From: Myxococcaceae bacterium
GTDB taxonomy: Bacteria > Myxococcota > Myxococcia > Myxococcales > Myxococcaceae
Length of the DNA: 41,246 nt
Direction: 5' to 3'
Assembly (NCBI GenBank): GCA_017881265.1
Contig: JADGRA010000031.1
Coordinates: forward strand, 1 to 41,246
The stretch's first letter is position 1. Each line of letters opens with the position of its first letter. The notes under the pieces are model-generated. The model saw only the letters and a list, made by a program, of their open reading frames with translations, did no database searches and had not been told where the DNA came from. A program made the translations under genes and the position numbers. Of this stretch, positions 1 through 41,246 are shown one piece after another.

Positions 1-448
1 ACAGCGCCGAGGCGCCCGCGGCCTGCGCCGCCTGGGCCGCCGCCCGGGCCGCCCCCCCGGCGCCCAGCACCAGCACGCGCGCCGCAGACAGACTCACCCC
101 CCGGTCGGCCAGCGCCCGTGTCAGCCCGACACCATCGGTGTTGTCGGCCAGAAGCTTCCCCCCCTGGACGAGGAGGCAGTTGGCGGCCCCCACTGCGCGG
201 GCGGTGTCCGAGGCGCTGTCGGCGAGCGCCAGCGCCGCCTCCTTGTGTGGGAGCGTCACCGAGAAGCCCTGGAAGTCCCCGGTGCGCGCACGGGCGAGGA
301 AGCCCGTCAATTCCCCGGCCGTCACGCGCTGCGCCCGGTAGTGCAGCTGCAGGCCGAGCCGGGCGGACAGGGCAGCGAAAAGGCGCGGGCTGAGGGAATG
401 GGCCACCGGGTCCCCCAGCACCGCGTAGTGCCCGGACGGTGCGCTCAC
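1..448 (-). CDS. aroE: Shikimate dehydrogenase AroE (3' end outside window)
   Basis: This enzyme reduces 3-dehydroshikimate to shikimate with NADPH in the cytoplasm. The first 149 codons are present and the C-terminus lies beyond base 1. Visible family motifs are the substrate-binding HSLSP near residues 17-21, VTLPHKE carrying the catalytic lysine, AANCL, ADNTDG, and the nucleotide-binding turn GAGGAARA at the start of the Rossmann domain. The GTG start at 448 overlaps the aroA stop codon by four bases (GTGA), so the two genes are translationally coupled. It is the last visible gene of the minus-strand aro cluster. Identification is firm; only the missing 3' end limits it. Confidence 0.95.
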   Translation of the reverse strand, partial: MSAPSGHYAVLGDPVAHSLSPRLFAALSARLGLQLHYRAQRVTAGELTGFLARARTGDFQGFSVTLPHKEAALALADSASDTARAVGAANCLLVQGGKLLADNTDGVGLTRALADRGVSLSAARVLVLGAGGAARAAAQAAQAAGASAL

Positions 449-1758
449 GCCTGCACCGCGCCGGCGGACCTCGCCGAGAGCTCCACGAAGAAGCCCGGGT
501 AGGAGATGTCCGCCCACTCCGCCCCGTCGAGCGTCGTCTCCCCGTCCGCCACCAGGCCAGCGACGGCGAAGGCCATGGCGATGCGGTGGTCTCCGGCCGC
601 GTCCAGGTACGCCCCCTGCAGCCGGGCGGGCCCTTGCACCGCGAAGCCGTCCTCCGTCTCCTCGACCTCCGCACCCATGGCCCGCAGCGCCTGGCACACC
701 TGCCGGAGCCGGTCCGACTCCTTCACCCGCAGCTCCGCGGCCCCGGACAGACGTGTGACGCCCTCCGCCTGGCTGGCGACGACGGCCAGCAGCGGCACCT
801 CGTCCAGAAGCGACGGCACCTCCGCAGGGTGGATGGTGGTGCTCCGAAGCCGGCTGCCGCCCCGCACGTGCAGGGTGGCCACCGGGTCCCCCGCCGCGTC
901 CTGGCCTGGTTCGAGCCTCAGCTGGGCGCCCATGCGCGCCAGCACCCGAAGGAAGCCCGTCCGGGTGGGATTCACGTCCACACCCGGGCAGCTGACGCTG
1001 CCGCCGGGGACCAGGACGGCCGCCCCCACGAAGAAGGCCGCCGAGGAGGGGTCTCCGGGCACGCGCAGCCGCGAGGGCAGCGAAAGTGGCCGTGTCAGCC
1101 GTTCCACCAGCAGCGTCCCGTCCGGGGCGACGCGCAGCGGCGCGCCCCAGGCGTGCAGCATCCGCTCGGTGTGGTCGCGTGAGGGCTCGGGCTCCCGGAT
1201 GGAGGTGACGCCGTCGGCCTGCAGTCCAGCCAGCACGAGGCAGCTTTTCACCTGGGCACTCGCCACGTTCAGCTGGTGCGCGCGGCCCTGAAGCGCGCCG
1301 CCGGAGAAGTGCAGGGGCGCACACTCGTCCTTGAGGAAACGGGTCCCGACGGCCTGCGCCCCCATGGCCCGCAGCGGCACCAGCACCCGGGCCATCGGCC
1401 GGCGGCGCAGCGACGCATCGCCGTCCAGCGTGGCGACGACGCCGGCCCCGGCCACCAGGCCGGACAAAAGGCGCATGGTGGTCCCGCTGTTGCCACAGTC
1501 CAGCGGCCCGGGCGGCGGCAGCAGCGTCCCCCGGCCCTGCACGCGCAGGCTGCCATCGGCGCCCACCGTCCGCTGAAGGCCGAGGGCCTCCAGGCAGCCT
1601 GCGGTGGACTTGACGTCGGCCCCCGGCGCCAGGTGTTCCAGCTGCAGAGGGCTGTCCCCGAGGGCGGAAAACAGCACCGCCCGGTGGGAGATGGACTTGT
1701 CGCCCGGCACCTCCACGGTGCCGGCCAAGCCGGAAGCACGACGGACGCGGACGCGCAC
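445..1758 (-). CDS. aroA: 3-phosphoshikimate 1-carboxyvinyltransferase (EPSP synthase)
   Basis: The enzyme transfers the enolpyruvyl group of PEP to shikimate-3-phosphate, the sixth step to chorismate. The open frame extends to 1920, but that extension overlaps aroF. I chose the GTG at 1758, ten bases after the aroF stop, which gives 437 residues, normal for the family. Motifs seen are VPGDKSISHR near the N-terminus (substrate-binding lysine), DCGNSGTTMRLL, SLRRRPM, AQVKSCLVLAGLQ, DPSSAAFF, and KESDRLR with GDHRIAM near the C-terminus. The gene lies between aroF and aroE in one transcription unit and overlaps aroE by four bases. Confidence 0.96.
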   Translation of the reverse strand: MRVRVRRASGLAGTVEVPGDKSISHRAVLFSALGDSPLQLEHLAPGADVKSTAGCLEALGLQRTVGADGSLRVQGRGTLLPPPGPLDCGNSGTTMRLLSGLVAGAGVVATLDGDASLRRRPMARVLVPLRAMGAQAVGTRFLKDECAPLHFSGGALQGRAHQLNVASAQVKSCLVLAGLQADGVTSIREPEPSRDHTERMLHAWGAPLRVAPDGTLLVERLTRPLSLPSRLRVPGDPSSAAFFVGAAVLVPGGSVSCPGVDVNPTRTGFLRVLARMGAQLRLEPGQDAAGDPVATLHVRGGSRLRSTTIHPAEVPSLLDEVPLLAVVASQAEGVTRLSGAAELRVKESDRLRQVCQALRAMGAEVEETEDGFAVQGPARLQGAYLDAAGDHRIAMAFAVAGLVADGETTLDGAEWADISYPGFFVELSARSAGAVQA

Positions 1759-1768
1759 GGCGGGGCGG

Positions 1769-2794
1769 CTACCCCCCGGCCACGGAGCGGCCCACCGCCG
1801 CCGCCACGGCCCGCACCCCCACCATGAGGGCGTCGAATTCGGAGAAGGTGAGGGACTGCGCCCCGTCGGAGAGGGCCTTGGCCGGGTTGGGGTGCACTTC
1901 GATGAGGAGGCCGTCCGCACCGGCCGCCACCGCGGCGCGGGCCACGGCGGGAATCCCGCCCCGGACGCCGACGCCGTGGGACGGGTCGGCGAAGACGGGA
2001 AGGTGCGAGAGCTGCTTCAGCATCGGGATGGCGTTGATGTCGAAGGTGTTGCGCGTCATCGTCTCGAACGTCCGGATGCCGCGCTCGCAGAGGATGACCT
2101 GGCGGTTTCCGCGGGCGACAATGTACTCGGCCGCCATCAGCATCTCCTTCAGGGTGGCGCTCATCCCGCGCTTGAGCAGCACCGGGCGCCTCAGCTCCCC
2201 CACCGCTTCCAGCAGCGAGAAGTTCTGCATGTTGCGGGCGCCAATCTGCAGAAGGTCCGCCGTCTCGGCCACCATCGGCAGGCTCTCGGTGTCCTTCACC
2301 TCGGTGACGACGAGGAGCCCGGAGGCGCTGCGCGCCTCGGCCAGCAGCGCCAGCCCGTCCCCCTTGAGGCCCTGAAACTCATAGGGCGAGGTGCGGGGCT
2401 TGAAGGCGCCTCCGCGCAGCATGCGCGCCCCGGACGCCTTGACGGCCTCGGCGGTGGAGAGAATCTGCTCGCGCGATTCCACCGAGCAGGGACCGGCCGC
2501 GACGATGATTTCCGGACCGCCGAGGCGCAGGCCCTGGCCGAGCTGCAAGACGGTGTCCTCGGGCTTCACCTCGCGGCTCACCAGCTTGAAGGGCTGGCTC
2601 ACGGCGATGGCGTCTGCCACGCCCGGCATCAGCCGGAACGGTTCTGGGTCGACCGCCCCTTTGTTGCCGGTAATGCCGATGGCCGTGCGCTGGGTACCAG
2701 GGATGACGTGGGGGGTGTAGCCAAGCGTGCGGACGTAGTCCTCGACGTCGCGTTGCTGCTCTGCCGTCACATCCGGGCGGAGGAGAATGAGCAT
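1769..2794 (-). CDS. aroF: 3-deoxy-7-phosphoheptulonate (DAHP) synthase, type I beta
   Basis: It condenses PEP with erythrose-4-phosphate, the committed step of aromatic amino-acid synthesis. The protein has 341 residues. Residues 1-70 form a ferredoxin-like regulatory domain typical of Thermotoga-type DAHP synthases, followed by the TIM barrel. Visible motifs are AAGPCSVES (metal-binding Cys103), [12 protein letters not shown] at 131-142, [14 protein letters not shown], and FADPSHGVG with its metal-binding histidine. The N-terminal domain suggests feedback inhibition by an aromatic product, which is inferred from the family. The gene starts 56 bases after the radical SAM gene and is followed ten bases later by aroA. 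Confidence 0.95.
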
Positions 2795-2850
2795 GGAGGC
2801 CGCGCACGCTGCCAGATGGCCCCGGGTGCGCGCAAACCCCCCCTGGGCTT

Positions 2851-4146
2851 TCAGGCCGGCTGGCTGCGCTCGCCGCGAGCGCGGGAGAAGTTGCCGATGC
2901 GCACAAACGGCGCTCCGCGCCGCAGGACCCTCAGCATCTCCCGGATGCCCAAGGGGTTGCCCCCGGCCCCGCGGTCCCGCGCGACGTCCAGGTACTGCAG
3001 CGGGTCGATGCAGAGCGAGCGCACCTGCACCTGGTCCACCCGGTGGCGGCGGACGAGGGCCAGAAGCGCCTGGACTTCACCCGAGCGGTCTGTCACGCCC
3101 GGCAACGTCAAGAGGTTGAGCGAGAGGTAGGCGCCCCGCCGGCGACAAAGGGCCAGGGAGGCGTCCACGTCCTCCCAGGTGTATTTCACCGGACAGTAGT
3201 ACGCCTCATAGAGGTCCTTCACGGCGGAGTTGAGGGACACGCGCACGGAGTCGAGCCCTGCGTCCAGGAGGCCCGCCAGGCCCTCGGTGAGGCTGGCATT
3301 GGTGTTGAGGTGCAGCGAGCCGCGCGACGTCTGCGCGCGCACCAGCCGGATGGCGCGGGCGATGACGGGCCAGCGGGTGAGGGGCTCGCCCTCGCACCCC
3401 TGGCCGAAGCTCACCATGACGCGGCCCTTGGCCGTGGCGAGGTGCGAGAGCGCCACGCGGGCCATCTCCTCGGCCGAAGGCCCGTCGTCCATGCGCGCGT
3501 GCGAGGCGGGCGGCCCCTCCGGTGGCTGCTCCGAGATGCAGCCGACGCAGGCGGCATTGCACATGACGGACACCGGGATGGCGCCCTCATCCCGCCGGTA
3601 GAAGAGGTTCTGGCTGGTGAAGCACCGGTACACCAGGGCGCAGGTTTTCAGCTGGAGCAGGACGCGGTTGTCCGGGTCCGCCCGCAGCGCCCGGTCCACC
3701 CGGGTGCGGAGCTCCGGAGTGGAGAAGCGCCGGCCGTCCCAGTGCGTCCGCCGGTCCGTCCGCACCGCCCACGCCACCGGCTCCCCGTCTCCCCAGGCCG
3801 CCGCGGTGTAGGCCCATTGGGGAAGCATCGGGCCCGAGGCCTTCACCTCCCCGGGCAGAAAGGTGCGCGTGTACCCGGGCGGCAGCAGCGCGCCAACGGC
3901 GTGGGGCGTGACGCGCCGGCCGCGCACCACCACCTCGCGCAGAAGGGTCAACTCCCCGGTGGAGGCGTCCACCCCCACCGGGCGGCGGCCCGGCAGGTGG
4001 GCGAGGCGGGCCCCGGCGGGCAGCGGAATGGGGCGCTCCGTCGGCCCGAGCAGGGTGTCCCCGGAGCGCACGCTGGCGAGCAGGTGTGGATGGTCCATCA
4101 CCTGACCGTCGGCGTCGGCAAACAGCAGTCTCGGGGGGGCCTTCAC
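2851..4146 (-). CDS. Radical SAM protein of unknown substrate
   Basis: A 431-residue protein with a canonical radical SAM cluster motif CNAACVGC (Cys196, Cys200, Cys203), which binds a 4Fe-4S cluster and S-adenosylmethionine. Following segments fit the SAM barrel: [11 protein letters not shown] resembles the GGE-type motif, then LNTNASLT and VRVSLNSA. Residues 1-190 lie before the cluster and match no domain I recognise. The open frame continues upstream to 5382, but that part is antisense to ald. I placed the start at the GTG at 4146; AAGGAGG lies about 13 bases upstream, a rather long spacing. It precedes aroF by 56 bases and may be co-transcribed with the aro genes. The substrate is unknown. 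Confidence 0.85.
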
Positions 4147-4282
4147 CGGCGGTACCTGGCCTCCTTGTAACGCAGGGCGGCGCCTGGGCGCTCGCGTTGA
4201 CTCAGCCGGGCGGGCATGGTTTGCCCCGCCCGCGCCCGGGGGGGCCTGTCGGCCCGGCCGACGCGCGTCCCCTACCCTCCCC

Positions 4283-4288
4283 AAGGAG
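4283..4288 (+). promoter_or_regulatory. Ribosome binding site of ald
   Basis: AAGGAG lies eight bases before the GTG at 4297. It settles the ald start: the open frame begins at 4216, but the upstream ATG has no such site and would add 27 residues not found in the family. Confidence 0.8.
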
Positions 4289-4296
4289 TCCCCCAC

Positions 4297-5415
4297 GTGA
4301 TTGTCGGCGTCCCGAAGGAAATCAAGGTTCGCGAGTTCCGCGTGGGCATGGTTCCCGCCGGCGTGCATGCCCTCACCGGCAGCGGCCACAAGGTGCTGGT
4401 GGAGACGGGGGCCGGCGCGGGCTCGGGCATCTCCGACGCCGACTACGCCCGGGTCGGCGCGGAGATTGTGGCGAGCGCCGATGAGGTGTGGAAGCGCGCC
4501 GAGATGGTGGTGAAGGTGAAGGAGCCCATCCCGGCCGAGTACGGCCGGCTGCAGGAAGGGCAGCTGGTCTACACCTACTTCCATCTGGCCGGGGTGGACC
4601 CCGAGCTCACCCGCACCCTGCTGCGCAAGAAGGTCGCGGCCATCGCCTATGAAACTCTGCAGCTGGACGACGGCAGCCTTCCGCTGCTTCGGCCGATGAG
4701 CGAGGTGGCCGGAAAAATGGCCATACAGGTGGGCGCGGCCAGCCTGGAGAAGGAGCGCGGCGGCAAGGGCGTTCTCCTTGGAGGCGTCCCTGGGGTGCGC
4801 CATGGCCGGGTGGCCATCCTCGGCGGAGGCGTGGTGGGAACGTGCGCTGCGAAGATTGCGGTGGGGATGGGCGCCGACGTCACCGTCCTGGACATCAACC
4901 AGAGCCAGCTGGCCTACCTCGACGACGTCTTCCTCGGCCGGATTACCCCCCTCGCCTCGGACACCGAAACCATCGCCACCGCCGTCCGGGCGGCGGACCT
5001 GGTGGTGGGCGGCGTCCTCATCCCCGGGGGCAAGGCGCCGAAGCTGGTCCCGGAGGCCCTCATCCGCGAGATGAGTCCCGGTTCCGTGGTGGTGGACGTC
5101 GCGGTGGACCAGGGCGGCTGCATCGAGACGTGCCGCCCCACCACCCACGACAACCCCACCTACATGGTGCACGGGGTGGTGCATTACTGCGTGGCCAACA
5201 TGCCGGGGGCCGTTCCCATCACCTCCACCTTCGCCCTCACCAACGTCACCTGGCCGTACGCCAAGCGGATTGCGGATTTGGGCCTGGCCGAGGCCGTCCA
5301 CCAGGCCCGCGCCCTTGCACGCGCAGTGAATACGTATGGAGGCCACGTCACCTACGAGGCGGTGGCCCGGGACCTCGGCCATCCCTACGTTCCCCTGGAG
5401 GAGGCGCTTCGCTGA
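4297..5415 (+). CDS. ald: Alanine dehydrogenase
   Basis: NAD-dependent enzyme interconverting alanine with pyruvate plus ammonia. The GTG start gives 372 residues, the usual length, beginning [13 protein letters not shown]. Family features are KVKEPIP (substrate lysine), YTYFHLAG (substrate histidine), [12 protein letters not shown], the Rossmann turn [15 protein letters not shown] followed by VTVLDIN, and [12 protein letters not shown] with the conserved aspartate. It is divergent from the radical SAM gene across about 150 bases. A TTGACT box at 4197-4202 could be a -35 element, but I see no convincing -10. In myxobacteria alanine dehydrogenase is known to affect development. Downstream inverted repeats separate it from the sigma-factor gene. 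Confidence 0.96.
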
Positions 5416-5458
5416 TTGCTTGCCTGCTTACCAGGCGACATAACGCATTGAAGCAATC
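5414..5458. repeat. Nested inverted repeats at the ald 3' end
   Basis: GATTGCTT (5414-5421) is matched exactly by AAGCAATC (5451-5458). Inside it, GCCTG (5422-5426) pairs with CAGGC (5432-5436). The outer arm begins within the ald stop codon. It could be an operator for the sigma-factor promoter or an RNA structure; its role is not known. Confidence 0.5.
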
Positions 5459-5487
5459 GGACGGCGCGACGTCCGTAGGGGTCTTTT
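5458..5487 (+). terminator. Probable intrinsic terminator or attenuator between ald and the sigma gene
   Basis: CGGACG (5458-5463) and CGTCCG (5470-5475) form a perfect six-base stem with a six-base loop, followed after a short gap by TCTTTT (5482-5487). It sits just before the AGGAGGG ribosome site (5489-5495) of the sigma-factor gene, so it may end ald transcription or attenuate read-through. Confidence 0.45.
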
Positions 5488-5497
5488 CAGGAGGGCT

Positions 5498-6148
5498 ATG
5501 CTCGACTTTCCACCTTCCAACCGAACCAAGCAGGAGTTCGAGGCGCTGGCGCTGGCGCACCTGGACTCCTTGTACGCGTCGGCCCTTCGGTTGACCAAGA
5601 ATGAGAGGGATGCGGAGGACCTGGTGCAGGACACCTGCATGCGGGCCTACCGCTTCTTCGACAAGTTCGAACGCGGGACCAACATCAAAGCCTGGCTTTT
5701 CCGCATCCTCACTAACACCTTCATCAACCGCTACCGCCGCAAGGTGAAGGAACGGACGGCCACCGAGGGTCCCGAGCAGGAGGCCGTCCAGGCACTGTTC
5801 TTCAGCCACGAAGCGACCGACCAGGCGAGCAACCCAGAGCGCTTCCTGTTCGACCGCCTGTTGTCCGACGACGTGCTACGGGCCATTGACTCGCTCCCCA
5901 TCGACTTCCGGATGGTGGTCATCCTCGCGGACCTCCAGGAGTTCTCCTACAAGGAGATTGCCGACATCCTGGCCTGCCCCGTCGGGACGGTCATGAGCCG
6001 TCTGTTCCGGGGCCGAAAGCTGCTGCAGAAGGGCCTCAGGGATTATGCGGCTGGCCTGGGTGTTGTACCTGCGCGGGAGGCCCCCGAGGTGGCCGAGCCC
6101 AGCGACCTGGCAGCCTACCGGCGCCGAAAGGCGGCCGGCAGCAGCTAG
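5498..6148 (+). CDS. rpoE1: ECF (RpoE-type) RNA polymerase sigma factor, likely RpoE1
   Basis: A 216-residue sigma-70 family protein of the extracytoplasmic-function group. Region 2 is seen in [32 protein letters not shown] and [19 protein letters not shown]. Region 4 is seen in [43 protein letters not shown], the helix-turn-helix that reads the -35 box. AGGAGGG precedes the ATG. The next gene encodes a zinc-finger anti-sigma factor and the one after it FrzS. As I recall, M. xanthus rpoE1 lies with orf5 near frzS and affects motility behaviour. The symbol rests on that context; the ECF assignment is certain. Confidence 0.9.
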
Positions 6149-6205
6149 ACGGTCGTTGGTAGCGGAGCACCAGTGCGGGTAGCCTTCGCACGTGAACGCT
6201 GCTCG

Positions 6206-7063
6206 ATGACCTGCGTCGACCTGGACTCGGTGGTCTACCCCTACCTCGACGGAGAGCTCGAGGAGGCCGACCGGAAGGACTTCGAGGACCACCTCAGCAC
6301 CTGCGCGTCCTGTGCCCGCCGCATGGGCGGCGAGGCTGCCTTCCATGGCGCCCTCCGCCGCTCGGTGCGGGTGCAGCGCTCGCCGGCCCCGGAGGCCCTC
6401 CGGGCGATGCTTCACGCCGGCATCCAGCGCGAGCACCGCCGCGTGCAATTCGTCTCCTGGACCCGCTGGGGCGGGGCTGCGCTGCTGGCCGCCGCCGCCA
6501 GCGCCGCCTGGCTGGAGCTCCGCCCCGCGGCGCCGGACGTCATGGGCACCGAGGCGGCCTTGCGCTTCCAGCGCCGGCTTCCCCTGGAAGTCACCGTGCA
6601 CCGCCACGAGCAGCTGGAGGCGTGGTTTGACGACAAGCTGGACTGGCGGGTGCCCGTCCCCCGCTTGCCCAACGCCCAGCTGACCGGCGCCCGCCTGTCC
6701 AACGTCGGCGAGCACGAGGCCGCCTACATTGTGTACGAGTCGCCGGCGGTGGGCGACGCCCCAGCGCGACGGATGGGGCTGTTCGTCATGGACGACGCGC
6801 ACCAGGCGCTGCCGGCCCGTCCCTGGCCCGACGTCCAGGTGCACGCCGTGCGGGGCTTCAACGTCGCCAGCTGGCGCACCGGGGACCTGGTGTATGAGTT
6901 GGTGAGCGACCTCGACGCCGACGCGCTGCGGACGATGCTGACCGCTGCGCGTCCGGCCACACCCACCCCACCCTTGCCCTCCCGCACCGCGACCGCGGCG
7001 GCGGCGGGCTACGGGGCGCGGCGCTGGCCCGAGTTCGAAGTGCTGCAGGCCTCGGCACGTTGA
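6206..7063 (+). CDS. Transmembrane zinc-finger anti-sigma factor
   Basis: A 285-residue protein whose N-terminal domain has the HX3CX2C zinc motif of zf-HC2 anti-sigma factors (His29, Cys33, Cys36, in HLSTCASC). A single hydrophobic segment follows at about residues 87-104, then a roughly 180-residue region that would lie in the periplasm and could sense envelope stress. It is expected to hold the sigma factor encoded just upstream. I chose the ATG at 6206 because MTCVDLDSVVYPYLDGEL matches the usual family N-terminus. A GTG at 6173, preceded by GGAG, would add 11 residues and cannot be excluded. The C-terminal domain is unrecognised. Confidence 0.85.
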   Translation: MTCVDLDSVVYPYLDGELEEADRKDFEDHLSTCASCARRMGGEAAFHGALRRSVRVQRSPAPEALRAMLHAGIQREHRRVQFVSWTRWGGAALLAAAASAAWLELRPAAPDVMGTEAALRFQRRLPLEVTVHRHEQLEAWFDDKLDWRVPVPRLPNAQLTGARLSNVGEHEAAYIVYESPAVGDAPARRMGLFVMDDAHQALPARPWPDVQVHAVRGFNVASWRTGDLVYELVSDLDADALRTMLTAARPATPTPPLPSRTATAAAAGYGARRWPEFEVLQASAR

Positions 7064-7160
7064 CGCGTCCGAATCCGGGCTACTAGCCTTGCTGCTTGCT
7101 GGCCGCCCGCGGCCGGCCCCAAAGTCGGGGCCAACGGCCGCGGCCCATCCCAGCGCGCGC

Positions 7161-8771
7161 ATGCCCACCCATGTCCTGATTGTGGAAGGAGACGCCGCGC
7201 ACTCGGCCCGGATGCGCGGCGCCCTGCAGGCCCGCGGCTTCTCCGTCCAGGAGACGACCGACGGGCGCACCTGCGTCGAGGTGGCCCGCCAGGGCGGGGC
7301 GGCCTGCGTGGTGTTGGCGGTGGACCTCCCCGCCGGGCAGAACGGCTACATCCTCTGCGGGAAATTTAAGAAGGACGAGGAGCTGCGCGCCCTGCCCATC
7401 GTGATTGTGGGAAGCCCGGACGGCTTCGCCCAGCACGGGAAGCTCAAGAACCGGGCGGACGCGTACCTCGCCAAGCCCCTGCAGCTGGAGGCGTTTGCCG
7501 ACCGGGTGGGCGAACTGACTGGGCACGTCGCCGAGGCACCGGCCCCGGCGCCCGTCGCCGTCGCGGCGGCCCCCGGGGTCTTCGACCTCGACGAGGCCAC
7601 CGTCTCGGGCGACCCGGACCTGGACCTCATCGACGCGGCCTTCGACACCGGGCCGCTGCCTCCCCGCCGGGGCGCCCAAGAGGCGCCTCCGCCCCCCGTC
7701 CCGCCCGAGGCGGAGGCACCAATGCCCGACTACGGGGCCTTGGACGGGCCGGAGGCCGCCAGCACCCCGGAGCCCGCCTTCGAGGAGCCGGCTACCCTCA
7801 CCTTCACGCCCCTGTCCGCCCCGGGCGGGGCGCCCGCGGCGGCGAGCGCCAGCGGCGACGGGCTGGAGCGCGAGGTCTCCCGGCTGCAGGCCGCGCTTGA
7901 GGATGCGCAGGCCCGCTCCTTCTCCGCCGACGTCCGCATCCACCAGCTGGAGGCGGAGCTCGCCGGCCGGGCCGCCACCGAGGAGGAGGCCGGTCCCGAG
8001 GCGCGCTCCGCACGCGACCAGCTGCTCCGCCGGGACCGCGACATCCTCCGCCTCAAGACAGACCTCCATGGCCGGGAGCAGGAACTGGCCGACCTGCGCG
8101 AGCAGGCCATGCACCTGGAACAGCAGAACCTCGAGCTGACGGGCGAGGTTGCCCGGCGCGACGGGCAGATTAAGTCGCTGCAAGCCCGCACCGAGCAGGA
8201 CCGGCGGCGGGTCGACGGCTCGGTGGAACTTGCCGAGGCGGCGGCCCGCGAAGCGCAGGAGCAGGTGGCCGACTTGCAGGGCGCCATCGCCGCCGCCAGC
8301 GCACGCGCCGACGCAGCCGAGCAGGAAGCCAACGACTTGCGCGCGCGCGCGGAGGAAGCCGGGGTGGCCCGCGACCGCGCGGAGGGAGAACTGGCCGCCG
8401 CCCGCCGCGACCGCGAGCTCAACCGCGCCCACGCCGAGGGAGCGCAGCGGCAGCTGTCCACCCTGCAGGCGAACTTTGAACAGAGCCAGGCCGACCTCTC
8501 CGCCGTCCGGGAGGAGCTGTCCCACCAGGGCGCGGCCCGGCAGGATGAACGGGGAGCGCTTCAGCAACGCTGCCGGGACCTCGAGGCACTCGCCCGCAAG
8601 CACGAGGAACGCGTCGCCCGCCTCTTCACCCGGCTGAAGTCCGAGGAACGGGCGCGGGAAAAGGCCGCCCGGGCGGTGGCTATGGCCAGCCAGCTGCTGG
8701 CCCAGTCCGGGCCGGGCGCTTCCGCCCCGGAGACGACGCCCGGCGGCGACGACGAGCCGGCGGCAGCCTGA
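7161..8771 (+). CDS. frzS: FrzS, pseudo-receiver/coiled-coil social-motility protein
   Basis: A 536-residue protein. Residues 1-115 form a receiver-like domain close to M. xanthus FrzS as I remember it, including VLAVDLPAGQNGY, LCGKFKKDEEL and SPDGFAQHGKLK. The phosphoacceptor position is Asp55 and the conserved lysine is Lys105 (AYLAKP). The usual switch Thr/Ser and aromatic are replaced by His92 and Tyr102, the residues reported as functionally important in FrzS. A Pro/Ala/Glu-rich linker spans about 116-232, then a coiled coil to about 520 with long Glu/Ala/Arg/Gln heptads. FrzS is a polar cytoplasmic protein needed for type IV pilus-driven S-motility. The ATG at 7161 begins MPTHVLIVEGD; no strong ribosome site is visible. 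The open frame's extension to 7089 lacks support. Confidence 0.92.
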   Translation: MPTHVLIVEGDAAHSARMRGALQARGFSVQETTDGRTCVEVARQGGAACVVLAVDLPAGQNGYILCGKFKKDEELRALPIVIVGSPDGFAQHGKLKNRADAYLAKPLQLEAFADRVGELTGHVAEAPAPAPVAVAAAPGVFDLDEATVSGDPDLDLIDAAFDTGPLPPRRGAQEAPPPPVPPEAEAPMPDYGALDGPEAASTPEPAFEEPATLTFTPLSAPGGAPAAASASGDGLEREVSRLQAALEDAQARSFSADVRIHQLEAELAGRAATEEEAGPEARSARDQLLRRDRDILRLKTDLHGREQELADLREQAMHLEQQNLELTGEVARRDGQIKSLQARTEQDRRRVDGSVELAEAAAREAQEQVADLQGAIAAASARADAAEQEANDLRARAEEAGVARDRAEGELAAARRDRELNRAHAEGAQRQLSTLQANFEQSQADLSAVREELSHQGAARQDERGALQQRCRDLEALARKHEERVARLFTRLKSEERAREKAARAVAMASQLLAQSGPGASAPETTPGGDDEPAAA

Positions 8772-8777
8772 AGGCAC

Positions 8778-8795
8778 TGCCCCCATTTGGGGGCA
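8778..8795 (+). terminator. Hairpin after frzS
   Basis: TGCCCCC (8778-8784) and GGGGGCA (8789-8795) form a perfect seven-base stem with an ATTT loop six bases after the frzS stop. There is no T-run, so it may work with Rho or as an RNA-stabilising end. Confidence 0.45.
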
Positions 8796-8892
8796 CGCGG
8801 ACGGGCGCACGGGCCTGGCGGGCTGGGGGCTCCACCAACGTCTTTCTGGCTAGGGGTACTGCAACGCCGGCGGCGGCCGCTTGCGGTGGCGT

Positions 8893-8909
8893 CTTGGGAC
8901 TTGCCCAAG
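8893..8909 (-). terminator. Hairpin after the HEAT-like gene
   Basis: CTTGGG (8893-8898) and CCCAAG (8904-8909) form a six-base stem with a five-base loop, just beyond the minus-strand stop at 8915. No T-run follows on the minus strand, so the terminator role is tentative. Confidence 0.3.
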
Positions 8910-8914
8910 CGGGG

Positions 8915-10004
8915 CTAGTGGCCTTGCTTCTTCGGCTCGTTCTTCTTCTCCATCGCCTTCCTGGCCATCATCTGGATGCCCGAGGGGACGTTCTTGTCGC
9001 GCGCCAGCTCGCGGACTTCCGACTCGCGCAGGGTGGACAGAAACTTCATGGCGATGGGGAGCGGCACCTTGGGGTTCTTCACCAGCGCCAGCTTCACCGG
9101 GTACAGCTTCACCCATTCACGGTTGGCGCATACCACCCGCAGCACGTCGTCGTGTGCCTGGCGGCTGTTGGCGATGGCGAGAATTTCCGGGTCGGTAATC
9201 TTCGGGCTGCGAATGGCGGCCACCGCGACCAGCTTGTTGCTGTCGCGCAACAGGTAGCCCCTGGCTTCCTTGTTGCCCTTGGTGGCGAGTTTGATTTTTT
9301 CCGAGATGCTCATCTTCACAATCCGCTGGGCGAAGTTCAGCTTCTTGGACTCCTCCAGGGGCGGCGCCGACTCGTCCCCCACCTGGTACTCGGTGAGAAT
9401 CTCCTCCGCGGTAGGCCCGGGGTTGGGCGCGGCATCGGCCGCCTCGGGCCCGAAGATGCGGATGCGGGCCGCCCGCATCTGCGGGACGTCCGCCAAGTGC
9501 AGCCCGCTGCGGACGCAGAAGTCACACACCGAGTCCACCAGGGCCCCGGTGGCCTTGGGGTTGAGGCACAGCTGGCGCACCACGTCCTCGTGCCGCAGAA
9601 GCCGGAGCTGGTTCTGTCCAACAATCTCCAAAGACCGCAGGCTGCAGTGCGCGGCCACGCGTGCCACGGCCTCGTCGGGCGTGGAGGCGTTGAGGACGAG
9701 CATCTCGACGTAGACGTCGCTGGACTGCAGCCGGTCCAGCGCCCAGGCCAGCACCGCCGGCGCCACGCCCTCGTCGCGCAAGGCGGAGCCCAGAATGCGG
9801 TCCGGCAGCTTCTCGGCCGACGTGGCGGCGGTCGTGCGCACCGCCTCGTCGGGGTCCTGGGTAAGCAGGTAGAGCGCCCCCAGCATGTCGGCCGGCGCCA
9901 GCGGTACCAGCGCCTTGGCGGCCATCATCCGCAGCGGGAGGGGCGAGGCCGGGTCGACGTGCTTGCGCAGCGCCGGCGGGAGGAAGTCGAAGGCCGGACG
10001 CTCC

Positions 10005-10018
<14 letters not shown>
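8915..10018 (-). CDS. HEAT-like alpha-helical repeat protein, function unknown
   Basis: A 367-residue soluble protein without signal peptide or membrane segment. It is built of short helical pairs such as [33 protein letters not shown] and [15 protein letters not shown], the pattern of HEAT/armadillo-like scaffolds. The middle (about 195-230) is acidic and probably disordered. The C-terminal part has further repeats ([35 protein letters not shown]) and ends in a basic tail. Its ATG lies inside the coaX 3' end (14-base overlap), so the two are co-transcribed. No catalytic motif is visible; a protein-interaction role is inferred from the fold only. Confidence 0.75.
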
Positions 10019-10778
<760 letters not shown>

Positions 10779-10899
10779 GGCGACCCGCCACGCTTACCAC
10801 GCCCCAGCCTGCCCCGGGGGGCACAGCGGCCCCGGTCCCGGGCCACGCAACGCCAGGGGAAGGCCCCCTTGCAGGGACCCCTCCGGCTTGGCCCACCGC

Positions 10900-11256
10900 T
10901 CAATCGTCGAGCTCGGCGAGCCGCGCCTTCACCAGCTGGCGGACCAGCTTCGCCGGGAGCGGCTTGTCGGCAGGAAAATGCAGCGAGGACTTGGTCCTCG
11001 CATAGCCCTGGAGCTGCTCAGCCAGTGTCATGAGCGTCGAGCCGCTGAAAGGGAAATAGGAACAGCCGTCCCGCCTGGCGCAGAAGCCGGCCACGACGGC
11101 CCCGCGGAAACGGTAGGCCGGAATCCCGTAGCTGATGCACTCCTCGGCCTGCGGCACGACCGACCGAATCGCCTTGCGTAGCTTCTGCAGGGCGGTCCGT
11201 CGGTCTGCACGGACGCTCGCCAGGTAGGCGTCGATGGTGGTGGGTTTGGAGGCCAT
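10900..11256 (-). CDS. DUF1801 (YdhG-like) family protein
   Basis: A 118-residue single-domain protein. The pattern TIDAYLASV near the N-terminus, LQKLRKAIRSVVPQAEECISYGIPAYRF, and the later FPFSGSTLMTLAEQL and SSLHFPADKPLP are typical of DUF1801, a small alpha/beta family with a frataxin-like fold related to B. subtilis YdhG, for which a role as an intracellular iron chaperone has been proposed. No signal peptide is seen. A CCCCC-A6-GGGGGG inverted repeat (11266-11282) lies just upstream. The gap to coaX (10779-10899) holds GC-rich inverted repeats only. The family is clear; the function here is not known. Confidence 0.85.
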   Translation of the reverse strand: MASKPTTIDAYLASVRADRRTALQKLRKAIRSVVPQAEECISYGIPAYRFRGAVVAGFCARRDGCSYFPFSGSTLMTLAEQLQGYARTKSSLHFPADKPLPAKLVRQLVKARLAELDD

Positions 11257-11328
11257 GGCCGGGCGCCCCCAAAAAAGGGGGGACGTCCCAGCCTAGCCTC
11301 GCCCGAAGGACGCTTTCACGTCGCTTCG

Positions 11329-11850
11329 CTACAGCTGCCAGGCGAAGGACAGCTTCACCTGCAGCGCGTCGCTGATAACGCCGCTGCCGAGTGCGCCGAA
11401 GTCGATGTGGGGCCGTTCGCCGGGGATGAAGGGCGCGTAGCCGCCCTGCTGGGAGCGCGTGTACACGCAGTACAGCGTGGAGCCGGGCAGGTGCTCCCAC
11501 CGCAGCACCAGGTTGACGTTGAAGACCGCATCCTGAGTGGCATAGTGCGCGCGCCACTCAGCGTGAAGGGCTACAGCTCCGAGAGGTACACCGTCGGCTT
11601 CTGCCCCGTCACCGGCACGTCGTAGGTGGGGCCGTAGCGCACCGAAGCGAAGAAGAGCTGGGCGTAGATTTGAAGGCTGAGCGTCGGGTTGAAGGTGAAG
11701 TACCCGCGCAGCGTGATGCCCGGCGCCGAGGCATTCTGCAGCCCGTAGCGGTAGATGCGCGGGTTGGGCGTCACGCCTCCCAGGGTGTCCACCCAGTGGG
11801 GGTCCCCGTCGACGAATTCCCACGTCGGCGTCAGGGTGCGCTCCAGTCAC
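11329..11850 (-). pseudogene. Remnant of a DUF5916-type outer-membrane protein (C-terminal part, frameshifted)
   Basis: Two overlapping minus-strand frames together encode the end of one beta-barrel-like protein. From about 11847 to 11571 one frame reads LERTLTPTWEFVDGD, then GYFTFNPTLSLQIYAQLFFASV and GPTYDVPV before a TAG. The other frame takes over near 11545-11575 with AVFNVNLVLRWEHLPGSTLY and ends at 11329 with VKLSFAWQL. The F-N-x-N-L-V-L-R-W-E-x-x-PGSTL pattern and the aromatic terminal strand are characteristic of DUF5916 proteins as I remember them. A stop codon (TGA near 11848-11850) lies immediately upstream in the first frame, and no N-terminal domain precedes it. This is a 5'-truncated and frameshifted relic; a sequencing error could explain the shift but not the truncation. 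Confidence 0.75.
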
Positions 11851-11900
11851 ACCCAAGAGCGCGGACCTCGCGGTGGGAAGCGCGCGCTGAAAAGCGGGAC

Positions 11901-11925
11901 ACCCCCGGCGCGAGGCGCCAGGGGT
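11901..11925 (-). terminator. Hairpin downstream of birA
   Basis: ACCCCCGGCGC (11901-11911) pairs with GCGCCAGGGGT (11915-11925) with one mismatch and a GAG loop. On the minus strand it starts about 28 bases after the birA stop and is followed after seven bases by TTTT, consistent with a weak intrinsic terminator. The rest of 11851-11952 shows nothing else. Confidence 0.45.
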
Positions 11926-11952
11926 TTCACCGCCCGTCAACGTCTTCGGGCC

Positions 11953-12993
11953 TTACCAGGCCCGGGGCGGAGACGGCGGGGCGACGCGCGGCCGCACCGT
12001 CTCGACGTCCCCGGCCAGCACCCGTTCCTCGGCGCCTCCGGCGGTCCGGATGCGGAGAGCCCCATCCTCGTCGATGTCGACGGCCACGCCGCGTACTTCG
12101 CGCCGCTCGGACGTGACGAGGACTTCCTGGCCCAGCGTGGCGGACAGCGCACGCCAGCGCTCCCGCACCGGGCGGAAGCCCTGGGCGGCGTGCAGGTCGA
12201 GCCAGTCCTCCAGCCGCTTGGCCAGTGCCGCGGCGAAGGCCGCCCGCCCCACCGGCCGCCCGGACACCTCCAGGACGCTGGTGGCCGTCTCGGCAAGTTC
12301 CGGCGGGAAATCCTCCCGGCGCGCGTTGAGGTTGACGCCGATGCCCACCACCACGAAGTGCACGCGGTCCAGGTCCGCCGACAATTCCGTCAGGATGCCC
12401 GCCACCTTTCGGCCGCCCACCAGCAAGTCGTTCGGCCATTTGATGTCGGCCGGCACGCCGGTGGCCCTGAGGGACTCGGCGAGCGCCACCGCGGCCAGCA
12501 GCGTCAGTTCCGGGGCCCGCTGGGGTGGCAGGTCCGGACGCAGGACGAAGGAGGCGTGCAGGTTGAGGTGGCCAGGGGAAGACCAACTGCGCCCCCGTCG
12601 ACCGCGGCCCTGCGTCTGGCGCTCGGCCAGCACCAGCTCCCCGTGCTCGGCGCCCTCCACCGCCAGCCGGAAGGCCACCACGTTGGTGGAGTCCACCTCC
12701 TCGAAGGTGTGCAGCGTCCGCCCGAGGTCATGCGTCTCCAGCAGCGGGAGGACCTCCAGGGCGGTCAGCCGGTCGGGCGCCTCCAGCAGCCGGTACCCGC
12801 GCGAGGAGACGGCCTCGATGCGGTAGCCGTGGCGCCGGAGCGCATTCACCACCTTCCACACCGCGGTGCGCGACAGGCCGAGCTTGCCGGACAGCGCCTC
12901 GCCGGACACGAAGTCCGGGCCGCCCTCGACGAGGAGGCCGAGGATGAGCTCCTCGTGCGTGGTTTCCTGCAGGTCCGCGTTCACGGCTCGCAT
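11953..12993 (-). CDS. birA: Bifunctional biotin-[acetyl-CoA-carboxylase] ligase / biotin operon repressor
   Basis: It activates biotin to biotinyl-AMP and transfers it to carboxylase subunits. The 346-residue form includes an N-terminal winged helix (about 14-68: SGEALSGKLGLSRTAVWKVVNALRRHGY), so it may also repress biotin genes. The catalytic domain shows EVDSTN at 99-104, ERQTQGRGRRGRSWSSP at 124-140 (adenylate-binding loop), and KWPNDL at 185-190 followed by KVAGIL. A C-terminal SH3-like domain (about 290-335) is present. The ATG start gives MRAVNADLQ. It is the last intact gene before the pseudogene and hairpin. Confidence 0.95.
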   Translation of the reverse strand: MRAVNADLQETTHEELILGLLVEGGPDFVSGEALSGKLGLSRTAVWKVVNALRRHGYRIEAVSSRGYRLLEAPDRLTALEVLPLLETHDLGRTLHTFEEVDSTNVVAFRLAVEGAEHGELVLAERQTQGRGRRGRSWSSPGHLNLHASFVLRPDLPPQRAPELTLLAAVALAESLRATGVPADIKWPNDLLVGGRKVAGILTELSADLDRVHFVVVGIGVNLNARREDFPPELAETATSVLEVSGRPVGRAAFAAALAKRLEDWLDLHAAQGFRPVRERWRALSATLGQEVLVTSERREVRGVAVDIDEDGALRIRTAGGAEERVLAGDVETVRPRVAPPSPPRAW

Positions 12994-13063
12994 CCGGCTG
13001 GAGGTGCAACGGCCAGACGAGCGTAACCCAGCGGCATGACGCCCGGGGGGGGGCCGGCCGGCG

Positions 13064-13645
13064 TCAGCTCTTGGGGGGAGGCCGGACCGGCGCGACTTCG
13101 TACGCCGTCAGCAGTAGGTCGGTCTGGGGGACCTCGGCGCCCTGACGCAGCAGGCTGGTGCGAATCCGCACCATCCCCACCCCAGCCGCGAAGGTGATGC
13201 GGTTGACCAGCTGGACGCCCTCGGCCGCCGCCACCCGGCTCTCCACCTCGACGCAGTCGGGGAACTGCCCGGCAGGCGAGGTGCAGGGATTCCCCACCGA
13301 AGTGATGCGCCAGTGCTCGGCGGAGTCGGGCCCGAGGACCACTGTCCAGGTGCGGCCCGCCTCAACCGGCTCGCGGAGGATGACGCGGGACTGGTCGCGC
13401 AGGCCGTCCGGGCTGACCCAGAGAAGCCGTCCCCGGTTGTCCGTGTAGTGCCCATCCTTGACGCTGCGAATCTCCACCACCTCGACGGCCGAGGCGTCTG
13501 CACCAGAGCGGTAGTTCCAGCGGTTCCCCACCGCCAGCGGAAAGTAACGCGCTGCACCCGGGGACGACGACGTGGGCGCCGGTGCACTGGCCGGATGGGC
13601 ACAGGCGAGGAGCGTGCCCAGCAGCAACCAGGAGGGGCCCCTCAC
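13064..13645 (-). CDS. Putative lipoprotein, function unknown
   Basis: A 193-residue protein with a short lipoprotein signal peptide: hydrophobic WLLLGTLLAC with a lipobox-like LLAC at the cleavage site, followed by a Ser/Pro/Ala-rich linker. The mature part contains FPLAVGNRWNY, a pattern common in secreted beta-rich proteins of myxobacteria, and further strands to the C-terminus. No catalytic motif is visible. Its ATG overlaps the stop codon of the upstream HEAT lipoprotein by four bases, so the two are translationally coupled and may act together in the envelope. Confidence 0.75.
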   Translation of the reverse strand: MRGPSWLLLGTLLACAHPASAPAPTSSSPGAARYFPLAVGNRWNYRSGADASAVEVVEIRSVKDGHYTDNRGRLLWVSPDGLRDQSRVILREPVEAGRTWTVVLGPDSAEHWRITSVGNPCTSPAGQFPDCVEVESRVAAAEGVQLVNRITFAAGVGMVRIRTSLLRQGAEVPQTDLLLTAYEVAPVRPPPKS

Positions 13646-14571
13646 CGGTGCTGGCCCCGGTTTGCCTCGACGGAGGCCCCTTCCTTGGGGGCAAAGGCCT
13701 CCCGGTGCGTCAGTTCCTCCAGAGCGCGCTCCGCCGCCTCGCGGACGCCAGGACTGTCGTGTCCCTGGGCCACCGTGTACAGGTAGGCGCGCGCCTCGTC
13801 ACCGCCGATGGCCCCCAGCGCAAACACCAACTCCCGCTGGAAGCCCGCGTCCTTGCCCCGGGTGAGGTCAATCAACGCCGGCACGGCCTGGGTGGCCCGC
13901 ATGTCCACCAGCGCGCCCATCGCGCGCCGCACCACCAGGCCGTCCTCGGACTGCAGCCGCTCCACCAGCAGCGGCACCGCCCGCGGATTCTTCCGGAAGG
14001 CGAGCACGTCCAACGCGGCGTCGCGAACGCGGGCGTCCGTCGAGGTCAAATCCCGGACGAGGGCGCTGTCGTTTCTGTCCAGCGCATCCAGCTGGGCACG
14101 CGCCCCATGCACCAGGTCCTCGAGTGCCTGTTCCAGGGCTCGGCGCGCCGCCTCCTGACGGTCCTCGAAGGTTTCCCCCGCCGGCCGCGCCACCCCGGAG
14201 GCCCACAGCTCCCGTCGCTCCGTCCCGGCTTCACTCTTCCGGCGCAGGGTGAGGTCCGCCACCACTTCCACCTCCAGCCCCTCCCGCCCGGGCCGAAGCA
14301 CCTCGCGCACCCCGGACAGCTCCAGCACCAGCCGGACGAGCGGCGCGCCTTCGGGGGGACGCACCCCGGGTGCCACCAGCTGCAGCCGCGGCTCGGCCGC
14401 GACGCGCCGGGTGAGCTCGGCCTGAAGCTGCGAAGCAGACGTCCCCAACAGGGGGACGTCGGCCACCGACGCGGAGACGACGTCCACCCGCTCAACCAGG
14501 TGCGGCTGGGCCTTGCAGCCGGGCAGGACTGCCAGTCCACTTGCCAACAGCAGCGGCCAAAGCCTCCTCAC
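13642..14571 (-). CDS. HEAT-repeat lipoprotein
   Basis: A 309-residue protein with a lipoprotein signal (LLLASGLAVLPGC; lipobox LPGC, Cys19). Residues 25-140 form a beta-rich domain. From about 160 onward HEAT-like repeats appear: DARVRDAALDVLAFRKNPRA, DGLVVRRAMGALVDMRATQA, and REAAERALEELT. Such repeats usually mediate protein contacts. It is expected to be anchored in the outer membrane. It starts 11 bases after the HARE-HTH gene and overlaps the next lipoprotein gene by four bases, making a three-gene unit. The function is unknown. Confidence 0.75.
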   Translation of the reverse strand: MRRLWPLLLASGLAVLPGCKAQPHLVERVDVVSASVADVPLLGTSASQLQAELTRRVAAEPRLQLVAPGVRPPEGAPLVRLVLELSGVREVLRPGREGLEVEVVADLTLRRKSEAGTERRELWASGVARPAGETFEDRQEAARRALEQALEDLVHGARAQLDALDRNDSALVRDLTSTDARVRDAALDVLAFRKNPRAVPLLVERLQSEDGLVVRRAMGALVDMRATQAVPALIDLTRGKDAGFQRELVFALGAIGGDEARAYLYTVAQGHDSPGVREAAERALEELTHREAFAPKEGASVEANRGQHR

Positions 14572-14582
14572 AAGGGGGGAGT

Positions 14583-16238
14583 CTACTGCGCACTGCCCTC
14601 GCTCGCCGCAGGAGGCGCGGCGACAGGGGCGGCTTCCGCGACGCTGGGGGCTGCCTCGGCGTCCCCCGAGGCCGCCGGGGCCTCCGCCGCCCCGGCAGTG
14701 GCGCCGGGGACGCCCGGGACTCCGGGGGCCGTTTCGCCCGGCCGCAGGCCCCGTCCGCGCCGTCCGCGCCGGCGCCGACGGCGCCGCTTGCGCTCGGCGC
14801 CCGCATCGCCCTCGGCCCCCGGTGCACTCTCCTCCCCCGGCCCCACCGCAGCCGTCCCCTCCGCGCCGGGCGTGGACTCGGCTGCCCCGGCCTCTTCCGG
14901 ACCCGGCGCCCCCTCGTCCTCGTCCTGCTCTTCGCGCTCCCGGCGGCGCTCCTCGCGCCGCTCGCGCACCTCGGCGGCGACGCGCGCTGCCGACTGGAAG
15001 AAGGCGGCGTCAATCTCGAAGAGTTCGGCGTGCGTCACCCGCACCCCGGCATGGGCCTCGAGGAATTTCTCGGCCAGCCCCTCCCCGCACCACAGCAGCA
15101 CCAGCGCCGGCTGGGCGACGGCCTCGCTGCGCGCCTCCCCCCGTGCATCTCCACTCGCTAGCACCAGCCCCATCTGCGCGCCGTGGTGGCTGAGGTCGCG
15201 GCGGCAGTCCTGGACAATCCGCCGGTCGACGCCTCCGCCGCCTTTGAGGACCCGGATGGCGTAGCGCAACTCCAGGCTGCCATCCCGGCGCCGCCCGGTA
15301 ATCAGCGGGCCGTCCTTGGCCCGCTTCACCACCTTCAACTCCCGGAAGCTCTGGCCATGCAGCATTTTGATGCAGGCCCGCTCGAAGGTCCCGGCATCCA
15401 GCGCGGCCAGCTGCGAGCGCAGCGCCCGGGCGATGGTCCGGCGCGCCTCCTTGACGGCCACCCGCGCTGCCGAGACGACCGAGGCCTCGGGTCCGACGTC
15501 GATGGGCGTGGCCGTGGCGAACACCACGCGCCCCTCCAAGAGCGGCAGGCCGAGCGCCGCGGCGAAGGCTGCCTGCAACTCGGCCGGCGCCGTCGCGGAA
15601 CGGTCCACCGCCAGAAGGCCGTCCGCCCGCAGCGCGAACTGCGCCTGTCGGCCACCGTCGATGCGCCGCTGGTTCTCCGTCACCAGGGCCGTGAGCAGCG
15701 TCTCCACGCCAGTGTGCGGCAAGGCGAGTTCTCGCCCGACGGCGCGCTCCAGAAGCGCAGCCGGGGCCACCGGCTCCGTCGCCTCGCTGAGCAACTCGAA
15801 GGCCACTTCCTCCAGCGGCGGCAGGCGGCGGTGGCCGGGTCCGCGGTCCCGTTCCCGCTCGTGACGCCGGCCGTGGCGCTCCTGCCGGGCTGCCCGGGCG
15901 CCCTCGGACCGAGACTCCGGATGGCGCTCCACCGCGCGCAACGGCGCCGGCTCCTCGGCCACTGCCGGCTCCTCGGGCTGGGCCATCCGCCCCAGGGCCT
16001 CCGCGTCCTCCGCAAGGTCCCACTCCACCAGGGCAAAGGTGTCGTCTCCCACCACGCTGACGCGGCGGTCCCGCGTGCGCCGCGACATCACCGCCAGGCG
16101 CGACCTCAGGGTTTCGGCCGGGTTCTTACCGACGTGGCTGAACAACCCTAGGGAAATGCAGCGTTCCGTTATCTCCTGTGTGGTCAGCGGACGCTTCTCC
16201 GCCTCCAGCACACGGATGGCAGCCTCGTAAAATGTCAT
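14583..16238 (-). CDS. HARE-HTH protein with Mrr-like restriction-endonuclease fold and basic tail
   Basis: A 551-residue protein. Residues 1-72 are a HARE-HTH domain (MTFYEAAIRVLEAEKRPLTT, ERCISLGLF, NPAETLRSRLAVMSR), a winged helix also found in RNA polymerase delta and chromatin proteins. A second winged-helix-like stretch lies at about 140-210. Residues 284-375 resemble Mrr-type endonucleases: FERACIKML, then DG at 309-310 and VLK at 330-332. The expected Q/E-x-K dyad reads V-x-K, so catalysis may be lost. After 425 comes a charged, Ala/Pro/Gly-rich tail with a run of arginines (about 484-497). I chose the ATG at 16238 rather than the open-frame start at 16295, because HARE begins there. 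A nucleic-acid role is likely. Confidence 0.8.
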   Translation of the reverse strand: MTFYEAAIRVLEAEKRPLTTQEITERCISLGLFSHVGKNPAETLRSRLAVMSRRTRDRRVSVVGDDTFALVEWDLAEDAEALGRMAQPEEPAVAEEPAPLRAVERHPESRSEGARAARQERHGRRHERERDRGPGHRRLPPLEEVAFELLSEATEPVAPAALLERAVGRELALPHTGVETLLTALVTENQRRIDGGRQAQFALRADGLLAVDRSATAPAELQAAFAAALGLPLLEGRVVFATATPIDVGPEASVVSAARVAVKEARRTIARALRSQLAALDAGTFERACIKMLHGQSFRELKVVKRAKDGPLITGRRRDGSLELRYAIRVLKGGGGVDRRIVQDCRRDLSHHGAQMGLVLASGDARGEARSEAVAQPALVLLWCGEGLAEKFLEAHAGVRVTHAELFEIDAAFFQSAARVAAEVRERREERRREREEQDEDEGAPGPEEAGAAESTPGAEGTAAVGPGEESAPGAEGDAGAERKRRRRRRRGRRGRGLRPGETAPGVPGVPGATAGAAEAPAASGDAEAAPSVAEAAPVAAPPAASEGSAQ

Positions 16239-16356
16239 AGAAATCCAAGCAGTTCCGCGGCGTTGGCCTGCGGAAGCAAAGGGGCGCGCGGTCACGGGCG
16301 CCGTCGCTAAATGTCAATCAAGCCTCAATCGGCTCGCATCCACGGCCGTTCGTACC

Positions 16357-18513
16357 ATGCTTCGCATCCGAATCGGACAGCATTGGAAGCATGAAGGGGC
16401 CGCGGAGGCCCTGGACGGGTTTGGCCTGGAATTGGACGGCCTGGCCCTCGTCCCCGGGGCAAGCGAGGAACCCTTAGGCCTGGTGATGGAACAGCTGCTG
16501 GTGGCCACCGCCGCGCTGGCGGCCGGCCAGGGCATGGCACAGGTTTCCCTGCCGGAGTCCGGGCAGGAATTGCTGCTCGTCCGCCAGGGCGAGCAGCTGC
16601 AGCTGCACGTGCTGCGCCTCGGCCGGCCGGCCGGGGCGGTGCGGGCCCCGGTGACGTTGGACGTGGAAGCGTGGCGCCGGGCGGTGGTGCGCGCGGCGCG
16701 GGGGTGGATTGAGGACTTGCGCGCGACAGCGGCGCCAGCGCGGGTCCGGGCCAAGGCGCGCGCCCTCCTCGCCCGCGCGGACCGCGAGCCGCCGGCGGTG
16801 GCCGGGGGGACCCCCGGGTGGGGACTGCGCCTGGAACCTCGCGCCGTGCCCGGCTTCCGCCTCACCGCGGCGGACGCCCCGGGGCTGCTGGGCCTGGCGC
16901 AGCGGAGAGCGCCCGTACCGGTGGCCCTCCTCGCGCTTTCGGGCCGGCTGGAACTTCTGTCCCCACAGCCGGCCACCTGGGAAGCGCACGGGATGGTGGG
17001 CCTTCTGGCGCTCGAGCTTCTGCGCCAAGGGGAGGAGGTGGTGCGCGCCCTCGAGTCCGGCGAACACGCGCTGCACCTGTCCCCGGCCGGCGTGGCGCCC
17101 CCCTGGCAGCTGGAACTGGTGGCCGGCACCGTCGCTGCGCCCGGCTGGGCGCTGGCCTGGCCCGCGGCTCAGCTGGCCGAGGCCCTGGTGGCACCGGCGC
17201 TCGGCCTGGCCGCGCTGCTCGGCTCTCTCGACAGCCGGCTGGCCGCCAACCACCACCTCAGCGACTTCACCACCCGGGGGCGCGCGGTGCTGGCCGCGGT
17301 GCGGGCCCTGGTCGCCCGCCCCGCCGAGGAGCCGCGACGGCCCCCACCGCGCCACCCCCGGAGGCGGCAGGCGCCGGAGCTACAGCGCGGGGCGCGCGTC
17401 CGGCGCCTCAGCTTCCTTCAGCGCGGCCGGGCGCGGGGCGTGGCCGGGGAAGGCACCTCCGAGTTGCGGGCCCTGGCCCCGGGGTTCGCCCTTGTCGCGC
17501 GCAGCTGGGCCGTGCTGGTGACGGGCACGGGTGAGGTGCTGCGGCGCTGGGCGGCCAAGGACGGGCTGGTGGTGGGCCCGGGCGGGGAAGCGGTGCTGGC
17601 CACCGGGACGCGGTGGCTCCGCCTGTACCTGGGCGAGCCGGACGCGCGCTGGCTGCGGGACCACGAAGGCACCGCACTAGACGGAGGGCTTTTGGTGACG
17701 GGCGAGCAGCTCCTCGTCACCACGCGGCCGAGCGGCATCCGCGCGGTCGACCGACTGACGGGACGCGAACTGTGGTGCTTCCTCCCCCAGCGCCCCCAGC
17801 GCCTCGCTTTAGGCCTGCAGGCGGGCCGCGTCCTCGTCGCCTCGGAGTCCGGGACGGTGCACGGGCTGGACGTCGCCCAGGGCCAAGTCCGGTTTCGCAT
17901 CGCTGGCCCCCTGCCCTGTCTTGGACCGCCCATCCCGTGGGGCAACGCCTCGGTGGTGACGCTGGGGCGGGGCGACCGCATGGCGCTGCTCGTCTTTGAC
18001 CCCCACGACGGGGCCGTCCGGTGGCGGCAGGAATTCCAGCTGTCCGCTGCCGGCCCGGCGCTGGCGCGTGGCGCGCGCCTGCGCGTGCTGGCGCACCGGG
18101 ACGGGGCCCCCGTCCTGTTGTGTCTCGGCGCCCAGGGAGGCACCCAGTGGGAGCGCTCGCTGCCCCTCGGCCACGGGCCATGGACGCTGCACGCGGACGG
18201 GGACGCCACGCTCGTCGCGGCCGCCGACGGTTCGGCGCTGCGGGTGGACGCCCAGGGGCGCCTCGACTGGCGGCTGGGGGGACAGCGGACGCAGGCGGCC
18301 GCACCGGCCATGCTGCAGCGGCGGGTGCTGCTCCTCCCAGGCGAAACCATTCGCGCCGTCGACGCCCGCTCCGGGCGGGTGGTGGCGGAGATTCCAAGCC
18401 CGGGCGGCGTCCACGCCCTCGCGGCCACCGAGGCGCTGGACGTCGCCGTGCTGGACGGGGCGGGCGACCTCACCCTGTGGAAGCTTGGCGCCAGCCTGGG
18501 CGTGGTGGAGTGA
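16357..18513 (+). CDS. PQQ-like beta-propeller protein without signal peptide
   Basis: A 718-residue protein. The C-terminal half (about 365-715) has repeated blades such as GIRAVDRLTGRELWCF, GTVHGLDVAQGQVRF, LLVFDPHDGAVRWRQ, LRVDAQGRLDWRL and IRAVDARSGRVV, the pattern of PQQ-enzyme/BamB-like propellers. The N-terminal 340 residues are mostly helical and unrecognised, joined by a Pro/Arg-rich linker (about 325-350). No signal peptide or membrane segment is seen, so it appears cytoplasmic, unlike most such propellers. It is divergent from the HARE-HTH gene across about 118 bases. No cofactor-binding residues can be claimed; the propeller may be a binding platform. Confidence 0.8.
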   Translation: MLRIRIGQHWKHEGAAEALDGFGLELDGLALVPGASEEPLGLVMEQLLVATAALAAGQGMAQVSLPESGQELLLVRQGEQLQLHVLRLGRPAGAVRAPVTLDVEAWRRAVVRAARGWIEDLRATAAPARVRAKARALLARADREPPAVAGGTPGWGLRLEPRAVPGFRLTAADAPGLLGLAQRRAPVPVALLALSGRLELLSPQPATWEAHGMVGLLALELLRQGEEVVRALESGEHALHLSPAGVAPPWQLELVAGTVAAPGWALAWPAAQLAEALVAPALGLAALLGSLDSRLAANHHLSDFTTRGRAVLAAVRALVARPAEEPRRPPPRHPRRRQAPELQRGARVRRLSFLQRGRARGVAGEGTSELRALAPGFALVARSWAVLVTGTGEVLRRWAAKDGLVVGPGGEAVLATGTRWLRLYLGEPDARWLRDHEGTALDGGLLVTGEQLLVTTRPSGIRAVDRLTGRELWCFLPQRPQRLALGLQAGRVLVASESGTVHGLDVAQGQVRFRIAGPLPCLGPPIPWGNASVVTLGRGDRMALLVFDPHDGAVRWRQEFQLSAAGPALARGARLRVLAHRDGAPVLLCLGAQGGTQWERSLPLGHGPWTLHADGDATLVAAADGSALRVDAQGRLDWRLGGQRTQAAAPAMLQRRVLLLPGETIRAVDARSGRVVAEIPSPGGVHALAATEALDVAVLDGAGDLTLWKLGASLGVVE

Positions 18514-18643
18514 AGGGCAGCGACGCCGGGCTGCCCCACACCCGGCTGTCCTTCGCCACTGGAGCTGTCTGGCGACGGCCGCCGCGCCCGACGCCTTGCT
18601 GCGGCAGGCCCAGGCCGTCGCCAAGGCGGCCCCCCCTTTGGGG

Positions 18644-19645
18644 CTAGCGCTTGGACTTCGCCGGGGCCTTGGCCTTGGCCGCCTGGGCCGGGTCGATGTC
18701 CTCGATGCTGCGCACGCTTTCCTGCGCCCCTTCCCAGGTTTCCCCGGGACCGAGGCGCCACTCCTCGGGGACGGAGGCCTTCCAGGTGTAGGTGGCGTTG
18801 GCGTCCCCGCCGCTGGGGGCATGGGAGCGCACGCTGAAGGTGGCCTCCATCTGCGCCACGCCGGCCGGGACGCGGTCAAATTCGTACTGCGCCAGCACCA
18901 CCTGGGGGGGGAACTCGGCGATGAGGCGCTCCGGGAAGTCGTTCTTCATCCCCGGCGCCCCGGCCGACATCTCGGCCACCAGCTTTCCGCCCGAGTCCAG
19001 AAGCCGAAACGTCGCGGCGATGTCCGCCGAGGTGACGATGCGCTTGGCGCCGGAGTGCTCGTCGTCCTTGGCGTAGCGCTGGGCGCCCCACAGCACGAGG
19101 GGCAGACGGACGCGCGGGCGCCCGCCCGCGGCACTCACGTCGGCCGTCACCACGTCCAGCCGCATGCCCTTGTCCGTGCCGGAGAAGATGGGCAGGTAGC
19201 GCCCGGTGTGCATGCGGTCGAAGAGGGCCTTCTCCGCATCGTAGAAGGCCTTTCGGTCCACCGCCGTCCGGGCGGCGGGAGGCGTGGCCCGCCGGCCGTC
19301 CGGCAGGGCGGGCAGGTTCTCCAGTTCCTTCTCCTGCGCCTTCCGCTGCTCCAGTTCCACCAGGTACTCGTCGAAGGCCGGGCTGAGGTTGAATCGCTTG
19401 CGGTAGGCGTCGACGCCCTCGAAGTACCACTTGAAGAAGGACTGCACCTCCTCCAGGTACTGCTTCTGCTCCGGGATGGACCGAATCCACCCCAGCCGCT
19501 CCAGGGCGTCCGCCCGCAGCCGGGCCGCCGCGGCCTCGCGCTGCAACACCAGCACCTGGGCCTCGGACCGGCGCCAGCCCACCACGCCCACCCCGAGGAG
19601 GCCGGCGACGACGAGAAGGAAGAGGAGGAAGGCGTTTCGGCTCAT
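18644..19645 (-). CDS. Membrane-anchored protein of unknown function, last gene of the efflux/MNIO operon
   Basis: A 333-residue protein with an N-terminal hydrophobic helix (about 5-24, NAFLLFLLVVAGLLGVGVVG) that is either a signal anchor or an uncleaved signal. A short coiled-coil-like helix follows (about 28-50), then a helical section and a beta-rich domain (about 150-310: RLPLVLWGAQRY, ATFRLLDSGGKLVAEM, VVLAQYEFDRVP). The tail is Lys/Ala/Pro-rich. No known domain is recognised. It starts 27 bases after the MNIO-like gene and ends the operon. The 18514-18643 gap to the convergent propeller gene contains a short C/G hairpin and nothing else. Confidence 0.75.
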   Translation of the reverse strand: MSRNAFLLFLLVVAGLLGVGVVGWRRSEAQVLVLQREAAAARLRADALERLGWIRSIPEQKQYLEEVQSFFKWYFEGVDAYRKRFNLSPAFDEYLVELEQRKAQEKELENLPALPDGRRATPPAARTAVDRKAFYDAEKALFDRMHTGRYLPIFSGTDKGMRLDVVTADVSAAGGRPRVRLPLVLWGAQRYAKDDEHSGAKRIVTSADIAATFRLLDSGGKLVAEMSAGAPGMKNDFPERLIAEFPPQVVLAQYEFDRVPAGVAQMEATFSVRSHAPSGGDANATYTWKASVPEEWRLGPGETWEGAQESVRSIEDIDPAQAAKAKAPAKSKR

Positions 19646-19672
19646 GCGCGGAGGACTCCCCGGAAGGGCAGG

Positions 19673-21172
19673 TCAGCAAGCATCGCCATTTTCGCCCCGC
19701 GCTTCCACGTTTCCGACGGAGGCGACGCCAAGTCGTCCCCCCTCCCACACCGCCCGCACCGCCCACGGCCCGGCCGGCGCCCGCGCCACCACCTGGGCCA
19801 GGCCGTCCAGGCCGCTGCTTTCCAGAAGCCCGGTGGCCCAGGCGCGCGTCCCCAGGTGCCGCCGCAGCGCCCGGGCGGCAAACAGCGCTTCGGACAAGTC
19901 CACCGGAAAGCGGCCCTGCCCCTTGCCGTGGGCCAGCGCCTGGGCCCAGGTGTCGAAGGCCAGCGCCCCAAGGCCGGCCGGCTCCGGCGTCGCCCGCAGG
20001 CGGGCGCGGGCCCAGGCGCCAAAGGCCGACAGCAGCGGGGTGCCGGTGTCCCACTGGGCGCGGAACTCTTCCGAGGCGGCGAAGGATTCGAGGTCCTCCC
20101 GCCGGCCGGCCAGCACCAGCCGGGCCAGCGGCCAGGCCTGGTCGAGGGCGTCCGCCAGCACCGCCAGCCGGTAATGCCTGTCTGCCGCCAGCCCCTCCGG
20201 GTCCTCCACCGCTTCGGGCCACGGGCCGTAGGCCGCCTGCCATTGCGCCCAGGGCGCACTTGCCCCCAAGCGGGCGGTGGCGGGGGTGGCGCGCCCGGGC
20301 CAGGCCAGCGCCGCTCCGGCCCGCACCGGCCACAGCGCCCGCAGCCGCCGCAGCGTCTGCGCCGCAATGTCCGGTGGATGGCCGTCCCCCTCGAAGACGA
20401 GGGCCCGCAGGGAAGGCAGCCGTGGGAGGAGGTCCGCCAGCAAGCCGAAGACTTCCTCGCGCACCGGCTGGGTATGGTCGTCGGCGTAAAAGCCGCGCCC
20501 GGACGCACTGCGCGTCACGACGCCCCCCGCCAGGTGGACTTCCACCACCGCCTGGAGGGGAAAGCCGTCCAGCCCGGCGTCCAGGGGAAGGCCGGACGCC
20601 AGCTGCGCGGACAAAAGGTGCCCCAGGTCAAGCAGCAGCGGACAGCCGGTGCGCTGGTGCAGCGCCCCCATGAAGTCCAGCACATGCAGGCCGCCGGAGC
20701 GCCACCCGGCCACCGGGTTTTCCAGGATAAGGGGGACGGACAGGTGGCCCTGCACATGCGCGGCGTGGACGGCCGCGTCGGCCAGGCCTTCTTCTGTCAG
20801 CGGTGGGGGCAGGTAGAGGTAGCCCGGGAAGGGCTGCCCGCGGCGGTGCCACCAGCCCACGTCGTTGCCCACCCAGGCGGAACGCACTTCGCGCGCATGG
20901 GCGTCCAGGTGCGCCAGCGCCGAGACGTCCTCCAGCTCCGGGCCATACAGGTTGAGGTGGACGGGGTGAAACAGCACCGGCACCGTGTCGCGCGCCTCCC
21001 ACAGCACCGGGAACAGCGACGCCTCCCGGCGTGCCTGGGCCAGGTCCAGCGGCGCCGAGTACTCCACCACGTCGAACAGGCCGGGCTGCGCCTGGAGCAG
21101 CGCCCAGGGCTGCGGCACGTCCTGGACGGAGAGGTTGCTGCTCAGTCCAAGGCCACGGAAGGGCAGGTCCAC
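19673..21172 (-). CDS. DUF692 / MNIO-like TIM-barrel protein with C-terminal extension
   Basis: A 499-residue protein whose first 285 residues carry the motif series of the DUF692 (multinuclear non-heme iron oxidase, MNIO) family: LFHPVHLNLYG (His69), LILENP at 148-153, LLLDLGH (Asp182, His185), VEVHLAGG (Glu211, His213), YADDHTQPV (Asp232, His233) and VFEGDG (Glu261). The usual SEHL-like motif before the ENP strand reads GNDVGWW here, so one metal ligand appears changed. Residues 286-499 are an Ala/Leu/Arg-rich extension I do not recognise. Family members such as MbnB install oxazolone/thioamide or thiazole-type changes on peptides. It follows the permease gene by 11 bases. The substrate is unknown and no precursor peptide was found nearby. 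Confidence 0.8.
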   Translation of the reverse strand: MDLPFRGLGLSSNLSVQDVPQPWALLQAQPGLFDVVEYSAPLDLAQARREASLFPVLWEARDTVPVLFHPVHLNLYGPELEDVSALAHLDAHAREVRSAWVGNDVGWWHRRGQPFPGYLYLPPPLTEEGLADAAVHAAHVQGHLSVPLILENPVAGWRSGGLHVLDFMGALHQRTGCPLLLDLGHLLSAQLASGLPLDAGLDGFPLQAVVEVHLAGGVVTRSASGRGFYADDHTQPVREEVFGLLADLLPRLPSLRALVFEGDGHPPDIAAQTLRRLRALWPVRAGAALAWPGRATPATARLGASAPWAQWQAAYGPWPEAVEDPEGLAADRHYRLAVLADALDQAWPLARLVLAGRREDLESFAASEEFRAQWDTGTPLLSAFGAWARARLRATPEPAGLGALAFDTWAQALAHGKGQGRFPVDLSEALFAARALRRHLGTRAWATGLLESSGLDGLAQVVARAPAGPWAVRAVWEGGRLGVASVGNVEARGENGDAC

Positions 21173-21183
21173 GCGCGGCCACC

Positions 21184-22431
21184 CTACTCCATACGCATGG
21201 CCTCGACCGGGTCGAGCCGGGCGGCCCTCGCCGCGGGGTAGATGCCGAAGACGAGGCCCACCCCGCTGCTCATCGCCAGCGCCAGCACCACCGCCCAGGG
21301 GGGCACCACTGTGGGAAAGCCGAAGGCCCAGCGGGCCAGAAAGGCAATCCCGAAGCCCAGCACCAGGCCGATGATGCCGCCCACGAAGGACAGCGTCACC
21401 GCCTCGATGGCGAACTGCCCCAGGATGCGTCCACGCTTGGCGCCGAGGGCCTTGCGAATCCCAATCTCCCGCGTCCTTTCGGTGACGGACACCAGCATGA
21501 TGTTGAGGATGCCGATGCCGCCCACGATGAGGGAGAGCAGGCAGATGCCGGCGCCCCCGGCGGCGATGACCCGGCTCAGGTTGTTGAAGGTCCGCGTGAC
21601 GGACTCGTTGGTGTCAATCTCGAAGTTGTTGGGCGCCCCGGGCGCGACGTCGCGCCGGCGCCGCAGCACTGCCGTCACCTCGTCCTGCGCCCGCTGCACC
21701 AGTTCCGGGCCCTGGGCCACGACGTTGATGCGCAGGCTGTGGTCCTTCCCGTAGGCGTCCATCGCCGTGGTCAGGGGCAGCACCACAATGTTGTCCATGT
21801 TGAAGAGGCCGAGAAATTTCCCCCGCTTGCTGAGGACCCCGATGACGCGCAGCACCTTCCCGCCGATGCGCACCGTCTGTCCGAGCGGGCTCTCCCCGGG
21901 GAACAGCTGGGCGGCCACCTCCGTTCCCAGCACCACCACCTTGCGCTCCTCCTCCACCTCGCTCGGGCTGTAGAAGCGGCCCTCGGCGATGCCGAGGATG
22001 CCGGTGGTCTCCAGCCATTCGGAGGTGGCGCCCATGGCGAAGACGTTGGGCGAGGTCTCCGCGCGGTCGCTCGCCACCTTGAAGAGGCCGAAGCCGGTCT
22101 GTCCGGAGGCGGTCTTCACTGCCGGGCAGGACTGGCGGATGAGCTGGACGTCGGAGAGGTGAAAGGCTGGACGCCGCTGGAAGCGCCGCCAGTCGATGCG
22201 CCCGAAGTTGACGCCCCCGGGCCACTTGGACACGGTGAAGGTGTTGGCGCCCAGCTGCCCGAGGTCGCGCGTGACTTTCAGCCGCAGCCCCTCGATGAGC
22301 GCCATCATCGACACCACCGTGGCCACGCCGATGACGACGCCCAACAGCGTGAGGAGCGAGCGCAGCGGGTTGGCCCACAGGGTCCCGAATGCCAGCCGCA
22401 CGTTGTCGAACAGCCCGCTGAGCCCCTTCAT
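21184..22431 (-). CDS. MacB-type ABC transporter permease (second)
   Basis: A 415-residue inner-membrane protein of the MacB/FtsX family. One transmembrane helix near residues 22-45 is followed by a periplasmic core (MacB_PCD, about 50-270) and three C-terminal helices (from [25 protein letters not shown] on). The motif VTERTREIGIRKALGAKR precedes the last helices, as in FtsX proteins, and the C-terminus reads ARLDPVEAMRME. The ATG overlaps the end of the other permease gene by four bases. With that permease it probably forms a heterodimer energised by the ATPase encoded upstream. MacB-type pumps move molecules from the periplasm through a TolC channel by mechanotransmission. Confidence 0.93.
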   Translation of the reverse strand: MKGLSGLFDNVRLAFGTLWANPLRSLLTLLGVVIGVATVVSMMALIEGLRLKVTRDLGQLGANTFTVSKWPGGVNFGRIDWRRFQRRPAFHLSDVQLIRQSCPAVKTASGQTGFGLFKVASDRAETSPNVFAMGATSEWLETTGILGIAEGRFYSPSEVEEERKVVVLGTEVAAQLFPGESPLGQTVRIGGKVLRVIGVLSKRGKFLGLFNMDNIVVLPLTTAMDAYGKDHSLRINVVAQGPELVQRAQDEVTAVLRRRRDVAPGAPNNFEIDTNESVTRTFNNLSRVIAAGGAGICLLSLIVGGIGILNIMLVSVTERTREIGIRKALGAKRGRILGQFAIEAVTLSFVGGIIGLVLGFGIAFLARWAFGFPTVVPPWAVVLALAMSSGVGLVFGIYPAARAARLDPVEAMRME

Positions 22432-23657
22432 TCGTGTCGCAGCGCCTCCACCGGGTCGAGCTGTGCCGCGCGCGCCGCTGGCCAGATGCCGAACACCAGG
22501 CCCACCAGGGCGGCGAAGCCGACGCCGGCCACCACCGTCAAGGGCTGCACCACGGCGGTAACGCTGGAGACGGCCGACACCAGCTTGGCCAGGCCGAGGC
22601 CCACCGTCGTGCCGAGCACGCCGCCCAGCGCCGAGACTGTGGACGCCTCGAGCAGGAACTGCACGACGATGGTGCGGCGGCGCGCGCCCAGCGCCCGGCG
22701 GACCCCAATCTCCCGTGTCCGCTCCCGGACGCTGACCAGCATGATGTTCATGATGCCGATGCCGCCGACGATGAGGGTGATGATGCCCACCGCCACCGCC
22801 ACGCCGTATAGGGCGCCGGTGAGGCCCTTGTAGATGTCAGCCAGCTGCTCGGCCCGGAAAACACTGAAGTCGTCGGGCTTGTCCGGGGGCACGTTACGCG
22901 CGCGCCGGAGGATGCCGGTAATCTCGTCCTCCGCCTTGTCCAGGTCCTTCGGGTCGTGCAGCGCAACGTCAATCTGGAAGTCGCGCTTGCCGTAGACGCC
23001 GAGAAAGCTCTTGAACGGGACGAAGGCCACCAGGTCCAGACTCTGGCCCAGCAGGCTTCCTTTGGGGGCGAGCACGCCCACCACGCGGTAGGGGCGGCTG
23101 TCGACGCGCACGCTTTCCGCGAGGGGGTTCCTGTCCGGGAACAGCGCCTCGGCCACCTGGGAGCCCAGGACAATCACGAAGCGCTCGTTGTCGCTGTCGG
23201 CGTCGGTGATGAAGCGGCCCTTGGCCATCTCGTACCCGCCCACCCGCTGGAAGTCCCCCAGGGTGCCGGTGACGTCGACGCCCGAGGCGGTCTGTTGCCG
23301 GCTGGTGATGTCCTTAGACTCCTCGTTGAGCTCCGGCACGACGAAGGCGGCGTAGCGGGACTGGGCGGCGATGGCCTGCATCTGCGGCACGGTGAGCTGC
23401 TTGCGGTTCCGGTACATCCACCACGTCGGTCCCATCGAAATCTGCGGCGTGCGGGAGATGTTCAACGTCGCCGTGCCCAGGCTTTCCAGCTGGTGAGCAA
23501 AGGAGGCGTTCAGCCCCTGGATGATGGAGACGATGGCGAGCAGCGTGGCGACGCCGATGCCCACCGCGGCGACGGTGAGGATGGTGCGCAGCGGGTTGGC
23601 CCTCAGCGAGCTGAGGGCGATGCGGGTTCCTTCGTAGAGCTCGACGCTGGGCTTCAC
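22428..23657 (-). CDS. MacB-type ABC transporter permease (first)
   Basis: A 409-residue paralogue of the next permease with the same architecture: N-terminal helix ([20 protein letters not shown]), periplasmic core, then three helices beginning [20 protein letters not shown]. It has [18 protein letters not shown] and the C-terminal [12 protein letters not shown]. The GTG start overlaps the ATPase stop (GTGA). Two separate permeases with one ATPase indicates an asymmetric transporter rather than the fused ATPase-permease MacB of E. coli. The periplasmic part contains a Gln/Arg-rich insertion around [13 protein letters not shown], in the region that should contact the membrane-fusion protein. 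Confidence 0.93.
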
Positions 23658-24394
23658 GGGGCGACGGCGGCCGCGGCAGCGCGCGCCCGCTCGGCCCGAC
23701 TCTCTAGCGCCACCTGTGCTCCCGGTCCATCGGACACCACCTTGCCGTCCATCAGGCGGACCGCCCGGGGACAGCGCGCGGCGATGGCGGGCTCATGGGT
23801 GACCAGCACCAGGGTGTGCCCGGCGCTGTGCAGCTGCTCGAAGAGACGAATAATCTCCTCGCCGGTGGCCGAGTCCAGGTTGCCGGTGGGCTCGTCGGCG
23901 AGCAGCAGCGAGGGCTCCGTCACCAGAGCGCGGGCGATGGCCACGCGCTGGCGCTGGCCGCCGGACAACTCGTTCGGACGGTGATGGACCCGGTTCGCGA
24001 GCCCGACCTTCTCCAGCGCCGCGGTGGCTCGCTCGTGCCGTTCCCGCGCGCGCAGGCCCCGGTACACCAGCGGCAGCTCCACGTTGGCCTGGGCCGTCTC
24101 CCGTGGCAGCAGCTGGAACGTCTGGAAGATGAAGCCAATCTCCCGGTTGCGGATGTCAGCCAGCGCGTTGTCCGACATCCCGCTCACGTCCTGGCCGTTG
24201 AGGATGTAGCGGCCGGAGGTGGGGGTGTCCAGGCAGCCGAGGACGTTCATCAGCGTGCTCTTGCCGGAGCCGGACTGGCCGATGATGGAGGTCCACTCCC
24301 CCTTCTCGATGGCGATGGAGACACCGTCCAGGGCGTGCACCTCCTCCTCGCCGACCGTGTAGTACCGCCGGATGTCTTCGAGCCGGATGAGCAT
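23654..24394 (-). CDS. ABC transporter ATP-binding protein (MacB/LolD type)
   Basis: A 246-residue cytoplasmic ATPase. Visible are Walker [11 protein letters not shown]-loop [10 protein letters not shown], signature [15 protein letters not shown], Walker [14 protein letters not shown], and the H-loop LVTHEP. The [17 protein letters not shown] stretch is characteristic of the LolD/MacB/FtsE branch. A short Ala/Arg-rich tail extends beyond the domain. It starts three bases after the membrane-fusion gene and overlaps the first permease gene by four bases, so stoichiometric expression is likely. It drives the two permeases. Confidence 0.95.
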
Positions 24395-24397
24395 GCC

Positions 24398-25675
24398 CTA
24401 GCCCTGGGCCGGCGCATGCGCACCCGGGCCCCCGGGTCCGCCGGTTTGCATTTCCTTCAGGTGGTCGCCGTCCTTCAATTCCTTGGAGACGGTGCGGAAC
24501 GGGCCCTCCACGACTTTCTCCCCGTCCTGCAGGCCTTCCAGAATTTCCAGGTCGGTGTCCGAGGCGATGCCGGTGCGCACGCGGCGGATGTGGGCCTTGT
24601 TGTCGCCGTCGACGACGAAGACGACCTTGGCCAGCGCCTCGCGGCTGCGCTTAGCGGTCAGCGTGGTGTTGGCCTCCCCCGCCTTGTTGGCGTCGGGCAG
24701 CTGCTTCTCCGGACGCACCGTCACCGCCTGGATGGGGACGATGATGGCGTCGCCGCGGGTCTCGGCGGTGATGCGGACCTCGCTGGACATGCCCGGCAGG
24801 ACGCCGGCGGGACGGTTGTCCAGGAGGACTTTCACCGGGAAGGTGGTGACCTCGGACTCGGTGCCCGGGTTCTTGATGGTGGCCTTCTGCGCAATCTCCA
24901 CCACCGAGCCCTCGAAGGTCTGCCCCTCGAGCGCATCCACGCTGAGCTCCGCGCGCTGGCCGGGCTTGAGGTACACCACCTCGTGCTCGCCCACTTCAAT
25001 CTTCACTTCCATGTTGTTGAGGGCGGCCACCGTCATCACCGTGTCCTCGCTGAAGTCCGAGCCGCGCACCCGCTCGCCAACTTCGCGGGAGAGTTCGATG
25101 ACGTTGCCGTCGATGGGCGAGATGAGCTCGGTGCGTGAAAGGTTGGTTTCACTCTGCTCGTAAAGGGCGACGTTGCTCGTGTACTTCTCCTTGGCGGAAT
25201 TGAGGCGGGCGACCGCGCCGTCGTAGTTGGACTTGGCCAGGTCCAGCTCGGCGCCCGACGACATGCCCCGGTCGGCCAGCGACTTGGTGCGCTTGAGTTC
25301 CAGGGTGTAACGGTCCACGTCCACTTGGGCGCTGGCGATGTCACTTTTCGCGGAATTGGCTGACGCCAGGGCTTGCTTGGCCTGGGCGAGGAAGGGCCGG
25401 GCGTCGATTTTGGCCAGCACCATCCCCTTCTTGACCGGGTCGCCGTCCTTGACGAAGCGCTGGATGAGGTCCCCGGACAGGTTGGAGGAGATTTTCACCG
25501 TCGTCACCGACTCGATTTTTCCCGCCCCCACCACCACCCGGGAGATGGGGCCCTTGTGGGCCTTGGCCATCTGCACCTCGACCGCCGGCGGTGGACGGTC
25601 CTTCAGACCGGCGATGGTGATGGCCACGACGCCGACGACAAGCAGTCCCAGAATCAACCCCTTCCACCACGTCAT
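24398..25675 (-). CDS. Periplasmic membrane-fusion (adaptor) protein of MacA/HlyD type
   Basis: A 425-residue adaptor that links inner-membrane pump and outer-membrane channel. An N-terminal anchor helix (GLILGLLVVGVVAITIAGL) precedes a lipoyl-like half motif (VGAGKIESVTTVKISSNLSG ... VKKGMVLAKID), an alpha-helical hairpin (about 92-160), the second lipoyl half (LISPIDGNVIE) and beta-barrel domains (VEIGEHEVVYLKPGQRAELSV). A flexible Gly/Pro tail ends the protein. The ATG overlaps the TolC-like gene stop by four bases. This order (channel, adaptor, ATPase, permeases) is typical of tripartite ABC efflux operons. Confidence 0.93.
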   Translation of the reverse strand: MTWWKGLILGLLVVGVVAITIAGLKDRPPPAVEVQMAKAHKGPISRVVVGAGKIESVTTVKISSNLSGDLIQRFVKDGDPVKKGMVLAKIDARPFLAQAKQALASANSAKSDIASAQVDVDRYTLELKRTKSLADRGMSSGAELDLAKSNYDGAVARLNSAKEKYTSNVALYEQSETNLSRTELISPIDGNVIELSREVGERVRGSDFSEDTVMTVAALNNMEVKIEVGEHEVVYLKPGQRAELSVDALEGQTFEGSVVEIAQKATIKNPGTESEVTTFPVKVLLDNRPAGVLPGMSSEVRITAETRGDAIIVPIQAVTVRPEKQLPDANKAGEANTTLTAKRSREALAKVVFVVDGDNKAHIRRVRTGIASDTDLEILEGLQDGEKVVEGPFRTVSKELKDGDHLKEMQTGGPGGPGAHAPAQG

Positions 25676-26979
25676 GGCTTCGCTCCGTTGCTGAGGGTGC
25701 CCATCGCGCGGGCCAGGCTGGCCTGTGCGTTCTCCACGTTGGCCTGCGTCTGCAAGAGGTTCAGCTCTGCCGACAGCAGCTTCACCTGTGCATCACGGAC
25801 GTCCAGGGTATTGCTTGCACCAGCGTTGAAGCGCTCCTGGAAGTACTCGAGATTCTTGGCCGCGGCCGCCCGGTTCGCCGTCAGCACGTCCAGGGCCTTG
25901 ACCTGGTCGGCCAGGGCATTGAGGGTGGTGCGGATCTGCCCGTCGACGTCGCGCTCGCTCTGGGAATAGGTGGCCTTCGCCGCTCGCGTCTGCTCCTCCG
26001 CCTGCCTGGACAGGGCGAACGTCGACATGCCATCGAAAATCTGCCAGTTCAGGTTGACCGACAAGGTGGCGCCGGTGTTGATGCCCCACTGGTAGAAGGC
26101 GGTGCCGAAGTCGTTGCTGTTGTGAAAAATCTGTCCGGTCAGGTTCAACCTCGGGAAAAGGTTCGCCTGCTGGACGGTGATGTTGCTCTGGGCCGCATCA
26201 ATCTGCGCCGCGTACGCCCGAAGGATGGCGCGCTGCTGCTTGGCCGTGGCCGCCGCCTCCGTGTAGCTGGGAGGCGGGGGCGGCGTCTGACCGAAGGCCT
26301 TCGGCTGGACTGCCACCAGCTCGTCCGTCTCAGGACGGCCCAGCCACGCCGCCAGGTCGGCCTGCGCCTGCACCACCGCAATGTGCTGCTGGATGGCGTT
26401 GTTCTGGTCCGTTCCGTAGTTGACCTGCGCCGCCAGGGCATCGCCTTTGATGCCCTTGCCGGCCTCGTAGAGCGCCTCGGCGCGGTCCCACAATTGCTTG
26501 CTCTTCTTGGCCGTCTGCTCGAGCACGTCGAGCGAGCCCTGCGCCGTGAACAGGACGTAGAAGCGGCGGATGGCCTCCAGCTCCGAGGCATCCTCCTGGT
26601 CCTGGGCCAGCCCCTTGTTGGCCCGCTCCAGCTCCCCGGCCTGCTTCAGCTGGAACCACTGCGCCACGTTGACGATGGTCTGGGTGAGGTTGGCGCCCAC
26701 CTGGTAGTTGTTGATTTGGTTGGGCGGGCTGTTGGAGGTGATGGCGTTACCGCTAAACAGCACCGTGCGCCGGGTCTCGGTATTCCACGCGAAGGCCGCG
26801 CTGTAGCCGACGAAGAGCTGTGGCAAAAGTGCGCCGCGGAAGTTGGCAACATTCTCGTAGGACTCAATCCAGGTGAGTTCGGCCTGGATGGCGGTGAGGT
26901 TGTTGCGCGCTTCGGCGCGGACCTCATTCAGCGTGATGGGGGTGGCGGCCACCAGGACCGACAGCACGAGTCCCGTCAC
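25672..26979 (-). CDS. TolC-family outer-membrane efflux protein
   Basis: A 435-residue protein with a short signal peptide (about 16 residues, VLSVLVAATPITL) and two OEP repeats rich in Ala/Gln helices. The repeat ends contain typical strands such as AAFAWNTETR and FGTAFYQWGINTGATLSVNLNWQIFDG, followed by the characteristic long coiled helices (LNALADQVKALDVLTANRAAAAKNLEYFQERFNAG-type segment). The end, DVRDAQVKLLSAELNLLQTQ, is the TolC equatorial pattern. The GTG start overlaps the upstream Yip1-like gene (GTGA). It supplies the outer-membrane exit duct for the ABC pump encoded downstream. Confidence 0.93.
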   Translation of the reverse strand: MTGLVLSVLVAATPITLNEVRAEARNNLTAIQAELTWIESYENVANFRGALLPQLFVGYSAAFAWNTETRRTVLFSGNAITSNSPPNQINNYQVGANLTQTIVNVAQWFQLKQAGELERANKGLAQDQEDASELEAIRRFYVLFTAQGSLDVLEQTAKKSKQLWDRAEALYEAGKGIKGDALAAQVNYGTDQNNAIQQHIAVVQAQADLAAWLGRPETDELVAVQPKAFGQTPPPPPSYTEAAATAKQQRAILRAYAAQIDAAQSNITVQQANLFPRLNLTGQIFHNSNDFGTAFYQWGINTGATLSVNLNWQIFDGMSTFALSRQAEEQTRAAKATYSQSERDVDGQIRTTLNALADQVKALDVLTANRAAAAKNLEYFQERFNAGASNTLDVRDAQVKLLSAELNLLQTQANVENAQASLARAMGTLSNGAKP

Positions 26980-27677
26980 CGGCCACCTCCGGAGAGCCCC
27001 GGAATCCCGATGCCGAACACGCCCACCGCGGCAAGGAACAGGGCAGCGCCGACGAGGAGGCCCTGCCGGCGGCGCAGGCCCACCACCGTGGCAAACCCCA
27101 CACCCATCAGGAGTGCGGACCAGAGGCTAAAGAAGTCGAGAGAGGTGAGAAGGCGCATGAGCTTGGGGGACTGGGCGTGGAAGACGGAGGCCAGCGAGGA
27201 AGGAAGCAGCGTCTGGGCGCGGCTCTCGCTGAGGGACGGCTGGACGAGCGCGACCAGCCCGTAGAGAAGCCGGGACAGCGTCAGGGGCAACGTGCCGACG
27301 GCAGCAGCGGTGAAGAAGCTGTTGAAAGTGCCCTTCTTCCCCAACAGCCAGGCCAACAGCAAAAGCACCAGCGCGATGCCGAGCACCATCAGCGAGGGCA
27401 ACACCAGCCCCCCGGCGATGGACGTCACCAGCTTCAGCCGCTGGGCTTGCTGGATTTGGTCGGCGAGGTCCGCCTCCGGCATGCCTTTGAGTTGGCCGCT
27501 CGCCTCCAGCCCCTGGATGATGGTCGGGGCCGCATTCCAACGCAGTGCGAAACACGCGCCGCTGAAGGCCGTGGCGACGGACAGCAAGAGGACGGGCCAC
27601 AGCGCCCGGCGGCCCTCGACGGCCGCTGGGACCGCGGTTGCCGGGTCGGTCAGTACCTTGGTGAGGAGGAGGGCCAT
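26976..27677 (-). CDS. Yip1-like integral membrane protein
   Basis: A 233-residue inner-membrane protein with about five hydrophobic helices (ALWPVLLLSVATAFSGACFAL; LVLPSLMVLGIALVLLLLAWLLG; the AAAVGTLPLTLSRLLYGLVALV segment; LWSALLMGVGFATVVGL; LLVGAALFLAAVGVFGIGI). The central arrangement resembles the bacterial Yip1 domain. The open frame extends to 27827, but the first 50 residues of that frame are basic and low-complexity; I placed the start at the ATG at 27677, without a clear ribosome site. It is the first gene of the eight-gene efflux/MNIO operon. Its role there is unknown; Yip1-like proteins often accompany efflux genes in myxobacteria, which is an impression rather than a count. Confidence 0.75.
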   Translation of the reverse strand: MALLLTKVLTDPATAVPAAVEGRRALWPVLLLSVATAFSGACFALRWNAAPTIIQGLEASGQLKGMPEADLADQIQQAQRLKLVTSIAGGLVLPSLMVLGIALVLLLLAWLLGKKGTFNSFFTAAAVGTLPLTLSRLLYGLVALVQPSLSESRAQTLLPSSLASVFHAQSPKLMRLLTSLDFFSLWSALLMGVGFATVVGLRRRQGLLVGAALFLAAVGVFGIGIPGLSGGGR

Positions 27678-27871
27678 CGTGCGACGCGGGTTACGAGCAG
27701 GGGGGGGAGCGATTGCCAGCCCTGGACGGCAGGCCCGGCGGGAATGGCGGAAAAGCGCGGTGTTGCGCCCTGTAGCAGAATTTTTGCTGGGGGAGCACCC
27801 CCGGGGTAAACGCCAGGGGAGGCTCACGCTGGTGACAACCCCGGGGCCCCCGGCACGTCCCGCCGGCGCGG

Positions 27872-27876
27872 GGAGG
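27872..27876 (+). promoter_or_regulatory. Ribosome binding site supporting a TTG start
   Basis: GGAGG lies four bases before the TTG at 27881. No ATG or GTG in frame fits the Clp N-domain better, so it decides the start of the Clp-like gene. Confidence 0.6.
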
Positions 27877-27880
27877 ACGC

Positions 27881-30286
27881 TTGGTCGACAGCAGCGACTT
27901 GGGACAGGTGCTCGCCGAGGCGGAGGACATCGCCCGGGCAGTCGGCCAGAAGCTGACGTCGGCCCATGTCGTGCTGGCCCTCTTCACCGTGGACAACCCC
28001 GGGGCCCGTCTCCTCCGCGAACGCGGCGTGGACGAGGATGAATTGCTTGGCCGCCTAAACGGCACGCCCACCGAACCCGAGGGGACGCTGGCCGAGGTCC
28101 GGGCCCGTGCCCAGGACATCGCCCGGCACTGCGGTTCGGCCGAAGTCGACTGCCTGCACCTCCTCATCTCCATCACCCGCGTCCGCTGCGCGGCCCAGAC
28201 GCTGCTGGGTGCCGCCCGGCTCGACCTCATGCAGCTGCGCAACACCGCCCTCAGCTACTTCTTGAGCGGCCGGATGCCCCGCAAGCTGCTGCAGCGCGTC
28301 CCGGTGGCGGCGCCGCATCAGGAGCGCCCGCCCGGCGGGGGGCCCGCCACCGCGGTGGCCCTGGCCACCCCGGCCCCCCCTCCCCTCTCCCCGCGCGCCT
28401 TGGTGGACGCGGAGGCCGAGGACGCCGCCCCTGTCGCCCCCGCCGCCAGGCCCGCCGAGGCTCCGGTGCTACGCGTCGTGCCGAGCTCCCTGGACGAGTC
28501 GGTGGGCCTCGACCGCCAGGCCTTTCCCCTCCTCACCCAGCTGGGACGAAACCTCACCGCCGCCGCGCGCGCCGGGCGGCTGGACCCGGTGGTGGGCCGC
28601 ACTCGGGAAATCGACGAAGTCCTGGACGTCCTGGGCAAGCGCCGGGCCAACAACCCCTGCCTGGTGGGCGACCCCGGCGTCGGGAAGACGGCGGTGGTAG
28701 AAGGCGTCGCGCAGCGCCTAGTGGGCGCCACCGGGCGGCTGGGGCAGACGCTTTTGGTGGAACTGTCGACGGCAGACCTGGTGGCCGGCACGTCTCTGCG
28801 CGGCTCTCTGTCCGAACGGCTGAACGGCCTCAAGGAGGAGATGCGCCGCGCGGCCGGGCGGGTGGTGCTTTTCATCGACGAAATCCACACCCTGGTGGGC
28901 GCCGGCTCCACCGGCGAGGGCGCCCAGGACGCGGCCAATGACCTCAAGGCCGCCCTGGCCCGCGGCGAATTCCCCTGCATCGGCGCCACTACCCATGAGG
29001 AGTTTCGGCGCTTCTTCTCGAGCGATGCCGCCCTGGAACGCCGCTTCACCGCTGTGGTGGTGCGGGAGCCGGCCGTCGCCGAGACGGTGGAGATTCTGAC
29101 CGGGCTTTTGCCGCGCTACGAACAACACCACGGCGTCAGCTACACCCGCGCCTCGGTGGAGGCCGCTGCCAGCCTGGCCGCGCGCTACGTGACGGACCGC
29201 TTCCTGCCGGACAAGGCCGTCTCGGTGGCGGACCTGGCCGGCTCCCGGTGCGCCCGGGCCGGGCGCCCGACAGTGGAGGCCGCCGACGTCGCGCAGGTGG
29301 TGGCCGGCATCGCCGGGCTTCCGGTGGAACGGCTGCTGGTGGGGGATTCGGCGCGCCTGCTCCGCCTCGAGGAGGAGCTCGCCGCCCGGGTGGTGGGCCA
29401 CGGCGACGTGGTGGACCGGGTGGCCAAAGTCATCCGCCGCAACTACGCCGGCTTCGCCAGCCGCCGCCCGATGGGCAGCTTCCTCTTCCTCGGCCCGACT
29501 GGGGTGGGCAAGACGGAGATGGCGCGGACGCTGGCCGAGGTGCTGTTTGGCAGCCGCGACGCCCTGGTACGCCTGGACATGAGTGAGATGTCCGAGGCCC
29601 ACGCCACGGCCCGTCTGGTGGGCGCGCCGGCCGGGTACGTCGGCTACCAGGACGGCGGCCAGCTGACCGAGGCAGTCCGCCGCCGGCCGAGCTCCGTGGT
29701 GCTGCTGGACGAGGTGGACAAGGCCCATTCCGACGTCCTGATGGTGCTGCTGCAAGTGCTGGAAGAGGGCCGGCTGACGGACGGCCGCGGCCGCAGCGTG
29801 GACTTCAGCAACACGGTGGTGGTGCTGACGTCCAACCTGGGGGCGGAGGCCTTCGCCAGCGTCCGTCCCCGCGTTGGCTTCGGCGGTTCCTCCGACGCCA
29901 CGTCGGACATGGAGGGCGCGGTGGCCGCGGCCCGCAAGGCGCTGCCCCCGGAATTGTGGAACCGCCTGGACGACCGGCTGGCCTTCCGTCCCCTGCAGCC
30001 GGCGGAACTGGGCCGCATTGCCCGGCTGCTGCTGGATGAGAGCAGCCGCCGGCTGGCGGCAGAACGCGGCATCGCCTTCGCCGCCGATGACAAGGCCGTC
30101 GAGGTGCTGGTGCAGTCGGGGCTGGACCCCAGCTTGGGCGCCCGGCCGGTGCGCCGCGCCGTCGAGCGGCTGGTGGAGGGCCCGCTCGCCGAGGCCATTC
30201 TGCAGGGCGACTTCGGCCCCGGCGACCGCGTCCGGGTTTCCGCCCACGGCGGCGCCCTCACCTTCCGGCGCGACGTCGGACGCTGA
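27881..30286 (+). CDS. ClpA/ClpC-like double AAA+ unfoldase
   Basis: An 801-residue Hsp100 protein starting at TTG. Residues 1-140 are a divergent Clp N-domain, and 141-215 a Pro/Ala-rich linker. The first AAA+ module has Walker A GDPGVGKT (263-270), Walker B VLFIDEIH (329-336) and arginine fingers near 387-388 (ALERRF). The second has GPTGVGKT (538-545), pore loop GYVGY (585-589) and Walker B VVLLDEVDKAH (606-615). No middle coiled-coil domain is present, so it is not ClpB or ClpV. VGF at 665-667 sits where ClpA/ClpC carry the loop that docks on ClpP. The first pore loop reads GTSLRG instead of the usual GTKYRG, losing the aromatic residue. A proteolysis role with ClpP is inferred. It is divergent from the efflux operon. 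Confidence 0.9.
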   Translation: MVDSSDLGQVLAEAEDIARAVGQKLTSAHVVLALFTVDNPGARLLRERGVDEDELLGRLNGTPTEPEGTLAEVRARAQDIARHCGSAEVDCLHLLISITRVRCAAQTLLGAARLDLMQLRNTALSYFLSGRMPRKLLQRVPVAAPHQERPPGGGPATAVALATPAPPPLSPRALVDAEAEDAAPVAPAARPAEAPVLRVVPSSLDESVGLDRQAFPLLTQLGRNLTAAARAGRLDPVVGRTREIDEVLDVLGKRRANNPCLVGDPGVGKTAVVEGVAQRLVGATGRLGQTLLVELSTADLVAGTSLRGSLSERLNGLKEEMRRAAGRVVLFIDEIHTLVGAGSTGEGAQDAANDLKAALARGEFPCIGATTHEEFRRFFSSDAALERRFTAVVVREPAVAETVEILTGLLPRYEQHHGVSYTRASVEAAASLAARYVTDRFLPDKAVSVADLAGSRCARAGRPTVEAADVAQVVAGIAGLPVERLLVGDSARLLRLEEELAARVVGHGDVVDRVAKVIRRNYAGFASRRPMGSFLFLGPTGVGKTEMARTLAEVLFGSRDALVRLDMSEMSEAHATARLVGAPAGYVGYQDGGQLTEAVRRRPSSVVLLDEVDKAHSDVLMVLLQVLEEGRLTDGRGRSVDFSNTVVVLTSNLGAEAFASVRPRVGFGGSSDATSDMEGAVAAARKALPPELWNRLDDRLAFRPLQPAELGRIARLLLDESSRRLAAERGIAFAADDKAVEVLVQSGLDPSLGARPVRRAVERLVEGPLAEAILQGDFGPGDRVRVSAHGGALTFRRDVGR

Positions 30287-30310
30287 CGGGCGCGCCGGCA
30301 AGGACGGGCC

Positions 30311-31189
30311 ATGGCTTCCAGCGTCCGTCCTCGCCTTTTGGTGGTTGGCCTGGGGCGGCTGGGCGGAGCGCTGGCCACGCAGCTGCAGGCCGCCGGCTGG
30401 CACGTGCGCGTGCGCACGCGCTCGCCCTCCGGGCGGCGGACGGCCAAGGCCTTGCACCTGCGCGAGGCCAGTGACGCCGAGACGCGCGCCGCCCAGCTGT
30501 GCTTCCTCACCGTCCCGGACTCGGCCGTGCCCAGCGTAGCGGCCTCGGTGGCCACCCTGCTGTCGCCCTCCGCCGCCCTGGTGCACTGCGCCGGGGCGCT
30601 GACGCTGGACGTGCTGCACGCGGCCGCGGCGGGACGCGCCACCGGCTCCTTCCACCCGCTGGTGGCCGTCTCCGGTGCGGACACGCCCCTGTCCGGTCAC
30701 GCCGTGGCGGTGGCCACGCGCTCGCGCTGGCTGGCCCCCCAGCTGGTCGCGGTGGCGCGGGCCCTGGGGCTGTCCCCCTTGCGCATTCCGGAGTCGGGGC
30801 GCGCCGCCTACCACGCCGGCGCGGCGCTGGCCGCCGGCGGCCTGGTGGCCCTCCTCGACGCCGCGGTGGCCACCTGGGCTGCGGGCGGCATTGAAAGACG
30901 TGCCGCCGAACGGGCGCTGTTGCCCCTCATGCGCTCGGCCCTGGGCGGCGTCCAGCAGCGGGGGCTTCTTCTGGGGATGACGGGCCCGGTGGTGCGGGGC
31001 GACACGGCAGTGGTGGAGGTCCACCTGGCCGCCCTGCCGCCGGACGTGTTGCCGCTGTACCGCCAGCTGTTCGGCCGTGCCCTGGAGCGACTTGCCCCGG
31101 ACCTACCGCGGCCCTCGGCGCTGCGGCTGCGCGTCTTGCTGGGGCCGGTGCGCCAGCGCCGGCGGCGCCCGCCGGCCAGCCGCCGCTAG
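30311..31189 (+). CDS. Rossmann-like / DUF2520 protein (putative NAD(P)-dependent oxidoreductase)
   Basis: A 292-residue protein. The N-terminus carries a dinucleotide-binding turn VVGLGRLGGALA (GxGxxG, residues 13-18). TVPDSAV, VHCAGAL and SFHPLVAVS are conserved in the Rossmann-like plus DUF2520 family, which is related to pyrroline-5-carboxylate reductase and 6-phosphogluconate dehydrogenase. The C-terminal DUF2520 region is helical and starts near ESGRAAYHAGAALAAGG. It lies 24 bases after the Clp-like gene and is probably co-transcribed. Its stop codon shares the CTAG palindrome with the convergent neighbour. The substrate is unknown. Confidence 0.85.
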   Translation: MASSVRPRLLVVGLGRLGGALATQLQAAGWHVRVRTRSPSGRRTAKALHLREASDAETRAAQLCFLTVPDSAVPSVAASVATLLSPSAALVHCAGALTLDVLHAAAAGRATGSFHPLVAVSGADTPLSGHAVAVATRSRWLAPQLVAVARALGLSPLRIPESGRAAYHAGAALAAGGLVALLDAAVATWAAGGIERRAAERALLPLMRSALGGVQQRGLLLGMTGPVVRGDTAVVEVHLAALPPDVLPLYRQLFGRALERLAPDLPRPSALRLRVLLGPVRQRRRRPPASRR

Positions 31190-32484
31190 GGCGCGAGAAT
31201 AATCCGCGGGCCCTGCAGCGCCTGGCGCACGGCGCCCAGGGCACCGTCACTCAGGGCCTCGGCTTCCGTCAACCGGCGCATGGCCAGGGTGCTGTCGCCG
31301 GCGGCCGCCGTCAGCAGCGTCTTGCATTCCCCCAGCAGCGCCAGGGCCGCCTCCTCCATCTGCTTGCCAGGGGCGGAGGCCTGGACGGGCTTGCCGGCCT
31401 TCTCGGACAGGTAGGTGGTGAAGCGGCCCAGCGCGTCGGCCAGGGCGCGCACGTCCAAAGCCTGCAACAGCCGCCGCAGCGTCTCCGCCGGGACGGTGAG
31501 AAGGCGCGGCATCCCGGTGCGGCCGAGTCCCGGGTGCAGAAGGCCCACCTGGTCGACCTCGAAGACGCCTAGCACGCCGTCCTCGGGCGGGGCCGGCTGC
31601 CGGTAGGGCACCGTGTCGAGGAAAAGAAGCAATGGGTCCGCCCCCTGCTGGGCGGCGCGCACCTCCTCGGCATCCAGCGGCGGGAAGCCGTCCGGCACGC
31701 CGATGAAGAGGAGGGGGAAGACGGCGTCCTCCCAGAACTCATCCGGGGCAGAGCCGGTCCGTTGCGTCGCGGCGAAGAGGTCCACCAGCAACTCCCCCAG
31801 CCGGGGGGCCTGCGCCAGCTGCTCGCCCAGCGACTTGGCCGGGTCCAGCCGGCCGAGGGCGCCCACCAGCTGCTGCTCAAGCTGCGTCCGCGACTCAGGG
31901 GCAAGGCGGCCGCCTGCCCGGGTCAGCGCTTCCCGCAGGTCGCGCGCCAGCTTGTCCGGCCGGGCGGCCCACAACTCCTCCAGGCGACGCTTGTCCAGGG
32001 AGAGGAACTGCAGGAAGGACGGGTCGAAGAGGCGGGCGTAGTCCGCCGGCGACAAGCGCACCGGCCCGCCGGCGGTGGGGGCAAAGCGTGCCTCGGCCAG
32101 CGCCCGGCGCACGTCCTTGGCCACCTCGTCCAGTCGCGCCAGCTGGGCACGCCGGAGGGCGTCGGTGACGGCGGTGAAGGGCGACAGCATGAGCAGCGCT
32201 TCGGGGAAGCCCACCATGGCCCCCTCGGGCGACTCCCGCATGGGGAACCAGAAGGCCTTGTCCGAGTCGGCCAGCCGCTGGCCAAACGCCGCCGCCAGGC
32301 CCAGCGCCACCAGCTGGTGCTCCGGGCGGTCGGGGACATAGGGGCCCTGCAGCAGCTTGATGACGCCCGCCTCCATCTCCGGCCAGGTCGCCTGAAGAGG
32401 GTCCACCGGCTTGCCCTCCACCTGGGCGAGCGAGGCCGCCAGCTGCGCGAGGGCTGCGTCGAGGTGCGAGGGAGGACGGGCCAT
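31186..32484 (-). CDS. Conserved-looking hypothetical protein
   Basis: A 432-residue soluble protein rich in Leu, Ala and Arg, with no signal peptide, membrane segment or motif I recognise. It is mainly helical with some hydrophobic strands (AVFPLLFIGVPDGFPPLD; ADPLLLFLDTVPYRQ). I chose the ATG at 32484 (MARPPSHLDAAL) because the open-frame extension to 32535 runs over the start of the divergent lipoprotein gene. The two start codons are only 44 bases apart, so their promoters must overlap or lie inside coding sequence. Its stop codon overlaps that of the DUF2520 gene. Confidence 0.7.
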   Translation of the reverse strand: MARPPSHLDAALAQLAASLAQVEGKPVDPLQATWPEMEAGVIKLLQGPYVPDRPEHQLVALGLAAAFGQRLADSDKAFWFPMRESPEGAMVGFPEALLMLSPFTAVTDALRRAQLARLDEVAKDVRRALAEARFAPTAGGPVRLSPADYARLFDPSFLQFLSLDKRRLEELWAARPDKLARDLREALTRAGGRLAPESRTQLEQQLVGALGRLDPAKSLGEQLAQAPRLGELLVDLFAATQRTGSAPDEFWEDAVFPLLFIGVPDGFPPLDAEEVRAAQQGADPLLLFLDTVPYRQPAPPEDGVLGVFEVDQVGLLHPGLGRTGMPRLLTVPAETLRRLLQALDVRALADALGRFTTYLSEKAGKPVQASAPGKQMEEAALALLGECKTLLTAAAGDSTLAMRRLTEAEALSDGALGAVRQALQGPRIILAP

Positions 32485-32518
32485 GAGTCGGCTCAATAGC
32501 GTAGAACAGAGTCCACGT

Positions 32519-32522
32519 GGAG
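32519..32522 (+). promoter_or_regulatory. Ribosome binding site choosing the lipoprotein start
   Basis: GGAG lies six bases before the GTG at 32529. The earlier in-frame GTG at 32517 overlaps this site, so 32529 is preferred. Confidence 0.55.
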
Positions 32523-32528
32523 ACGGGC

Positions 32529-35462
32529 GTGTCACGCCACAGGCCAGCGTCCGGGCGCGCCGCGGGGTGCCTCCTGGCGGCGGTGCTTGCCTCCGGGTGC
32601 GCCACCCTCAACCCCCGCTTCACCCCGGCCGTCACCGCCTCCTTCGCCCACCAGGAGGTGCGCAAGCTGCAGACGCCGTCGCTCGAGCTCTACTACCCGG
32701 CCGCCCGGCGGGGGGAGGCGCTGCGGGTGGCGCAGCGGCTGGAGACGTGCCTCGCCCAGCTGCGCAGCCTGACGCTGGCCAAGGAGTCGCGCGCGCGCCT
32801 CGTCGTCTACCTGACAACGGCCAACTTCGACAACGCCTACGTCCAGCCTCCCTTCGTCGGGCTGCCACCGCAGATGGTGCTCGCCAGCCACATGACGCTG
32901 GAGCTGTTTGACCTCTTCGACTTCGGCACCAACGGCATTCCGGACATTGCCTGCCATGAGGCCGTCCACTACGTGCAGTTTCAGCAGAACGATGAGTTGT
33001 GGTGGCTGGTGGACGTCGCCTTGGGCGACGTCTACTCGGCCAACTTCCTCCCGGAGAGCTGGTTCCTGGAAGGGCTCGCCACCTTCTATGAAGGCCGGTT
33101 GGACAAGCATGTCGGCCGGCCGCACAGCCCGCTGTGGCATGGCCTCTTCGAATCCATCATCGCCCTGCGCGGCGGCAACCTGGAGCCGGGCGACCTCATC
33201 CTCACCAACCGGGAATTCCTGCCGGTGGGCGCCAACTACCTGACCGGCGAGTACTTCGTGAAGTGGCTGGCCCGCACCTACGGGGAGGAGAAGCTGTGGC
33301 AATTCGTCGACCTCCAAGGCCACAGCTGGCTGTCGCCGCTGGGCGTCACCTTGCGCTTCAAGGCCATCTACGGCCTCAGCATCGGCGCGCTCCTCGCCGA
33401 GTACGTGAAGGAACTTGCCCGCACCACAAAGCCGCGCCAGCGCCCGGATAACCAGCACGTGTTGGACGCGTCCTTGGGCTACTTCGCGCGCGCCACCACG
33501 TCGGCGGACGGCCGGGTGGCAGTGGTGCTGGCCGGGCTGGACGCGGTGGCACGGCTGCGCATTCGCGGTCCCGACGGGCAGCTGCTGTTGGACCGTCCGC
33601 TGGCCCAGCTCCTTCCCGGGCGGCCCTACATCGCCACCAATCCGCTCGACATGAGCGGGCTGTCCTTCTCCCCCGACGGCCGGCGGCTGTACCTGGTGCT
33701 CTCCGACGTGGCGGAGGACGGCACCAGTACCCCGCGCCTTCTGGAACTGGACAGCGCCACCGGCACCCTGGTGCGGACCTGGGACAGCCTGGAAGGCCTC
33801 GGCGGCGGCCTCACCCCGGACGGGCGCAGCTACCTGTACGTCGAAAGCCGGGGAGACACGGCCAACCTGGTCCGCCTGGACTTGGACAGTGGCACGCGGA
33901 CGCCCCTCACCCACTTCACCGGTAACGTCACGCTGTCCGGACCGCGCGCCTCGCCGGACGGGAAAACCGTGGCCTATTCCCGCCGCAGCGACAGCGGCTT
34001 CGACGTGTGGCTCCTCTTTGCCGACGGCACCACCCGGGCCCTCACCACCGACGGCCGCTTCAACTACGACGCCCGCTGGCTGGACGCGACGACGCTGGTG
34101 GCACTCCGGGAAGTGGAGGGGCGCGCCCAGGTGGCCCGCATCGACACGCGCACCGGTGCGCTGGACGTCGTGACGGACGTCCCCTACGGCGCGCTCGACC
34201 CGGCGCCGCTGCCGGATGGGCGCCTCACCCTCGTCAACCGCGACGGGTACGGGTGGACGCTGGACACGGTGACGCTGCCGCCACGGCCCTCGCCGCTTCC
34301 CGCCAGCGCCGGGGACGAAGGGCCCGAGCCTGTGCTGCCGCTGCTGCCCCAGCCCCCGCCGCCGCCCGGGGAGTTGCTGCTGGCGCAAGACACGCCGGCG
34401 CCCGCCCTGGAGGACTTCTGGGTGCCCAACTTCCGGACGCCCTTCATCGCCTTTTCCACCCGCACCACCGCCAACGGAGGCACGGAATTCCTTCCCGTCG
34501 TCGGCGTCTCGGTGCAGGGCGTGGACCGGCTCGGGCAGCACGCCTACGCCATCAACCTCCTCTATGAGGAGCACGACCCGGGACCGAGCTTCAGCATTGG
34601 CTACGGCAACTACCAGCTGGCGCCTCTGTCCCTGACGCTGGTGGGCGCGCGGGCCGCGGCGCCGGGCGTGGTGGACTACAGCCTGACCCTCGCGGCGCAC
34701 GAGACGTTCTGGACGACGCCCGTCACGCTGAGTTTTCTCCTGCTGCGCAGAGACGAGTCGACCGGCACGGGCACGCTGCATGCCAACCTCGGGGGGCCTG
34801 GGCTGTCCGCGCTGTGGGAGGCGACCGAGAACACGCCCTACGGCGGCGTCCGCCTCGGCCTTCTGCTGGCGGGCGGGGCGGCCTACTACCCGCTGGGCAC
34901 CTTCCACTTCGGGGACGTCGGGGCCACCGTGGGCGGCTGGCTTCCCCTGCCCTGGTATTACCGCGACAACCTCTTCCTCTCCGTGCGTGGCCGCGCCCTG
35001 CCCGGCGCGCCCGCCCGCCTCCTCGAGGTGGGGGGCACCGCGGGCGGCTACTATGAATGGCACACCGGGGGCACCTACGGCCAAGCCGGCCCGGGCCTGG
35101 CCGTCTTCCCCGACATCTCTTTCGTCGAGCCACTGCGCGGCTATGCGGACGCCACCCTGCGCTGCGACAGCTCCCTCATCGCCGGCCTCAACTACCAATT
35201 CCCCTTCATCATCGACCGCGGCTGGGCCTCGGTGCTGTGGGTGCTGCCGTCGCTCTTCCTCCGGCAGGTCGACCTGCAGGCGTTTGGCAACGTCGCGTGG
35301 ACGCACGACATCGGCTGGACCACTCACCGGGTGGTGGGCGGGGCGGTGTTGCTACGCACCACCTTCGGTGGGGCCCTGGCGCTGTCCTTCTACTACCAGT
35401 TCGCCTGGCGCTTCGACGACGGCCTGGGCGCCCTCAACACGTTCGGCATCGCCCTGGAGTGA
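32529..35462 (+). CDS. Lipoprotein with HExxH metalloprotease domain, PD40 propeller and probable outer-membrane barrel
   Basis: A 977-residue protein. A lipoprotein signal ends at LASGC (Cys24). Residues about 45-300 contain CHEAVHYVQ, a zinc-binding HExxH (His143, Glu144, His147), and WFLEGLATFYEG about 34 residues on, whose Glu181 would be the third ligand of a gluzincin. Residues about 315-585 are a PD40/TolB-like propeller with repeated SPDGRRLYL, TPDGRSYLY and SPDGKTVAYS. A Pro-rich linker (about 585-625) leads to roughly 330 residues of alternating hydrophobic/polar strands ending in aromatic strands (ALSFYYQFAWRF), like an outer-membrane barrel. Predicted location is the outer membrane. 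Peptidase activity, topology and partners are inferred. Confidence 0.85.
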   Translation: MSRHRPASGRAAGCLLAAVLASGCATLNPRFTPAVTASFAHQEVRKLQTPSLELYYPAARRGEALRVAQRLETCLAQLRSLTLAKESRARLVVYLTTANFDNAYVQPPFVGLPPQMVLASHMTLELFDLFDFGTNGIPDIACHEAVHYVQFQQNDELWWLVDVALGDVYSANFLPESWFLEGLATFYEGRLDKHVGRPHSPLWHGLFESIIALRGGNLEPGDLILTNREFLPVGANYLTGEYFVKWLARTYGEEKLWQFVDLQGHSWLSPLGVTLRFKAIYGLSIGALLAEYVKELARTTKPRQRPDNQHVLDASLGYFARATTSADGRVAVVLAGLDAVARLRIRGPDGQLLLDRPLAQLLPGRPYIATNPLDMSGLSFSPDGRRLYLVLSDVAEDGTSTPRLLELDSATGTLVRTWDSLEGLGGGLTPDGRSYLYVESRGDTANLVRLDLDSGTRTPLTHFTGNVTLSGPRASPDGKTVAYSRRSDSGFDVWLLFADGTTRALTTDGRFNYDARWLDATTLVALREVEGRAQVARIDTRTGALDVVTDVPYGALDPAPLPDGRLTLVNRDGYGWTLDTVTLPPRPSPLPASAGDEGPEPVLPLLPQPPPPPGELLLAQDTPAPALEDFWVPNFRTPFIAFSTRTTANGGTEFLPVVGVSVQGVDRLGQHAYAINLLYEEHDPGPSFSIGYGNYQLAPLSLTLVGARAAAPGVVDYSLTLAAHETFWTTPVTLSFLLLRRDESTGTGTLHANLGGPGLSALWEATENTPYGGVRLGLLLAGGAAYYPLGTFHFGDVGATVGGWLPLPWYYRDNLFLSVRGRALPGAPARLLEVGGTAGGYYEWHTGGTYGQAGPGLAVFPDISFVEPLRGYADATLRCDSSLIAGLNYQFPFIIDRGWASVLWVLPSLFLRQVDLQAFGNVAWTHDIGWTTHRVVGGAVLLRTTFGGALALSFYYQFAWRFDDGLGALNTFGIALE

Positions 35463-35478
35463 CTGGGGCATTTGCGCC

Positions 35479-35502
35479 GCGTCGTCGGCCGCGGCTCGAC
35501 GC
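35479..35502. terminator. Inverted repeat between convergent genes
   Basis: GCGTCG (35479-35484) pairs with CGACGC (35497-35502), and the loop contains the palindrome GGCCGCGGC. It sits between two convergent stop codons and could terminate both transcripts, but lacks a T-run. Confidence 0.35.
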
Positions 35503-35513
35503 ATTCGCCAAGT

Positions 35514-35867
35514 TCACTCGTCCGACGAATGCTCTGTTCGTAGCTTTGCGTTGATGCGCAGCGTCCGGTCCGCATCGAGCGCGATGTCTCCTTGGCTGAA
35601 GGGCCGGTAAAGTTCGCGCTCAAACCGAATCATGTAGACGCCGGGGGGTAGCTGAGGAATCAGGTACGTCCCAGTGGAGTCGGTCTTCACAGCCTGTTCC
35701 CCTTGCAGCTGTGGCGAGGTCACCCAGACCAGCACGGCTGGGATAGGTGCATGCGTCCCATAATCCACCACAAGCCCTGTCAACGTGCCGAAGCCTTGAC
35801 TCTGAGCTCGCAGTGAACCGGCGAAAAGGACGGGGAGGACGAGAAACGCGTAGCCGATGTGCTTCAT
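35514..35867 (-). CDS. Small secreted carboxypeptidase-regulatory-like domain protein
   Basis: A 117-residue protein with a signal peptide (MKHIGYAFLVLPVLFAGSLRA, cleavage near LRA-QS). The mature part, GTLTGLVVDYGTHAPIPAVLVWV, TDSTGTYLIPQLPPGVYMIRFE and LRINAKL, is a CarboxypepD_reg/transthyretin-like beta-sandwich. Such domains usually begin much larger TonB-dependent receptors; here it stands alone and stops soon after the domain. It may be a genuine stand-alone protein or the 5' piece of a lost receptor. Its sequence looks less GC-rich than its neighbours. The ATG at 35867 was chosen because the longer open frame adds a non-signal basic stretch. Confidence 0.7.
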   Translation of the reverse strand: MKHIGYAFLVLPVLFAGSLRAQSQGFGTLTGLVVDYGTHAPIPAVLVWVTSPQLQGEQAVKTDSTGTYLIPQLPPGVYMIRFERELYRPFSQGDIALDADRTLRINAKLRTEHSSDE

Positions 35868-35984
35868 ACGAAACCGCCCCTGGGGAGTCCCGCATCTTCT
35901 CCCATCGGCCCTCCAGACTGAAAGAGCACCTGCCGGCCGCCTGCTTTCCGAAGGCTGTGGGGAAGGCAACGCCCGTCCCCGCGT

Positions 35985-36530
35985 CTATGTGTACAGCCCC
36001 GCCGCCAGCGCATAGGCCAGCACCGACCGCGGCACCAGGTGACTGACGTCGCGCCCCTCGGCCAGTGCGGCGCGCACCTCGCTACTGGAGACGTGCGCCA
36101 TGGGCGGGCCCACCGCCGCCTCCGTGGGGTGTCCGGCCCGGTTGAGGACCAGCAAGCGTGCCAGCGAGCGGATGGCGTCCGGCTCCTTCCAGTTGGGGAA
36201 GTCCGAGTAGAGGTCGCTGCCCAGCACCAGCGTCCAGCGGTGTCCGGGGAAGCTGGCCGACAGGTGGCGCAGCGTGTCCACCGTCCGGCCCCGGCCGCCG
36301 AGACTGTGTTCCACGTCCGAGACCTGCAGCCACCCGGGGGCGTCGGCGCAGAGGAGTTCACACATGCGCCGGCGGTGTTCAAACGGAGCGAGGTGCTTGC
36401 CGTAGGGGTGGTGGTCGGCGGGCACCAACCACACCGCGTCCACCGGTTCCGTGGCCCGGACGAAGTGGGCGGCGAGCAGGTGGCCCACGTGGGGTGGGTT
36501 GAAGGAACCGCCGATGAGTGCGACGTCCAT
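35985..36530 (-). CDS. nadD: Nicotinate-nucleotide adenylyltransferase
   Basis: It adenylates nicotinate mononucleotide to deamido-NAD in NAD synthesis. The 181-residue protein has the nucleotidyltransferase signature GGSFNPPHVGH (7-17), VPADHHPYGKH, DVEHSLGG, LVLGSDLYSDFPNWK and the C-terminal VSSSEVRAAL (ISSTxIR-type motif). The length is slightly below the usual 200. It starts nine bases after the NamZ-family gene and so probably shares its transcript with that gene and the TPR gene. In many bacteria nadD sits with obgE/rsfS; that context is absent here. Confidence 0.93.
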   Translation of the reverse strand: MDVALIGGSFNPPHVGHLLAAHFVRATEPVDAVWLVPADHHPYGKHLAPFEHRRRMCELLCADAPGWLQVSDVEHSLGGRGRTVDTLRHLSASFPGHRWTLVLGSDLYSDFPNWKEPDAIRSLARLLVLNRAGHPTEAAVGPPMAHVSSSEVRAALAEGRDVSHLVPRSVLAYALAAGLYT

Positions 36531-36539
36531 GACTTCCCC

Positions 36540-37718
36540 TCAGGCGTACAAAAGGTACGGCCGGCGCCTTTCCAGGAAGGCGGCCGAGGCGTCGTCCAGA
36601 AGGGCTGCGACTTCCAGGAACGCCGCGCCCGCCTCCAGCGCACCCCGGACGGCGTCTGTGCCGCACAGCAAGTCAAAGGCAGGAATGCCGGTGACGAATT
36701 CATAGGCGTCGGCCCGCCAGGCGAAGTCCTGCGTCGCCAGCGCCCGCGCCGTGGCCACCGCAGCCAGGCCGGTGCGCACCGGACGGAAGGCGGCCTTGTC
36801 CACCACGTGGAGGAAGGCCCCGGCGCAGGAGGCGCCCTGGTGCTTGTCGAAGGTGGGCGTGAAGGAGACGGGCCGGACGCAAAGGCCGGGAAGGCGGAGG
36901 GCGCCAAGGGCCTGGACGAGGGCAGGTGCGGAGAGGAAGGGGGCCCCGAATTGTTCAAACGGGCGGCACGTCCCGCGCCCCTCGGAGAGGTTGGTGCCTT
37001 CCAACAGGCACATGCCCGGGTACACCAGGGCCGTGTCCACGGTGGGCATGTTGGGCGAGGGCGGGATGAAATGCAGGCCGGTGTCCGCCCAGGCCATGCC
37101 GCGCGTCCACCCCTGGCACGGCACGACGGTGAGGTCCGTCCCCCAGCGCTGCTCGGCCTCCAGAAGCCGCGCCATCTCCCCGGCCGTCAGCCCATGGCGG
37201 GCGGGCACGTCGTACAGGCCGACGAAGGAACGAAAGCCCGGGCTGACGTGGTTGCCCTCCACCAGCACCCCGCCCAGGGGGTTGGGCCGGTCCAGGACGA
37301 CGAAAGACACCCCGGCACGGGCGCAGGCCTCCATCGCCAGTGCCATGGTGGCCAGGTAGGTGTAGTAGCGCGCTCCAACTTCCTGAATGTCGAAGACGAC
37401 GACGTCGAGTCCAGCCAGCCACTCGGGCCGCGGCCGGAGCGACTCGAAGCTGCTGCCGTACAACGAATGGACGGGCACACCGGTGCGGCTGTCCAGCGCC
37501 GAGGTGACGGCCTCCATGTACTGGGCCTCGCCGCGCGCGCCATGCTCCGGCCCAAACAGGGCCGCCAGCGTCACGTCCGGCGCGCCCGCCAGCAAGTCGG
37601 CCAGGTGGTGGAAGCGCCCGTCCACGCTGGTGGGGTTGAGGATGGCCCCCACCCGGCGCCCGCGCAGCGCACGAAAGCCGTGAGCGGCCCAGACGTCGAG
37701 TCCCGTCTTCACACCCAT
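36540..37718 (-). CDS. DUF1343 / NamZ family protein (exo-beta-N-acetylmuramidase, GH171)
   Basis: A 392-residue protein of the DUF1343 family. Conserved stretches are TGLDVW, LFGPEHGARGE (with the family's conserved glutamate), SLYGSSFESLRP, VVFDIQEVGARYYTY, VLDRPNPLGG, NMPTVDTALVYPGMCLLEGTNLSEGRGT and the C-terminal DPF-like segment. B. subtilis NamZ removes terminal MurNAc from peptidoglycan fragments, so a role in wall-sugar recycling is inferred. No signal peptide is seen, so the protein appears cytoplasmic, unlike secreted NamZ. It lies between the TPR gene (14-base gap) and nadD (9-base gap). Confidence 0.85.
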   Translation of the reverse strand: MGVKTGLDVWAAHGFRALRGRRVGAILNPTSVDGRFHHLADLLAGAPDVTLAALFGPEHGARGEAQYMEAVTSALDSRTGVPVHSLYGSSFESLRPRPEWLAGLDVVVFDIQEVGARYYTYLATMALAMEACARAGVSFVVLDRPNPLGGVLVEGNHVSPGFRSFVGLYDVPARHGLTAGEMARLLEAEQRWGTDLTVVPCQGWTRGMAWADTGLHFIPPSPNMPTVDTALVYPGMCLLEGTNLSEGRGTCRPFEQFGAPFLSAPALVQALGALRLPGLCVRPVSFTPTFDKHQGASCAGAFLHVVDKAAFRPVRTGLAAVATARALATQDFAWRADAYEFVTGIPAFDLLCGTDAVRGALEAGAAFLEVAALLDDASAAFLERRRPYLLYA

Positions 37719-37732
37719 GCTGGCAGGCGACG

Positions 37733-38425
37733 CTAGCGCCGCGACGGCTGGAGCGGGCGGAGTTTCTTCTCCGGGGGCGCCCGGCGCAGCGCCAGGGCTT
37801 CCTTCATCCGGTTGTGCCTCTCATAGTAGTCTGCCAGCGCCGTGGTGACGGCGGCGTTCTTGGGCTCGTCGTGGTGCAGCTGCACCAGCACCGCCTCCGC
37901 CTGGGACAGCTTGCCCTGCTCTTCCAGGACGTGCGCCAGCTGCAGCCGCCGCCCCACCGAACGCTCGCCCAAGGCCAGCAAGTCCCGCAGCTGCACTTCG
38001 GCCAGCGTCCAGTCCCGCGTCCGGATGGCCAGCGCCACCAGCCGTGTCCGCGCCTCGGTGTAGCCGTTGCGCAGCCAGATGGCTTCCAGATACAGCAGCC
38101 GGGCCGCCGCGTCCTCGCCCACCCCCTCCTTGGCCAGGGCGGCCAGGTAGCGGACGCGTGGGTTGTCGGGCGCCAGGTACCGGGCCGCCTGCAGGTGCCT
38201 GTCGATGGTGGCGGTGTCCTTGCCCAGCTTCAGGCCCAGCCGCGCGGCCTCCAGCTGCGGCAATGCTGATGGCGGAGTGCGCAGGCACAGCTGCTCGGCC
38301 AGCGCCAGGGCCGCCTCGTCGTGGCCCGACTCTTCCAAGGCCAGGACGGGCGACACGTCCGGGGGCGCTGGCGGGGCGGACGGGACAGCCAGCAGCAACC
38401 ACAGGGTGGGAGCAAGGAGGGGCAC
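37733..38425 (-). CDS. TPR-repeat protein, probably exported
   Basis: A 230-residue protein starting at GTG. A hydrophobic N-terminus (LLAPTLWLLLAVPSAPPAPP) looks like a signal peptide. Tandem TPR-like helices follow: HDEAALALAEQLCLRTPP, HLQAARYLAPDNPRVRYLAALAKEG, ARLLYLEAIWLRNGYTEAR, WTLAEVQLRDLLAL, LSQAEAVLVQLHHDEPKNAAV and ALADYYERHNRMKEALAL. Such repeats mediate protein contacts. It is the first gene of the unit with the NamZ-family gene and nadD, divergent from mutS2 across 84 bases with no clear ribosome site seen. The partner is unknown. Confidence 0.75.
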   Translation of the reverse strand: MPLLAPTLWLLLAVPSAPPAPPDVSPVLALEESGHDEAALALAEQLCLRTPPSALPQLEAARLGLKLGKDTATIDRHLQAARYLAPDNPRVRYLAALAKEGVGEDAAARLLYLEAIWLRNGYTEARTRLVALAIRTRDWTLAEVQLRDLLALGERSVGRRLQLAHVLEEQGKLSQAEAVLVQLHHDEPKNAAVTTALADYYERHNRMKEALALRRAPPEKKLRPLQPSRR

Positions 38426-38509
38426 CTGCCCCGGGCTGTTAGCAGAGGCGGATGGACGGCCTCAACCGCTTGACAAGGTACCAACCGGCAGCCGACACCC
38501 TGCGGCGCC

Positions 38510-40912
38510 TTGCCCTTCTCCCCGCGCACACTGCACGACCTCGCCTATGCGGACGTCCTGTCTGCGCTGGCCGGCCATTGTCGCACCGACGCTGGCCGCG
38601 AGCGTGCCCGTGGGCGCGCCTTCCTTCTGGACGCGCCCGCCGTCCGGGCGGCGCTGGCCCTGGTGGAGGAGGCCAGGGTGCAGCTGGGCCGGGACGGGGC
38701 GTTGTTCCTGGACGGCGTCTCGGACATCCGCAGCCACGCCGAGCGCGCCGCCAAGGGGGCGCTGCTGGAACCGGCCGAGCTGTACGCCTGTGCGCGGACG
38801 CTGTTTGCTTTCCTGCGCGTCCGCGAGACCCTCGCCCCGCGGGACGAAGAATTCCCCGCGATGACGGCGCTGTCTCGCCGCCTTCCGGACCTCGAAGCCC
38901 TGGCGGCGCAGCTGGACAGCAGTCTCGAGGCCGACGGCACCGTGTCCGAACGGGCCAGCCCGATGCTGCGGGAAGCCCGCGCCCGGGTGCGGGGGCTTCA
39001 CCGCGCCATCAAGGGACGCCTGGAGGCGCTGCTGCGAGAGCCGGCCTTCACCGTCCACTTGCGCGACGCCTACTTCTCGGTGCGCAACGGACGCTACGTG
39101 CTGCCCGTCCTCGCCCAGGACCGCGCCGAGGTGCCCGGCATCGTCCACAACGCCAGCCAGACGGGGCAGACCCTGTTTGTGGAGCCGCAGCCGCTGGTGG
39201 CCCTCGGCAACGACTTGGCCATTGCCGAGTCCCTGGTGCTGGAGGAGGAACGCCGGGTGCTGCAGGAACTCTCCGGCCGGCTGGGCGCGCAGGCCGAGGC
39301 CGTCGCCGAGGGCGTCGCCGCCTCGGCCGAATTGGACGAGGCCGAGGCCGCCGCTCGCCTGGCGCAGGCCCTGGACGCCAGCCCGCCCATCCTCGAAGCG
39401 GCGGACGGTGAACTGGAATTACGCCAGCTGCGCCACCCGCTGCTGGCGCTTCGGGGGGTGGCGGTGGTGCCCAACGACGTTGGGTTGAGGGGAGGCGTGC
39501 GCGCCCTCGTCATCTCCGGTCCCAACGCCGGCGGGAAGACGGTGACCCTCACCGGCGTCGGCCTGTGTGCCCTCATGCTGCGCGCCGGGCTGGCCATTCC
39601 GGCCGCCCCGGGCTCCCGGGTGCCCCTCTACACCTCCGTCCACTCGGCGGTGGGCGACGCGCAGGACCTCGGCGCCGGCCTGTCCACCTTCAGCGCCCAC
39701 CTGGCGGAGTTGAAGCGTATTGCAGAGGCGGCGGGCCCGGGCTCGCTCGTCCTCATCGACGAGATTGCGGCCGACACGGACCCCCGGGAAGGGGCCGCCC
39801 TGGCAATTGCCCTTCTGGAGGAATTGCTGCACCGAGGCGCGCGGGCCCTCGTCACCACGCACCTCGAGGAGTTGAAGGCCCTCACCCACGTGGACGCGCG
39901 CTTCCTGAATGCCCGGGTGGGCTTCGACGCCAGGCGCATGGCGCCCACCTACCGGCTGCAGCTGGGAGCCGCCGGCAGTTCCTCCGCCCTGGAACTGGCC
40001 GAGCGCATGGGGCTGCCCAAGGAGGTGGTGGCCCGGGCACGCGCGCTGGCCACCGGCGCCGGCGGTCCCCTCTCCCAGGCGCTGGCGGCCCTGGAAGCGG
40101 GCCAGCGCGAACTCTCCGCCGCGACGGCGGCGGCGCAGACGGCGGCGGCGGAGGCGACCGCGCGGGCCCAGCAGTTGGAGCAGCAGCGGCGAATGGAGGC
40201 GGAGACTGCACGCGCCGCCGAGGCCGAGCACCGTCGGGCGGCGGCCGAGGAAGCCGAGCGTGCCCTTACCAACGTGGCCTCCCTGCTAGCAGAGCTGCGC
40301 GCCGTGGCGTCCGTGGAACGCGCGGAGGAGGCGCGGAGCCAGCTGGCGGCCCAGGCGAAGCAGGCGCAGGCGCGGGCCGAGGCCAGCCGCGTGGCACAGG
40401 CCCGCGTCCGGGCGCCCCAGGCCCCAGCGGCCCTGGAGGCGGGTACGCGCGTCCACCACCTCGGCCTCGGTCGGGACGTGGAACTTCTCGCCCTGGAGGG
40501 GCCGGAGGCGGTGGTGGCGGCCGGCTCCCTCAAGCTGCGGGTGCCGCGGGACATGCTGGCCGGCGCCCGGGAGAAGGCGGGCCCCCACCGCCTCGGCGCG
40601 TCGTCCCGGCGGCAGGCCGCTGACGCGCGCGCCCAGGCCGCGGCGCCAGCCCCTCTGGAGGCGGGGATGCCCCGCTGCGACGTCCGCGGACTGCGGGTGG
40701 AGGACGCCCTCCGCGAGGTGGAATCCTTCCTCGACCGCGCCTTCCTGGACGGCGAGGGGGCGGTGCTACTGGTGCACGGGCACGGCACGGGCGCCCTCCG
40801 GCAGGCGCTGCGCGCCGCGCTGTCCGCCTCGCCCTACGTGAAGGGTTTCCAGCCGGGCGACGCCCACCAGGGCGGCGACGGCGTCACGCGCGTCACCCTG
40901 AGGGATGCATGA
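38510..40912 (+). CDS. mutS2: MutS2 family ATPase with C-terminal Smr domain
   Basis: An 800-residue protein of the MutS2 clade: no mismatch-recognition domain, a core lever region (about 15-330), MutS ATPase (Walker A GPNAGGKT at 337-344, Walker B LIDEIAADTDP near 415), a long coiled coil (about 515-640), a linker, and a C-terminal Smr domain (about 723-795) with DVRGL and HGHGTG (from 756). MutS2 proteins limit homologous recombination in some bacteria and, in B. subtilis, act on collided ribosomes; which role holds here is unknown. The start is TTG at 38510, the only start codon after the in-frame stop at 38471; no clear ribosome site is seen. It overlaps the amidohydrolase gene by four bases. 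Confidence 0.94.
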   Translation: MPFSPRTLHDLAYADVLSALAGHCRTDAGRERARGRAFLLDAPAVRAALALVEEARVQLGRDGALFLDGVSDIRSHAERAAKGALLEPAELYACARTLFAFLRVRETLAPRDEEFPAMTALSRRLPDLEALAAQLDSSLEADGTVSERASPMLREARARVRGLHRAIKGRLEALLREPAFTVHLRDAYFSVRNGRYVLPVLAQDRAEVPGIVHNASQTGQTLFVEPQPLVALGNDLAIAESLVLEEERRVLQELSGRLGAQAEAVAEGVAASAELDEAEAAARLAQALDASPPILEAADGELELRQLRHPLLALRGVAVVPNDVGLRGGVRALVISGPNAGGKTVTLTGVGLCALMLRAGLAIPAAPGSRVPLYTSVHSAVGDAQDLGAGLSTFSAHLAELKRIAEAAGPGSLVLIDEIAADTDPREGAALAIALLEELLHRGARALVTTHLEELKALTHVDARFLNARVGFDARRMAPTYRLQLGAAGSSSALELAERMGLPKEVVARARALATGAGGPLSQALAALEAGQRELSAATAAAQTAAAEATARAQQLEQQRRMEAETARAAEAEHRRAAAEEAERALTNVASLLAELRAVASVERAEEARSQLAAQAKQAQARAEASRVAQARVRAPQAPAALEAGTRVHHLGLGRDVELLALEGPEAVVAAGSLKLRVPRDMLAGAREKAGPHRLGASSRRQAADARAQAAAPAPLEAGMPRCDVRGLRVEDALREVESFLDRAFLDGEGAVLLVHGHGTGALRQALRAALSASPYVKGFQPGDAHQGGDGVTRVTLRDA

Positions 40913-41246
40913 AGCCGTGGCGTGCCCAGGCGCTGGCCGCGTTTTTGGGCCCTCTCGGCTGTGCCGCGCCCTTTTCCGGGCCGCTGGTGGACGCGCATGC
41001 CCACTACGACGCCGCGGGCCAGCTGCGGCCCCGCAGTGGGGAAAAGGCGGGGGACTTGCGGCAGGAGATGGTGCAAGCCCACGTGGAACGGGCCGTGCTG
41101 CTGGCCGTGCCGCCCCCGGCGGCCGACGCGGCGGGCGTACGCCAGGGCAACGACAACCTGGCCGCCTTCGTCCGTGCCCACCCGGGTCGCTTTCTCGCCG
41201 TGGCCGCCCTTCCTGCACTGGACGGCGAGGTGGCGGTGCGGGAGGC
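40909..41246 (+). CDS. Amidohydrolase-family protein (3' end outside window)
   Basis: The first 112 codons of a gene that runs off the window. The ATG overlaps the mutS2 stop (ATGA). An N-terminal hydrophobic segment with GPLGCA looks like a weak lipoprotein signal, followed at once by LVDAHAHYD, the HxH metal-binding motif of the PF04909 amidohydrolase family. NDNLAAFVRAHPGRFLAVAALP is also characteristic (arrangement N-x5-V-x3-P-x-R-F). The metal-dependent hydrolase or decarboxylase activity cannot be specified from this fragment. Confidence 0.8.
   Translation, partial: MKPWRAQALAAFLGPLGCAAPFSGPLVDAHAHYDAAGQLRPRSGEKAGDLRQEMVQAHVERAVLLAVPPPAADAAGVRQGNDNLAAFVRAHPGRFLAVAALPALDGEVAVRE

Follow-up and report, generated by a model that had tools for sequence, protein, structure and literature searches.

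The protein encoded between positions 32529 and 35462 of the window (the whole stretch of 41,246 nucleotides that was analysed) is tentatively identified as a metallopeptidase of the outer membrane that has an Omp85-type barrel as its base, its activity and topology both being predicted. The favoured function is that of a periplasm-facing, outer-membrane-bound protease for the processing or quality control of envelope proteins. The parts of the gene and its most constant neighbour are listed below, with the evidence for each in brackets.

32529..35462, + strand: entire gene, encoding a predicted lipoprotein of 977 aa that combines a gluzincin-type peptidase, a TolB-like propeller and an Omp85-type barrel
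32529..32600, + strand: signal peptide with lipobox; predicted lipidation at Cys24 (Cys in 64/70 rows)
32601..33446, + strand: gluzincin-type (Peptidase MA-like) domain, residues 25-306 (domain model and nearest folds)
32955..32969, + strand: HEAVH, residues 143-147, the HExxH zinc motif (69/70 rows, one gap)
33069..33071, + strand: Glu181 in WFLEGLA, predicted third zinc ligand (69/70 rows, one gap)
33447..34289, + strand: six-bladed TolB-like propeller, residues 307-587 (PD40 E 2.7e-7; TolB structure match)
34290..34430, + strand: linker and barrel entry, residues 588-634 (low pLDDT, variable length)
34431..35456, + strand: 16-strand Omp85-type outer-membrane barrel, residues 635-976 (strands, Foldseek, hhalign)
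35133..35144, + strand: LRGY, residues 869-872, in loop 6 between strands 11 and 12 (row conservation, strand list)
31186..32535, - strand: divergent neighbour, 449 aa, outside the protein (most constant neighbour)

Organization of the chain

The reading frame is open over its whole length from a GTG start; starting instead from the GTG at 32517 would lengthen the protein by four residues. A sequence-only reading of this DNA had placed a lipid anchor, an HExxH domain, a propeller and a probable barrel in one chain of 977 residues, and all four parts are now supported. The AlphaFold2 model of the whole chain has a pLDDT of 90 and a pTM of 0.90. Relatives align to nearly the whole chain in many genomes, for which reason a chance fusion created by an assembly error was rejected. 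The gene is split into two frames in two genomes of one genus (G043 and G050, genus g8). Pfam and NCBIfam gave only propeller-type matches for the window protein, so that the peptidase and the barrel had to be characterized with profiles and models.

The lipobox reads LASG followed by Cys24. The six aligned rows that do not have this cysteine comprise two without an N-terminus (L075 and L080) and the four most distant members (L097-L100), in which the N-terminus is still signal-peptide-like and contains no lipobox. Tethering at both ends, which the lipobox and the barrel together would bring about, is thus not essential to this kind of protein.

The peptidase domain

His143, Glu144, His147, Glu181, Glu188 and Tyr237 are each found in 69 of the 70 rows, the remaining one (L080) lacking this part of the chain, and these active-site residues are kept in sequences down to 19 % identity. 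Loss of Glu181 in orthologues, one of two findings that had been named as refuting the sequence-only reading, was not seen in any of the 69 rows that cover the residue. The conservation indicates that the active site is under selection. The possibility of a dead peptidase was rejected because the site is complete in every one of the 69 rows that cover it.

A separate model of the peptidase part has a pLDDT of 85.7. The folds closest to it belong to metallopeptidases of three kinds, M30, M9 and M1, with M30 lugdulysin at Z 14.9 (rmsd 4.0, 232 aligned), collagenases at Z 11.8-14.3 and aminopeptidases at Z about 12. A Foldseek search with the same model returned these metallopeptidase kinds plus others, with E from 1.8e-4. 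The HExxH motif, the downstream glutamate and the modeled fold place the domain among the gluzincins, and zinc binding and activity are predicted accordingly from sequence and model.

In a Pfam scan at E 1 the window protein does not match Peptidase_MA, and Peptidase_MA_2 (PF13485) gives weak matches at this threshold in 17 of the 45 members of the A2 set, the best being 6.9e-5; a distant relative, L197, exceeds the cut-off of that family. The matches of the peptidase profile to PDB sequences are weak throughout, the best being an aminopeptidase (E 0.011). Membership in M48, the family of BepA, was rejected, there being no match at E 1.

The propeller and the linker

The propeller is recognized by Pfam as PD40 (E 2.7e-7). 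TolB models score far under their cut-offs, and a lasso peptide isopeptidase is matched weakly, in its propeller region. TolB structures align to 238-245 residues of the whole model in VIA-align with Z 23.6-24.9 and rmsd 2.5-2.8, the best being 1crz (Z 24.9, rmsd 2.5, 238 aligned). The number of blades, previously given as six or seven, is six because TolB and the Pizza6 and NHL propellers, which are six-bladed, align along its length. Propellers make up the VIA-align list for the whole model, which is uninformative on the barrel.

In the segment that connects the propeller to the barrel, the pLDDT falls below 50 at residues 591-607, and the stretch corresponding to residues 583-620 varies from 26 to 260 residues in the rows covering it.

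The barrel

DSSP assigns 16 barrel strands between residues 635 and 976 of the AlphaFold2 model, and a Foldseek search with the whole model lists BamA (7tt2) with E 7.9e-8 and TamA (8us1) with E 2.8e-7. The barrel that had been called probable, and whose absence in closed form from a model had been named as the second refuting finding, is thereby supported by strand number and fold matches. The BamA match extends over 407 columns with an rmsd of 9.7 and a TM of 0.35 by target length, the whole chain having been aligned. Aligned by hhalign to Omp85 barrels (31 rows selected automatically through a motif filter, a few of which may be wrong frames), the barrel profile gave a probability of 86.8 % and E 4.3e-6 over 319 columns. 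The controls, which were eight column shuffles, one reversal and the propeller and peptidase parts, gave at most 0.5 %. Against the PDB, the best match of the barrel profile is again BamA (E 0.0014), the next row having an E of 0.51. As judged from profiles and model, the barrel is of the Omp85 type (BamA/TamA), an identification that goes beyond the sequence-only reading. Another kind of outer-membrane barrel was rejected on the strand number and the Omp85 homology.

In Pfam, the window protein has no Omp85 (PF01103) match at E 1, and 1 of the 45 A2 members has one at that threshold. Among relatives of the same layout, L099 (1/5), L097 and L182 (2/10) and L204 and L205 (2/4) are above the PF01103 cut-off; L186, L206 and L207 match below it.

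Omp85 barrels carry the motif [VIL]RG[FY] in loop 6, and the LRGY of the window protein agrees with it in both sequence and position. Arg870 is present in 67 of the 70 rows, with three gaps, and Gly871 in 66, with three gaps and one Ala. The hhalign alignment pairs GG835-836 with the Omp85 GG; LRGY, located about 33 residues further on, is not paired with the Omp85 RGY. In members of the lipidated clade, GG835-836 is separated from LRGY by a long insertion of 30-34 residues. No POTRA domain was matched at E 1, and the propeller stands in its place.

The conserved LRGY on a barrel of this type raises the question of whether the protein is an assembly factor first, with a BamA-like insertase as its barrel, a built-in BamB as its propeller and a chaperone or proofreader as its peptidase. 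Heinz and Lithgow indeed described WD40-Omp85 proteins as reminiscent of a BamA-BamB fusion (PMC4104836). We consider such a role unlikely, given the missing POTRA match and the insertion ahead of LRGY, and given that, as PlpD shows, an Omp85 barrel may be without a lateral gate (PMC11116518).

Distribution and gene neighborhood

Among 195 genomes of the window's phylum, 167 have a match to the peptidase profile, mostly one each; G005, G021 and G059, which belong to the same family as the window, have none. Genus g21 (G020, G033 and G040), with genomes of 2.1-2.7 Mb, has kept it. Further matches occur in 17 of 299 genomes in the phylum of a Gammaproteobacteria MAG and in 18 of 199 genomes in the phylum of a 'Bacillota' MAG. 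The search of other phyla that had been suggested earlier thus yielded relatives, some of which have a clear barrel. Of the 35 genomes with matches in these two phyla, 20 supplied one ORF each for inspection. HExxH is present in all 20, and the barrel profile A4 matches 12 (L182-L191, L193 and L195), that is, 10/10 in the Gammaproteobacteria-type phylum and 2/10 in the 'Bacillota' phylum. Of those without a barrel-profile match, L192 and L201 have [LI]RGY near the end, L194 has this pattern at non-fitting places only, and L196-L200 lack it. Both motifs are present in six of six further ORFs, partly by choice, because these were picked for Omp85 and peptidase matches in one frame. The tree, which contains 89 of 90 rows and has long branches, was relied on for the well-supported Myxococcota clade only. 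The presence in 167 of 195 genomes, in the small g21 genomes and in two further phyla argues for a general rather than a niche role.

The divergent gene at 31186-32535 is the most constant of nine neighbors traced, with a tblastn match in 46 of 69 loci; it has no Pfam match at E 1. Pfam named no BAM subunit among the seven neighboring ORFs scanned.

The one match seen in most genomes, the strongly conserved active site and a propeller suited to docking would also agree with a dedicated maturation protease, which would act on one or a few defined clients, with the propeller reading the signal and the barrel serving as an anchor only. This is possible, if somewhat doubtful: no constant client gene was found among the nine neighbors traced, and a distribution this broad points to a general set of clients.

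Topology and proposed mechanism

The sequence-only reading had allowed the protease to face either the periplasm or the cell surface. With an even-stranded Omp85-type barrel at one end of the chain and a lipid at the other, the simplest topology is one in which all soluble parts are periplasmic. The chain would leave the cytoplasm through Sec, receive a lipid at Cys24 and stay at the outer membrane, into which the barrel would insert with both of its ends in the periplasm. The lipid and the barrel would then hold the peptidase and the propeller against the periplasmic side of this membrane. The propeller would dock a client or a partner, and envelope proteins would be cleaved at the zinc site, to be either trimmed or destroyed. 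The likeliest clients would be lipoproteins or outer-membrane proteins that are unfolded on arrival or stall while being assembled. The role would resemble the one BepA has at the BAM complex, with the difference that this peptidase is attached to a barrel of its own. BepA provides a precedent, by analogy, for a zinc peptidase at BamA (PMC8423444).

Alternatively, the barrel could pass the peptidase and the propeller to the cell surface, making the protein a surface or secreted protease used on prey or in nutrition. Myxococcus and Corallococcus, two known predators, are among the relatives. Some Omp85/TpsB barrels do translocate protein (PMC4104836). Nevertheless, this alternative appears quite improbable, since the soluble part, with its roughly 560 residues, contains a folded propeller. 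The enzyme domain of PlpD, which was first proposed to be exported, is described as staying in the periplasm (PMC11116518), and by analogy it gives the periplasmic placing a precedent. The relatives in two further phyla and in genomes of 2.1-2.7 Mb speak against a tool of predation.

Several observations were counted against the favored reading, a periplasm-facing protease. These are the gaps in the Omp85 and Peptidase_MA matches in Pfam, the members without a lipobox, the 'Bacillota'-phylum members without a barrel match, the lack of pairing between LRGY and RGY, the rmsd and TM of the BamA match and the absence of a BAM subunit among the neighbors.

Comparison with known systems

In the open-licence library searched, and by title where papers were listed, no description was found of a peptidase MA/gluzincin domain, or of a PD40/TolB-like propeller-metalloprotease, joined to Omp85, nor of peptidase MA with a propeller at the outer membrane. 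Papers from 2015 onward on Omp85 and WD40 fusions with a protease domain likewise bore no title on such a protein. Searches by term, not by locus tag, within two papers on the vesicle and outer-membrane proteins of Myxococcus gave no match.

TolB shares the six-bladed propeller (Z 23.6-24.9), but has neither peptidase nor barrel. Its N-terminal domain also differs from that of the window protein. PF00149, a family of calcineurin-like phosphoesterases and not of proteases, has no match in the window protein at E 1. This is the domain of the Omp85 'Metallo' subfamily (PMC4104836), which likewise places a metal-dependent enzyme ahead of an Omp85 barrel; the window protein carries HExxH..E instead. 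PlpD and FplA also combine an enzyme domain and an Omp85 barrel in one chain; PlpD, however, has a lipase-type domain and POTRA where the window protein has a peptidase and a propeller (PMC11116518). BepA is a zinc metallopeptidase that acts on outer-membrane protein at BamA, itself an Omp85 protein, but it is a separate M48 peptidase and not part of the barrel's chain (PMC8423444).

The nearest described kind is WD40-Omp85. The Omp85 superfamily is defined by its barrel and includes subfamilies without POTRA (PMC4104836), and in the WD40-Omp85 subfamily of Heinz and Lithgow (2014) a TolB-like propeller precedes the Omp85 barrel and POTRA is absent, as in the window protein. Compared by description, the two differ in that the text on this subfamily mentions neither a peptidase nor a lipid anchor (PMC4104836). 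The function of such proteins was unknown at the time of that 2014 survey (PMC4104836). A conserved protease site on a propeller-Omp85 protein suggests a testable biochemical role for them.

In Escherichia coli the Omp85 barrel, the propeller and the zinc peptidase reside on separate proteins at the outer membrane. The window protein joins these three functions covalently. It is conceivable, although improbable, that the one chain is an assembly-and-proofreading station, in which an Omp85 insertase and a BamB-like propeller would work with a BepA-like peptidase that destroys clients failing to insert. Such a station would be old and general in several diderm lineages, the lipid tether having been added in the window's clade. 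Since its parts all come in one chain and in a constant ratio, the protein could be used to model how proofreading works at the outer membrane.

Domain organization and predicted structure

The gene for the predicted lipoprotein and two motifs in its product are as follows.
32529-35462, + strand: whole gene, an open frame of 977 residues
Residues 143-147, + strand: HEAVH (HExxH)
Residues 178-189, + strand: WFLEGLATFYEG

At the N-terminus, basic residues are followed by a hydrophobic segment and a lipobox, ASG/C. A Pfam search found a single PD40 repeat at residues 458-494 and no match in the C-terminal third. Residues 379 to 582 are matched by TolB-like proteins in sequence searches.

The full chain was modeled by AlphaFold2 on an alignment of 45 rows (pLDDT 90.0, pTM 0.90), with pLDDT below 50 at residues 1-7, 591-607, 839-847 and 852-858. 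The predicted model has 16 barrel strands between residues 635 and 976, which bears out the barrel that the sequence-only reading had considered probable. TolB heads the Foldseek PDB list for this model (E 6e-12), and VIA-align superimposes it over 238 residues (Z 24.9, rmsd 2.5). BamA (7tt2) is lower in the same list, with E 7.9e-8 and an rmsd of 9.7 over 407 columns, as is TamA (8us1, E 2.8e-7; 4c00, E 3.2e-7).

The peptidase domain, modeled alone on 34 rows (pLDDT 85.7, pTM 0.87), is closest in fold to the M30 peptidase lugdulysin (Z 14.9, rmsd 4.0, 232 residues aligned), followed by bacterial collagenases (Z up to 14.3) and M1-kind aminopeptidases (Z about 12). Foldseek is consistent with these kinds, with modest E-values that start at 1.8e-4; its first row is a chain of the TFIID complex, presumably an M1-like fold.

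Identity of the barrel

The predicted barrel is of the Omp85 type, as judged from profile comparisons and the model. For an hhalign comparison, the barrel columns of the 45-row alignment were set against the C-terminal 420 residues of 31 proteins that were found with PF01103 in related genomes and are, judging by length, mostly BamA-like. The probability was 86.8 % (E 4.3e-6, 319 columns). It did not exceed 0.5 % in any control: eight profiles with shuffled columns, the reversed profile, and the propeller and peptidase regions. The best solved match of the barrel profile is BamA (E 0.0014; next row 0.51). In Pfam the protein itself has no Omp85 match. Relatives of the same layout exceed the Pfam Omp85 cut-off at loci L099 (one of five scanned), L097 and L182 (two of ten), and L204 and L205 (two of four); matches under the cut-off are seen at L186, L206 and L207.

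The [VIL]RG[FY] motif of Omp85 proteins is located in loop 6. In the model, LRGY (residues 869-872) sits between strands 11 and 12, which is loop 6. In the hhalign alignment GG 835-836 falls on the GG of the Omp85 proteins, whereas LRGY and their RGY are not aligned with each other, which counts against the assignment. The spacing from GG 835-836 to LRGY is 30-34 residues in the lipidated clade and 11-26 in four distant rows.

Conservation and distribution

In an alignment of the protein with 69 locus proteins (70 rows), 69 rows retain H143, E144, H147, E181, G182, E188 and Y237; the exception is locus L080, which lacks that region. The HExxH zinc site proposed from the sequence is thus retained, and so is Glu181, whose loss in orthologs would have spoken against it. 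Cys24 is found in 64 rows; of the other six, L075 and L080 are missing their N-terminal part, and the distant loci L097-L100 have no Cys at that position. C74 (64 of 70 rows) and C142 (65 of 70), both absent from L097-L100, may be disulfide-bonded to each other in the lipidated clade. The linker from propeller to barrel (residues 583-620, window 34275-34388) has a variable length, 26 to 260 residues among rows with this region, and is longest in Myxococcus species.

A protein search at E 0.001 hit 169 of 193 related genomes; weak matches may represent the propeller alone, and the strong ones cover almost the full chain. At E 1e-10, 167 of the 195 genomes from the window's phylum had a match to the peptidase profile, in most cases a single one, and many frames among the matches listed have 940-1050 residues. 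The matching genomes of the window's family, and three from other families, reach E-values below 1e-80; for the rest of the phylum most values lie between about 1e-36 and 1e-80. Six ORFs from this phylum, selected for an Omp85 hit in the same frame as the peptidase match, all have HExxH and LRGY. Two full-length copies occur in genomes G036 (C1) and G051 (C9, C18), a single match being usual. Two genomes from a single genus have the gene broken into two adjacent frames (G043:C89:61115-64011 and G050:C1:7726748-7729635), through either sequencing error or decay.

A scan of the species collection gave 69 loci, mostly Myxococcota by title. At its far end are L097 and L099 ('Deltaproteobacteria'), L098 ('Gammaproteobacteria') and L100 ('Bacillota'); L097 belongs to the window's phylum, its position being that of genome G170. 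The peptidase profile matched 17 of 299 genomes in the phylum of L098 and 18 of 199 in that of L100, those of L098 and L100 included, and HExxH is present in all 20 ORFs taken from matching genomes of the two phyla. The same architecture, which the sequence-only reading proposed to seek in other phyla, extends to the phylum of L098, where the barrel profile matched 10 of 10 ORFs; in that of L100 it matched 2 of 10. Two more ORFs of the latter phylum have the loop motif; L196-L200 have neither a barrel-profile match nor the motif.

In a tree of 89 peptidase domains, 65 Myxococcota-type rows, the lipobox-bearing rows among them, form one clade (100/100), with a warning of long branches outside it. 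Since the lipobox rows all fall inside this clade, the lipid anchor is probably an addition there, the layout being wider. L057, titled 'Comamonas', groups inside Myxococcus, and L092, titled 'Proteobacteria', inside Cystobacterineae; perhaps these assemblies are mislabeled or mixed.

Gene neighborhood

31186-32535, - strand: divergent neighbor, 449 residues, next to the lipoprotein gene at 46 of the 69 loci

The product of this gene has no Pfam match at E 1. The gene is kept even where other traced neighbors were not seen (e.g. L041-L048, L052, L073 and L092). With the listed start the two genes share 7 bases; translation may actually begin at an in-frame ATG downstream of it. DUF2520, Clp-like (by eye), NadD-like and NamZ neighbors occur in 26-28 of the 69 loci. 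None of the traced neighbors points to a client or system.

Predicted topology and putative function

Alignments and models show the predicted layout of the protein, its conservation and an apparently intact zinc site. An even-stranded Omp85-type barrel would have both ends in the periplasm, where the protein part of an outer-membrane lipoprotein would also lie by default. Together, these two properties make it most likely that the peptidase and propeller are periplasmic, with a membrane anchor at each end. In PlpD, a studied enzyme-Omp85 protein, the enzyme domain is described as staying in the periplasm (PMC11116518). The peptidase profile shows that the 2.1-2.7 Mb genomes G020, G033 and G040 retain the gene, and this retention, combined with the phylum-wide spread, suggests a role in envelope maintenance. 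BepA of E. coli, a separate zinc peptidase, is reported to handle an outer-membrane protein at BamA (PMC8423444). The hint at envelope maintenance and the BepA and PlpD precedents favor a putative role in outer-membrane protein processing or quality control, which is about as probable as all its rivals together.

Comparison with known systems

PF00149 is a phosphoesterase family. Heinz and Lithgow defined ten Omp85 subfamilies, including WD40-Omp85, which has a TolB-like propeller, and 'Metallo', which has PF00149; the survey text makes no mention of a peptidase in the WD40-Omp85 group (PMC4104836). That text thus seems to contain no description of a genuine protease-Omp85 protein. The 'metalloprotease' label of the PF00149-based subfamily in the survey may mislead. 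The PlpD paper notes that the metalloprotease and WD40-like subfamilies are poorly characterized (PMC11116518), and searches of an open-licence library found no account of the present layout. The propeller and Omp85 barrel are common to WD40-Omp85, as the survey text presents it, and to the lipoprotein; for the conserved gluzincin domain of the latter, that text describes no counterpart in the subfamily. We rate the lipoprotein as a variant within a known kind, the propeller-Omp85 proteins, predicted to differ by its conserved gluzincin domain and, for one clade, by a putative lipid anchor.
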